From the NCBI GenBank assembly GCA_029260825.1, contig JAJDCM010000139.1, forward strand, positions 1 to 46,834: DNA of 46,834 bases, written 5' to 3'. This DNA comes from Planctomycetota bacterium (GTDB taxonomy: Bacteria; Planctomycetota; JACOTG01; JAJDCM01). Position numbers and translations under genes: made by a program. The notes below the pieces were generated by a model. It made no database searches. It was not told where the DNA came from and worked only from the letters and a program-made list of their open reading frames with translations. Below, in pieces: positions 1 through 46,834 of the stretch. How positions within the stretch are numbered: the stretch's first letter is position 1; each line of letters begins with the position of its first letter.

Positions 1-1523
1 CTACCGGAGATGCTCCGGCAGGAATGGTCCTGGTCACCGGAGGAGAGTTTCCGCTTGGGGTCACGGCTGTCGAGCTACGCACTTTCGTCGATGAAATGCT
101 GGGAAAGAAGAGAAAGCCCAAGCCGTTGATGGAAAGAAGCATCGTTGGCAAGCGAAAGCAGAAGGTCAATCTTCCGTCCTTCTACATGGACGTTAACGAG
201 GTCACGAACGCTCAGTACCGGCTCTTCGTGGACGCAACCGGATGGAGCGCCCCTTCCCACTGGGAAGATGGAAAGATTCCCGACGGTGAAGAAAGCCGAC
301 CGGTCACCAAGGTTAGCCTGAAAGACGCCCAGGCCTATGCCCGGTGGGCAGGAAAACGCATTCCAAGCGAAGCCGAATGGGAAAAAGCCGCTCGCGGCAC
401 CGACAATCGATGGTTCCCCTGGGGCAACGATTGGAACGACACGGGCTTTTGTAACAACGCACTGCAGAAACCGCCCCACGCAACCACTCCAGGACAGTTT
501 CCTGATGGAGCGAGTCCGTTTCAGTGCAACGACATGGCTGGCAACGTCTGGGAGTGGACCACCACCTACATCGCTCCTTATGCAGGAAATGAAAACAACG
601 CCTGCTTCAATCAAGCCAGGGGACATGTCATCCGCGGTGGCGGCTACTTGAACACGACTCACGAGCTCGCTGCATTTATTCGAAACGCAGCCGACCCTCA
701 GAATGCATTTGAAGGTGTGGGGTTCCGGTGTGCGCGAAGCATCAAGACCGGAATTGATGTCTCTCACTACGCCCTGAACGAGGTCTCAACCCAGCTTCCT
801 CCCGGTTCGGGGATTGACCCGGATGACGCGATCGGCATCGAGTACACCCAGCGTCAATCGAACACAAACTACATCGAAAGCGCCAGTAGCTTTGCCCTCG
901 CCCCGATTGGCGAAGTCAATTACAGCAACCTGGACGGGCTTCAGCGAGAGGCCAAGACAAACAAAGAAGACGGTACGGTAGCACTCGCCATTCTCACGAC
1001 CGATGTTGCCGTGGGCGAACCTGCTCTGGACGCCGGAAACTATGCAGTCCTCTACCAAAAGGGCGATCCAAAAGAAGCCAAAAAGGTAGCTCAGGCCAAA
1101 GAACGCGAGGATAAGAAAAAGGCAACTGCCAAAGAAAGGAGCAAGAAGAGGGCTCCGAAAAAAGGCAAGGGCAAAGAAAAAGAGGTCGTAGAAGAAGTCG
1201 CGGAAGAGGCTGAGGGCGAGAAGGAAAAGCCCAGCGGTCTGGCTCGACTTGTTGGATACGACCGGATCATCTTCGTCAATGAAGAAGGCACCATCGTCGC
1301 CGAGGTGAGAGACCCCAAGGTCGACACGGTTACCAGCGGAAGCCGTTCGATCGCGATCAAAAAGGATCTCCCTCCGGTAGGTAAAACCGTCGGACGACCC
1401 GGCGAATTGGTGCATGGAGTCCACGCCAACTTGATTCTCGATGCGAAGTTTGGCTCCAAATCCCTGGCAATCGGGCTCACGTTCAAGATGCCAGACCTCG
1501 ATCTCAGCAACTGGAGCTACTAG
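1..1523 (+). CDS. SUMF1/FGE-fold protein, 5' truncated by window edge
   Basis: The frame is open from base 3, and the residues before the first ATG at 24 (TGDAPAG then MVLVTGGEF) match the usual start of a SUMF1 domain, so the real start lies outside the window. The SUMF1/formylglycine-generating-enzyme (FGE) fold fills about the first 240 residues, with EAEWEKAARG, NVWEWT, RGGGYL and GFRCARS as landmarks. In true FGE the RGGSxLC...YC stretch carries two active-site cysteines; here it reads RGGGYLNTTHELAAF, with neither. The protein is therefore unlikely to make formylglycine. It more probably binds a ligand or works as an effector module, as many bacterial SUMF1-fold proteins do. The C-terminal part (about 240-499) is not recognised and contains a Lys/Glu/Ala-rich segment at about 350-400. 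A strong terminator follows. Confidence 0.85.
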   Translation, partial: TGDAPAGMVLVTGGEFPLGVTAVELRTFVDEMLGKKRKPKPLMERSIVGKRKQKVNLPSFYMDVNEVTNAQYRLFVDATGWSAPSHWEDGKIPDGEESRPVTKVSLKDAQAYARWAGKRIPSEAEWEKAARGTDNRWFPWGNDWNDTGFCNNALQKPPHATTPGQFPDGASPFQCNDMAGNVWEWTTTYIAPYAGNENNACFNQARGHVIRGGGYLNTTHELAAFIRNAADPQNAFEGVGFRCARSIKTGIDVSHYALNEVSTQLPPGSGIDPDDAIGIEYTQRQSNTNYIESASSFALAPIGEVNYSNLDGLQREAKTNKEDGTVALAILTTDVAVGEPALDAGNYAVLYQKGDPKEAKKVAQAKEREDKKKATAKERSKKRAPKKGKGKEKEVVEEVAEEAEGEKEKPSGLARLVGYDRIIFVNEEGTIVAEVRDPKVDTVTSGSRSIAIKKDLPPVGKTVGRPGELVHGVHANLILDAKFGSKSLAIGLTFKMPDLDLSNWSY

Positions 1524-1579
1524 GACGAAGAAGACGTTCCTGAATCTTCCAGGAGCAGAGGTCAGATTTGATTTGAAAG

Positions 1580-1615
1580 AGAGCCAAGCTCGGAAACGAG
1601 TTTGGCTCTTTTCTT
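1580..1615. terminator. Bidirectional intrinsic terminator with GAAA tetraloop
   Basis: Bases 1580-1592 pair with 1597-1609 to form a 13-bp stem (one G-U pair) closed by a GAAA loop. It is followed by TTTCTT on the plus strand and by TCTTTC on the minus strand. It lies between the convergent SUMF1-fold gene and the MATE gene and could end both transcripts. Confidence 0.85.
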
Positions 1616-1694
1616 ACCTTCGCAGTTCGTGCCATGGCGGCCCCCGCCCCGACCGATCGTCATGATAGACAATGGGCCATATCAGTGGTGTGAG

Positions 1695-3035
1695 TCAGAA
1701 ATCCAGACGGCGCCGAAATTGCCAGGCAACAAGGCACAGGCTCACCACCGCCTGAGTCCCCACGGAAAAGATGGATAGATACCAGACTTGCTCGAGTTCA
1801 AAATCCGGTCGTCCGGATAACCACAGCGCTGGCCCCACGAACGTTACCAGCCGAGTGGACGTGCTGAGCAAAGAGGGCCAGGTGTTTCCCATGCCCTGAA
1901 AAGTGGCAGAACAGGTAAAGGACAGACCGTTGGCAACGAAGTTCAGCGATACGATGCGCATGAACTCCGAAGCAACGCGAAGGACTTCAGCATCGCTGCT
2001 AAAAGGCGAGACAAGCAGATCCGGGCGAAGCTGACAGAAAACCGTGACCGAGAGCATGATGCCAACGTTCATCATGGCAATCGTTCGGAATGTTCCCCGA
2101 ACACGGGAAGCGAGCTTTGCCCCGAAGTTCTGCCCGATGATTGCGGGTGCAGCAAAGGCCACGGCCATCGCGGGAAGAAACACCGCGGTCATCACCCGCG
2201 CACCCGCCCCAAACCCCGCCTGCGCCGAGGTGCCAAAGTCACTGATGACGCCGTAGATGACAGCCATATAGGTGAATAACAGCACAAATTCGCCTCCAGC
2301 CGGCAAACCGATACCAAGCAGTCGGCGAAGGATATCGAACCGGGGAAGCCATGCGCGAAAATCAAAGGCGACGTAGCGCTCAAGCCGATAGAAATAGAGG
2401 CCCATCATCACTATGCCCGCAAAAGCGGCAATCGCACTCCCAAGGGCAGCACCGGCAACTCCCAGCGGGCGACCCGTCCCCCAGCCGGCCACGAGGATCG
2501 GAGTAAGAATGATGTTCACAAGAACGGTGACCATCTGGACGATCATCCCCGGCTTCACGATCCCCGTCCCTTGTAACGCCGCATTCATGGCGACGATGGC
2601 AAACTGCATTGCCATGGCAGGGATGAACCAAAAAAGGTAACTGGATCCGGAAGCGATCGTCTCCTCATCCCCACAGACAGCTTCGAGATAGCGATCTCCA
2701 AGGCCAAAGATACCGGCAAAAAGAGTGGAGAGACCGAGAAACCCGGCAAGAGCCGCCGCCTGATTAAAGACCAGGTTTGCTTCTTTTTGATCCTCTCGAC
2801 CGACCGCATGGGAAACGAGAGCGATGGTGCCAACACTCAGAGTCTGAGTCAGCCCCATGACCATGAACATGATGTTGCCACCGGCGCTCACCCCGGCGAG
2901 GGCCGCACCACCCAGCCGGGAGACGAAGTAGAGATCCACCATATAATAGGCAGTCTGAACCAGCATCCCGACCGCGATCGGGACCGCCATGGCGACGATA
3001 TGCCCGGGGAGCGGCCCCTTGGTCAAATCTCTCAT
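1695..3035 (-). CDS. MATE family multidrug/organic cation antiporter
   Basis: This 446-residue protein has about 12 hydrophobic segments and the length typical of MATE (multidrug and toxic compound extrusion) transporters in the inner membrane. They export drugs or metabolites in exchange for Na+ or H+. Family-like features are the N-terminal PIAVGMLVQTAYYMVDLYFV segment, the repeat-related GLPAGGEFVLLFTYMAVIYG at mid-protein, and FGAKLASRVRGT after it. The NorM-like, MepA and DinF subfamilies cannot be told apart by eye, so the substrate is unknown. It lies 57 bp downstream of the putative selenoprotein gene on the same strand and may share its transcript, though a tandem duplication sits in the gap. 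The ATG at 3035 has only a weak upstream GAGCAGG. Confidence 0.9.
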   Translation of the reverse strand: MRDLTKGPLPGHIVAMAVPIAVGMLVQTAYYMVDLYFVSRLGGAALAGVSAGGNIMFMVMGLTQTLSVGTIALVSHAVGREDQKEANLVFNQAAALAGFLGLSTLFAGIFGLGDRYLEAVCGDEETIASGSSYLFWFIPAMAMQFAIVAMNAALQGTGIVKPGMIVQMVTVLVNIILTPILVAGWGTGRPLGVAGAALGSAIAAFAGIVMMGLYFYRLERYVAFDFRAWLPRFDILRRLLGIGLPAGGEFVLLFTYMAVIYGVISDFGTSAQAGFGAGARVMTAVFLPAMAVAFAAPAIIGQNFGAKLASRVRGTFRTIAMMNVGIMLSVTVFCQLRPDLLVSPFSSDAEVLRVASEFMRIVSLNFVANGLSFTCSATFQGMGNTWPSLLSTSTRLVTFVGPALWLSGRPDFELEQVWYLSIFSVGTQAVVSLCLVAWQFRRRLDF

Positions 3036-3063
3036 CCTGCTCAGAATCCTCGATTCCCTGGGG

Positions 3064-3105
3064 TCACACCACTAGCTTCCCGAATCACACAACTAGCTTC
3101 CCGAG
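3064..3105. repeat. 21-bp tandem duplication at the 3' end of the thioredoxin-like gene
   Basis: Units 3064-3084 and 3085-3105 are identical except at two positions. The unit carries the gene's last codons and its TAG stop, so the duplication gives a second in-frame TAG 21 bp downstream of the first. It looks like a replication-slippage product and does not alter the encoded protein. Confidence 0.85.
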
Positions 3106-4064
3106 GCAATTTGTTGCCGAAGCATCTGCACTGCCATCTTCACGTTGTTCGCGAGCTCCGAATCTTCGAACGTCAATCCCTCGAGTCTCTTGATCGCAAG
3201 CTCTACAATTCGCAAATCCTTTCGGGACACGGCATCCTCAGCCATCAGATACCAGAACGTCCCTGCCTCCGTGGACGCGGGCCTGGCACCTGTTGCAAAA
3301 AGCTTGTCATATCGAGCGATCGCGTCTTCGAGGCTCAAAGTTTTCGAGACATAGGAGCCAAAGATCTCGGCATAAGACGCCCGATCGATGTATTGCGTGA
3401 GCAGGGCCCGTCGGTCTTGGTCGAGCCCAGCAAAGTTTGCGAGGCGCTTTCGCCCCTCGTCAGGCGAGAAGTGACGGAGGTCAAGTCGCAACTCAAGAAG
3501 ATCCGCCCCCGAGGAAAGATCCCCGTTCTTGAAACGCCTCTCGAGTACGGCAAGGTGGGCTTGCACCTCTTTCGCCTTCTCTAGAGTGGATTTGAATCCA
3601 TCAACACTATTCTTTCCCGCGTGGGGAGCAAGTAGCCGTCCCTGTTCATCGAGAATCGCGATGTAGGGAAGGCTGTAACCTTTTTTTTCGAGAATCATTC
3701 CCTGAAGAGAATCCCCTTTAACTTTGGAAATGACATTGCAGTAAAGAGTCACGGATTTGCCGAACTCGGCAAATGGGTCCTGGAAGAGCACGCTCTTCTC
3801 GAGGGCCAAGCAGGGAGGTCACGGCTCGTAGCTGCGAGTGAAGTAAGCAAAGACGAGCTTGCCGTCTGCTTTTGCCCTGGATCGAGCCTCGTCATAATCC
3901 ACTAGCCACGATGCCCTCTTCAGAAACTCGGAGCTCAGCTTTTTCTGCTGCCGGACGACAAGCTCCTCTTGATCCTCTTGATCCTGGGCAAAACCGGGTG
4001 CAGCGAAGGCTAGTCCGAGAATCCAGACCATTCCCCACGGGACAAGCCTGATCAACTTTTCCAT
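3093..4064 (-). CDS. Putative thioredoxin-like selenoprotein (UPPC active site, in-frame TGA)
   Basis: Read through the TGA at 3821-3819, this is one 323-residue protein. An ordinary caller would split it into a short N-terminal frame and a TTG-started C-terminal frame; the two are in the same phase, only three sense codons apart. The ATG at 4064 follows AGAGGAGAG at good spacing and a TATAAT at 4110-4105. Residues 1-26 form a signal peptide (VWILGLAFAAPGFA), so the protein acts outside the cytoplasm. A thioredoxin fold starts at about 60 (KLVFAYFTRSYEP), then U82-P83-P84-C85, then the cis-proline region YSLPYIAIL with Pro133. The TGA replaces the first cysteine of CPPC, the classic selenocysteine position. 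About 150 C-terminal helical residues are unrecognised. Alternatives are a nonsense-mutated pseudogene or a sequencing error. Both halves look intact and a SECIS-like hairpin follows, which favours selenocysteine. TGA ends other genes here, so the genetic code is standard. Confidence 0.8.
3776..3821 (-). promoter_or_regulatory. Candidate bacterial SECIS element (UGA plus downstream stem-loop)
   Basis: Numbering from the U of UGA (3821), nucleotides 24-29 (GAAGAG) pair with 34-39 (CUCUUC) around the four-base loop CGUG. Below a 3/1 internal loop, nucleotides 18-20 pair with 41-43, and 15-16 pair with 45-46. The apical loop starts 27 nt after the UGA, with G as its second base followed by U. 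Known bacterial SECIS elements place a mini-hairpin about 16-37 nt after UGA, with a G in the first two loop positions; in E. coli fdhF the loop GU contacts SelB. The fit is by eye, with no computed energy. Confidence 0.6.
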
Positions 4065-4104
4065 GCTTCTCTCCTCTGATTCCAGTCGGGGGCATTCAGG
4101 CATC

Positions 4105-4110
4105 ATTATA
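4105..4110 (-). promoter_or_regulatory. -10 element (TATAAT) for the selenoprotein gene
   Basis: A perfect TATAAT on the minus strand lies 40 bp upstream of the ATG at 4064, which would give a leader of about 34 nt. No good -35 hexamer sits 16-18 bp upstream of it, so an activator may be needed or the match may be chance. Confidence 0.4.
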
Positions 4111-4192
4111 AGCACGCCTGGCGATAGATCCGGTGGTGGGTTCAAAGAGAATCTGCCCGATTTTCACGGAAGGCGTCATAACCCCCGATATT

Positions 4193-4212
4193 TGTGCTAG
4201 AATTTTAGCACA
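4193..4212. promoter_or_regulatory. Inverted repeat TGTGCTA-N6-TAGCACA, possible operator
   Basis: A perfect 7-bp dyad with a 6-bp spacer lies in the divergent intergenic region between the selenoprotein gene (minus) and the alpha/beta hydrolase gene (plus). The geometry fits a dimeric repressor site. It contains TAGAAT, which could be a -10 for the plus-strand gene. The regulator is unknown. Confidence 0.45.
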
Positions 4213-4256
4213 CAATCGCCTGGACTCCGCAAGACACAACCCCAACAAGGCCACCA

Positions 4257-5771
4257 ATGATGACTCGAAAACTTCTCTTTTCTGCCATGACTCTGGTCTT
4301 GCTGCAAGTGAGCTCGTTGTGCGCCAGCGAGCCTGATCTTTCAGGATCCTGGGCCGGAGGTTTTGGAGTTCTCGACGGATCAGCGCCTCGATGGAGCTAC
4401 GTCCACCTGAAACTCACCCATGTTGGCAAGAAGCTCCGAGGACAAATCCGAGCTGACCATGCAGACAATGAGTTCACGGGTTCCCTCAGGGGAAGCAAGA
4501 TCGAAGGCAGCTTTCGAAGCAGCCGACGACGCGTTCGTTTCAGCGGCCACTTGTCGGAGAATGGAACCACCGTCACGGGCGTGGCGAAATACGATCGTCA
4601 TTCTGAACCGTTTCGATGGGATCGACTGCATATCGCCAGGGAAGCACCCGACTATGAGGGCTTCTACGATGGAGAAGATCATCGCCTGCTGATCCGCACT
4701 TCCTCCTATCCCGGCCAGCTCATTGCTGAGGACCTGACGTCAGGAGATATCCGACTCCTCGTGTGTCAGGACCACGGGCATTACACGGCGGGTCCGACGT
4801 TTCTTTCAACTCATCCAGTAACCGCCACTTTCAATTTCGAAGTCGGGCAAGACGGAAAGACATCCCTCCAGAGGGAGACGAAGGGGGAAAAAATCATTCT
4901 GAATCGGCGGGAGGTCTTTGTGAGCGAAGACTACAGTTATCGAGCCCCGGACGGCATCGAAATGAAGGGGACACTTTTCTTGCCGGCCTCCCAGGGAGCC
5001 GGTCCTAACCCGGCGATCGTGTGGGTACATGGTTCAGGAAAAGCAAAGCGTCGAGGATCCGGTAGTTGGCCCTATATTTTCGCCGAAGCCGGGTTCGCCT
5101 GCCTGGCTCTCGATAAGAGAGGGGTTGGCGAATCCGGGGGCACCTACGAAATGCCCGATGGCGGTCACGACAACCCGCCCCACATGGCACGCCGCGCCAA
5201 GGATGTTCGAGCCGCCGTTCAATCTCTGGCGAAGCGGGAAGAAATTGATGGAAAGAGCATTGGCCTCATGGGTGGTAGCCAGGCTGGATGGGTAATTCCT
5301 CAGGCGGCAAATGACAGCTCTGTTCGGTTCGCCATCCTCCTCTCCGCCGGAACGACTGCTTTCGTCTACGAGGGGCTCTACAGTGATTGGGCCAAAGAAA
5401 TGGAATCCGGCCCGGACGCTCCGCCCATTGAAAAGCTCATCGAGCGGCTCCGGAAGAAGCGTCCAAAGGATCCCAAGAAACGCCCACTTGGCATTCGAGA
5501 ACACCTGGTGGCGATGGCATGCCCAGGGATCTGGTTCTATGGATTGAAGGATCGAAGTAATCCGAGCCAGATCTGTATTGACCTCCTCGAGGAGATCAAG
5601 CGAGATGAAGAAAAGGACTTCACCGTGGTTTCCTTTCCAGGCGCCAATCACGGTCTCCTCGAATGCCGGTTCGGTGGTGCCGCAGAGACGGGGGCACTCG
5701 AACGGAAGGTCCAAGGGATTCCGGAGAGAATCTTTGCCTGGCTACGGGAAAGAGGCATCGGAGGAACCTAG
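4257..5771 (+). CDS. Secreted alpha/beta hydrolase (dienelactone hydrolase/acyl-peptidase-like)
   Basis: This 504-residue protein starts with a signal peptide (MMTRKLLFSAMTLVLLQVSSLCA), so it is exported. Residues about 25-130 form a beta-rich module (SGSWAGGFGVLDG, KLRGQIRADHADNEFTGSL) resembling the lipocalin-like domains seen before some bacterial hydrolases. The alpha/beta hydrolase domain starts near residue 235 (SYRAPDGIEMKGTLFLPA). It has the oxyanion segment IVWVHGSGK, the nucleophile elbow GGSQAGW (Ser), a likely acid in FYGLKDRSNP, and the His in GANHGL. This is a complete Ser-Asp-His triad. The substrate is unknown; esters or small peptides are typical for this family. The ATG at 4257 directly precedes the signal peptide. 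Confidence 0.87.
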   Translation: MMTRKLLFSAMTLVLLQVSSLCASEPDLSGSWAGGFGVLDGSAPRWSYVHLKLTHVGKKLRGQIRADHADNEFTGSLRGSKIEGSFRSSRRRVRFSGHLSENGTTVTGVAKYDRHSEPFRWDRLHIAREAPDYEGFYDGEDHRLLIRTSSYPGQLIAEDLTSGDIRLLVCQDHGHYTAGPTFLSTHPVTATFNFEVGQDGKTSLQRETKGEKIILNRREVFVSEDYSYRAPDGIEMKGTLFLPASQGAGPNPAIVWVHGSGKAKRRGSGSWPYIFAEAGFACLALDKRGVGESGGTYEMPDGGHDNPPHMARRAKDVRAAVQSLAKREEIDGKSIGLMGGSQAGWVIPQAANDSSVRFAILLSAGTTAFVYEGLYSDWAKEMESGPDAPPIEKLIERLRKKRPKDPKKRPLGIREHLVAMACPGIWFYGLKDRSNPSQICIDLLEEIKRDEEKDFTVVSFPGANHGLLECRFGGAAETGALERKVQGIPERIFAWLRERGIGGT

Positions 5772-5835
5772 CCCGAATTATTCACGAGTTTGGCGCGTCG
5801 CTGATCACACGACAAGCGAATGAAGGATAATTCTG

Positions 5836-5864
5836 TTGAAGGGACTCTAGTGGCCCCATATAAT
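5836..5864 (+). promoter_or_regulatory. Sigma70-type promoter for the radical SAM gene
   Basis: TTGAAG at 5836-5841 is separated by exactly 17 bp from a perfect TATAAT at 5859-5864. The predicted start of transcription near 5871 leaves a leader of about 22 nt before the ATG at 5893. Confidence 0.65.
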
Positions 5865-5892
5865 CAGGGTCCTCTGTGGAGAGATTGAGGGG

Positions 5893-7521
5893 ATGAGTCG
5901 AGCAAGAACCAGAAGCTTCGCGAACGCATCTACATTTCACGGAAGATTCTTCGCAAGAAACGTTAATGAACGAGGCTCAGACACGAGCGCAAGACGAGAC
6001 GACTCCATGAAAACAACACACGCCTGGTTACTGGAGATCGACGGCCCCCAGGAAAATGACAGGATCCATTTCACAACACACCATGAAGAGCTGAAGGTCG
6101 CCGACACCGGATATCGGCCATTACCGTTCATGCTCGAAGTTGGAAATGGAAGACGGGCGAGCAAGAAGCTCCCCGAAAATTTGACCTTGACGGTGAGGGC
6201 CGACGACGAAAAATCTGGAAAGGTTTTTCAGGAGCTCGGGAATCCCCTGGGGCGCTCCCTGATTCTTCGAAACATCGAAGTCGAGAACACTCAAGAATCC
6301 GATGGAGTCACGGCCGAATACCAAGTCACTGCCGTGACCCCGAAAGCTCATGGGGTCTGTTGTCAGCTTGAGCGCAAACCCGGGCCACCGGGTAACCCCA
6401 CCCGATCCTACCGAATTGTTCGCAAAATGCGCCGCTCATTCAACGAGCTGCGCTCGATCTATGAGGAACGATTCAAACGTGAAAAAATAAAATCATGGCC
6501 GGTAACCCTCAACCTCAACCATACGACGGCCTGCAATCTCCGTTGTGTCATGTGCGAGCAAGCGTTCGGCATCGACCAGAAGATCATGGATCTTTCGACC
6601 TACCGTCGCATCCGAGACGAACTCTTTGATCGGATCAGCGAACTCGATCTCACTGTCATGGGCGACCCATTCTGTGTTCCAAAGGCATTCTTTGGCGAGA
6701 TCCTTGATGACGTTGATCGGTACGATCTTCGCATGCTCATGACCACAAATGCGACGCTCTTTCCCCCCGACGAGCAGCTCGACAAGATCGTGCGTCTCGC
6801 CTCCAAAATAACGATTTCGTTTGACGGGGCAACAAAGGACACGTTCGAGCGAATTCGAGTCGGAGCAAAGTTTGACGAGACCGTCTCCAACATCGAGAGA
6901 CTGAATCGAGCGAGGCTTCGGCTTCCGTTCTATCGACGCCCTTACCTTTCCTTCAACTACGTCGCCATGCGGAGCAATCTCGAAGAGGTTCCTCTTTTCG
7001 TTGAACTCGCGAAAAGCTGGGGCGGATCCGCCGTTAATGTTTGCCCGGTCTTGAGGATTCATCCCTCGTTAGATTCTGAGATCCTTGACGAAAACGATCC
7101 GGCCCTGAAAAAGATCTTCAGCGAGGCTCGAAGAAAAGCGGATCAGCTCGGCATCGCCTTGAACACCGCGAATCTGATCGTGGAGAAGAACAACGATTTC
7201 GTCATCAGCAGGAAATTGGGAAAAATCAAGAAGCAGCTGAGTTCGGTTCTTTCCCAGGGGGCAAACTACGTCTTCCAGTCCCGACTCCCGAAACTCGACA
7301 CGGCGGAGCGCCGGTGCCCCTTCCTCTGGAACAAGGTGTACGTGGGATTTGAGGGCGACATCAACACCTGCTGCCATCCGAACTTTATTTCGGCGGGTGC
7401 GCTTCAGGATCGCAGTTTTCAGGAGGTCTGGAACGGAAAGCTTTACTCCCACCTCCGAAAGACCCTGAACACCGAAAAAGTTGCCGGCCCCTGCAAGGAT
7501 TGTCACCTCTTGCGGATGTAG
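5893..7521 (+). CDS. Radical SAM/SPASM domain protein with novel N-terminal domain
   Basis: Counting from 5893, the radical SAM cluster motif CNLRCVMC (CX3CX2C, Cys214/218/221) binds the [4Fe-4S] cluster that cleaves S-adenosylmethionine. A C-terminal SPASM-type segment follows, with RRCPFLWNKVYVGFEGDI, NTCCHP and a final GPCKDCHLL (Cys534, Cys537), able to hold further clusters. SPASM proteins modify peptides or sugars or activate enzymes; the substrate here is unknown. Residues about 40-200 are not recognised (AWLLEIDG, FHTTHHEEL-like and SLILRNIEVEN segments) and may bind the substrate. An ATG at 6007 is an alternative start, because the first 38 residues look poorly constrained. The gene has its own promoter and converges with the 179-aa gene. 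Confidence 0.85.
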   Translation: MSRARTRSFANASTFHGRFFARNVNERGSDTSARRDDSMKTTHAWLLEIDGPQENDRIHFTTHHEELKVADTGYRPLPFMLEVGNGRRASKKLPENLTLTVRADDEKSGKVFQELGNPLGRSLILRNIEVENTQESDGVTAEYQVTAVTPKAHGVCCQLERKPGPPGNPTRSYRIVRKMRRSFNELRSIYEERFKREKIKSWPVTLNLNHTTACNLRCVMCEQAFGIDQKIMDLSTYRRIRDELFDRISELDLTVMGDPFCVPKAFFGEILDDVDRYDLRMLMTTNATLFPPDEQLDKIVRLASKITISFDGATKDTFERIRVGAKFDETVSNIERLNRARLRLPFYRRPYLSFNYVAMRSNLEEVPLFVELAKSWGGSAVNVCPVLRIHPSLDSEILDENDPALKKIFSEARRKADQLGIALNTANLIVEKNNDFVISRKLGKIKKQLSSVLSQGANYVFQSRLPKLDTAERRCPFLWNKVYVGFEGDINTCCHPNFISAGALQDRSFQEVWNGKLYSHLRKTLNTEKVAGPCKDCHLLRM

Positions 7522-7542
7522 AAGGCTCGGCAAACAAAGACC

Positions 7543-8082
7543 CTATTTCTCGGTTTCTCCGATTTTTCGACGGAGAATGTCCCGCATTGCCTCCACCATC
7601 CACTCGGCTGTCTCGTCCAGGATCTCCTGGGCAATCCGGGTCTCTTGAATCTTCTTATCGTCGTTGAGCGTAAGAGCAAACAGGGAGTTCTTCTTGAGCT
7701 CGAACGCGGCCCGTTCCAGCTGGGCCTCGTACGTGTTCTCGGAAAAATACAACCTCGCTACCTCTCCCCCCGGATAGGTCTCTGATTGGTGCATGTTGAT
7801 GTGCATGTGCCCATCGATCGAGCCCATGCAATCAAGCCGCAACACCTCATCCTGGTGAACGTAAAGGGATGCACCTGGCCCGGCTATTCCCGGGTAAGCA
7901 TCGAGCCAGTAAACTTCAATCCCCACATGCTCTTGAAGAATACGACCCTGTACCTGGGTAACATTGGGAAAAACAGATCTCCGCTGGGGAAAGATCGCCG
8001 TGACAAGATCTTCACCCTCAGCGAGTCCTGGTCCCAGCACCTCGCCCACTTCCTGATTCGAAGTCCTTCCAGATTCCTTCAT
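7543..8082 (-). CDS. Unrecognised 179-aa protein with HxHxxxH motif
   Basis: I do not recognise the family. The ATG at 8082 is chosen because GGAGGTG lies 7 nt upstream; the frame stays open further upstream without a good ribosome site. The centre has EVYWLDAYPG, VYVHQDEVLR-like text, DCMGSIDGHMHINMH and EVARLYF. The HxHxxxH cluster (in DGHMHINMH) could bind a metal, and the beta-rich pattern before it is compatible with a small beta-barrel. The C-terminal 60 residues are helical and charged (EEILDETAEWM-like). There is no signal peptide, so it is probably cytoplasmic. It converges with the radical SAM gene, with 21 bp between the stop codons. Confidence 0.7.
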   Translation of the reverse strand: MKESGRTSNQEVGEVLGPGLAEGEDLVTAIFPQRRSVFPNVTQVQGRILQEHVGIEVYWLDAYPGIAGPGASLYVHQDEVLRLDCMGSIDGHMHINMHQSETYPGGEVARLYFSENTYEAQLERAAFELKKNSLFALTLNDDKKIQETRIAQEILDETAEWMVEAMRDILRRKIGETEK

Positions 8083-8143
8083 GATCAACACCTCCAGGCA
8101 AAAAGTAGGACGAAGCTTGGATCCTTGATACCGACAAGAAACG

Positions 8144-8174
8144 TTTAGATTCCCTTGTAGAGAAGATATGTCAA
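8144..8174 (-). promoter_or_regulatory. Possible promoter of the 179-aa gene
   Basis: A perfect TTGACA (minus strand, 8174-8169) lies 19 bp from TCTAAA (8149-8144). The spacing is long and the -10 is imperfect. It would give a leader of about 55 nt and lies downstream of the longest possible start codon, supporting the shorter start at 8082. Confidence 0.35.
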
Positions 8175-8290
8175 GGGCTTCGAAACCAGCCGCAGCATCG
8201 ATCAGGATGACAACCCCGCCCAAAAAAAGTTACTCTTCTCATCCCCCTGAGCCGGGGCGGTAAACAGAGGCACCACGGAACCGATATAGA

Positions 8291-8719
8291 ATGAAATTAT
8301 TTTGCCACGCCAGGATCTACATCCTCCTGCTTCTCATCACGCTCTTCTCTTCGGGTTGCGCATTGCTCTCATCGAGCCCGGAGCCACCTCAGGTAGCCCT
8401 TCGAAACTCGTCCGGAGAAAAGCTAGCCGGGATATCTGTCAGTGAGGCTGAGAAGAAAATGGGGCAAGGGGTTCGACTCGGTTCGATTTCACCCGCAGCA
8501 AAGGGCGAGACCTATGTTTTTGTCCGCAAGGAGAACGCCGAGGGTCTTCCCAGGGAAGGAATCGTCGCCTGGCAAAACTATCGTGGGGCTTACCGGAAGG
8601 TTACCGTACAGATCAAAGACGTCCTACGATCTGCAACCGGGTCGCCGGGGGAAACGCTCGTCTTCGAACTCAAGGCAGGAGGCAGGGTCGATGCATACCT
8701 GGAAACGATCCACCGCTAA
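8291..8719 (+). CDS. Small putative lipoprotein, function unknown
   Basis: A 142-residue protein with an N-terminal hydrophobic segment (IYILLLLITLFSSGC) ending at a cysteine, a plausible though not ideal lipobox (SSGC). The mature part starts at Cys23, and the rest is a short beta-rich domain (KLAGISVSEAEKKMGQGV, EGIVAWQNYRGAYRKVTVQI). No homologous family is recognised. The ribosome binding site is weak. The gene stands alone between the divergent 179-aa gene and the HAD phosphatase gene. Confidence 0.65.
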   Translation: MKLFCHARIYILLLLITLFSSGCALLSSSPEPPQVALRNSSGEKLAGISVSEAEKKMGQGVRLGSISPAAKGETYVFVRKENAEGLPREGIVAWQNYRGAYRKVTVQIKDVLRSATGSPGETLVFELKAGGRVDAYLETIHR

Positions 8720-8850
8720 CGACCCCGCAGACCGAAGTGTCGGTCTCAACCGTGGTTCGATCTGGTTGACACGGCGCCACCCACGGGCATCATGAAAATT
8801 GAGAATCGCCAATCATAACAAGTACAATCCGAGACCAAACTCGACCCACC

Positions 8851-9504
8851 ATGAGCATTCCTCGTTTCGATCTCTACCTCTTCGACTATGACGGCACTCT
8901 TTGCGATACTCTATGCGCCATTCAGCATGCAGTGAAAAGAACCTTCGAAGAAGTCGGCCAGGACGTCACCGCGGGCCCGATCCTCAGCTCGATTAGCGCT
9001 GGAACGACATTGACTCAGACCCTGGCCAAGCTCAGCTCGGCACCTCTTCATGATGACGAGCTGAGAAGGCTTGCCGTTCGATACCGCAAAATCTATCACG
9101 CGGAATCCGAGAACCTGGTCACCCCTTATCCCGATGCGTTAAAGGTCCTGGAGACCCTCTCTCTGGATCACAACATCGCGGTCGTCAGCAACAAAGGTGA
9201 GGAAGCGCTCGTCCTCTCCCTCGCCGCCAAAGGATTCAGCGAGTTCGTCCCGGTCACCATCGGGTCAAAAGGCACCCGCCCCCGAAAACCCGACCCCGCC
9301 CTCTTTGATCATCACATCTCCCCCCACTTTCCCGGGGTGAGCCCGGAGGCGACCCTGATGGTCGGTGACACGGAAACAGATCTCGAGTTCGCGTCCAATG
9401 CCGGGCTTCATTCCTGCTGGACGAGCTACGGCTACGGCAATCCCGAAAAATGCGCCCAGGTGGGGTTCTCCTACCAAACCGATCAGCTTGGCGCATTACT
9501 CTAG
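8851..9504 (+). CDS. HAD-superfamily phosphatase, phosphoglycolate phosphatase-like
   Basis: All four HAD motifs are present in 217 residues: motif I DYDGTLCDT (nucleophile Asp and acid/base Asp), motif II VVSNKG, motif III lysine in RKPDPALF, and motif IV GDTETDLEFA. The helical cap between motifs I and II is the C1 type seen in Gph, PpaX and pyrophosphatase-like enzymes. The Gph-like role, dephosphorylating 2-phosphoglycolate, is the closest known relative, but HAD specificity cannot be read from sequence. The protein is cytoplasmic. No strong ribosome binding site precedes the ATG. Confidence 0.85.
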   Translation: MSIPRFDLYLFDYDGTLCDTLCAIQHAVKRTFEEVGQDVTAGPILSSISAGTTLTQTLAKLSSAPLHDDELRRLAVRYRKIYHAESENLVTPYPDALKVLETLSLDHNIAVVSNKGEEALVLSLAAKGFSEFVPVTIGSKGTRPRKPDPALFDHHISPHFPGVSPEATLMVGDTETDLEFASNAGLHSCWTSYGYGNPEKCAQVGFSYQTDQLGALL

Positions 9505-9516
9505 GTGTGGTAGAAT
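9488..9516 (+). promoter_or_regulatory. Promoter for the FG-GAP gene
   Basis: TTGGCG at 9488-9493 and TAGAAT at 9511-9516 are separated by 17 bp. The -35 overlaps the last codons of the HAD gene. The predicted leader is about 50 nt and ends in the strong AAGGAGG site before the TTG start at 9573. Confidence 0.55.
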
Positions 9517-9572
9517 GACCTTCCCCCGTCCGGCAGCCAGCTTGCCGACCGTTCCTACAAGGAGGAAGAAGA

Positions 9573-11228
9573 TTGAACAACTCTCTTCTGCCCACTCCGC
9601 GGTTCTCGATCGTTGCGCTCACCCTCGGTCTTTCCCTGCTGGCCTGTGGACCAAGAGACGTGTTTGCCCAGGTCGAGTTTTCTCCTTTTGATCTTTACCC
9701 GATCGCGGGCTCCTCGCCTTTTTGTGTCGTGGCCGAAGACCTTGACTCAGATGGGCACCTCGACATCCTCTCCACTCATTTTCTCGATGGTTGCCTTACC
9801 CTTCACCGAGGTACCGGATTGGGGGTATTTCAACCCGCCGAACTCTTGCACCAGTTCAGTGAGTCCGATGTCAATCCGGACTCGATCGTCACCGGCGACT
9901 ATAACGAGGACGGAAAGATCGACTTTGCCCTCACAAGACGATCGGCAGCCGACATCATCGTTTTCGTTGGAGATGGAACCGGCGCCTTCATCCCCGGTTC
10001 TCCGGTACCCGTGGGCATCGAACCGAACCGGCTTGCCACGGGAGACCTGGATAACGACGGACATCTAGATCTGGTAACCGCACTTGGAGGGGGGGCTTCG
10101 ATCGATGTCCTGTTCGGGGATGGCCTTCTTAACTTTCCGGTGACGCTCAACCTTCCAACGAGCTCAACTCCCTTCGATGTCATCGTCTTCAGCGCAAACA
10201 ATGACTCCTTCCTGGATCTGGCTGTTGTGACATTCGCTGGCGACGAGCTGATCCTGTTCCTCGGGCAGGAGAATCGCACATTCTCATCTCCCGATATCTA
10301 CCCCATCGGCGACAACGGCGCTTCTGTTCGAAGTGGAGATTGGAACGGAGATTTCATCTCCGATCTCGCCATCTCCCTCTACTACAACCCGATCATTCTC
10401 GTCGCCCTTGGCAACGGGGATGGAACTTTCAGCACCCCGACTCCCACCAGCGCGAGTACAAATACCTATAATCTCAACGTTGCTGACTTCAATCTTGATG
10501 GAAAACCGGACCTCATTTCCCCGAGCCAATCTTTCAATGGCGTCAACATTCTGCTCGGTCTTGGAGATGGAACATTCCTCGCTCTTGATCCGATTGAAAT
10601 GGAAAGTGATGGGTTTGATTTGGCCGTCGGAGATTTCGATGAGGACTGCCTCACGGACTTTGCGGTTGCCGGGTATCGAAAGAGCAACATCTCCGTTCGC
10701 ACCAATAGAACTCCAGGCCTCAACCGGGAACCTCGAACGGGCAACGTCAACAGCGGTGTGGGCGCGGTCACAAACGTCCTTCAGCTCAACGGCCAGACTG
10801 GAAGCGGAACGGAACGGATCGTCGAATACAACGCACTTGGCTCATTTCGCCTTTCGGTTGGAAGGCCACCCGCCGTGGAGCCTCCAGCGCGAGCTCCCTT
10901 CGTCATTTACCTGTGGACCCGGGAGCCAACCAGCCTGGACACCCGCGGGCTTCCTTTTGGACTGGGTTGCCTGGCCATGCCTGCCCCGATCGCAGGCGGC
11001 GGAGAGCCACAACCCAGAGTCATCTGGAACAACGCAATGAGGGGTCGCATCCTGGGCTTTCCAACCCGATCCTCGGCAGCCGCCCCGACCGACCTTATCG
11101 ATCTCCCCGCCTTGCGGACCTTTGGCCGCTTCTATGCACAAGGGCTCATCTACGACCCGGGTTCCGGAGCCTCAGTCCCCGCGAGCGTGACGAATGGCAT
11201 CGTGGGACGCCCCGTGATCATGCGCTAG
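9573..11228 (+). CDS. Secreted FG-GAP repeat (beta-propeller) protein
   Basis: The start is TTG at 9573, supported by AAGGAGG ending 7 nt upstream. A signal sequence (FSIVALTLGLSLLAC) ends at a cysteine that could be lipidated, or is cleaved at VFA-Q. From about 45 to 375 there are seven FG-GAP/VCBS-type repeats with calcium-binding loops: DLDSDGHLD, DYNEDGKID, DLDNDGHLD, an imperfect NNDSFLD, DWNGDFISD, DFNLDGKPD and DFDEDCLTD. Seven units would close a beta-propeller stabilised by Ca2+. Such proteins act in adhesion or ligand binding at the cell surface. The C-terminal about 170 residues are an unrecognised beta-rich domain (FRLSVGRPPAVEPP, IYLWTREPT). No enzyme motif is visible. Confidence 0.88.
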   Translation: MNNSLLPTPRFSIVALTLGLSLLACGPRDVFAQVEFSPFDLYPIAGSSPFCVVAEDLDSDGHLDILSTHFLDGCLTLHRGTGLGVFQPAELLHQFSESDVNPDSIVTGDYNEDGKIDFALTRRSAADIIVFVGDGTGAFIPGSPVPVGIEPNRLATGDLDNDGHLDLVTALGGGASIDVLFGDGLLNFPVTLNLPTSSTPFDVIVFSANNDSFLDLAVVTFAGDELILFLGQENRTFSSPDIYPIGDNGASVRSGDWNGDFISDLAISLYYNPIILVALGNGDGTFSTPTPTSASTNTYNLNVADFNLDGKPDLISPSQSFNGVNILLGLGDGTFLALDPIEMESDGFDLAVGDFDEDCLTDFAVAGYRKSNISVRTNRTPGLNREPRTGNVNSGVGAVTNVLQLNGQTGSGTERIVEYNALGSFRLSVGRPPAVEPPARAPFVIYLWTREPTSLDTRGLPFGLGCLAMPAPIAGGGEPQPRVIWNNAMRGRILGFPTRSSAAAPTDLIDLPALRTFGRFYAQGLIYDPGSGASVPASVTNGIVGRPVIMR

Positions 11229-11320
11229 CGTGGCTACCGAGGAAGGATGCTAGGCTCATACATTCCAAGGGCGATGCGGAACGCCATGCGGCGCGTCCCT
11301 TCACCTTGATCATGCACTCT

Positions 11321-11359
11321 TTGACACCTTCCATCTGGTGTTCATACCAAAGGTGTCAA
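11321..11359 (+). promoter_or_regulatory. Hairpin sequestering the ppc ribosome binding site
   Basis: TTGACACCTT (11321-11330) is perfectly complementary to AAGGTGTCAA (11350-11359). Inside it a second stem, TGGTG (11336-11340) with TACCA (11345-11349), stacks directly on the outer one. The 3' arm contains AAGGTG, the only Shine-Dalgarno-like sequence, 8 nt before the ATG at 11364. In RNA it would block initiation. As DNA it is also a dyad overlapping a perfect -35 hexamer, TTGACA. Confidence 0.6.
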
Positions 11360-11363
11360 TCAA

Positions 11364-14135
11364 ATGGAGTTCACTGAAATGGAGGGCAAAGAAAAAGACG
11401 AACCGCTTCGCAACGACGTTCGTCTCCTTGGCGAACTTCTCGGCCATGTGCTCCGAGAACAGGAAGGAGAGGCGTTGTTTCTCCGGGTGGAAAAGGCCCG
11501 CCGCCTGGCCCGGGAAATCCGGGAAGCCTCGGAAGGCCCTTCTTCCGATACAGGGGCCGCGAGCTCTTCGGGCGGAGAACCCTCGGAACTGTCGGGCGAA
11601 CTCAACGCTCTCCTCTCCGGACTCCCCCCGGAAGAAGCCGACGCCCTCGTGCGAGCCTTCTCCGCTTATTTTTCCCTCGTCAACATGGCTGAACGAGTCC
11701 AACGAATCCGGCGGTGTCGAGACTATCTCACCTCAGAGACGCCCCAACCCGGCAGTCTTCGAGCCGCCCTCTCCTCGTGTCGAGATCGAGAAGTCTCCCT
11801 TTCTCAGCTCGCCGACCTCCTGAGTCAGCTCTCCGTGATGCCCGTCTTGACCGCCCATCCCACCGAGGCGACCCGTCGAACTCTCCTTCTGAAAGAACAG
11901 AGAGTCGCCCGGATTCTGGTGCGAAGGATGAATTCGAGCCTCGTCCCTCGTGAAGAAAAGGCCACCCGAAGGGAACTTCTTCGCGAGATCACCGCGGCCT
12001 GGCAAACCGAGGAACACCTCCACGACCGTCCCACGGTCGCCGACGAGGTCGAGCACGTCGTCTTTTATCTCACCGACGTGGTCTACGAGGTGGTGCCCGG
12101 CTTTTACAACTCTCTCGAAGAGGCGATCGACCAGACCTACGGAGACCAGACCCTGTCAATCCCTTCGGGACGTCTCCGCTTCGGCACCTGGGTCGGCGGA
12201 GACATGGACGGCAATCCCTCCGTAGGACCAGCAACGATGCGGTCCGCCCTGGAACGCCAGCGAGACCTCATCCTCAAGCGGTACCGCGGCGAGGTGCGGG
12301 ATCTCTTTTCCCATCTCAGCCAATCGACAACGAGGGTCTCGGTGGCCCCGGATGTCCTCGAAAGAATGCAGACGTACGGGGAGCTTCTCCCTGAAGTCTA
12401 CGGGGCGATCCCGCCTCGCTATGAAGAGATGCCCTATCGCCGTCTCCTGTGGCTCCTCGACGCTCGCCTGGAGTGCACCGAGCGCAACGCCCCGGGAGCC
12501 TACCTAGCACCCGAGGAGTTCGTTGACGATCTGGAGCGGATCCGATGCAGCCTGAAGGAAAACAAAAGCGAGCAAGGAGGAGCAGACCTCGTCAACGCTC
12601 TCTGTCACCGGGTCAAGACCTTCGGGTTTCACGTCGCCACCTTGGATGTCCGAGAGGACGCTCTCGTTCACCGGCGAGCCATGGGCGAACTCCTCAAGCG
12701 ACCGGACTTTGAGAACCTCGATCAAACGGAGAGGGTCTCCCTTCTTTCAGCGGTGCTCGCCCGCAATCTCGACTCGACGGACACCGTCCCCGCGGCAACC
12801 CAGGGTGGCGAACTCAAGAAGACACTCGACGTACTCCAGACCATTCGCGATTGCCGACGACGCTTCGGGGATGCCGCGATCGGTCCTTTCCTCATCAGCA
12901 TGGCCCGAGGGGTCGACGACGCCCTCGCTCTTCTGTGGCTGGGAAGAAGAGCCCGGGTCCTCGACAGGAAGGGGGCGGTCGCCCTCGACATCGCCCCTCT
13001 TTTTGAGACCGTCGAGGACCTTCGAAATGCCTCCTCCGTGATGAACGATCTCTATCGTCACCCCGCGTACCGAGAACACCTTCGAGCCCGGGGAGATCAA
13101 CAAGTCGTCATGCTCGGCTATTCGGACAGCAATCGGGAATCGGGATTGCTCGCCTCTCGCTGGGCCCTTCAGCGAGCCCAGGAAGAACTTGTGCTCATCA
13201 GCGAAGAGAGCGGAATCCAGCTGACCCTCTTTCACGGCCGCGGGGGAACGATCAGCCGAGGAGGGAGCAAGCCGCGCAACGCAATCCTCGCCGAACCGCC
13301 CGGCGCGATCCGTGGGCGATTGCGCCTGACCGAGCAAGGCGAGATCATTCATGCAAAGTACGGCATCCATGAGCTCGCGTCTCGGACCCTCGAGCTCATG
13401 GCGGGAGCGGTCCTCGAAGCGAGCGCATCCCCCCCTCCTCCCGTCGCCGCAACCTGGCGAGAAATCTTGACAACCGCTTCCAAAGCAGCCCGCACCGCTT
13501 ATCGACGGTTGATCTTCGAAGAACCGGATTTCTATTCCTACTTCCGCGGAGCCACCCCCATCGACGTCATCGAACGGCTGCTCATCGGATCCCGCCCGAC
13601 GTCTCGAAGGAGCAAGTCCGGAATCGCAGACCTGAGGGCGATCCCCTGGGTCTTTGCCTGGACGCAGAGCCGTCTCATGCTACCCGGCTGGTATGGGCTC
13701 GGTCACGGACTCCGAGCCGCGCAAGACCGTTTCGGGACCGAAATACTCACGGAGATGGCGACGGGGTGGCCATTCTTTGAAAACCTCCTCAGCGATGCGG
13801 AGATGATCCTCGCCAAGGCCGACATGGAAGTCGCCCGGCGCTACTCCGACCTCGCTGGCTCCTCAGGAGAAAAGTTCTTCTCTCCTATGCGCGAGGAATT
13901 CGAAGCCACCCGAGAGATCCTGGCGCTCATCACGGGCCGCGCAACGCTCCTCGAAAACGAACCGGTTCTCGACCGTGCCATTCAGCTCCGCAATCCCTAC
14001 GTCGATCCCATGAGTGTGGTGCAAATCGACCTGTTACGAAGGTGGCGGGACGGAGGGTGTAGCGACGACAAGCTGCTCAAGGTTCTCCTTTCCACGGTCA
14101 AGGGAATCGCCCGGGGACTGCAGAACACGGGTTGA
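11364..14135 (+). CDS. ppc: Phosphoenolpyruvate carboxylase
   Basis: At 923 residues it is full length for the bacterial-type enzyme, which carboxylates phosphoenolpyruvate with bicarbonate to oxaloacetate and so replenishes the TCA cycle. Conserved segments are in order: VLTAHPTEATRRTL with the catalytic His near residue 160, GGDMDGNPSV, MLGYSDSNRESG, FHGRGGTISRGGS near 626 (the mobile phosphate-binding loop), QGEIIHAKYG, and the C-terminal GIARGLQNTG found at the end of nearly all PEPCs. The tail confirms the TGA stop is genuine. It is cytoplasmic and monocistronic. Its start is controlled or masked by the hairpin at 11321-11359. Confidence 0.97.
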   Translation: MEFTEMEGKEKDEPLRNDVRLLGELLGHVLREQEGEALFLRVEKARRLAREIREASEGPSSDTGAASSSGGEPSELSGELNALLSGLPPEEADALVRAFSAYFSLVNMAERVQRIRRCRDYLTSETPQPGSLRAALSSCRDREVSLSQLADLLSQLSVMPVLTAHPTEATRRTLLLKEQRVARILVRRMNSSLVPREEKATRRELLREITAAWQTEEHLHDRPTVADEVEHVVFYLTDVVYEVVPGFYNSLEEAIDQTYGDQTLSIPSGRLRFGTWVGGDMDGNPSVGPATMRSALERQRDLILKRYRGEVRDLFSHLSQSTTRVSVAPDVLERMQTYGELLPEVYGAIPPRYEEMPYRRLLWLLDARLECTERNAPGAYLAPEEFVDDLERIRCSLKENKSEQGGADLVNALCHRVKTFGFHVATLDVREDALVHRRAMGELLKRPDFENLDQTERVSLLSAVLARNLDSTDTVPAATQGGELKKTLDVLQTIRDCRRRFGDAAIGPFLISMARGVDDALALLWLGRRARVLDRKGAVALDIAPLFETVEDLRNASSVMNDLYRHPAYREHLRARGDQQVVMLGYSDSNRESGLLASRWALQRAQEELVLISEESGIQLTLFHGRGGTISRGGSKPRNAILAEPPGAIRGRLRLTEQGEIIHAKYGIHELASRTLELMAGAVLEASASPPPPVAATWREILTTASKAARTAYRRLIFEEPDFYSYFRGATPIDVIERLLIGSRPTSRRSKSGIADLRAIPWVFAWTQSRLMLPGWYGLGHGLRAAQDRFGTEILTEMATGWPFFENLLSDAEMILAKADMEVARRYSDLAGSSGEKFFSPMREEFEATREILALITGRATLLENEPVLDRAIQLRNPYVDPMSVVQIDLLRRWRDGGCSDDKLLKVLLSTVKGIARGLQNTG

Positions 14136-14219
14136 GCGACGAAAACCGGCAGACGAGAGAGCCGAGGGAGGGCAACGGGGCGGGAAGGGGAAGCGACTCC
14201 CGCCAATGCGTTGAAGAGG

Positions 14220-14294
14220 TGACCCCTGCGGGATTTGAACCCGCGTTGTCGGATCGAAAATCCGATGTCCTGGACCTAGCTAGACGAAGGGGCC
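14220..14294 (-). tRNA. tRNA-Glu (anticodon TTC)
   Basis: A complete cloverleaf: acceptor GGCCCCT paired with AGGGGTC, discriminator A, anticodon stem TCGGA/TCCGA with loop TTTTCGA (anticodon TTC), T arm with GGTTCAAATCC. CCA is not encoded. It lies 123 bp downstream of tRNA-Lys on the same strand and may be co-transcribed. A weaker promoter-like pair (TTGACT, 16 bp, TAGTTT) also lies between them. Confidence 0.95.
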
Positions 14295-14417
14295 TCTTGA
14301 ACTTCTTTAGGTCAGCAACTTACTTGGAAGAAAAACTACGAAATGGGGAGCGAAAGTCAACTGTTTCACTGCAATTGAATTCAGGCTCACCACTTCCGGT
14401 CGTTGGCAAAAGAAGAA

Positions 14418-14490
14418 TAGGGGCAGAAGGATTCGAACCTTCGGCCTACCGCTTAAAAGGCGGTTGCTCTACCAGCTGAGCTATGCCCCC
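14418..14490 (-). tRNA. tRNA-Lys (anticodon TTT)
   Basis: Acceptor GGGGGCA pairs with TGCCCCT (terminal G-U), discriminator A. The D arm is GCTC...GAGC, the anticodon stem ACCGC/GCGGT with loop CTTTTAA (anticodon TTT), and the T arm GAAGG TTCGAAT CCTTC. CCA is not encoded. Confidence 0.96.
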
Positions 14491-14495
14491 GAAAG

Positions 14496-14524
14496 ATTAG
14501 AAATCGGCGATCAAGGCGATTCAA
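14496..14524 (-). promoter_or_regulatory. Promoter of the tRNA-Lys/tRNA-Glu unit
   Basis: On the minus strand TTGAAT (14524-14519) is followed after exactly 17 bp by TCTAAT (14501-14496), five of six matches to TATAAT. Transcription would start at or a few bases before the tRNA-Lys 5' end at 14490. Confidence 0.65.
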
Positions 14525-14550
14525 CGGGGCCGAATTATAGGTTCGTAAAA

Positions 14551-15123
14551 CTAGAATTCCAGCACTTCTGCGGTCTTCTTGCTCACGATCTCGTCGATCT
14601 GCCTCTCATAGGCCTTCGTTTTCGTCTGAACCTGATCCTTGAATTTTTCCGCGTCATCCTCGGTGATCGCCGAACTCTTTTGCATCGAGTCCGCCTTCTT
14701 GTTGGCGTCCCGTCGGATATTTCGAATCGTAATCCTGTTTTCCTCCGCCAATTCCTTGACCCGAGAAACGAGCTGCTTGCGACGCTCTTCGGAAAGCATG
14801 GGAATCGACAGACGAATGACCTTCCCGTCATTGTTGGGGGAAATCCCCAGTTCTGACTTCTGGATCGCCTTCTCGATGTCACCGATCGTCTGGGGGTCAA
14901 AGGGCTTGATCACGATGAGACGGGGTTCAGGGACCGAAATAGAGCCCACTCCGTTCATCGCCGTTGGAGACCCGTAGTAATCGACCTTGATCGACTCCAC
15001 AAGGCCAGGATGAGCGCGCCCGGTACGCACCCCTCTCAACTCATCCGTCAAGTATTGAATGGCCTTCTCCATGCGCTCTTCCGTCTCCGCGAGCACATCC
15101 GCAACGTTGGTTTCATCTGCCAA
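14551..15123 (-). CDS. frr: Ribosome recycling factor
   Basis: The 190-residue length and sequence are typical of RRF, which with EF-G splits post-termination ribosomes. Landmarks are RTGRAHPGLVESI (the invariant RTGRA), YYGSPTAMN, PFDPQTIGDIEKAI, PNNDGKVIRLSIP and RRDAN. The start is TTG at 15123, supported by GAGGAG about 9 nt upstream. It is the last gene of the rpsB-tsf-pyrH-frr operon, a widely conserved order, 35 bp after pyrH. Confidence 0.97.
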   Translation of the reverse strand: MADETNVADVLAETEERMEKAIQYLTDELRGVRTGRAHPGLVESIKVDYYGSPTAMNGVGSISVPEPRLIVIKPFDPQTIGDIEKAIQKSELGISPNNDGKVIRLSIPMLSEERRKQLVSRVKELAEENRITIRNIRRDANKKADSMQKSSAITEDDAEKFKDQVQTKTKAYERQIDEIVSKKTAEVLEF

Positions 15124-15158
15124 GGCGCAAACTCCTCAGGATGGGGTCACCCCATCAA

Positions 15159-15878
15159 CTACTCCGTGATTGTCGTGCCCACCGTGGCCCCTCGAATCAC
15201 CCGCTCGATATTCCCCTTTTCAAACAAGTTGAACAGGATCACGGGAATTCGATTTTCCATACAGATCGCTACCGCTGTCAGGTCGAGAGCACGAAGCCTG
15301 TTTTCGATGAACGTTCCATAGGAAAGAACATCGTAACGACGGGCATTCGGATCTTTCTTGGGATCTCCGGTGTAGATTCCATCGACCTTGGTCGCCTTCA
15401 GCAACGCATCCACTTGCAGCTCGGCGGACCGAAGAGCCGCGCACGAGTCGGTGGTCACAAAAGGACTTCCCGTTCCCGTGGCCAGGATGACGATTTGCCC
15501 CTTGGTCAGGAGCTGGACGCATCTTCGGCCCGACCACCGCTCCAGCACTCCGTCCATGGGAATCGAGGACATGACCGTGACCTTGCCACCATGAGACTCG
15601 ATGGCATCCCGCAGGGCAAGGGCATTCATCGCTGTCGCCAGCATTCCCATGTAGTCGGCCGTCGACCGCTCGATCATGGTCGAGGCCATGGCGGCCCCCC
15701 GGAGAAGGTTCCCCCCTCCGACAACGACCGCCAGTTCGACCCCAAGACTGGCAACCCCGGCGATCTCTTGCGCGATACTGGAGAGCATCTCGGCATTAAT
15801 GCCAAACTCCCCCTGGCGCGAGAGTGCCTCGCCGCTGAGCTTCAAGATCACCCGGTTGTACTTGAGTTGCTCACCCAT
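15159..15878 (-). CDS. pyrH: UMP kinase
   Basis: A 239-residue amino-acid-kinase-fold enzyme that phosphorylates UMP to UDP using ATP, in pyrimidine nucleotide synthesis. Typical segments are ILKLSGEAL (phosphate-binding start), VVVGGGNLLRG, TADYMGMLATAMNALAL (the UMP-binding signature), GTGSPFVTTDSCAALRS and KVDGIYTGDPKKDP. Cytoplasmic and hexameric in known homologues. It lies between tsf and frr in the translation operon. Confidence 0.98.
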   Translation of the reverse strand: MGEQLKYNRVILKLSGEALSRQGEFGINAEMLSSIAQEIAGVASLGVELAVVVGGGNLLRGAAMASTMIERSTADYMGMLATAMNALALRDAIESHGGKVTVMSSIPMDGVLERWSGRRCVQLLTKGQIVILATGTGSPFVTTDSCAALRSAELQVDALLKATKVDGIYTGDPKKDPNARRYDVLSYGTFIENRLRALDLTAVAICMENRIPVILFNLFEKGNIERVIRGATVGTTITE

Positions 15879-15908
15879 AGCGCCTCGTTTCCGGAGAGGC
15901 GGCGCCGC

Positions 15909-16508
15909 CTAACCCTCGCCCAGCTCGAAGCGGGCAAAGCGCTTGACGACGATGTTCTCCCCCAGTTTGGAAATCATCGACTTGACCACATGATCCACCG
16001 TCTGGGTGTTGTCCTTGATGAAGGACTGCTCAAGAAGACAAATCTCGGAGTACATCTTGTCGATTTTTCCATCGACAATCTTTGCGACAACGTTATCGGG
16101 CTTGCCTTGGCTTTTGACTTCTTCCTCGAAGATCGCTCGTTCTTTTGCGATCAGATCAGCGCTAACCTCTTCCCTCGAAAGAAAAAGCGGCTTCATCGCC
16201 GCTGCCTGCATGGCAACGTCGCGGATCATTTCCTGGAAGTCCTCGCTTCGCGCCACGAAGTCGGTCTCGCACTGCACCTCAACCAATACACCGATTCGCT
16301 GGTTGGTATGAACGTAGGAGCCAATACAGCCCTGTTCGGTGCTTCGAGCGCTCTTGGTTTCGGCCCTCTTCAGACCTTTCTTACGCAGATATTCGACGGC
16401 GCTATCAACATTGCCTTCAGAAGCCGCCAGGGCTTCCTTACATTCCATGATGCCAACGCCGGTCATGCTTCGCAGCTCTTTGACTTGTGCCGCTGAAATC
16501 CCACTCAT
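15909..16508 (-). CDS. tsf: Elongation factor Ts
   Basis: A 199-residue protein from the ATG at 16508, with CGGAGAAAG upstream; the longer frame to 16625 lacks family sequence and runs through the intercistronic hairpin region. EF-Ts recycles EF-Tu by exchanging GDP. It shows the N-terminal UBA-like domain KELRSMTGVGIMECKEAL, then ALAASEGNVDSAVEYLRKKG, and the core VEVQCETDFVARSEDF. It has the short form with a single core-domain copy, as in many non-proteobacterial lineages. Confidence 0.97.
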   Translation of the reverse strand: MSGISAAQVKELRSMTGVGIMECKEALAASEGNVDSAVEYLRKKGLKRAETKSARSTEQGCIGSYVHTNQRIGVLVEVQCETDFVARSEDFQEMIRDVAMQAAAMKPLFLSREEVSADLIAKERAIFEEEVKSQGKPDNVVAKIVDGKIDKMYSEICLLEQSFIKDNTQTVDHVVKSMISKLGENIVVKRFARFELGEG

Positions 16509-16635
16509 GAGACTTTCTCCGTTTGAAGAGGACTTTGGGGCTGAGAGGCGTCGAAAACCGAAGCTAGGGAACGCCCCCGAACCTTTTGTTGTAGGACGTC
16601 TCGCCCCCGGACGTGATTCGCCCATAACGACAAGA

Positions 16636-16666
16636 CGGCTCGACCCATTGGGAGGTGGCCGAGCCG
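16636..16666 (-). terminator. Intercistronic hairpin between rpsB and tsf
   Basis: CGGCTCG (minus strand, 16666-16660) pairs with CGAGCCG (16642-16636), with possible inner pairs in the 17-nt loop. It starts 12 bp after the rpsB stop. The following sequence is only moderately T-rich (TCTTGTCGTT), so it may be a partial terminator, a processing site or an mRNA stabiliser lowering tsf relative to rpsB. Confidence 0.4.
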
Positions 16667-16677
16667 CTTAATTTCTT

Positions 16678-17571
16678 TTACGTTGCTGGCTTTTCTTCCC
16701 CACCAGCCCCTGCTGCAGGATCTGGTTTTGCGGGAGGCGGTGTAGTAGGCGCCGCATCCGCAACCACAGCCGCGGCCGGCTCAGCCGGTTGCCCGACCGT
16801 CGAGCGCGGTCGCACCACGACAGTTCGCTTGCGATCGCCGCCACCACCTTGATCTCGATCGCCCTTGGATGTGGCAGCACCACGCTCCTTGGCAATGACC
16901 GTGCCTTCCATGACGGAATCGGCCAACGAATTCGAGAGGATCTGGATGGATCGCATCGCGTCATCGTTCCCCGGAATCGGGATGTCGACGAGATCGGGAT
17001 TGCTATCCGTGTCGATGATGCAAATCGCGGGAATGCCGAGCTTATGTGCTTCAGCCAGCGCGTTCTTTTCACGTCGAGGATCGACGATGACCAGAGCACC
17101 CGGATGCTGACGCATGTCGCGGATTCCACCGAGGTTACGGTAGAGCTTCTTCATCTCACGACGATGAGCGGAGACTTCCTTCTTCTTCATTCGCTCGAGC
17201 TCACCGTCCGTCTCGAGTTTCTCGAGCTCGACCAGACGCTTGAGGCGATTGCGAATCACTTCAAAGTTGGTCAGACATCCGCCCAACCAACGATCGGTCA
17301 CGTAAGGCATGTTCGTGCGTTTGGCCTGGGCCAGAATCACGTTTTGAGCCTGCCGTTTTGTGCCAACCCAAAGAACCTTTTCGCCGTCGGCGCAAACCCG
17401 TCGGAGGAAGTTCTTTGCCCGCAGCAGACCACGAATTGTTTCACGCAAATCAATGATGTGAATCGTGTTCCGCTTACCATAAATGAAGCGCTCCATCTTC
17501 GGATTCCATCGACTGCATCGATGACCGAAATGGACGCCTGACTCTAAGAGTTCCTGGACCGCAATAGCCAC
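16678..17571 (-). CDS. rpsB: 30S ribosomal protein S2 with long C-terminal extension
   Basis: The first about 235 residues are ordinary S2: LLESGVHFGHRCSRWNPKM, IHIIDLRET, VLWVGTKRQAQ, YVTDRWLGGCLTNF, DPRREKNALAEA and PGNDDAMRSI. S2 binds the 30S head-platform junction and recruits S1. The start is GTG at 17571, about 11 nt after GAGGAGG. Beyond residue 235 there is an extra tail of about 60 residues, first basic (KGDRDQGGGGDRKRTVVVRP) and then Ala/Pro-rich (EPAAAVVADAAPTTPPPAKP). E. coli S2 is 241 aa, so the tail is a lineage-specific addition, probably disordered. First gene of the rpsB-tsf-pyrH-frr operon. Confidence 0.97.
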   Translation of the reverse strand: MAIAVQELLESGVHFGHRCSRWNPKMERFIYGKRNTIHIIDLRETIRGLLRAKNFLRRVCADGEKVLWVGTKRQAQNVILAQAKRTNMPYVTDRWLGGCLTNFEVIRNRLKRLVELEKLETDGELERMKKKEVSAHRREMKKLYRNLGGIRDMRQHPGALVIVDPRREKNALAEAHKLGIPAICIIDTDSNPDLVDIPIPGNDDAMRSIQILSNSLADSVMEGTVIAKERGAATSKGDRDQGGGGDRKRTVVVRPRSTVGQPAEPAAAVVADAAPTTPPPAKPDPAAGAGGEEKPAT

Positions 17572-17935
17572 GAAGGACGAGCCTCCTCAAGATCGATAAA
17601 TGGACCAGCTGGAAAATTGAACTGGAGACTATATCAAATCGTCTTGGGGAGTCAACAAAGCCAGAACGAGGCGGCCAAAGGAAAACGAAATCCTCAAAAA
17701 ACGGCTCTAAAGCCATCAGAGTTAGAACCTTACTCCCAAACGCAAAATTCACAAATCCGAGAAAAGCCGCATGTCAGTTTTTCATTCCTCTCCGGGAGGG
17801 CGGGTTCTGCCCCTCTTCCAGCCGTCTCACCCCGGCAATGTTCCCCCGCACCGGAGCGAGAAGCTTTCGGTCCGAACCCAGGAAAAGTAGGCTTTCCCCC
17901 TTCGAATCACTAGGCCCCTTTGAGAGTGTTCTCCC
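17572..17935. other. Divergent intergenic region rpsB / lpxB (no gene seen)
   Basis: This 364-bp stretch separates the rpsB operon (minus) from lpxB (plus). It holds the rpsB promoter described separately. The right half is C/T-rich on the plus strand and must contain the lpxB start signals, but no convincing -35/-10 pair or structured RNA is visible there. Confidence 0.6.
17628..17655 (-). promoter_or_regulatory. Promoter of the rpsB-tsf-pyrH-frr operon
   Basis: TTGACT (minus strand, 17655-17650), a 16-bp spacer and TATAGT (17633-17628) each match the sigma70 hexamers at five of six positions. Predicted transcription start near 17620 gives a leader of about 50 nt with GAGGAGG before the GTG start. 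Confidence 0.7.
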
Positions 17936-19108
17936 GTGGCTCTACGCGTTCTTCTCTCAGCCGGAGAGGTCTCCGGCGAAAACTACGCAGCCGATCTCAT
18001 TCGAGCTCTGAAAGACCTCGACCCGACGGTTGAGATCGCCGGGTACGGCGGATCACGCATGGAACAGGCCGGAATGAAGCTCGAGGTTAACTTGCTCGAG
18101 CACTCGGTCATGGGGATCGTACGGGTCCTGAAAAAGGCCCCCACTTTTCTTCGCATCCTGGCGGATATTCGCACTCACCTGGACGAATGGCAGCCCGATG
18201 TGGTCGTTCCGATCGACTATCCAGGTCTTCATTTCGTTCTTTCCAAGTATGCCCGGAAGAGGAACATCCCGGTGGTCTTCTACGTCAGTCCACAGCTCTG
18301 GGCCTGGGCGGGATGGAGGATCTACAAGGTTCGCCGACGGGTCAGCAGGATGCTGGTCATCCTTCCGTTCGAAGAGGAGTTTTATGCCCGGCGAGGTGTT
18401 GAAGTCACGTTCGTTGGGCACCCGCTCTTTGACTACCTGAGGGGCCTCCAGCTTGATGAAACCCTGATCCCCCGACTCAGAGGAAACAGGAAGGGCCCCC
18501 TCATCGCCCTTCTCCCAGGTAGCAGGCGACAGGAAATCTCAAACAATCTCCCGACCCTGCTTCTGGCCGCTAAAAAGCTTGCCACCCGATTCGAAGGCTC
18601 GACCTTTGTCATTGCCAATCCGGGCCAGAATCCAGATCACGTCCAGCTCCTGAAACACCTGCTTGAAGAGTCCGGTGTTCCGGGCGTACAGCTTCATCTT
18701 GGAAGCCCTTACGAGATCATGTCCGAAGCCGACGTCGCCCTTGTTACCTCCGGGACGGCAACGATCGAACTCACGTTTTTCGAAACACCCATGGTTGTCA
18801 TCTACCGGACGACCTGGCTCAACGCTAGGCTCGGCAAGATGCTGACCAAGACCAACCACATTGCCCTTGTCAATATTCTCGCCGGAAAGGAAGTCGTTCC
18901 CGAGCACCTCACCTCGAGGGAATGCTCCAACGAAATCGCCGACGAAGCTGCCGCCATTCTTGGCGATTCAAGCATCAGGGAAGCCATGGTGGGTGAACTT
19001 CAGCGAGTGAGGGCTTCCATGGGTGGTCAAGGAGCGAGCCTGCGAGCGGCCGAGGTCATCCTGCGAGCAGCCCGAGGCGAAACTCAGGACGTCATTTCAG
19101 CGAGGTAA
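17936..19108 (+). CDS. lpxB: Lipid-A-disaccharide synthase
   Basis: A 390-residue GT19-family glycosyltransferase that joins lipid X and UDP-2,3-diacylglucosamine to make the lipid A disaccharide at the inner membrane. Signatures include LLSAGEVSGENYAADLIRAL at the N-terminus, SVMGIVRVLKK, VVPIDYPGLHF, YVSPQLWAWAGWRIYKVRR, FVGHPLFDYL, LLPGSRRQEI and SGTATIELTFFETPMVVIYR. The GTG at 17936 begins the family sequence, although no strong ribosome site is seen. Its last 25 bp overlap the 3' end of the convergent Gfo/Idh gene. Confidence 0.96.
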   Translation: MALRVLLSAGEVSGENYAADLIRALKDLDPTVEIAGYGGSRMEQAGMKLEVNLLEHSVMGIVRVLKKAPTFLRILADIRTHLDEWQPDVVVPIDYPGLHFVLSKYARKRNIPVVFYVSPQLWAWAGWRIYKVRRRVSRMLVILPFEEEFYARRGVEVTFVGHPLFDYLRGLQLDETLIPRLRGNRKGPLIALLPGSRRQEISNNLPTLLLAAKKLATRFEGSTFVIANPGQNPDHVQLLKHLLEESGVPGVQLHLGSPYEIMSEADVALVTSGTATIELTFFETPMVVIYRTTWLNARLGKMLTKTNHIALVNILAGKEVVPEHLTSRECSNEIADEAAAILGDSSIREAMVGELQRVRASMGGQGASLRAAEVILRAARGETQDVISAR

Positions 19109-20112
19109 GCCTGGATCTGCTGCATGATCTCAAACGAGGCCTCAAGGGCTCGCATGCCATGTTCTCCGGGAACCACCGGTGCACGCTTCTCATGGACGCA
19201 TTGAAGGAAGGACCGAAGCTCGTTCTTCAGCGGTTCCTCTCGATCCATCACGACCTCTTCACAAGCAAGCAGCCCGGAGAAATCGGGAGGCGGACTCGAC
19301 CCACCCGATGGCTTGGCCGCCGCCGCCATCATCAAGCTCTTGAGATCGATTCCCGGGGTCTTTCGATAGACCGACGCCTTCTTCGCCCCGTAGTCAAGAG
19401 AGATGTAAGAGTCCTTGGAGAAGATGCGAATGGTCCTCTGGGTCTTCATGGAAACCCGACTCGCCGTGAGATTCGCCACGCATCCGTTTTCAAATACAAT
19501 CCGGGCAGAGGCGATATCTTCAAGGTCTCCGAGCACATTCACTCCCATCGCATCGATGGATTTCACCGGGGAATTGACAAGATGAAGGATGATGTCCAGG
19601 TCATGAATCATCAGATCCATGACCACTCCGATGTCAATGGATCGAAAGCGAAACGGACTGATTCGATGAGACTCGATAAAGGCCGGCTTGACCCCGAGCC
19701 GATCGATCGCCAGAAGCGCAGGATTGAAGCGCTCCACATGGCCCACCTGGAGGTTCACCCCTGCCTCACGCCCGAGGTGGATCAACTGCTTTGCCTCTTC
19801 GATCGTATGCGTGATCGGCTTTTCCACCAGCACGTGAACGCCACGCTTCAGGAAGTAGGAGGAAACCTCAAAGTGATTGACAGTCGGGACGGAGACGCTC
19901 ACCGCCTGAATGTCATCCGGGAGTTTCTTGTAGTCGGTAAATCCTGGGACTCCATATTCCCTGGCAAATCCCTGGACTGTCTCCTCGTTCAGATCGGAAA
20001 TGGCCACGAGTTCGGCTTCCGGAAGCTCGTTGTAGAGCCGAACATGCTGCTTTCCCAGGTGACCTGTTCCGATCACCGCCACTTTGAGAGGAGAAACCGA
20101 AGAGTCATTCAT
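19084..20112 (-). CDS. Gfo/Idh/MocA family NAD-dependent oxidoreductase
   Basis: A 342-residue protein with an N-terminal Rossmann motif (VAVIGTGHLGKQHVRLY), the family signature VLVEKPITHTIEEAKQL and the substrate-domain segment DLMIHDLDIILHLV with the conserved His. It starts inside the end of lpxA (8-bp overlap), so it is translationally coupled to lipid A synthesis. In Leptospira and Acidithiobacillus a member of this family, GnnA, oxidises UDP-GlcNAc so that GnnB can aminate it, giving amide-linked lipid A chains. A GnnA-like role is an attractive inference, but no GnnB aminotransferase is in the window. Its 3' end overlaps lpxB on the other strand. Confidence 0.88.
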   Translation of the reverse strand: MNDSSVSPLKVAVIGTGHLGKQHVRLYNELPEAELVAISDLNEETVQGFAREYGVPGFTDYKKLPDDIQAVSVSVPTVNHFEVSSYFLKRGVHVLVEKPITHTIEEAKQLIHLGREAGVNLQVGHVERFNPALLAIDRLGVKPAFIESHRISPFRFRSIDIGVVMDLMIHDLDIILHLVNSPVKSIDAMGVNVLGDLEDIASARIVFENGCVANLTASRVSMKTQRTIRIFSKDSYISLDYGAKKASVYRKTPGIDLKSLMMAAAAKPSGGSSPPPDFSGLLACEEVVMDREEPLKNELRSFLQCVHEKRAPVVPGEHGMRALEASFEIMQQIQAYLAEMTS

Positions 20113-20905
20113 TGCGAAGCGCTTCCCGAGCTCGACCCCGACTTCCTCGCTCCTTCTCCCGAAGGAACGTGATCAGACGACGCACTTCCGACGTCAAAGG
20201 GCCGCCGGATTCGACCTCTTCGATGGCCTTATGCTGGGTCAGGTCTTTCTTGAAGATCACCTTGAAGGCTTTCTTCAAGGCAGTGATTTGTTCGTCAGAA
20301 TAGCCGTGACGCTCAAGGCCCACACGATTCAGACCTCGCACCTCGGAGGGATGGCCCTCGACAATCGTAAAGGGAGGAACATCGTGAACGATCCGGGAAA
20401 GTCCTCCCACGTAACAGAGGTACCCGACTGTTGTGAAGTGATTGCATGCGGCGGCACCGTTCATCACCGCGTAGCTCTCAACCCGGACATGCCCCGCCAG
20501 AAGAACGTTGTTTCCGAGGATGGTGTGATCCCCCACGATGCAATCGTGAGCGATGTGGGAGCAGGCCATGAAGAGATTTTCATCTCCAACCACGGTTCGA
20601 CCTCCCCCCCGAACGGTCCCCGTATTGATGGTCACGAACTCGCGAATCCGGTTGCCATCGCCAACGATGAGGGCCGTTTCTTCCCCCTTGTGGCGAAGAT
20701 CCTGGGGAACTGACCCCAGGACCGCATTGGCGTGGATCCAGTTGTTGTTTCCGATTCGAGTCTTACCCTCGATCGTCACGTTGTTACGGATCACCGTTCC
20801 CAGTCCGAGCTTTACGTTCGGTCCGATGAATGAGTAGGGCCCAACCTCGACGTCGTCGGCGAGTTCGGCGGAAGGTGAAATGACAGCGGTGGGATGAATC
20901 TTCAT
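20105..20905 (-). CDS. lpxA: UDP-N-acetylglucosamine acyltransferase
   Basis: 266 residues forming a left-handed beta-helix of hexapeptide repeats (IHPTAVISPSAELADDVEVG, VGPYSFIGPNV) followed by a helical C-terminus. LpxA transfers a 3-hydroxyacyl chain from ACP to UDP-GlcNAc, the first step of lipid A synthesis. The catalytic His is in MACSHIAHDCIVGD. The next segment NGAAACNHFTTVGYLCYVGG matches the region lining the acyl pocket. It is preceded by lpxC-fabZ (33 bp gap) and overlaps the Gfo/Idh gene. Confidence 0.97.
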   Translation of the reverse strand: MKIHPTAVISPSAELADDVEVGPYSFIGPNVKLGLGTVIRNNVTIEGKTRIGNNNWIHANAVLGSVPQDLRHKGEETALIVGDGNRIREFVTINTGTVRGGGRTVVGDENLFMACSHIAHDCIVGDHTILGNNVLLAGHVRVESYAVMNGAAACNHFTTVGYLCYVGGLSRIVHDVPPFTIVEGHPSEVRGLNRVGLERHGYSDEQITALKKAFKVIFKKDLTQHKAIEEVESGGPLTSEVRRLITFLREKERGSRGRAREALRNE

Positions 20906-20938
20906 GGCATATCAAATGGTTGATCGGAAAGAAGAGAT

Positions 20939-22255
20939 CTAGGCATCAGCTAGCATGAACTTCATGATGGCCTCGGTAACCACATCTCCGTTTACGATGA
21001 CCTTGGTTTTGACCTTGCCCGCTCGGGCCTTGACTTTGAGGGCCTCGGCTTCGAGGCGCAACTGATCTCCGGGAACAACCGCCTTCCGAAGTTTGACCCG
21101 GTCGATGGAAAGGAGTACGGCAAGCTTACCGGTATTCTCGAGTTTTCGCAGAAGAAGTACGCCTGCGAGCTGAGCCATCGCTTCGATCTGCAAAACACCG
21201 GGCATGATCGGCTGATCCGGCCAATGCCCCTGAAAAAAGGGTTCGTTGATGGATACGTTCTTGATTCCCACCGCCCGACGATAGCCCTCGATCTCGATCA
21301 CCCGATCGATCAGGAGGAAAGGATAGCGATGAGGGAGAATTCGCATGATTTCCCGGATGTCGAGCCCGGTATCCCGCTGGATCAGGCCCCGATTCTCCTG
21401 CTCTTGCATGAGCTTGTGAATTTGCTTGGCAAGCCGAGCATTCAGACGATGACCGGTCCGAGACGCTACAACTCGAGCATTCAAGTCGACCCGCAACAGG
21501 TAGAGATCTCCTATGAGATCGAGAATCTTGTGCCGGACGAACTCGTTCTGGAACCGGAGTTCGTTTTCGATGACACCTTCTTCCCCCACCACGAGAGTGT
21601 TCGAGTAGGTTGCCCCCTTCCCCAGTCCCGCTTTCAAAATCGCTTTGGATTCCGACTCGAGACAAAACGTGCGCGCGGGAGCAATTTCGTCGATGAACGA
21701 GTCGGTACTGGGTTTGAAGGAATGATGCTGGACCGGAAGCAGCGGGGATCCATAGTCCAAGGTGTACTCGATCTCAAGACCACTGCGGCCATTCGAAGGA
21801 GGCATGGCAACCAAAGTGCCTCCATTATCATCCGAGAGACAAATCGATTCTGCGAGGGTGAAGCTGCGGCGCGGACTCTTTTGCTCCACAAGTCCCGCTT
21901 CGAGAATCGCGTCAACGAAAACCTTCGAGCTTCCGTCGCAACCCGGAACTTCCGGACCGTTCATCTCCACCCGGACATTGTCGATCTCAAGACCCGAGAG
22001 AGCCGCGAGCAAATGCTCGACTGTGTTCACCTCGACCGCATCGACGGAAAGAGCCGTCTGCCGGGGCTGGTTTGCCACATGATAAACGCTCACCGGCACT
22101 CGTGGAGATTCCGGCAAGTCGATCCGGACAAAATCGAGCCCGGTATCCGGTTCCGCCGGACGGATGGTCATCTGGACTTCTTTTCCAGTGTGAAGACCAA
22201 CCCCGCTCAGCTCCACCGGGACCTTAATCGTTTTTTGAGGCTTCTTCGGTATCAT
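20939..22255 (-). CDS. lpxC/fabZ: LpxC-FabZ fusion: deacetylase / 3-hydroxyacyl-ACP dehydratase
   Basis: 438 residues combine two enzymes. Residues 1-about 290 are LpxC, the zinc deacetylase committing UDP-(3-O-acyl)-GlcNAc to lipid A: SGVGLHTGKEVQM, NTVEHLLAALSGLEIDN with the zinc His, RHKILDLIGDLYLL with further metal ligands, and the catalytic His in GHRLNARLAKQI. Residues about 300-438 are FabZ, the dehydratase of fatty acid elongation: IMRILPHRYPFLLIDRV with the catalytic His, NEPFFQGHWPDQPIMPG, and the Glu in QIEAMAQLAG. Such fusions are known in Bacteroidota and some other phyla. Joining the two competing uses of 3-hydroxyacyl-ACP may balance lipid A and phospholipid synthesis. Confidence 0.97.
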   Translation of the reverse strand: MIPKKPQKTIKVPVELSGVGLHTGKEVQMTIRPAEPDTGLDFVRIDLPESPRVPVSVYHVANQPRQTALSVDAVEVNTVEHLLAALSGLEIDNVRVEMNGPEVPGCDGSSKVFVDAILEAGLVEQKSPRRSFTLAESICLSDDNGGTLVAMPPSNGRSGLEIEYTLDYGSPLLPVQHHSFKPSTDSFIDEIAPARTFCLESESKAILKAGLGKGATYSNTLVVGEEGVIENELRFQNEFVRHKILDLIGDLYLLRVDLNARVVASRTGHRLNARLAKQIHKLMQEQENRGLIQRDTGLDIREIMRILPHRYPFLLIDRVIEIEGYRRAVGIKNVSINEPFFQGHWPDQPIMPGVLQIEAMAQLAGVLLLRKLENTGKLAVLLSIDRVKLRKAVVPGDQLRLEAEALKVKARAGKVKTKVIVNGDVVTEAIMKFMLADA

Positions 22256-22277
22256 CTGCGCGCATCATTCCATGGGA

Positions 22278-22877
22278 TCACTGATTCAGCCGTTCGATCA
22301 CATCCGACGTGATATCGAGGGAAACATCATGATAAAGGACACGGCGAAACCTTAATTTGAACACCACCTCTTGCTCATCCGCTTCGCTTCCGGTGATGTC
22401 GCCTCCACCAATTCGATGGATGGCCAGATATCCCCGTTCCTTTCCCATGAGCTCGATTTCTCTCTGAATTGCATCGACAATGTCTCGATACGCCTGGACG
22501 ACCTTCCGGTTCCAGGCCTTCTCCAGCTGTTCCGCCTCGGCTCGGAGCCGAAACCGCTCGGTGGAGAGCTCAATGACCTTCGCCGCATACTGAGGACTGT
22601 TCTGATTCAGAAACTGAAGCTCTTCCTCGCGCTCTCGGAGATCTTCCTCCTTCTTGCGGATGATGTCGAGCTTGGCGTCCATTTCTTTGCGCATGCCGGA
22701 CTTGATCGCTTCGGTCTGCTTGTACTCGTCCACAACCCGCTCAAAGTCCACAAACCCGACGAGCCCCTGGGAAACAGCCTCCGAAGTGGTCGACAGGGCT
22801 CCCATCAAGAAAACACCAAGGACCATGGCAAGTAGACAAAAAAGGCCCCATTCTCGACGGGGTTTGCAATCGAACAT
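22278..22877 (-). CDS. Skp/OmpH-like periplasmic chaperone
   Basis: The ATG at 22877 (9 nt after GAGGAGGTG) is preferred over the GTG at 22886, which lies inside the ribosome site; the product is 199 aa. A signal sequence (CLLAMVLGVFLMGALSTTSEA) leads to the OmpH start GLVGFVDFERVVDEYKQTEA and a long charged coiled coil, then a short beta segment (GYLAIHRIGGGDI) as in Skp. Skp holds unfolded outer membrane proteins on the way to BamA. The position directly between bamA and the lpx genes is a classic arrangement. Confidence 0.88.
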   Translation of the reverse strand: MFDCKPRREWGLFCLLAMVLGVFLMGALSTTSEAVSQGLVGFVDFERVVDEYKQTEAIKSGMRKEMDAKLDIIRKKEEDLREREEELQFLNQNSPQYAAKVIELSTERFRLRAEAEQLEKAWNRKVVQAYRDIVDAIQREIELMGKERGYLAIHRIGGGDITGSEADEQEVVFKLRFRRVLYHDVSLDITSDVIERLNQ

Positions 22878-23061
22878 GGCTCTCACCTCCTCAGGAAAAA
22901 CTCACCTGATTCCCACACGGGGCTCTAACTCGCTGCGACAGCTTACCACCGGGAACAGTTTTTTTGCGGTTTCAATCCACTCCCCCACGGAGGAGGTAAT
23001 GATCCCCCACCCGGAATCGGTCTTTCAGGGGCAATGGACGGAAGAAGGGAGACATCCAGGA

Positions 23062-25554
23062 TCAGAAACCAAGACGACCAAGAGTAAAGGTCACGACCTG
23101 ACGGTCATCCGTATCTTCCTTGCGAATGGGGAAGCCGAAGTAGATGGTAAAGGGAGTCGGCCCGAGGAAAGGGATGAAGAATTGAAACCCACCGCCGATC
23201 GCCACCCGGTATTCGTCCAGATCGAGGTCGTTGATGTTTTCCGAAACGAGGCCACCGTCAACAAAAAGAGCGCCCCGGAACAATCGCTCATAGAGGGGAA
23301 AAGTGTATTCCGCGCCGTTTAGCAACATGGCCTCCCCCCCGGTCGGTTCATCAAATTCCTGGGGACCCACGCTTCGAAACTCAAACCCACGAAGAGAGGA
23401 GATCCCGCCCGCAAAGAACCGCTCGTAAACCGGGACGTGGGGTGTCCCGTCATTGGCCTCTGACCAGCCAAACGATGATCGAAGGGCTAACACATGCCTC
23501 CGCTCATCCAGGGTCTCGTAGATGGGAAAGTAAGTCTTTCCCTCCACGACTGCTCGGGTCATGCCGATGTCCCCCCCGAGCAGATTCCCGGTTCGCTCAC
23601 CGGTGAGAGTCAAGGAAAAGCCCTCGGTCGTGGTAACCGGATGGTCAAGATCCTCCCAGCGTAGAGTCCCTCGAAGCCCGATGACCCGGGCCTTTCCTTC
23701 GTCTTCGAGGACATTGTCAGGGACCCGCTGCTCGAGTTCACCCGGCTCGACCCGCCCGTCCGCATCCGCATCGAAGAAGCCGACATCCACATCGTGAAGA
23801 TCAACCAGCTCGTTGCGGAACGCAAGCTCGGCCCCCACCTTGTTATCGAACTGCTCGAAGGTTCGGCCGAAGGTGAACTCCACACCGGTTCGCTCCACAT
23901 CATAGCGCCGAAAGACTCGATTCCGGCGATAGAGATCGGCGCCGAAGTTATTCAAGGTGCCAAAAACTGAAGGTTCTCGAAAACCGAGTCGAAATCGACT
24001 CACCTGAGTTCCCGGACTTAAATCAAGAAAGAGGGACTGCCCCCCTCCCACGAATGCTTTTCCCTCAAAAACATCAGAGAGACGCTCTGGCCAGTCGGCA
24101 ATGTCGAAGTTTTTCTTCGTGATGGAGACTTGCCCGATGAAACCGCTATCCGATCCGATTCCAGCAGCAAAACGCAACTCTCCGGTTCTCCCCTCGCGAA
24201 CCCGGACGGAGACGTCCTGAATGTCGGTCGCGTCTCCCAGCTGGGTTTCTATTTCCACCCCAGCTTGATAGTCAAAGTAACCGGAGGATTGCATCCGATT
24301 CTCACTGCGTCTCAACTCTCCGTAGGAAAAGAGATCTCCCGGACTGAGGGTAAACGTACGGCGGATGACTTTGTCCTGGGTGAGAATGTTGCCACTCATC
24401 AGGAGCTTGCCCATTCGATATCGACGTCCCTCCGTGATCTGATACAGAAGGTCGATTTCGTGTTTTCCCACATCGTAGGAGGGGACAGGATTGATGCGCG
24501 CTTCAATGTAGGCCAGGTTTTCATACTTCCGACGAATGGCCAGAACATCGCGACGCAAGTCTTCAAATAGATAGGCCATCCCCGACTTCAACCGGGTCAA
24601 GTCTTCAAGCTCCTGCCTCGAGAAAATGGCCTCCTCATCCGGAACGGGATCTCCGTCTTCGGAAAGGTGCATGAAGCCAACGCTTCTCACGTGATAGGAA
24701 ACCCCCTCTTGAACCCGAAGGACAACGATGACTTCGGACTTATCATGAGAGAACATCAAGTCTTCGAGATGAACTCGAGCATCGAGATAGGAGAGGTGAC
24801 GGTAGAGAACCCGGATGGCGACGATGTCTTGCTCGAGGGTCTTCATGACGAAGCTCCCCTTTTTGAAGAGCCCGGACTCCTGAGATTCCATCGCATCGAT
24901 GATGTCATCGGTTTCGATGCCGACATTGCCAACGACCCGAAGCTCTTCAACCTTGACATGTGGCCCCTCAACCACATGAAAGACAGCCTCCCAGTCTTCA
25001 GGGCCAGCCTTCTCGAGCGTGTAGTCGACCTCGGCGAAGTAGTTCCCTTTACTCTTATAGAAGTCGATCGCATCCTTGCTGATCAGCTCAAGAGTAAACT
25101 CGGAAAGGAATGTCCCCTCGGACAAGTTGAGTTGACTGACAAGTTCCTTCTTGTAGGTGGAGGAAACCCCCTTGAACCGAACTCGACGCACGAAAGGGTT
25201 TTCCTGAACAACGATCCGTACCCGAATCCCATCCTCGAGAGAAGTCACGTCACGCCTGACGTTCCAGAACCCGAGTTTGTAGAGGCTCCGCACATCCTCG
25301 CCCCAGACTTGCTCGGAGAACGGCCGTCCCATTTTGGTCTTCATGTTGACCAGGACGACTTCGGTCGGGATCTTCTGATTCCCCTCGATCTCGATGGACC
25401 GAACCGTTTTGCCTTCGGGATCAAGAGAGACCTGGGCGTGGACGGGAGTCAAAAGCAAGAGCACAAGAAGAAGAGAGATCGGGAAGTGCAAAAGCACGAA
25501 TCGTGGTCGACCCACACACCCGCACCGCCCCGGATTCGAGGGGTCGCCAATCAT
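23062..25554 (-). CDS. bamA: Outer membrane assembly factor BamA
   Basis: About 830 residues with a signal peptide (FPISLLLVLLLLTPVHA), five POTRA-type repeats over about 45-400 (the first begins VRSIEIEGNQKIPTEVV), and an Omp85 beta-barrel to the end. BamA folds and inserts outer membrane proteins. The barrel ends VVTFTLGRLGF, with the terminal Phe outer-membrane signal. ATG 25554 is chosen because it directly precedes the signal peptide; the frame is open to a TTG at 25638, inside the end of dnaB, and no good ribosome site is seen for either. Unusually, an extracellular-loop segment carries DADADGRVEPGE, a textbook EF-hand calcium loop. Confidence 0.94.
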   Translation of the reverse strand: MIGDPSNPGRCGCVGRPRFVLLHFPISLLLVLLLLTPVHAQVSLDPEGKTVRSIEIEGNQKIPTEVVLVNMKTKMGRPFSEQVWGEDVRSLYKLGFWNVRRDVTSLEDGIRVRIVVQENPFVRRVRFKGVSSTYKKELVSQLNLSEGTFLSEFTLELISKDAIDFYKSKGNYFAEVDYTLEKAGPEDWEAVFHVVEGPHVKVEELRVVGNVGIETDDIIDAMESQESGLFKKGSFVMKTLEQDIVAIRVLYRHLSYLDARVHLEDLMFSHDKSEVIVVLRVQEGVSYHVRSVGFMHLSEDGDPVPDEEAIFSRQELEDLTRLKSGMAYLFEDLRRDVLAIRRKYENLAYIEARINPVPSYDVGKHEIDLLYQITEGRRYRMGKLLMSGNILTQDKVIRRTFTLSPGDLFSYGELRRSENRMQSSGYFDYQAGVEIETQLGDATDIQDVSVRVREGRTGELRFAAGIGSDSGFIGQVSITKKNFDIADWPERLSDVFEGKAFVGGGQSLFLDLSPGTQVSRFRLGFREPSVFGTLNNFGADLYRRNRVFRRYDVERTGVEFTFGRTFEQFDNKVGAELAFRNELVDLHDVDVGFFDADADGRVEPGELEQRVPDNVLEDEGKARVIGLRGTLRWEDLDHPVTTTEGFSLTLTGERTGNLLGGDIGMTRAVVEGKTYFPIYETLDERRHVLALRSSFGWSEANDGTPHVPVYERFFAGGISSLRGFEFRSVGPQEFDEPTGGEAMLLNGAEYTFPLYERLFRGALFVDGGLVSENINDLDLDEYRVAIGGGFQFFIPFLGPTPFTIYFGFPIRKEDTDDRQVVTFTLGRLGF
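23737..23772 (-). other. EF-hand-like calcium loop inside bamA
   Basis: The twelve codons encode DADADGRVEPGE, with Asp at loop positions 1, 3 and 5, Gly at 6, a hydrophobic residue at 8 and Glu at 12, all as in a canonical EF-hand loop. It lies in a likely surface loop between beta strands of the barrel. Confidence 0.6.
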
Positions 25555-25606
25555 GGCTTTTTGCAGGCGGACGCGGCTTTTTCGACGCAGCACTCGGTCA
25601 TCTTCC

Positions 25607-26956
25607 TCAGGACGGGGACTCGTACGCCAGGTTCTCAAAGCGAAGGTACCTGTTCAAGAAGGCAAGCTTCACCGTGCCCGTGGGGCCGTTTCTCTGCTTG
25701 GCCACAATCACTTCACACTGCCCCTCGTTCGTCGCGGTTTGCTCGTAGTATTCCTCTCGATAGAGAAACAACACGAGATCCGCGTCCTGCTCGATCGCCC
25801 CTGACTCACGAAGATCCGACATCCGTGGACGGTGATCCTCCCGATTATCGACGGCGCGACTCAGCTGGGAGATCGCGATCACCGGGACCTCAAGTTCCCG
25901 AGCAAGAGCCTTCATCGAACGGGAAATGGTGGAAATCTCCTGTTGCCGACTTTCGGTCCCTCCGGCGTCCATGAGCTGAAGGTAGTCGACCATCACGATG
26001 TCGATCATGCCCTTCGCTTTCAATCGCCGGGCCTTGGCTTTCAACGCCAAAGGATTCAGAGCCGGCGTGTCATCGATATAAATCGGGGCCTCCGCGAGCT
26101 CGCTCGCTCGGAAGGGAAGCTCCCGCCACTCCTCCTGGGAGAGATCACCTTTTCGCAACTTCTGGGCATCGACTCGCCCATGAGAACACAAAAGACTGGC
26201 CGCGATCTGTTCCCGAGCCATTTCCATCGAGTAAACCACAACACCCTTGCGAGAGTGGAGAGCAATGTTGCGCAGACAGTTCAAGCTGAACGTTGTCTTT
26301 CCCATGCTAGGACGGCCGGCGATGACAATGAACTGACCGGGCTGAAAACCGCAGGTAATTCGATCAAGGTCAAAAAACCCGGTAGAAAGTCCCGGCACCT
26401 CTCCCGAGCCTCGAAGCTTCTCAAAAGCCTGCAAGGTCGACGAAAGGACCTCATTGATATGGAAGGAAGTTCCCTCTCCACCCTCGGCCACCTCAAAGAT
26501 TCTCCTCTCAGCTTCATCGAGGAGATCAGAAATGGGAGTTGCGCCGGATTGCGCCTCGGAAACAATGAGGTTGGCGGTTTGGATCAACCTCCGGAGAACC
26601 GACTTCTCTCTGACAATGCGGGCATATTCGAGCGCATTCGTGGGAATGGGAACAACTTCGGCTAGCCTGACAAGTCCGTCTGGCCCACCAACTCTCTCCA
26701 GGGACTCCATTTCCGTGAGCCTGGCCTTGAGAGTGATGAAGTCGATGGGCTGGTTCTTGTCATAGAGCCCCACCATCGCCTCAAAAACCAGACGATACCC
26801 CGACCGGTAGAACGCCTCTGGTTTGAGAGTCTGAACAAGATCCCCCATGATCTCGTTGTCGAGGAGTACGCAGCCAAGAACCGCCATCTCCGCCTCAATG
26901 TCGTGAGGAGGAGTTAAAGTTGATTTGACCGCGACTTCACCTGTAGGTAACGCCAT
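25607..26956 (-). CDS. dnaB: Replicative DNA helicase DnaB
   Basis: 449 residues, usual length, no intein. The N-terminal domain (PPHDIEAEMAVLGCVLLDN, FITLKARL) mediates hexamer and primase contacts. The RecA-like C-terminal motor has Walker A GRPSMGKTTFSLN, FSMEM-like VVYSMEMAREQI, Walker B MVDYLQLMDAGG and the arginine-rich SQLSRAVDNREDHRPRMSDL. DnaB unwinds DNA at the replication fork. It lies downstream of the rpsF-rpsR-rplI genes, a common bacterial order, but a 395-bp gap separates it from rplI here. Its 3' end is close to or overlaps the bamA start. Confidence 0.97.
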   Translation of the reverse strand: MALPTGEVAVKSTLTPPHDIEAEMAVLGCVLLDNEIMGDLVQTLKPEAFYRSGYRLVFEAMVGLYDKNQPIDFITLKARLTEMESLERVGGPDGLVRLAEVVPIPTNALEYARIVREKSVLRRLIQTANLIVSEAQSGATPISDLLDEAERRIFEVAEGGEGTSFHINEVLSSTLQAFEKLRGSGEVPGLSTGFFDLDRITCGFQPGQFIVIAGRPSMGKTTFSLNCLRNIALHSRKGVVVYSMEMAREQIAASLLCSHGRVDAQKLRKGDLSQEEWRELPFRASELAEAPIYIDDTPALNPLALKAKARRLKAKGMIDIVMVDYLQLMDAGGTESRQQEISTISRSMKALARELEVPVIAISQLSRAVDNREDHRPRMSDLRESGAIEQDADLVLFLYREEYYEQTATNEGQCEVIVAKQRNGPTGTVKLAFLNRYLRFENLAYESPS

Positions 26957-27351
26957 CCTTCCGCCCCCGAAACCGTCCTATTTATTCAACAAGGCGATCC
27001 CGACACGGGAATTCGCGAAGTGTACGCGAGTGAAAGAAATGACCGAGGAAACCGCCCGCCCCATTGTACCTTGGCCGGGCACAGATGGGAGATGCCGAGG
27101 TGAGATAAGTCAGGCTCACCGTCACAACTGGTTTCCCTCAACGATCCAGGAAGAATCGGGAAAGAGAAAGGTGTGGATTCTTTTCTTGGTGTCCCACGGC
27201 GGGACATGATTCCTTGCCCGGGTTCGGCTCACGTCATCGAACTTTGTGGTGGCATGCGTCCGCCGGCCTCTACTACTGGACGGCAATCGATACATGACTC
27301 GATCGTGATGACCGACCCCGGGATGGATGGAGACCGAGCAAACAGCTCTGC
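26957..27351. other. Intergenic region rplI to dnaB (no gene seen)
   Basis: No plausible gene is visible in these 395 bp. An 8-bp hairpin (27333-27340 with 27349-27356) covers the rplI stop codon, and TGTCCC/GGGACA (27190-27195 with 27201-27206) forms a 6-bp hairpin. Neither has a clear U-run. The region probably holds the dnaB promoter, but I see no convincing hexamer pair. Confidence 0.5.
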
Positions 27352-27819
27352 TCAGTCGTCGTCCTCTTCGGATCCCTTTTCGGCAACCACCCAGACCTTG
27401 GCTTCGAGGGTGACATCCGGGTGCAGTCCGATGTTGAATGTGGCGACACCCGTTTCCTTCAAAGGCTTATCCAGCTGAAACATCCGCTCCTCCAGGTCAA
27501 AGCCTTCGGCGCTATAAGCGGCTTTGATGTCCTTGGCGGTGACGGATCCGTAAAGGTGCCCTTCTTCGTTCGCTCGAACCTCGATGGTGCAGGAGATCTT
27601 CTCCAGCTTGGCACTCAACTCTTTTAGCTCGGCGACCTCTTCGACCTCACGGGCGACGATCCGCTTCTTTTCCTGGGCGATCAACCGGACGTTTCCCGGA
27701 GTGACCTCGACGGCCAAGCCCTGGGGCAAGAGATAATTGCGACCGTAGCCCTTCCGCACATCGACAACTTCACCCTGTCGTCCAAGCTTGTCGATCGATT
27801 CTCTCAGCAATAGCTTCAT
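27352..27819 (-). CDS. rplI: 50S ribosomal protein L9
   Basis: 155 residues with the L9 N-terminal signature MKLLLRESIDKLGRQGEVVDV followed by GYGRNYLLPQGLA, a connecting helix (KKRIVAREVEEVAELKEL) and the C-terminal domain with HLYGSVTAKDI and LHPDVTLEAKVWV. L9 binds 23S rRNA near the L1 stalk. It ends in a short acidic tail (EEDDD). AGGAG precedes the ATG. Last gene of the rpsF-rpsR-rplI group. Confidence 0.97.
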   Translation of the reverse strand: MKLLLRESIDKLGRQGEVVDVRKGYGRNYLLPQGLAVEVTPGNVRLIAQEKKRIVAREVEEVAELKELSAKLEKISCTIEVRANEEGHLYGSVTAKDIKAAYSAEGFDLEERMFQLDKPLKETGVATFNIGLHPDVTLEAKVWVVAEKGSEEDDD

Positions 27820-27880
27820 TCGTTCCTCACTCCTGCCTCAACCTGAACGCCGATCATCAACATCAATCGGGTATTGGGGA

Positions 27881-28126
27881 TTACTGGCCCACGTAGGGAA
27901 TAAGACCCATGAACCGGGCGCGCTTGGCCGCTAGCTTCAATAGCCTCTGATGACGGGCACAGTTTCCCGAACGCTTTCTCGAATAGAGTTTTCCCTGCCC
28001 CGTGCATAGCTTCTGCAGGGTTGGCACGTCCTTGAAGTCGATGGGAAGGGCACCGCCCTTTTTCTTGTCCCGACAGAATCGGCACCGGCCTTCGTCAGAA
28101 AAACTCTTGTAACGTGATCTAGCCAT
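27881..28126 (-). CDS. rpsR: 30S ribosomal protein S18, cysteine-containing form
   Basis: 81 residues with the S18 core DFKDVPTLQKLCTGQGKLYSRKRSGNCARHQR and LLKLAAKRARFMGLIPY. CRFC near the N-terminus plus two later Cys and a His suggest the zinc-binding (C+) paralogue type. S18 pairs with S6 on the 30S platform, matching its place directly after rpsF (37 bp). A GAGGAG precedes the ATG. Confidence 0.97.
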   Translation of the reverse strand: MARSRYKSFSDEGRCRFCRDKKKGGALPIDFKDVPTLQKLCTGQGKLYSRKRSGNCARHQRLLKLAAKRARFMGLIPYVGQ

Positions 28127-28163
28127 TATTGTTCCTCAGCTCCTCACTTCCCGACGGTTTTGA

Positions 28164-28739
28164 CTAACTCGTCGGTGCTTCCTTCTCCGTTTCCCCGACC
28201 GGGGTATCGTCCACCTTTGCCGAAGCCTCTGCTGGCTCCTCTGCTTTTGCAGGGGCCTCTGCAGGCTCTTCGGCCTTGGCCGGGGCAGCTTCAGTAGCAG
28301 CATCGCCAGCGGCGTTGTCTGTTGATTCCGCGGCCTCACCCTCCTTGGGAGCCGCTTTCGCTTCACCGTCTGCAGCTTTTGCTTCACCGTCTGCAGCCTT
28401 CGCGCCTTCGGCTGCTCCTTCTTCGGCTTCCTCTTCGACGGGAATCTCAGGAAATTCCTCGAGCCGTAGGAACATATGACGGATGACTTTCTCGGAGAGT
28501 CCGAGGTCATGGCGAAGCTCGGTTAGCTTCTCTGGATCGGCTTGGAAGTACACCAGGAGGTAGGTTCCTCTCCGGTGCTTCTTGATTTCATAGGCAAGCT
28601 TCCGCTCCCCCCACTTGGACGAGTTATGGATTTCGCATCCGTACTTCGTCAGCAGGTCGTGAACGTGGCTCTCCATCGCGTCCCAATCGGCCTTCGACTC
28701 CCTGTTGTCGAGCAGAAAAAACCCCTCGTAATTGTTCAA
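28164..28739 (-). CDS. rpsF: 30S ribosomal protein S6 with Ala/Glu-rich repeat tail
   Basis: Residues 1-about 100 are normal S6 (NNYEGFFLLDNRES, SKWGERKLAYEIKKHRRGTY, LRHDLGLSEKVIRHMFLRLE). About 90 further residues form a low-complexity acidic tail with repeats of EAKAADG and AKAEEPAEA. E. coli S6 also has a Glu-rich tail, added to by RimK, but this one is much longer and encoded. The start is TTG at 28739, supported by AAGGAGGA; it overlaps the TGA of pth (TTGA), indicating coupled translation. Confidence 0.96.
   Translation of the reverse strand: MNNYEGFFLLDNRESKADWDAMESHVHDLLTKYGCEIHNSSKWGERKLAYEIKKHRRGTYLLVYFQADPEKLTELRHDLGLSEKVIRHMFLRLEEFPEIPVEEEAEEGAAEGAKAADGEAKAADGEAKAAPKEGEAAESTDNAAGDAATEAAPAKAEEPAEAPAKAEEPAEASAKVDDTPVGETEKEAPTS
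28360..28401. repeat. Tandem 21-bp repeat in the rpsF tail
   Basis: Two near-identical 21-bp units (28360-28380 and 28381-28401) encode the repeated EAKAADG residues of the S6 tail. Nearby bases 28231-28290 encode the second repeat type, AKAEEPAEA. The repeats are in frame and suggest that the tail length can change by slippage. Confidence 0.75.
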
Positions 28740-29353
28740 ACGTCTTCCTCCTTATCGCGCTTGTCTGGATCCCGAGGGTCCAACGGGACTCGAGCCTGAT
28801 TCAAACGGTTCATCATCATACTTAAATCGTTTCGACGCAACCAGATCGACAGTGCTTTCGCCGTCTCGCAAACGGCCCAGTGTACCAGGGGCCATTCCTC
28901 TTCTTCGAACGACTCCAACACAAAATCCGCTGCATCGGTGCCAGCGGGTGGCGCTCCCACTCCAACGCGAACGCGCGGAAACTGATTGTTCCCAAGCGTT
29001 TCGATGATGGAGCGAAGCCCGTTATGGCCTCCGTCTCCACCTCCGGGACGAACCCGAATGCGTCCAAGCGGGAGATTTATGTCATCACAAACCACGAACA
29101 AATCAGGTGCAATCAGGCCTTTTCGCATGACCGACCGCACGGTTTGTCCGGACAAATTGACAAAAGTCTGAGGTTTCAGGAGGAGAATTGTCTCGCCACG
29201 AATCGAAGTCTTTGACGCCTTGGCCCCGTGATCATCCGTAGGATGACCGGCCTTGAGGCGCTCCGACAGTGCATCGATAACCCAAAAACCCACGTTGTGG
29301 CGGGTCTTGTCGTAACGTTGACCCGGGTTTCCGATACCCAAGACTGCCTTCAT
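28736..29353 (-). CDS. pth: Peptidyl-tRNA hydrolase
   Basis: 205 residues. Pth frees tRNA from peptidyl-tRNAs that drop off ribosomes. The catalytic region GIGNPGQRYDKTRHNVGFWV contains the active-site His and Asn. QTFVNLSGQTVRSV and DDINLPLGRIRVRPGGGDGG hold the Asp and the glycine-rich substrate loop, and GLRSIIETLG follows. A GGCGAGGAG site precedes the ATG. It sits between rplY and rpsF, an arrangement common in many phyla. Confidence 0.97.
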   Translation of the reverse strand: MKAVLGIGNPGQRYDKTRHNVGFWVIDALSERLKAGHPTDDHGAKASKTSIRGETILLLKPQTFVNLSGQTVRSVMRKGLIAPDLFVVCDDINLPLGRIRVRPGGGDGGHNGLRSIIETLGNNQFPRVRVGVGAPPAGTDAADFVLESFEEEEWPLVHWAVCETAKALSIWLRRNDLSMMMNRLNQARVPLDPRDPDKRDKEEDV

Positions 29354-29418
29354 AACAATTTGCTCCTCGCCCTATGGGAGAAGCCCAAGGCATGTCCCGG
29401 GACTCGCGTATGCGAAGC

Positions 29419-30060
29419 CTAGCTTCCCTCTTCCTCTTCCTTTCCTTTCTTGATGATCTCAGGTGGCGCAACGCCGCCCTCTTCACCTTCCTCTTCCTCT
29501 TCTTCCGGGACCTCCTTGAAGGTCACCATGACAACAAGGTGGGACGGATCGGCGCTTTGGGCCAACTCGACTCCATCCGGCAAGGTGACCTCACCAAGAT
29601 GCAGGGACCCGCCAAGCGGAAGCTCGGTCACATCAACCAGAATCTTTTCTGGAATGGCTTCGGGAATGCATCGAACTTCGATCACATCACGGCTCTGTTC
29701 CAGAACTCCACCCTCTCGAACCGATTCGGGAGTTCCTTCCAAAACAAGCGGAACCGTGACATCGAGAGCCTGTCCGAGGACGATCCGGGTAAAATCAACA
29801 TGCAGGATTTCGTCCCCGAGAACGTCGTGCTGGATCGCCTTGATCAATGCTCTCTGATCGTCGCTCCCCATTTTGAGCTTCACCATACGACTTCCGGCAC
29901 GCAGAAGATCGTCCAGAGTCTTTCCCTCCATCGCAAGAGAAAGAGGCTCTCGATCTCCCCCGTAGAGGATCCCCGGAATCTGTCCTATGCGTCGGAGCTT
30001 GCGCGAAGCTCTGGACCCGATGTCCGTTCGCACATCGACGCTCACATCAATCATCTGCAT
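29419..30060 (-). CDS. rplY: 50S ribosomal protein L25 (Ctc type)
   Basis: 213 residues: an N-terminal L25 5S rRNA-binding domain (GSRASRKLRRIGQIPGILYG, HVDFTRIVLGQALDVTVPL) and the C-terminal TL5/Ctc domain (EVRCIPEAIPEKILVDVTEL, LPDGVELAQSADPSHLVV). The long Ctc form occurs in many non-enteric bacteria. A Glu/Lys-rich tail (VPEEEEEEGEEGG onward) ends the protein. It lies 22 bp after prs and upstream of pth, the classical prs-rplY-pth order. Confidence 0.96.
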   Translation of the reverse strand: MQMIDVSVDVRTDIGSRASRKLRRIGQIPGILYGGDREPLSLAMEGKTLDDLLRAGSRMVKLKMGSDDQRALIKAIQHDVLGDEILHVDFTRIVLGQALDVTVPLVLEGTPESVREGGVLEQSRDVIEVRCIPEAIPEKILVDVTELPLGGSLHLGEVTLPDGVELAQSADPSHLVVMVTFKEVPEEEEEEGEEGGVAPPEIIKKGKEEEEGS

Positions 30061-30082
30061 GGCGACTTTCAGCCTCTCCGGA

Positions 30083-31042
30083 TTACCGCAATACCTCGTA
30101 ATCCACGTTGAACAGATAGCTCACGGATTCACTATCATGAATCCTGCGAATCGCCTCACCCAGCAACGGCGCTATGGTCAGGATCTCGCAGTTGTTGATT
30201 TCTTTGCCCCCGAGGGGAATCGTGTCGGTGAAGATGTACTTCTCCACGTCAAGTTTACCGAGTCGCTTGACCGCATTTCCAGCAAGCACCGGATGGGTCG
30301 CGGCGACAAAAACCCTTTTTGCGCCGAGGCTCTTCACCAATCGAACCGCCTCAACAATCGAACCACCGGTTGCCACCATGTCATCAACCATGACGATGTT
30401 GCGACCGTTGACCTCCCCCACGATGTCCAGAACTGCCGTTTCCTCCGGGGAAAGGCGTCTCTTATCAATGAAGGCAAGTCCGGCCTCAAGAGCCGTAGCG
30501 TAGGCCCGATTCATCTTGAGCGACCCCACATCCGGCGCCACAACCGTCAGGTCTGGAAGCCGAAGGTCCCTCAAATACTTAACAATGACCGGAAAGGCAT
30601 ACAGGTGATCCATCGGAATGTCAAAGAATCCCTGAATCTGGCTCGCATGAAGATCCACAGCAAGGACACGATCGGCCCCGGCGGTGGTGATCAAATTGGC
30701 CACCAATTTGGACGTAATGGGCACCCGCCCCTCGTCTTTTCGGTCTTTTCGGCCGTATCCGTAGTACGGGACCACGGCAGTGATTCGGTCGGCAGAGGCT
30801 CTTCTCAGGCAGTCGATCATGATGAGCAACTCCATCAGGTGCTCGTTGGCCGGTGTCGACGTCGGCTGAAGGACATAGGTATCGCACCCTCGCACATCCT
30901 CGGCGATCTTGACGTCGACCTCCTGATCAGGGAAGCGAGTGACGCTCACCTCGCTGTGACCGATTCCGAGATACTCACAGATCCGCTCCGCGAGGGCGGG
31001 GTTCGCCGTACCGGAGAAAATGCGTAGATCCTTCTTACTCAT
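30083..31042 (-). CDS. prs: Ribose-phosphate pyrophosphokinase (PRPP synthase)
   Basis: 319 residues, class I. It makes PRPP from ribose 5-phosphate and ATP for purine, pyrimidine, His, Trp and NAD synthesis. Signatures are IFSGTANPALAERIC, RFPDQEVDVKI, VPYYGYGRKDRKDEGR, VDLHASQIQGFFDIPMDHL, VVAPDVGS, and the PRPP loop VMVDDMVATGGSIVEA. First gene of a prs-rplY-pth-rpsF-rpsR-rplI cluster. Confidence 0.98.
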   Translation of the reverse strand: MSKKDLRIFSGTANPALAERICEYLGIGHSEVSVTRFPDQEVDVKIAEDVRGCDTYVLQPTSTPANEHLMELLIMIDCLRRASADRITAVVPYYGYGRKDRKDEGRVPITSKLVANLITTAGADRVLAVDLHASQIQGFFDIPMDHLYAFPVIVKYLRDLRLPDLTVVAPDVGSLKMNRAYATALEAGLAFIDKRRLSPEETAVLDIVGEVNGRNIVMVDDMVATGGSIVEAVRLVKSLGAKRVFVAATHPVLAGNAVKRLGKLDVEKYIFTDTIPLGGKEINNCEILTIAPLLGEAIRRIHDSESVSYLFNVDYEVLR

Positions 31043-31235
31043 TCTTCGTAGGATCGCCTAGCCGATTGCCCTCGGGCGGTCTCCGCGGTGATGTCGACCG
31101 ATGGAGGAAGACACCAGACTTAGCCGGAAAGGCCGCAACTTGAGGGGAGAACGTGACTTCCAGAGAACATGACTGTTCTACTGGCGTAACTTTGTTCGCG
31201 CCGCCAACATCCTGAACACCTTCGAGAAACGTCGG

Positions 31236-31264
31236 CTTTTAACACATGCGGAAACGAGTGTCAA
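31236..31264 (-). promoter_or_regulatory. Promoter candidate for the prs operon
   Basis: On the minus strand a perfect TTGACA (31264-31259) is followed after 17 bp by TAAAAG (31241-31236), four of six matches. It lies just downstream of the sulfatase-like gene's stop and would give a leader of nearly 190 nt before prs. Confidence 0.5.
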
Positions 31265-31281
31265 CTTGATCCCCGCCGCTC

Positions 31282-33531
31282 CTAATCGTCCGAATCGTCG
31301 GCTTCGTTCTTCCCCGGATGCTCGGGGGGAGGAGTCTTTACTTCCTTGGGATCCTCGACGTATCCAAGTAGCTCCATGCGCCTCCTGGTGGCTTCGTCCA
31401 TGCCATCAGGATTGACCTTCTCCAGGATGGCGGAGAATTCGGAGCGGCGGACAATCAGTTGAATCCCGTTCCATGAGCCCTCGGTATCCTCCACTGTCGC
31501 GGGCTGGGTATCCAGGAGAGCGGTAAAGAAGTTCGGCATGAGAAAAAACGGGGGACGTTCTTTCGGATCCACAAAATTTGCCGAAATCCGCGTTCGGGGA
31601 ATCCGCAGGGCTTCCGCTCCATCCTTCCGCCGGTTGACCTGAAGGACCATCATGGTTGCCCCCTCCTCGAGGCCGATCCGAAGCGAGAGGTCCCCATCTC
31701 GCTGGGTCCTGAAGCGCAGTCGATTCGGGCCCACGCGGAAAAACTTCACGTTTCCTTCGTCCGGAATCGGGATGAGGTCCCGATCCGAGAGGATTCTCCC
31801 TTCGATCACCGTCGGGCCAGATTCTGGCGAACGAGCCCGGATGACGACTTCCATCTTCCTGGGCCCTTGTCCCGCAAACCGCTCCACGGAAACGCTCGCC
31901 TCCATCCCCTCCGGGATCGCGCTCTCTCCCGTCTCCCCGAATCGGGTCAAATCAAAGTAGAGCGGGCCCACGTCGGTTCGGGTCAAGGGAACCCCGCTCA
32001 CCTGAACCTGAGAGGCCTCCAGCGGCTGATCTTCCAGCCCTCCCTCCAGAAAAAGGGGCCCCCCAAGAAAATCGAATTCGAATTCTTTGTCCCGGTCTCC
32101 GAGCTTCACGGCGATCTCGAGCACGCGATCCTGAGACCCTTTCGCCCGGGCGACATCCCCGCCCTCAAGAGAGGAGCGATCGGCAACGGACAGGCGGGTG
32201 GTCGCTCGCAGCCATCCCCGATACCAGCATTCCTCCCGTCCTTCAGGCAGGCCGGAAAGTACGAACCTCACCCTCTGGGGGCCAACAAATGCGTCGAGCT
32301 TCGACTTCAATTCCCGGACGGCTTCGGGCTCTTTCCCCTCCAGATCCTCCATTTCGGTCGGGTCTTTCCCGAGGTGATAAAGCTCCACCCGATCCCGCCG
32401 AACATCATGAGTGAGCTTGAACTGACGTCCTTTGATCATCCGTTCCTTGTTGGACCCCCCCTCGCTGAAAACGAAAGGATGAATTTCGCTCTCACTCCCG
32501 AAGAGAACATCGGTCAGCTCCATCCCCTCCACCTGACTCGGGACCCGAGAAAACGACGAAAGGAGAGTGACGACCGTGGGATAGATGTCCACAGATTGCA
32601 CGGCGGATTCGATCTTGAAACCTTCTGTCTGTCCCGGACGCTTGATGATCAAAGGTACGTGCACCACCGGCTCAAACAGACGGAAGTGATTGGAGACGAG
32701 ACTCGGATCGTGCTCGCCGAAATTCTCCCCGTGATCCGAACCAAAAACGATGAGTGAGTCATCGAACATGTCGTTTTCCCGCAGGAACGTCAGAACATCT
32801 CCCACCGCCTCATCCATGAACGCGATCTCCGAATCGTAAAGAGCAATCCTTCCCGGAATCGAATCGGGATCGGGAGCTTCCTTCCCGGAGAGGACACGAT
32901 TGAGATACTCGGGACGAGTCACGTAGGGATCATGAGGGTCAAAGTAATGAAGCCAGAGGAAGAGGGGCTTTTCCCCCTTGCCGCCGGCATACTCCTCTTC
33001 GAGATAGGGAAGAACGTTTTCGTTGGTGATCGGAGCCGGTTGCTTGTAGCACTCCGGATCAATGACATCGAAAAAATCGTCAAAACCCTGGCCGAACCCG
33101 GATAGCTCCCCCGCCAGGTGATGAGCGCTCACAGCGGCCATGGTGCGATAACCATCCTCTTGAAGCGTCTCCGCAAGAGTCTTCAGCTCCGGATTGAGTC
33201 GATACCCGAAGGTGGAGAGAGCGATGACACCGTGTGTCTTCACGTAGGTTCCGGTCAGCATGGACGCAAACGACGGATTGGTGCTATTCGCCGGGCTGGT
33301 GCAGTTGAGAAACACGGTGGACTGGTCGGCAAGGCGATCCAGGTGAGGGGTCACCGGACGAGAATAACCATAGCAACCGACATGATCCGCCCGCAGAGTA
33401 TCGGCGGTGATCAAGATGACGTGGGGACGGTTCGGAGTGGTCTTGAAAATGCCAAGGGCGTCAAAAAGATAATAGAGAGAAAAGCCCGCGACAGCCACAA
33501 CCAGGCCCAACAAAAGAAGACGCTTCACCAT
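31282..33531 (-). CDS. Membrane-anchored sulfatase-fold hydrolase/transferase with Thr nucleophile
   Basis: 749 residues with an N-terminal membrane anchor (LLLLGLVVAVAGFSLYYLF) and an alkaline-phosphatase-superfamily domain facing the periplasm: HVILITADTLRADHVGCYGY with metal Asp44, and VFGSDHGENFGEH with metal Asp and His. At the place of the sulfatase C-x-P-S-R motif it reads STNPSFASMLTG, so Thr84 is the likely nucleophile and no formylglycine can form. Phosphatases and phosphoethanolamine or phosphoglycerol transferases of this superfamily use Thr or Ser. A C-terminal region of about 320 residues (from about 425) is beta-rich and unrecognised. It follows the amidohydrolase gene by only 11 bp, in the same operon. 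The substrate is unknown. Confidence 0.85.
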   Translation of the reverse strand: MVKRLLLLGLVVAVAGFSLYYLFDALGIFKTTPNRPHVILITADTLRADHVGCYGYSRPVTPHLDRLADQSTVFLNCTSPANSTNPSFASMLTGTYVKTHGVIALSTFGYRLNPELKTLAETLQEDGYRTMAAVSAHHLAGELSGFGQGFDDFFDVIDPECYKQPAPITNENVLPYLEEEYAGGKGEKPLFLWLHYFDPHDPYVTRPEYLNRVLSGKEAPDPDSIPGRIALYDSEIAFMDEAVGDVLTFLRENDMFDDSLIVFGSDHGENFGEHDPSLVSNHFRLFEPVVHVPLIIKRPGQTEGFKIESAVQSVDIYPTVVTLLSSFSRVPSQVEGMELTDVLFGSESEIHPFVFSEGGSNKERMIKGRQFKLTHDVRRDRVELYHLGKDPTEMEDLEGKEPEAVRELKSKLDAFVGPQRVRFVLSGLPEGREECWYRGWLRATTRLSVADRSSLEGGDVARAKGSQDRVLEIAVKLGDRDKEFEFDFLGGPLFLEGGLEDQPLEASQVQVSGVPLTRTDVGPLYFDLTRFGETGESAIPEGMEASVSVERFAGQGPRKMEVVIRARSPESGPTVIEGRILSDRDLIPIPDEGNVKFFRVGPNRLRFRTQRDGDLSLRIGLEEGATMMVLQVNRRKDGAEALRIPRTRISANFVDPKERPPFFLMPNFFTALLDTQPATVEDTEGSWNGIQLIVRRSEFSAILEKVNPDGMDEATRRRMELLGYVEDPKEVKTPPPEHPGKNEADDSDD

Positions 33532-33542
33532 GAATTCCTATC

Positions 33543-35258
33543 TCATTGACGGTAGACGACTTCTCCCCCGACAATCGTCATGAGTACTTTGGCGTTCAAG
33601 ACATCGGAGGCGCTGTCACGAATCGGATCCCGGTCCAGGACGACCATATCGGCATCATTCCCCACCTTGAGCGTCCCCCGGCTCTTTTCCTGAAAAGCAG
33701 CAAAAGCTGCCGCGCTCGTATGGCCTCTCAAGACCTCGGCGGCCGTCATCTTTTCTCCGGTCGGGGCAAATCCGTTCCGTGGGTGCCCGGTGGAGTCCTG
33801 CCGGGTACGCCCGGCGTACAACGAAAGTAGAGGATCGACCTTTTCCACCGGGAAGTCGGAACCGCAGGCGATCACGACCCCCGCGTCAATCAGGCTTCGC
33901 CAGGCGTATGCCCCAAGAACCCTCTCTGCACCGAGACGGTCCGGAGCCCAGGGCATATCAGACGTGCAATGAGTGGGCTGCATCGACGCAATGACACCCA
34001 GGTCCCGAAAGCGGGTGATGTCGTCCCGGGAAAGCACCTGGGCGTGCTCGATCCGTAATCGGGAATCCTTTGCCTTCACCTGCTTGAGTGCTGCTTCGTA
34101 GGCGTTCAAGACGAGACGATTGCCTCGGTCCCCGATGGCGTGGGTGCAAACTTGAAATCCATTGGAGAGACTGAGAACAGTGAGCTTGAAAAGCTCCTCC
34201 TCCGAGGTGATCACAAGGCCGTGATTCTCCGGGTCATCCGAATATGCACTCAGCAGTGCGGCACCTCGGGACCCAAGAGCTCCGTCAGCGTAGGCCTTCA
34301 CCGAGCGGATCGTCAACCGCCCTCCACCGACCCCGATCCTCGGCCCCCGAGTGAGGATTTCTTCAAATCCATCGGCAGTAGCGCTGACCATCGCGTAAAT
34401 CCGAAAAGGAAGCTTTCCTTCCCGGGCAAGCTCTTCGTAGAGATCAAGGATTTCCTGATCCACCCCGGCATCGTGAACCTCGGTGATCCCGTATCGGAGA
34501 CATTCAGCCACTGCCATTTCGAGGCGGCGCTTTCGAACCTGGCGAGTAGAATGAGGTATCGCTCTCCGGATCAGGCCCATACCATTGTCGATAAACACCC
34601 CTTCCGGGTCGCCGTTCGAACCACGCAAGACTTTACCGCCGTCTGGATCCTGGGTCGTCGCATCGACCGAAGCTATCTCCATCGCCTTCTCATTGGCCCA
34701 TCCGGCATGACCATCGATCCGGGTCAGAAAAACCGGATGATCCGGTGCAGCCGACGAAAGATCTCTCGCGGTGGGAAAGGTCTTCTCGCCCCAGTCGTTC
34801 TGATCCCAACCTCGGCCCAGAATCCAGGAGCCTTCCGGAATTTCGGCCGCTCGCTCGGAAACGAGCTGGACGATTTGAGCCCGGCTGATTGTTCCCACGA
34901 GGTCGAGAGTTTCCAGAGCCGCTCCCAACCCTTCCATATGAGCGTGGGCGTCGACCAAGCCGGTGAGCAAAGTCGCTCCGCCAAGGTCGATGATCTCGGT
35001 GTTCGGCCCTTGATACGCCCGGGCATCCGCCTCATTTCCAACGAAGAGGATTTGACCACCCTGAACCGCGACAGCTTCTGCCCTCCGGTCCGCGTCCGCA
35101 TCAAAAAGGACGTTGCCATTGACGAAGAGCCGATCCGCCAGTCCGGCACCCGCTCGATCTGCACCGAACAGGGAACAGGAGGCGACAAGACCGCAAAGGG
35201 TGGAGAAAAGAAGAAGCGCCAGAACACATCGGAAAACGACCTCGCGTAGTGGCTTCAT
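33543..35258 (-). CDS. Lipoprotein amidohydrolase (YtcJ-like, metal-dependent)
   Basis: About 571 residues. The N-terminal hydrophobic stretch ends in a lipobox (LVASC), so it is anchored outside the cytoplasmic membrane. The amidohydrolase-3 domain shows GLVDAHAHMEGLG (metal-binding HxH), GSWILGRGWDQNDWG, CTHAIGDRGNRLVLNAYEAA, RIEHAQVLSRDDI and ACGSDFPVEKVDPLLSLYAG with the catalytic Asp. Relatives include YtcJ and N-substituted formamide deformylase; the substrate is unknown. The ATG at 35258 is preferred, 8 nt after AGGAG, and its A is the last base of the TGA of the small membrane protein gene, so translation is coupled. The sulfatase-like gene follows in the same transcript. Confidence 0.88.
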   Translation of the reverse strand: MKPLREVVFRCVLALLLFSTLCGLVASCSLFGADRAGAGLADRLFVNGNVLFDADADRRAEAVAVQGGQILFVGNEADARAYQGPNTEIIDLGGATLLTGLVDAHAHMEGLGAALETLDLVGTISRAQIVQLVSERAAEIPEGSWILGRGWDQNDWGEKTFPTARDLSSAAPDHPVFLTRIDGHAGWANEKAMEIASVDATTQDPDGGKVLRGSNGDPEGVFIDNGMGLIRRAIPHSTRQVRKRRLEMAVAECLRYGITEVHDAGVDQEILDLYEELAREGKLPFRIYAMVSATADGFEEILTRGPRIGVGGGRLTIRSVKAYADGALGSRGAALLSAYSDDPENHGLVITSEEELFKLTVLSLSNGFQVCTHAIGDRGNRLVLNAYEAALKQVKAKDSRLRIEHAQVLSRDDITRFRDLGVIASMQPTHCTSDMPWAPDRLGAERVLGAYAWRSLIDAGVVIACGSDFPVEKVDPLLSLYAGRTRQDSTGHPRNGFAPTGEKMTAAEVLRGHTSAAAFAAFQEKSRGTLKVGNDADMVVLDRDPIRDSASDVLNAKVLMTIVGGEVVYRQ

Positions 35259-35482
35259 CAATCCTTCTCCTCTTCATTTTCCTCGTCACTGGAAAAGACA
35301 AGATCGTAGCCCCAGCCGACCAGGAGGACCACAAGGCCGGAGATGAAGAGGGCGTAGAGTCGTCCCTCCATGAAGGGCTCCCCTCCCACGGCGAGAATCA
35401 GGCGAGGGATTCCCCCGAGGAGAGCGATGAGAGCTCCCAAAACGATCATGCCGCGCTTCAGCTTCCTATCGACGTCGGTCAC
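35258..35482 (-). CDS. Small two-helix membrane protein, function unknown
   Basis: From the GTG at 35482, which follows AAAGGAAG, the product is 74 residues: a basic start (DVDRKLKRG), two transmembrane helices (MIVLGALIALLGGIPRLIL and LYALFISGLVVLLVGWGYDL) and an acidic tail (SSDEENEEEKD). An ATG at 35542 would add 20 residues but lacks a clear ribosome site. The longest frame to 35776 runs into the divergent gene's start and is unlikely. It overlaps the amidohydrolase start and is probably first in that operon. I do not recognise the family. Confidence 0.6.
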   Translation of the reverse strand: MTDVDRKLKRGMIVLGALIALLGGIPRLILAVGGEPFMEGRLYALFISGLVVLLVGWGYDLVFSSDEENEEEKD

Positions 35483-35697
35483 GCGCTTCCTTTCGGAACC
35501 TCTTGGATCACCATCTGTCCAACTGGTTCCGGGTGGGGACATTCCATACCGATTCCCACGGCTTTTTCGCTGCCGGCTGAGAAAGCGTATCTTGGGCCGA
35601 GCCAAATAGGAAGACACGGGGTCGCTCTCAAGGTACTCTCCGGGGTCAAACACGCCACGGAACAAAGGGGCCACCCAAGACGCATCGAGGACGCAAA

Positions 35698-38271
35698 GTG
35701 GGTCAGAAAAAAAAGAAAAAAGCAGTCGAGAGCCACTCGCCGGCTCCCACCACCCCAGGTTCCGCCCCCCGTTCAAAAGTGGGGCCCCTGATCATCCTTC
35801 TGGTGCTCGCCGCGGGAGCAATCGTCCCCCTCGCAATCTACCTGTCGAAAGAATCGGCTCCGACCTCCCCTTCGGTCCTGATCATCAGCGTCGACACACT
35901 GCGACCCGACCACCTTTCGTGTTACGGCTACCCTCGCAACACCTCCCCCCGACTCGATGAGTTTGCGGAAAAAGCGATGCTCTTCGAAAATGTGGTGACG
36001 CCCCGCCCAAAAACGGCACCAAGCCTGATCAGCATGCTTACCGGCTATTATCCTCACACTCACGGCATTCGCACGAACTTCAAACCCCTCCCGGGAGTGG
36101 AACTACGGGTCGATCCAGAGAAACTCTTTCGCCCCGAGTCAACCGGACCGGGAACACTAGCCGAGCTTCTTTCCGGTAAGGGTTATTCCACCGCCGCGTT
36201 CGTCTCAAATTTTGTTCTCACCCGGGAACGATCCGGCCTGCAGAGGGGGTTTGACCTCTTTGATGATGACCTCCCCTCCTCCGAAAGAAATCGATCCAAC
36301 ATCAAGGAACGAAAAGCCACCGCGACCACAGACCGAGCAAGCGCGTGGCTTGAAACCAACCGGAAAAACCCGTTCTTTCTCTGGGTGCACTACATCGACC
36401 CTCACGGATCCTATGATCCACCGGCTGAGCACCTCCGCGCCATTCAAAACGAAACGACCCCTCCCCTTTCTGCCGCCATTCCAAGACGAGTCCCGCTGAA
36501 AGCAGCCGACAAGAGAGTGGTGATTCGAGACGACAAGGGATTTCGGTCGTTCGTGGCCCTGCACAATCTTTTGCCGTCCCTCAAGAATCCGACGAATGAT
36601 ACCCAAACCTACGTGGATCATTACGACAGCGAGATCCACTACATGGACCAGGAAGTCGGAAGACTCCTGGGTAAGCTTTCGGACTTGAACCTCTCCGAAA
36701 ACACCCTCGTCATTTTTACCGCGGACCACGGAGAAAGCCTGGGCGAGCATTCCCTCTTCTTCGAACACGGCTACTACATTTACGAAGCAAGCTCCTGGAT
36801 TCCACTCGTCATCTCGGATCCTCGAACCACCACCGAAGACGGCCAGAGAGTCAAGGAACAGGTCGACATTCTCGATGTTTACCCCACCATTGTTGACTGG
36901 CTAGGAGTCGAAGGGCCACCCGACCTTGCCGGACAAAGCCTCCTCCCGATTCTCGGTGGAAAGCCAGCTCCTGAAGATCGAATCTCCTACATTGAAAAAG
37001 CAGAGTACACCTTCAATATCCGGGCCGTGCGGACCGAGGGATACAAGCTGATCTACAACTTCGAAGTCCCGCCGTCATGGCCCATGCCCGCAACACGCGA
37101 ACTCTACGATCTTTCCATCGACCCCGACGAGCAGGAAAACATCTACGACAGAAAAGACCCCCGGATTGCCCTGCGCCGCACCCAGCTGGATAAACTCCTC
37201 ATGGACTGGGTTCGGTCCACCGGAGAACTGCGCTCGTTCGCCGGCGAGGATCAATCCGCCATTGACAACCTCCCTCAGTCGGCGAAGGATCAACTCGAAG
37301 CCATGGGTTACCTTGACCCGGGTGCGAATCTGGCTCAAACAACCGCCGTCTCACCGGACGCCGGCTTTGCAAGCAACACCCCTCCAGACACGGACGATCC
37401 CGAGGAGATCCTCCTCTGGGCACTCACCGATCGACCGGAACTTCGATCCCTTGCTCTCCACGGACTCGCTCGTGGCGGGAAGCTCTCCACTGCGGAACTT
37501 TCCCTCTACATCGCCCCCGCACACCCCTCCGTGGTCCGCTGCGCGGCGGTTGAGCTTCTGGGAGAAATCGGCGGGTCCGACGCAATCCAGGTGATTGAAC
37601 AGGCCCTTTCGAGCCATCGCGAAGCGGGAGGTGGAGCTGCATTTTCTCTCTCCTGCGCCTATGCCCTCCGGCAGCTTTCCGTGAAAACCGAAGACAAAGA
37701 AATCACCCGGTCCCTTTCCCACTGGAATGCCGCCATTCGAGCTAGCGCTGCCTGGAAGGTGGGAAACTTGAAAGCGGATGAATTCAAGACCGAGCTCACC
37801 ACACTGACAAAAGACCCTCAGGGGGAAGTCAGGGTCATGGCCCTTCGCTCTCTTGGGCTTCTTGGAGATGACACCGCAGTCGAAAGACTTCAAGAGATCT
37901 TGAGAGAGAGCATTCGTATCAAAGTCGACCAGCTCATCGACCCGATGACCGCATGTGCCAGCATTCTTGCCATCACGGAAGTCGGAGGAAGCGATGCTCT
38001 TCGCTCGATCGTCCCGGAGATCGCAAACAAGAAGAGCAACCTCCTGCAGTATGCGCTGTATGAGGCAGGGGCATTCACGAACGATCAGAGCGCGGAGGCC
38101 ATCTTTGATCAGCTCCCCAAACTCGCTACGACATCGAAGCGGCGCCTCCTGAACGTGGCGGCCCTCAGGCTCGGGAAGAAGGCAGTGTCGTCCTTGAAAC
38201 CGGTCCTCAAGGATACCGACCCGGACACTCGGGTGATCGCCGCGGTCCACCTTCTCGGCCTCTCAAACTGA
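35698..38271 (+). CDS. Membrane sulfatase-fold protein fused to HEAT-like repeats
   Basis: 857 residues from GTG 35698, 7 nt after GAGGA. One transmembrane helix (about 28-50) anchors a periplasmic alkaline-phosphatase-superfamily domain: LIISVDTLRPDHLSCYGY with metal Asp66, KTAPSLISMLTG with Thr106 at the nucleophile place (no sulfatase Cys), LWVHYIDPHGSYDPP, and IFTADHGESLGEH. The domain ends near 530 with YDLSIDPDEQENIYD and DQLEAMGYL. Residues about 580-857 form repeated helical pairs resembling HEAT/PBS repeats (RSLALHGLARGGKLS, RCAAVELLGEIGGSDAIQVI, VRVMALRSLGLLGDDTAVER), probably a protein-binding scaffold. The catalytic-scaffold fusion is unusual. The substrate is unknown. Its last 9 bp overlap the convergent epimerase gene. 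Confidence 0.86.
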   Translation: MGQKKKKKAVESHSPAPTTPGSAPRSKVGPLIILLVLAAGAIVPLAIYLSKESAPTSPSVLIISVDTLRPDHLSCYGYPRNTSPRLDEFAEKAMLFENVVTPRPKTAPSLISMLTGYYPHTHGIRTNFKPLPGVELRVDPEKLFRPESTGPGTLAELLSGKGYSTAAFVSNFVLTRERSGLQRGFDLFDDDLPSSERNRSNIKERKATATTDRASAWLETNRKNPFFLWVHYIDPHGSYDPPAEHLRAIQNETTPPLSAAIPRRVPLKAADKRVVIRDDKGFRSFVALHNLLPSLKNPTNDTQTYVDHYDSEIHYMDQEVGRLLGKLSDLNLSENTLVIFTADHGESLGEHSLFFEHGYYIYEASSWIPLVISDPRTTTEDGQRVKEQVDILDVYPTIVDWLGVEGPPDLAGQSLLPILGGKPAPEDRISYIEKAEYTFNIRAVRTEGYKLIYNFEVPPSWPMPATRELYDLSIDPDEQENIYDRKDPRIALRRTQLDKLLMDWVRSTGELRSFAGEDQSAIDNLPQSAKDQLEAMGYLDPGANLAQTTAVSPDAGFASNTPPDTDDPEEILLWALTDRPELRSLALHGLARGGKLSTAELSLYIAPAHPSVVRCAAVELLGEIGGSDAIQVIEQALSSHREAGGGAAFSLSCAYALRQLSVKTEDKEITRSLSHWNAAIRASAAWKVGNLKADEFKTELTTLTKDPQGEVRVMALRSLGLLGDDTAVERLQEILRESIRIKVDQLIDPMTACASILAITEVGGSDALRSIVPEIANKKSNLLQYALYEAGAFTNDQSAEAIFDQLPKLATTSKRRLLNVAALRLGKKAVSSLKPVLKDTDPDTRVIAAVHLLGLSN

Positions 38272-39237
38272 GTTCTGAGTCGAACTCCCTGGCTTTGGCG
38301 CTCGGAACATCCGTCGCAAACCGGTCTCGATCGAGATCTCCGTTCTCCACCCTGTCGCTCGTTCAAGCTTCCCCGGGTCTCCTACGTAGTTCATGATTTC
38401 CGCTTGTCGGTAGGGAAGTTTACCCGCCTGGATTTCAAAGCCATCTTGCAACACTCCTTCCTCCCGAGCCACCTTGACTCCAGCCTCGGCAAGAGAGAGA
38501 AGAGAAACCCCCATACCACTGCAGATGTTCACAACTTCACCGCAGAGTGGGGGACACCGGCAGGTGACAAGAAGGCCCTCGACGACATCATCGACATAGA
38601 GAAAATCTCTCTTTTGAAGGCCCGGAGTCATGGGAAAAGGATCTCCCCTTCGAATGGCCGAGACCAGCTGGGTGACGAAGAACCGCGGCGATGCACCAGG
38701 TCCATAGGGAAGGAATATTCTCGCGGTTGTCGCCGGGAATCCGGACATCTGATGGAGAGAGGTCAAGAACGCAGTCACTGCCGCCTTGGACGCGGAATAG
38801 GGAGATACCGGACGGGGAGGGAGTTCCTCGTGGCGCACCCCTTCGACATTTCCATACTCCTCGCCGGTGCTGGCATGAACCAGGCTCCCGAGCCGGGAGA
38901 GTTCACGAACAACCGAAGTAAGGGCGACGGTTCCAGAGAGGTTCGTTTCAAAGAGCTTGGAATAGAGATCGAAATCTCGAGAGTTATCGATGAGAGCTGC
39001 AAGATGAATAACCCGGGTCGGGGAAAAGCCAAGAACCTCCGCCCGATAGCTCGCTGGATCTCGAAGATCCGCAGCAAGGATTTCTACCTTCGAAGAAAGT
39101 CGGTCGAAGGGCGCTCCTGGCTGATCGAAAGCCAGAACCGGCGCGCCCTCCTCGACAAGACGAGCCACAAGAGCGCTTCCGAGAAACCCGCAGGCACCCG
39201 TGATCAAGAAACGATCGGTGCCCAAGCTCTCGCTCAT
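38263..39237 (-). CDS. NAD-dependent sugar epimerase/dehydratase/reductase
   Basis: 324 residues of the extended short-chain dehydrogenase type: Rossmann motif FLITGACGFLGSALV, DLRDPASYRAEVLGFSPTRVIHLAAL, catalytic S/T near HASTGEEYG and YSASK (Tyr-x-x-x-Lys), and RDFLYVDDVVEGLL. It follows rfbF and rfbG, so it probably acts on CDP-4-keto-6-deoxyglucose, as a reductase or epimerase giving a CDP-6-deoxyhexose. No RfbH 3-dehydratase is nearby, so abequose-like 3,6-dideoxy sugars are less likely. It is the last gene of the operon and is 6 bp from rfbG. Confidence 0.87.
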   Translation of the reverse strand: MSESLGTDRFLITGACGFLGSALVARLVEEGAPVLAFDQPGAPFDRLSSKVEILAADLRDPASYRAEVLGFSPTRVIHLAALIDNSRDFDLYSKLFETNLSGTVALTSVVRELSRLGSLVHASTGEEYGNVEGVRHEELPPRPVSPYSASKAAVTAFLTSLHQMSGFPATTARIFLPYGPGASPRFFVTQLVSAIRRGDPFPMTPGLQKRDFLYVDDVVEGLLVTCRCPPLCGEVVNICSGMGVSLLSLAEAGVKVAREEGVLQDGFEIQAGKLPYRQAEIMNYVGDPGKLERATGWRTEISIETGLRRMFRAPKPGSSTQNSV

Positions 39238-39243
39238 GGTGAT

Positions 39244-40242
39244 CTACTCCAGTTCTTGAAAGTAGTCCCTGTACCAGGCGATCGCGTCTTTTAGACCCTC
39301 TTCCAGTTCGAAGCGAGGCTTCCAGTTCAAAACCTTTCGGGCTCTCTCCGCGGAAAGACTCTGCTCGAGAATTTCGCCACTGACCTGATTGAGGACCACC
39401 GGCTCAAGGTCACTGCCCATGGCCTTGATCACGAGTTTCGTGATCTCAAGAACATTCACCCGGATCTCGTTCGAGAAGTTGAACGCGCATCCTCCGACGC
39501 CCTCTTCTTCGATGCGCTCGGCAAGCAGGAGATAGGCTTCCACCGCATCCCGGACATAGAAGTAGTCCCGGATGTATTTGCCGTCGCTCCGGATGATCGG
39601 CTTTTCATCACGAAGAACCGACCGGATGGTCCCGGGAATGATCCGATTGAAGTTGAGGTCGCCACCGCCGAACAAGTTGCCGCAGCGAGTAATGGCCACG
39701 GGCAGGTCATAGGTGTGGGCGTAAGAGGTGGTGATGAGGTCAGCACAGGACTTGGAAACATCATAAGGATGCTTTCCCTCCAGGCGGGTCTCCTCCGAGT
39801 AGGGAAGAACCTTACTTGCCCCGTAGGCCTTGTCGCTCGATGCCACCACGACCCTCTTCACCGTCGGGCAAAGGCGGGAGGCCTCAAGCACGTTCCACGT
39901 TCCGCGAACATTGGAATCAAACGTGGAGAGCGGATTGCGATTGGCAATCGAGACGATCGTCTGGGCAGCAAGATGAAAGACCGTCTCTACTTCATACTCG
40001 TTGATGGTTCGAAGCACAAGATCGTAATCAGTGATATCTCCACGAACCACGTTGATCCGGGAGAAACTTCCATTGCGACGCAGGTTGGATCTTGGAACCC
40101 CATCCCGAACGATCCCGACAACGGAGGCCTTTTGAGCCACAAGCTCCTCGGTCAACCAGGAACCCAGAAGCCCGGTGCACCCGGTGACGAGGACCGGTCG
40201 GTCCACCCAGAAGCCTGCGGATTGATCGCTTTTTCCCGCCAT
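39244..40242 (-). CDS. rfbG: CDP-glucose 4,6-dehydratase
   Basis: 332 residues. It converts CDP-glucose to CDP-4-keto-6-deoxyglucose using bound NAD+. Evidence: [18 protein letters not shown] (Rossmann), [46 protein letters not shown] with the catalytic Asp-Lys of dehydratases, [13 protein letters not shown] with YxxxK, and [16 protein letters not shown]. It follows the cytidylyltransferase by 2 bp, which fixes the nucleotide as CDP rather than dTDP or GDP. Confidence 0.92.
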
Positions 40243-40244
40243 TG

Positions 40245-41033
40245 CTACCAGACCTTCCAGTCAGCACGGTTTTCTTCCCACATCTTCGAGAGATTCTCTT
40301 TGTCTCGAAACGTGTCCATGCAGTGCCAGAACGTATGAAGGCGGAAGATGTCAAGCTGGCCGTCTGCCGAAAGACGTTCCAGGGGAGTCTTCTCCAGCAC
40401 ACATCGGTCGTTGTCATCGACGTAGTCGAAGATACCCGGCTCAAACGCGAAAAACCCCCCGTTGATATAGCCCGACTTGGTCTGGGGCTTCTCGCTGAAT
40501 TCACTGACCGTGTCATCGTTGACGATCAATTCACCAAAACGAGAAGACGGGCGAACCCCGGTCACCGTTCCGATTTTTCCATGGGAACGATGGAAGTCAT
40601 AGAGCTTCCGGACATTGATGTTCGCCACCCCGTCTCCGTAGGTCAGAAGGAAGGTTTTTCCACCCACATATTTCTGAACTCGCTTCAGACGGGCACCGGT
40701 CATGGCCTCGGCACCGGTGTCGACAAAGGTGATGGACCAGTCTTTTTCCACCAGATCCTGATGGATCTCGATCTTCTTTCCATCCGGACCATACTGGATA
40801 GTGAAGTCACTGCTCATCAGATCGTAGTCAAGAAAGTACTTCTTGATATGCTCTCCCTTGTACCCCAGACACAACACGAAGTTCTTGAAGCCGTAGCTCG
40901 AGTAGATCTTCATGATGTGCCAGAGAACCGGACGATTTCCGATGTCGACGAGCGGCTTTGGTTTGTACTCGGTCTCTTCGTGCAAACGGGTGCCTTTGCC
41001 CCCGCACAAGATCACGACCTTGGTGTCTTCCAT
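40245..41033 (-). CDS. rfbF: Glucose-1-phosphate cytidylyltransferase
   Basis: 262 residues, the typical length. It makes CDP-glucose from glucose 1-phosphate and CTP. The signature [20 protein letters not shown] with the later [19 protein letters not shown] is characteristic of Rfb[15 protein letters not shown] holds the metal Asp, and [18 protein letters not shown] and [18 protein letters not shown] close the active site. Its start overlaps the glycosyltransferase stop by 22 bp, so the genes are translationally coupled. Confidence 0.95.
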
Positions 41034-41719
41034 CCCTTCCTTCCCATCATTCGATAACGAAACATGTTCGCGAGAAACTCAACAATCGCCGAGGGGCGAA
41101 CGTGGGATGCCCCTTTTTCTCTCTGATGAAACTCAACCTCAACCTCGCCAAAGCTAGCTTTGAGAGCGAGTGCTTTCAGCATGACTTCAGCGTCGATGAA
41201 CCAATCCTTCGACTCGAGGGTGAACTTCTCGTAGAGACTGCGGCGCATGATCTTCGGCGTTCCGTTGATGTCCTTTCGAGAACACCCAAAAAGAACGCGA
41301 AATAGCAGGTTATAAATTCCAGTGACCATCAACCTCTGAAAACCATCGTGACGGGTAACTCGCACTACCTTGGACAGATCCCAATCGCCGGAGAGGCTGA
41401 GTCGAGCCACCTTGATCACGTCTTGGGCAAGAATCTGCCGATCCCCCCCCATGAAGCCAATCAAACTCCCCTTGGCCTCTTTCAGCCCACAGATGACCCC
41501 CCAGCCGAAACCTTGATTGGTGGGCACCACGACTTTCCGGACGGCGGAGTTCTTCGCCGCCAGGTTATCGATCAGTTCGCCGGTCTTATCCCGGGAGCCG
41601 TTGTCAACGAGCAAGAGCTCATACTCGATCCCCGCGGCTTCAAACGACTCGATGAGTTCGGTGGCAACGACCTCGACGTTTTCTTCCTCATCATAGAGAG
41701 GGATGGCAAGGGAGATCAT
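41012..41719 (-). CDS. Family 2 glycosyltransferase (DPM1/GtrB-like)
   Basis: 235 residues with the GT-A fold: ISLAIPLYDEEENVEVVATEL, LLLVDNGSRDKTGELI (nucleotide-sugar binding), QGFGWGVICGLKEAKGSLIG and a variant metal-binding MGGDRQ in place of DADLQ-like text. WFIDAEVMLKALAL carries the probable base-side Asp. It resembles dolichyl- or undecaprenyl-phosphate sugar transferases but lacks C-terminal membrane helices. It probably uses the operon's activated sugar or starts a surface glycan. The ATG overlaps the previous gene's stop (ATGA). Confidence 0.88.
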   Translation of the reverse strand: MISLAIPLYDEEENVEVVATELIESFEAAGIEYELLLVDNGSRDKTGELIDNLAAKNSAVRKVVVPTNQGFGWGVICGLKEAKGSLIGFMGGDRQILAQDVIKVARLSLSGDWDLSKVVRVTRHDGFQRLMVTGIYNLLFRVLFGCSRKDINGTPKIMRRSLYEKFTLESKDWFIDAEVMLKALALKASFGEVEVEFHQREKGASHVRPSAIVEFLANMFRYRMMGRKGWKTPRS

Positions 41720-43173
41720 TCGTCCTCCTCCGCCATATAACCCAGCTTGATGAGGGCCTCTTTGGAGGCCTCATCCAGGACGACCGATCCGCCTCCTGGG
41801 TCCTCGTCGATCCAGGCCATGAGGTCTTTCATGAGCTTCTTTTCGTTCTCACCGGCGATCTGGCCGAAGAGGTTCTTCTGCTCACCCGGGTCCTGAGTCA
41901 AATCGTAAAGCTCCCAGTGAGGTTGATCCACACCTGGAACAAAGATGAGTTTATGGGTCGCGTCCCGGACACTGCGCCATTTGCCTTCGTTTCCCGGTAC
42001 CCGCATCCGGTAATGCGGTATGGGGTCCATCCCGCTGGCTTTGATTCCCGCCTCGCGGAGTTTCACCCGGCTTCCGTCAAGAGGACGCCCTTCGGCAAAA
42101 GCAAGCCGGCCCTCCTTCTCGCCATCAAGAATGGATAGGACCGATTTCCCGTCCACCCTCTCTTTTTTGGCACCGATGAGGTCGACCAGGGAGGGAAAGA
42201 TATCGATCTCGCGGACAAGCTCCTCGATCACTCGCCCCTCCGGAAAGAGCTTGGGGCTCGACAGGACAAGTGGCACCCGCAAGATCTCATCATAGAGGGT
42301 GGAATCATGATTGAACATGGTTCCATGCTCCCCCATTGATTCCCCGTGGTCCGAAGTGAAGACAATCAGGGTATTTTCCAGAAGCCCCTGACTCTGGAGT
42401 GTCTCTACCACCTTGCCCATCATGGCATCCGTGTAGAGAATCTCTCCGTCATAGAGGGACTCAAAGTAAGGCCTATCCTCGGGCTCAAAACCGAGAAGCT
42501 CGTAACCGAACATCACCAGCTGGTGATTTCGCGCCTTCTCAAGATGCCTCTGCTCAAAGCCCTCCGGAGCCTTCCCGAACACGGTTCGGAATTCGCCGGG
42601 CGGACGGTAGGGAAAATGGGGATCCATGAACTGAAGGAAGGCAAAGAAAGGCTCATCCCCCACTCGCTTCAAGAATTGAACCGTATCCTGCACCGCCGCC
42701 GGTCCAGACGGACGGATTTCGTAGTCATCAAAACCCTGGTTATAGTTCCACTTCTTGACGAGCAAGCGATGACTATGACGACCAAAGGTCGTGTACCCCT
42801 CGGCCTTGAATGACTCGGCAAGAGTCGGAAGCGCGTCTTCAAGGTTCATGGGATGGTCTCTTACCCCATGGTTGAAGGGATAAAGTCCGCTGAAGATCGA
42901 CGCATAAGAACCACCCGAGAAGTTGCACTGGACAAATGCGTTGTCAAACCGAACCCCGGTTTTGGCGAGCTCATCAAGCTGAGGGCTCGTCCTGCGATCG
43001 TAGCCATAGGTGGAGAGTCGGTCAGCCCGGAGTGTATCCGCGACGATCACCACCACATTCATGCCCTTTGCTTTTCCCGAAAGGCTCGTCGTTTGGCCGT
43101 CATCCGAGCCACAACCGGCCGACAGGACGAGGCAGACAAGAACCATCGCGCATTGGATCCAGATTTTCCTCAA
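41716..43173 (-). CDS. Lipoprotein sulfatase-fold hydrolase with Ser at the nucleophile site
   Basis: 485 residues from TTG 43173, about 10 nt after AAGGA. A clear lipobox (VLSAGC, Cys21) makes it a lipoprotein. The alkaline-phosphatase-superfamily domain shows MNVVVIVADTLRADRLSTYG with metal Asp46, LYPFNHGVRDHP, FLQFMDPHFPYRPP, VFTSDHGESMGEHGTMF, and the C-terminal ELYDLTQDPGEQKNLFG typical of sulfatases. At the sulfatase CxPSR place it reads FSGGSYASIFSG: Ser86 stands for Cys, Gly for Pro and Tyr for Arg. Ser-type sulfatases exist and need a different maturase, but the missing Pro and Arg argue against conversion, so a phosphate-ester or transferase role is as likely. Confidence 0.85.
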   Translation of the reverse strand: MRKIWIQCAMVLVCLVLSAGCGSDDGQTTSLSGKAKGMNVVVIVADTLRADRLSTYGYDRRTSPQLDELAKTGVRFDNAFVQCNFSGGSYASIFSGLYPFNHGVRDHPMNLEDALPTLAESFKAEGYTTFGRHSHRLLVKKWNYNQGFDDYEIRPSGPAAVQDTVQFLKRVGDEPFFAFLQFMDPHFPYRPPGEFRTVFGKAPEGFEQRHLEKARNHQLVMFGYELLGFEPEDRPYFESLYDGEILYTDAMMGKVVETLQSQGLLENTLIVFTSDHGESMGEHGTMFNHDSTLYDEILRVPLVLSSPKLFPEGRVIEELVREIDIFPSLVDLIGAKKERVDGKSVLSILDGEKEGRLAFAEGRPLDGSRVKLREAGIKASGMDPIPHYRMRVPGNEGKWRSVRDATHKLIFVPGVDQPHWELYDLTQDPGEQKNLFGQIAGENEKKLMKDLMAWIDEDPGGGSVVLDEASKEALIKLGYMAEEDE

Positions 43174-43175
43174 AG

Positions 43176-44696
43176 TCAGTCGTCCTTCTTCTTCTTCGAC
43201 TCAGCTTCGTCGTCGCTCTTTTCGAGTGGTTGGTCCTGATTCCCGGTTTGAGGCTCATTTTGTTGCTGAAGCATCAGATAGCCCAGGTTCTCGAGCCGCT
43301 CTTGAAGAGCCCTATCGAGGTCAGAAGCGATCGGCGCGACCGGCGCTCCCGAGGAGGCTGCCCCAAGATCGTAGGTATCCTGACTCCTCACCGGGCGATC
43401 CAGAAGAACATCTTTCTTGAAAGCCTCTTTCAGAACCCTTCCTGGCATGTCCAGAGCGGTCGGCAACTCTTGAAGGTAAAGCAAACTTGGAAGAACGTCA
43501 TAAATCGTCGGAAGCTCGCTCCGTCCGGGCTTCTCGGTGAGATTCTTCCTGACAAAGGGCTCTCCCGAGAGAAGAAGGATTCCCGGAAGCCGCTTCTTCT
43601 CATGCCCCCCCGATCGCTCGTTCTGCCCCATTCCTTGACGGGTTTCCGCCTGGAAACCGTGATCCGAGATGAGGACTACCGACCTGTCCGGGTCGATGGC
43701 GACCAGCCGACCAATGATCCGATCAATGTGCTCATAGTAGTCGGGAATCACGCTGCCGAGCATACGCACCTCTTCCTGGGTGGTATTGAACTCCGGAAGC
43801 CCTCTCGGTTTGTAGTACTTCCAGAACCGATGACAGGCCACATCCGTCCCGGAGAGGTAGACCGAAACAACGTCCAGGTCCTTTCGCTCTCGCAAGAGGT
43901 GTTCAGCGGTCCTGCTATAGATCTCGTCGGCAAGAAAGACATTTCGAGTGTCGTCGATCACCGTATTCTGGATGGGCTTGAGTTTCTTGGTGTCGACGCG
44001 GCTGAAGATCCGAGCCTGCAATTCGCTGTTGACCGTCCGCTCACAATCTTCGATGATGGGCCGGACCGTCTTCATGAATTCTTGCGGATACGTCTGATCC
44101 TCGAGATCGGGAAAGATCGTCCCCTTCCACAGGCGGTTGGAGACCTTCACCGCCGAATAGGAAGTGACGATGACGCCGTTGACCTCTTCCGCCGGCCAGC
44201 TGATCCACCAGCCCACCACTCCGCATGACAATCCCTCCTCACTCAGGATGTTCCAAAAGGCCTTCGTGCGCCTCATGTTGCTGGTGTAGGGAACCGTCGC
44301 CCCGGTCTTGGGATCGAGCAGCATGAAGCTCTTGATTCCATGCTGATCTGGAGGCTTCCCCGTGGCAATCGTGGTCCAGATGATCGGCGATAGGCTCGGC
44401 ACATCCGTCTGAAGATGGGAGGCGAAACCCGAATCAACGAGAGCCTTGATGTTGGGGAGCCGACCTTCTTTCATCAGAGGGTTGATGATGTCCCATGTGG
44501 CTCCGTCCAGGCCGATGACGAGCACCTTCGAACTCGGATCACCGGAACCCCCACATCCCCCTAACCCACAACATCCAAGAAGGGTCAGCAGGAACAGTGA
44601 GGCCAGACGACCGGTCACGCCAAAAACAACTCGTTTCCGGAGGAACCGTCGACGCGTTGGTCTATCCAACAGCAGGGACTTGGGCTTTTCGCACAC
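43176..44696 (-). CDS. Alkaline phosphatase/phosphodiesterase-superfamily lipoprotein, Tat-like signal
   Basis: 506 residues, GTG start. The N-terminus has TRRRFLRK followed by a hydrophobic segment and GLGGC, matching a twin-arginine motif plus a lipobox-like cysteine, so it may be exported folded. The catalytic domain is of the type I phosphodiesterase/nucleotide pyrophosphatase family: VLVIGLDGATWDIINPLM with metal Asp64, DVPSLSPIIWTTIATG with Ser103 at the usual Thr nucleophile place, PPDQHGIKSFML, and VVLISDHGFQ. The C-terminal tail is charged (KSDDEAESKKKKDD). The substrate is unknown. It heads the operon that continues with the sulfatase-like lipoprotein gene 2 bp downstream. No good ribosome site is seen at the GTG. 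Confidence 0.83.
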   Translation of the reverse strand: MCEKPKSLLLDRPTRRRFLRKRVVFGVTGRLASLFLLTLLGCCGLGGCGGSGDPSSKVLVIGLDGATWDIINPLMKEGRLPNIKALVDSGFASHLQTDVPSLSPIIWTTIATGKPPDQHGIKSFMLLDPKTGATVPYTSNMRRTKAFWNILSEEGLSCGVVGWWISWPAEEVNGVIVTSYSAVKVSNRLWKGTIFPDLEDQTYPQEFMKTVRPIIEDCERTVNSELQARIFSRVDTKKLKPIQNTVIDDTRNVFLADEIYSRTAEHLLRERKDLDVVSVYLSGTDVACHRFWKYYKPRGLPEFNTTQEEVRMLGSVIPDYYEHIDRIIGRLVAIDPDRSVVLISDHGFQAETRQGMGQNERSGGHEKKRLPGILLLSGEPFVRKNLTEKPGRSELPTIYDVLPSLLYLQELPTALDMPGRVLKEAFKKDVLLDRPVRSQDTYDLGAASSGAPVAPIASDLDRALQERLENLGYLMLQQQNEPQTGNQDQPLEKSDDEAESKKKKDD

Positions 44697-45095
44697 GGTG
44701 GATTAGGTTTCGCTCTCATCCAGAGCCAGTAGAAGCGAATCCGGGGCAGCGCACCCGAGATCGTAAGTAATGCGCTATGTCGCGCCAGAAACGGTTCGAG
44801 TCCCGAAAATAGCAAAGGTTCCCCGGCTTTTCAATTCCGGGTCAAATGGATCGAAATCAAAGAACGATAGGAAGTTCCGGTGACTGACAAGACCGAAATA
44901 AGCTCCTGATTGGCCTTCCTTAGGATCATGGGGGCAACAGAGGATGTCCAGCCCGGGAGGATCACTCGGATATTTCCAGGATGTGTCGTTCTTCAGGCGG
45001 GAAATTATGTGCAGAACTTCTGACTTCCATTACTAAGATGCCGGGCTTCAGTTCACTTGAAACCCGGGACTGCCAGGCCGAACTCTCGAGACGAG
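44697..45095. other. Divergent intergenic region (no gene seen)
   Basis: These 399 bp lie between the phosphodiesterase-like gene (minus) and the membrane protein gene (plus). No conserved RNA or small gene is visible. A hairpin of CCGGG (45041-45045) with CCCGG (45063-45067), plus inner TTCA/TGAA, lies about 28 bp before the plus-strand start and could affect its expression. Promoters for both genes must lie here, but no strong hexamer pair stands out. Confidence 0.5.
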
Positions 45096-46834
45096 ATGGA
45101 AATGAAACGAAAAAACAAGAAACCCAAGGGGAATGCGAAGCAGGAGAAGACCTGGAAACAGAAAGCTCTCCACGTCGCCGCCGGTCTCACTAACGATGAG
45201 CTGGCGGAGCCTGTCAGTCCCCCCTGGACGAAGAAGGCCAAGAAAACAAAAGAGTCCAAGACCGAGGAAGAAGCCGTCAGGCCTCCCATCCGCTCATGGC
45301 TCGTCATTGCCACCTGCTCGGGAGCACTTGGACTCGGAATCCTCCAGCTTCTTGCCATGTCTCTTCGCATCATCACCCACTCCGATCTGTGGTGGGCCAT
45401 GGCCGCCGGACGCCATATAACCCAGAACGGGACGGTCCCGACCCAGGATGTTTTCAGCTACACATTCCTTGACAAGCCCTGGATCAACATGGAATGGCTG
45501 ACTCAGGTCCTCTACTACAACCTCTATGAATCCTTTGGCGAGAACATCATCTTCTTCGGCAAGATGGGATTCATCTTCTTGCTCTTTGCCATCGGGTTTT
45601 GTTTGTGCTGGGACCGAACAAAGAACCTTCTCATCTCGCTCCTGGTGACCGCATTCGGAGCCCTCGTGAGCGAGTTATTTCTCGATGCTCGCCCCCAGCT
45701 GTTCACCTTCCTGTACTCACTTCTCTTTCTCGTGATCCTCCACCTGTACCGGCGTCACAACAGGAATCTTCTCTTCCTCCTACCGGTCATCATGTTGCTC
45801 TGGGTGAACCAGCAGTATGGCTATATATTCGGAATGCTTGTGCTCATCGGAAACGTGGGCGCAGAGATCCTGAAGACCTACATGAATCGAGGTCTTACCT
45901 CCCTGCGGGTACCAGCCGCGGCCCCGGCTCTCCCGATGAGAAAAATCGGAGTGCTCGCCCTCTTTACGGTCATTTCCTTCGGAGCAGTCCTGGTCAATCC
46001 CTGGGGTTTTGAAGGGGTGACCCATCCGATCGAGATGTCAAAATTCGTCTCCGATGACACTGCCTTTCTCACGATCCTCGAGTGGCAACCCCCCCGACTC
46101 TTCAGCTCGGCCAAATTCAGCCCGTTCTGGTTCGGCCCGTTCCTGTTCATTCTGATCGGCTTCATGATCGTGGGAACGATGATTTCGTGGAAGAGCTTCG
46201 ACCTCAACGATGTTGGGCTTTCCCTGGTCCTTGCCTTCTTCTTTGCCATGCAACATCGTCGGTTCATTCCCCTCTTTGCCATGCTCTCCCTTCCCCTCTT
46301 TGCGTTCTATGTCAAGATGGTCTGCGACTGGCTCGTCTGGAAAAAGAACCTGATCCGCCTTCGGGAACCGGCAATGGCAGTCGTTGGGCTCTCTTGCTGG
46401 ATCGGGCTCTTCCTCGGGCTATGGGTGCGAGTTCCCCACTGGAATGAGAACTACCGGGAGAAGTACAAGCACCTATCCCTCTTCCGCACGAACATCCAGT
46501 ATGAGTTCTTTCCCGCGGAAGCGATCAAGTTCATCAAGGAGTCCGGGCTCAAGGGCCCGATGTATAACCTCTACAATTGGGGTGGTTACTTGATGTACGA
46601 GCTCCCGGAAGAAAAGGTTTTCACAGACGGGCGAGCTCAAACGGTTTATACGGAAGAGTTCTACAAGCTGAACCTGAACATCCACCACGGACAAGACGGA
46701 TGGAAACAGCTCCTGAATCAGTACGGGATCAAGTTCGCTCTCATTTCGATGGGAGATACGAACACAGCCCTTCGCCTCGCGTTTCAATCCGCTCCGGACT
46801 GGAAATGGGTATTCGCCCACCGTTACGCTGCAAT
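45096..46834 (+). CDS. Polytopic membrane protein, GT-C-like, 3' truncated by window edge
   Basis: The frame runs open from ATG 45096 (a second in-frame ATG at 45102) to the last base, so at least 579 residues are encoded and the end is missing. Residues 1-about 70 are basic and cytoplasmic (MKRKNKKPKGNAKQEK). Then come several transmembrane helices (SWLVIATCSGALGLGILQLL onward). The segment DLWWAMAAGRHITQNGTVPT with DVFSYTFLDKPWINMEWL is typical of large bacterial membrane proteins related to GT-C glycosyltransferases. A periplasmic region has NWGGYLMYELPEEKVFTDGR, also typical of that family. A transferase role in surface glycan or lipid modification is likely but not proven. It fits the neighbouring surface-sugar operon. 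Confidence 0.82.
   Translation, partial: MEMKRKNKKPKGNAKQEKTWKQKALHVAAGLTNDELAEPVSPPWTKKAKKTKESKTEEEAVRPPIRSWLVIATCSGALGLGILQLLAMSLRIITHSDLWWAMAAGRHITQNGTVPTQDVFSYTFLDKPWINMEWLTQVLYYNLYESFGENIIFFGKMGFIFLLFAIGFCLCWDRTKNLLISLLVTAFGALVSELFLDARPQLFTFLYSLLFLVILHLYRRHNRNLLFLLPVIMLLWVNQQYGYIFGMLVLIGNVGAEILKTYMNRGLTSLRVPAAAPALPMRKIGVLALFTVISFGAVLVNPWGFEGVTHPIEMSKFVSDDTAFLTILEWQPPRLFSSAKFSPFWFGPFLFILIGFMIVGTMISWKSFDLNDVGLSLVLAFFFAMQHRRFIPLFAMLSLPLFAFYVKMVCDWLVWKKNLIRLREPAMAVVGLSCWIGLFLGLWVRVPHWNENYREKYKHLSLFRTNIQYEFFPAEAIKFIKESGLKGPMYNLYNWGGYLMYELPEEKVFTDGRAQTVYTEEFYKLNLNIHHGQDGWKQLLNQYGIKFALISMGDTNTALRLAFQSAPDWKWVFAHRYAA

Follow-up and report, generated by a model that had tools for sequence, protein, structure and literature searches.

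The DNA under study (hereafter the window) is a stretch of 46,834 nucleotides from a Planctomycetota bacterium. Two minus-strand frames in the same phase had been noticed in it, separated by a TGA at 3821-3819 and three codons, and both the coordinates and the count were reproduced: the frame opens with ATG at 4064-4062, meets the TGA and ends with TAG at 3095-3093, and the TTG start of the downstream mechanical ORF (3809-3093, 238 amino acids) is separated from the TGA by just three sense codons, CCT CCC TGC. Translated with TGA as U, the whole frame yields 323 residues and gives back the U-P-P-C motif that had been placed in a thioredoxin fold, with FAYFTRSYEP before U82-PPC and SLPYIAIL further on. 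The downstream part, described as intact for about 240 codons, is indeed open; the precise figure is 241 residues from TGA to TAG without any other stop, or 238 when counted from the TTG. The AGAGGAG sequence ahead of the ATG agrees with the good ribosome site reported in the initial annotation, and the cleavage rule for signal peptides was applied to residues 1-27. A promoter scan of positions 2900-4400 gave none, and two terminator-like sites were found on the other strand. An imperfect 21-base tandem repeat (GGGAAGCTAGTTGTGTGATTC / GGGAAGCTAGTGGTGTGACCC; window 3061-3102, minus strand) stretches across the TAG stop of the gene.

Table 1. Features of the locus, with their positions in the window and the basis of each assignment.
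Feature	Position	Strand	Basis or remark
MATE-family transporter	1695..3035	-	next downstream gene, same strand; context
Predicted selenoprotein gene	3093..4064	-	323 codons + TAG stop, single in-frame TGA; homologues support
All-helical C-terminal domain, ~residues 154-320, no Pfam match	3105..3605	-	AlphaFold2, Foldseek, Pfam
Thioredoxin-fold domain, ~residues 50-150, U82-P-P-C85, cis-Pro position 133	3615..3917	-	PF13899 below cut-off, AlphaFold2, Foldseek, A1 invariant columns
SECIS-like hairpin GAAGAG-CGUG-CUCUUC	3783..3798	-	6-bp stem; 26 nt from UGA to loop
TGA codon 82, inferred selenocysteine	3819..3821	-	aligned codons of homologues
Signal-peptide-like N-terminus, ~residues 1-27 (..PGFAQD)	3984..4064	-	sequence; low pLDDT in model
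RBS-like AGAGGAG	4071..4077	-	6 nt ahead of ATG; read from sequence

The codon usage of the part following the TGA, compared with that of the other long ORFs of the window, scored +0.27 bits per codon in-frame and -0.27 and -0.32 in the other two forward frames, while one antisense frame reached +0.21. A paralogue from the same genome (L048) is alike on both sides of the TGA, with 30 identities in 74 aligned residues before it and 96 in 235 after it. Window positions 3093-4064 (minus strand) are confirmed as one gene. Since TGA ends 18 of the 34 long ORFs of the window (at least 150 codons, picked for little overlap) and is their commonest stop, the code is normal and TGA is not reassigned. 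An 857-codon ORF (35698-38271, plus strand) also ends with a TGA (38269-38271), after which 340 more residues are read up to the next in-frame stop; as its context (SNUVLS) contains no recognised redox motif and the opposite strand carries an overlapping mechanical ORF, this open extension is probably due to chance.

Homologues of the window protein were matched at E ≤ 0.001 in 59 of the 149 whole genomes around that of the window. A profile of 50 members (A1), written with Cys at the Sec site and carrying no bias to TGA, was then used on 392 genomes of the phylum, the best five or fewer candidates of each genome being fully scored, so that paralogues may be missed. At E ≤ 1e-5 it found 273 of the 392, many by weak matches, and at E ≤ 1e-30 it defined 81 core genomes, some with several copies. 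By hand count, 125 of the 133 matches at E ≤ 1e-29 contain at least one in-frame TGA; among the eight others, one (G252:C376:4230) does not span the active site. In codon-by-codon DNA alignment the TGA of the relatives falls at the codon of U82. Close relatives do not show the pattern of random stops and frameshifts that decay would leave: apart from that single TGA the frames are mostly intact, and 50 of the 56 rows of the tree have the TGA at the homologous codon. The six other rows comprise three Cys, the Cys homologues that had been sought, and one each of Leu, Tyr and Ser. The tree takes 56 of 67 rows, the 11 left out being three fragments with U (L038, L075 and L077) and eight matches that were weaker (E > 1e-9), four with U and four with Cys. 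Distant thioredoxin-like matches are often without TGA, and Thioredoxin_7-like relatives often have Cys (most of the distant sequences were not fetched); the dominance of Sec therefore belongs to the closer relatives.

The DNA pattern YF[TS]RSYxxUxPC, which favours TGA by design, was matched by at least 115 stretches in named genomes. Among the matches listed, 114 of 117 were family members by profile; L120, L174 and L207 matched by chance and were rejected. An earlier type of scan, with peptide patterns derived from the single protein, matched 246 stretches and none encoding a relative, probably because these peptides are not conserved. Titles were available for 80 of the 115 listed matches and, leaving aside L131, L169 and L177, every true member in this set was assigned to Planctomycetota wherever a phylum was given. 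L169 (named Proteobacteria) and L177 (Bacillota) come from public MAGs in which the places of selA are equal to those of two genomes of the window's phylum, G176 and G212, and these MAGs look like mislabelled Planctomycetota. L131 comes from a Gemmatimonadota MAG and is likely misbinned, since the member lies on a 3-kb contig, no selA was found in the MAG and four other genomes of that phylum gave no match at E ≤ 1e-8. Relatives are common in the phylum, which we infer to be Planctomycetota, and the family is likely restricted to it, five genomes outside the phylum having been profiled.

On the sampled tree, a scenario with Sec as the ancestral state requires six changes from Sec, three to Cys and three to residues expected to abolish thiol catalysis. 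Because this tree has no root, its non-Sec rows occur one by one in scattered places and equally many changes are required after shuffling of the labels, ancestral Sec is to be taken as a proposal. A wider one, in which Sec would be ancestral and normal, Cys rare and derived, and the proteins a large family of secreted 'seleno-chaperedoxins' of Planctomycetota, often with several copies per genome, is tentative and on balance doubtful. Tandem copies were seen at L051, L054, L056 and L059. The genome of the window itself contains a paralogue (L048:1517-2479, G000:C354), about 40% identical over its length and sister of the window gene in the tree, in which Leu (TTG) stands for Sec (SYESLAHC) and the resolving Cys is retained, as in a catalytically altered copy. 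One may speculate that such copies lacking U and keeping C85 (Leu in L048, Tyr in L056, Ser in L060) are regulators or holdases. More distant thioredoxin-like frames with an aligned TGA were also encountered (L055:1101-2042, L074, L076 and L082, with YADWUGPC, WFKGUGGC, TKTYUPHC and TAPPUPPC, respectively) and possibly represent further planctomycete selenoprotein families.

The initial annotation had made its reading depend on the presence of selB and tRNA-Sec, and the source genome (8.37 Mb, 425 contigs, 90% complete, 4.9% contaminated) was found to possess the whole set: selA (E 9e-164, contig C135), a tRNA-Sec with anticodon TCA (71.5 bits) about 100 bases after selA, selB (E 3e-111, above its cut-off) and selD (E 1e-110). 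A second Rfam match to tRNA-Sec above cut-off (C166) was identified by ARAGORN as tRNA-Ser, so one tRNA-Sec was counted. By gene content, this genome is predicted to be able to make selenocysteine. Its SelD gene (L015:1501-2436, G000:C142) has an in-frame TGA (CAGUAGK) and is predicted to encode a selenoprotein too; the sequence fits UxxK, the motif given for SelD in Table 1 of PMC13188914.

Within the phylum, selA was detected in 245 of the 392 genomes at E ≤ 1e-40, 238 of them above cut-off. It is present in 74 of the 81 core genomes vs 164 of the 311 others (odds ratio 9.5, p = 1.6e-11); when seven weak selA matches that had been set aside by eye, none from a core genome, are counted in, the others rise to 171 of 311 (odds ratio 8.7, p = 1.7e-10), and both p values are too small because related genomes are not independent. 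The core genomes without selA (G022, G163, G172, G211, G213, G263 and G331) are all MAGs of at least 290 contigs, six of them less than 90% complete and G263 91%.

The RNA just 3' of the UGA was analysed for a SECIS-like element. Rfam at gathering score found two tRNAs over the window and nothing at the selenoprotein gene. The hairpin of the window gene is not significant alone: an equally long one occurs in 29% of synonymous codings (P = 0.29), its folding z is -0.60 and it lies 3 nt off the family register. The SECIS claim consequently rests on the family and not on the window sequence. Over 132 Sec members, the mean folding z of the first 48 nt past the TGA is -1.13; three comparison stretches taken from these genes give -0.08, -0.09 and -0.26 (p 1e-9 to 5e-13). 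In the common stem, positions 20-27 base-pair with 31-38 (T of TGA = 0) and enclose a short loop, usually G-first and often GU; a small apical loop with G is a feature of bacterial SECIS elements according to the available text of PMC1088965, and the family-level hairpin has it.

As this stem lies inside the LE-x-G-x-LS stretch, the constraint due to the protein had to be removed, and synonymous codons were shuffled across the 126 distinct rows, each time between rows carrying an identical residue. The observed stem pairing was 82%, vs 77% in 500 shuffles (maximum 78.5%), and at least seven of the eight pairs were formed in 70 rows, vs 52 on average and 64 at most in the shuffles. The third positions 26 and 32 share 0.73 bits of mutual information vs 0.055 (sd 0.023), the highest value among third-position pairs and one attained in none of 300 shuffles; the value of pair 20-38 was reached in one of 300 shuffles and that of 23-35 in none, and pairs 24-34 and 25-33 were uninformative. 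The off-stem pairs 26-50 (0.43 bits) and 32-50 (0.39) are also above the shuffle values for stem pairs, hence common ancestry inflates the covariation signal, and the exact stem varies, as a register slid by -2 pairs nearly equally well (81%). In the six non-Sec homologues the best stems are shorter (3-6 pairs), whereas six pairs or fewer are found in 18 of the 132 Sec members (p = 4e-5); two of the six still fold well (L048, z -2.42; L056, z -1.58). These results support a SECIS-like hairpin just 3' of the UGA as a feature of the family.

The fold of the protein was predicted with AlphaFold2 on the alignment A2 (76 sequences), with a mean pLDDT of 91.2 and a pTM of 0.84. The model consists of a helix (23-43), a thioredoxin fold and eight helices up to residue 320. 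PF13899 (Thioredoxin_7) gave E 1.5e-4 on the window protein, its 22.3 bits lying below the gathering cut-off of 27, and was matched at E ≤ 0.01 by 48 of the 50 members. The columns invariant in A1 are A60, Y74, F75, C85, E89, P133 and G142, those of A2 being partly imposed by the search pattern. Foldseek returned, with modest scores, YbbN/CnoX, a Bacteroides cytochrome-biogenesis domain, DsbH and DsbD-gamma; viral proteins yielded generic thioredoxins, with one match at E ≤ 0.001. The C-terminal domain modelled alone (A3) reached a pLDDT of 94.4 and had no match in the PDB at E ≤ 0.001; the corresponding part of the window protein gave none in Pfam up to a limit of E 10.

Among known families, the thioredoxin-like disulfide reductase DsbH (NF043050; PDB 2ju5, presumably from Chlamydia) is close to this one: its model is matched by 44 of the 50 members at E ≤ 0.01 (best 5e-10) and among PDB sequences it is the one to which the family profile matches best (E 2e-10). 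However, the window protein scores 22 bits where the DsbH cut-off is 190, the 166 positions of NF043050 are too short to include the helical C-terminal domain, and we take DsbH to have Cys, not Sec. The C-terminal (gamma) domain of DsbD, which sequence and fold comparisons with solved structures both picked up, has the thioredoxin fold in common but is part of a membrane electron-transfer protein, whereas ours is a protein by itself and carries a helical domain. The Trx7/PDZ domain-containing (seleno)protein NF041199, a Thioredoxin_7-type selenoprotein, is weakly matched in 19 of the 50 members; the window protein obtains 14.4 bits vs a cut-off of 300 and no PDZ match, and its motif is UxxC, not CxxU as given in PMC13188914. 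The GOS class 'Trx-like 3' of 2008 also contains thioredoxin-like UxxC selenoproteins (212 Sec and 183 Cys sequences). It is defined in the table of PMC2398784 only by a weak cd02950 match and could be compared by description only, so this broad metagenome class may overlap the present family. No NCBIfam model was matched above cut-off by the window protein, the best E-values in the 50 members being 5e-10 (DsbH) and 4e-8 (TsoB).

As far as the available text of the 2026 inventory (PMC13188914) goes, the descriptions of its 119 families/subfamilies include no exported thioredoxin protein that combines UxPC with a helical tail, and broad entries such as 'thiol-disulfide isomerase-like protein' may include ours. 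The accessible parts of the literature searched, including PMC12013277, PMC9312934, PMC4807772, PMC1088965 and PMC8129009, with supplementary tables outside the comparison, hold nothing on the family; selenoproteins in two planctomycetes are reported in PMC4807772. The earlier description of the protein as undescribed stands within these papers and models and is not proven as regards GOS 'Trx-like 3' and the supplementary tables. The data support a bacterial selenoprotein of a probable new family, which is not assigned to DsbH, Thioredoxin_7, Trx7/PDZ or CnoX.

The gene neighbourhood was also explored. The four scanned neighbours of the window gene encode a MATE transporter, an alpha/beta-hydrolase, a radical SAM protein and an FGE-sulfatase-domain protein, and no MATE transporter was seen among the recurrent neighbour clusters printed. 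A conserved operon partner was sought in 167 loci and none was found, the largest cluster covering 14 of them. Two neighbours, both named by sequence reading, are clade-limited: an arginase-like gene that follows immediately downstream, in the same orientation, at 11 loci belonging to one clade (L065, L066, L067, L143, L158, L160, L169, L190, L204, L228 and L229) and an ECF-sigma-like gene upstream in eight loci of another. Because this search gave no conserved partner gene, the functional reading is drawn from the fold and the motif.

Thiol-disulfide enzymes have the arrangement seen here, UxPC plus a conserved cis-Pro, which together with the predicted export points to such an enzyme outside the cytoplasm. 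The gene would very probably encode an exported thioredoxin-fold selenoprotein, belonging to an undescribed and mostly Sec-containing family of Planctomycetota, that works after secretion as a thiol-disulfide oxidoreductase dependent on Sec and is probably a reductase. The proposal of an exported selenoprotein oxidoreductase is supported by the computational results, namely the Sec machinery, the TGA at the homologous codon and the role of TGA as a normal stop elsewhere in the window. Selenolates have a low potential, and this property and the nearness to DsbH and DsbD would favour a reductase or isomerase; taken alone, the reductase direction is somewhat more probable than the reverse. In the proposed mechanism, Sec-tRNA(Sec) would be brought to codon 82 by SelB bound to the hairpin just past the UGA. 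In the finished protein, U82 would attack substrate disulfides or oxidised thiols outside the cytoplasm with its selenolate as nucleophile, and C85 would resolve the Se-S bond. Electrons would probably arrive via the DsbD-like membrane protein of the genome (E 4e-32), and the helical C-terminal domain may hold the substrate or a partner.

Other explanations were weighed against this secreted oxidoreductase. The selenoprotein could act mainly as an exported chaperedoxin, its helical domain holding unfolded proteins and its UPPC protecting or repairing oxidised cysteines, as CnoX does in the cytoplasm; CnoX, as described in the accessible part of PMC8129009, works with GroEL and has SxxC in E. 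coli. A thioredoxin domain followed by a helical one is common to both, and E. coli YbbN/CnoX (thioredoxin + TPR) was the first Foldseek PDB match by E-value, but with a TM-score of only 0.25-0.28. The window protein differs in having UxPC and a signal-peptide-like start. The C-terminal model remains without PDB match at the threshold given above, and TPR_14 appeared at an unconvincing E of 0.16 in one of four C-terminal parts; this reading is judged unlikely. More improbable still is a selenoprotein whose main targets are, in place of protein disulfides, small oxidants or metals (peroxide, selenite, arsenic or mercury compounds): the UxPC motif and the cis-Pro column of A1 have the thiol-disulfide layout and the four neighbours listed above speak against it, although several selenoprotein families in Table 1 of PMC13188914 are linked to such chemistry by name.

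Decoding of the UGA as another residue (e.g. Trp or Cys), or leaky readthrough, would account for the open frame without selenium; this is very improbable in a genome with full Sec machinery and a family that co-occurs with selA, has Cys as its commonest replacement (three of the six non-Sec rows) and carries a hairpin at SECIS distance, TGA being normally a stop in the window. Equally improbable is a pseudogene or ordinary truncation, in which the TGA, as the commonest stop, would be a true one followed by a decayed frame or by a separate gene started at the TTG four codons past it, since divergent relatives have the TGA at the same codon, the 241 following residues contain no further stop and keep in-frame codon usage, and a TTG start would sever the thioredoxin fold just after the active site.

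The Sargasso Sea selenoprotein study demanded at least two Cys homologues (PMC1088965), and the deep-Sep paper states, in its available part, that selenoproteins without Cys homologues may go unidentified (PMC12013277). Because searches leaned on Cys homologues in this way, a family with few close Cys forms could escape them and be annotated as broken fragments. The present family would be such a case: sizeable, apparently overlooked, Sec-predominant and of a familiar chemical kind. With core members in 81 of the 392 sampled genomes of one phylum, the use of selenium by environmental planctomycetes is probably underestimated. The family makes it testable why some enzymes keep Sec and seldom revert to Cys, its Cys, Leu, Ser and Tyr relatives being natural comparison points for the retention of Sec.
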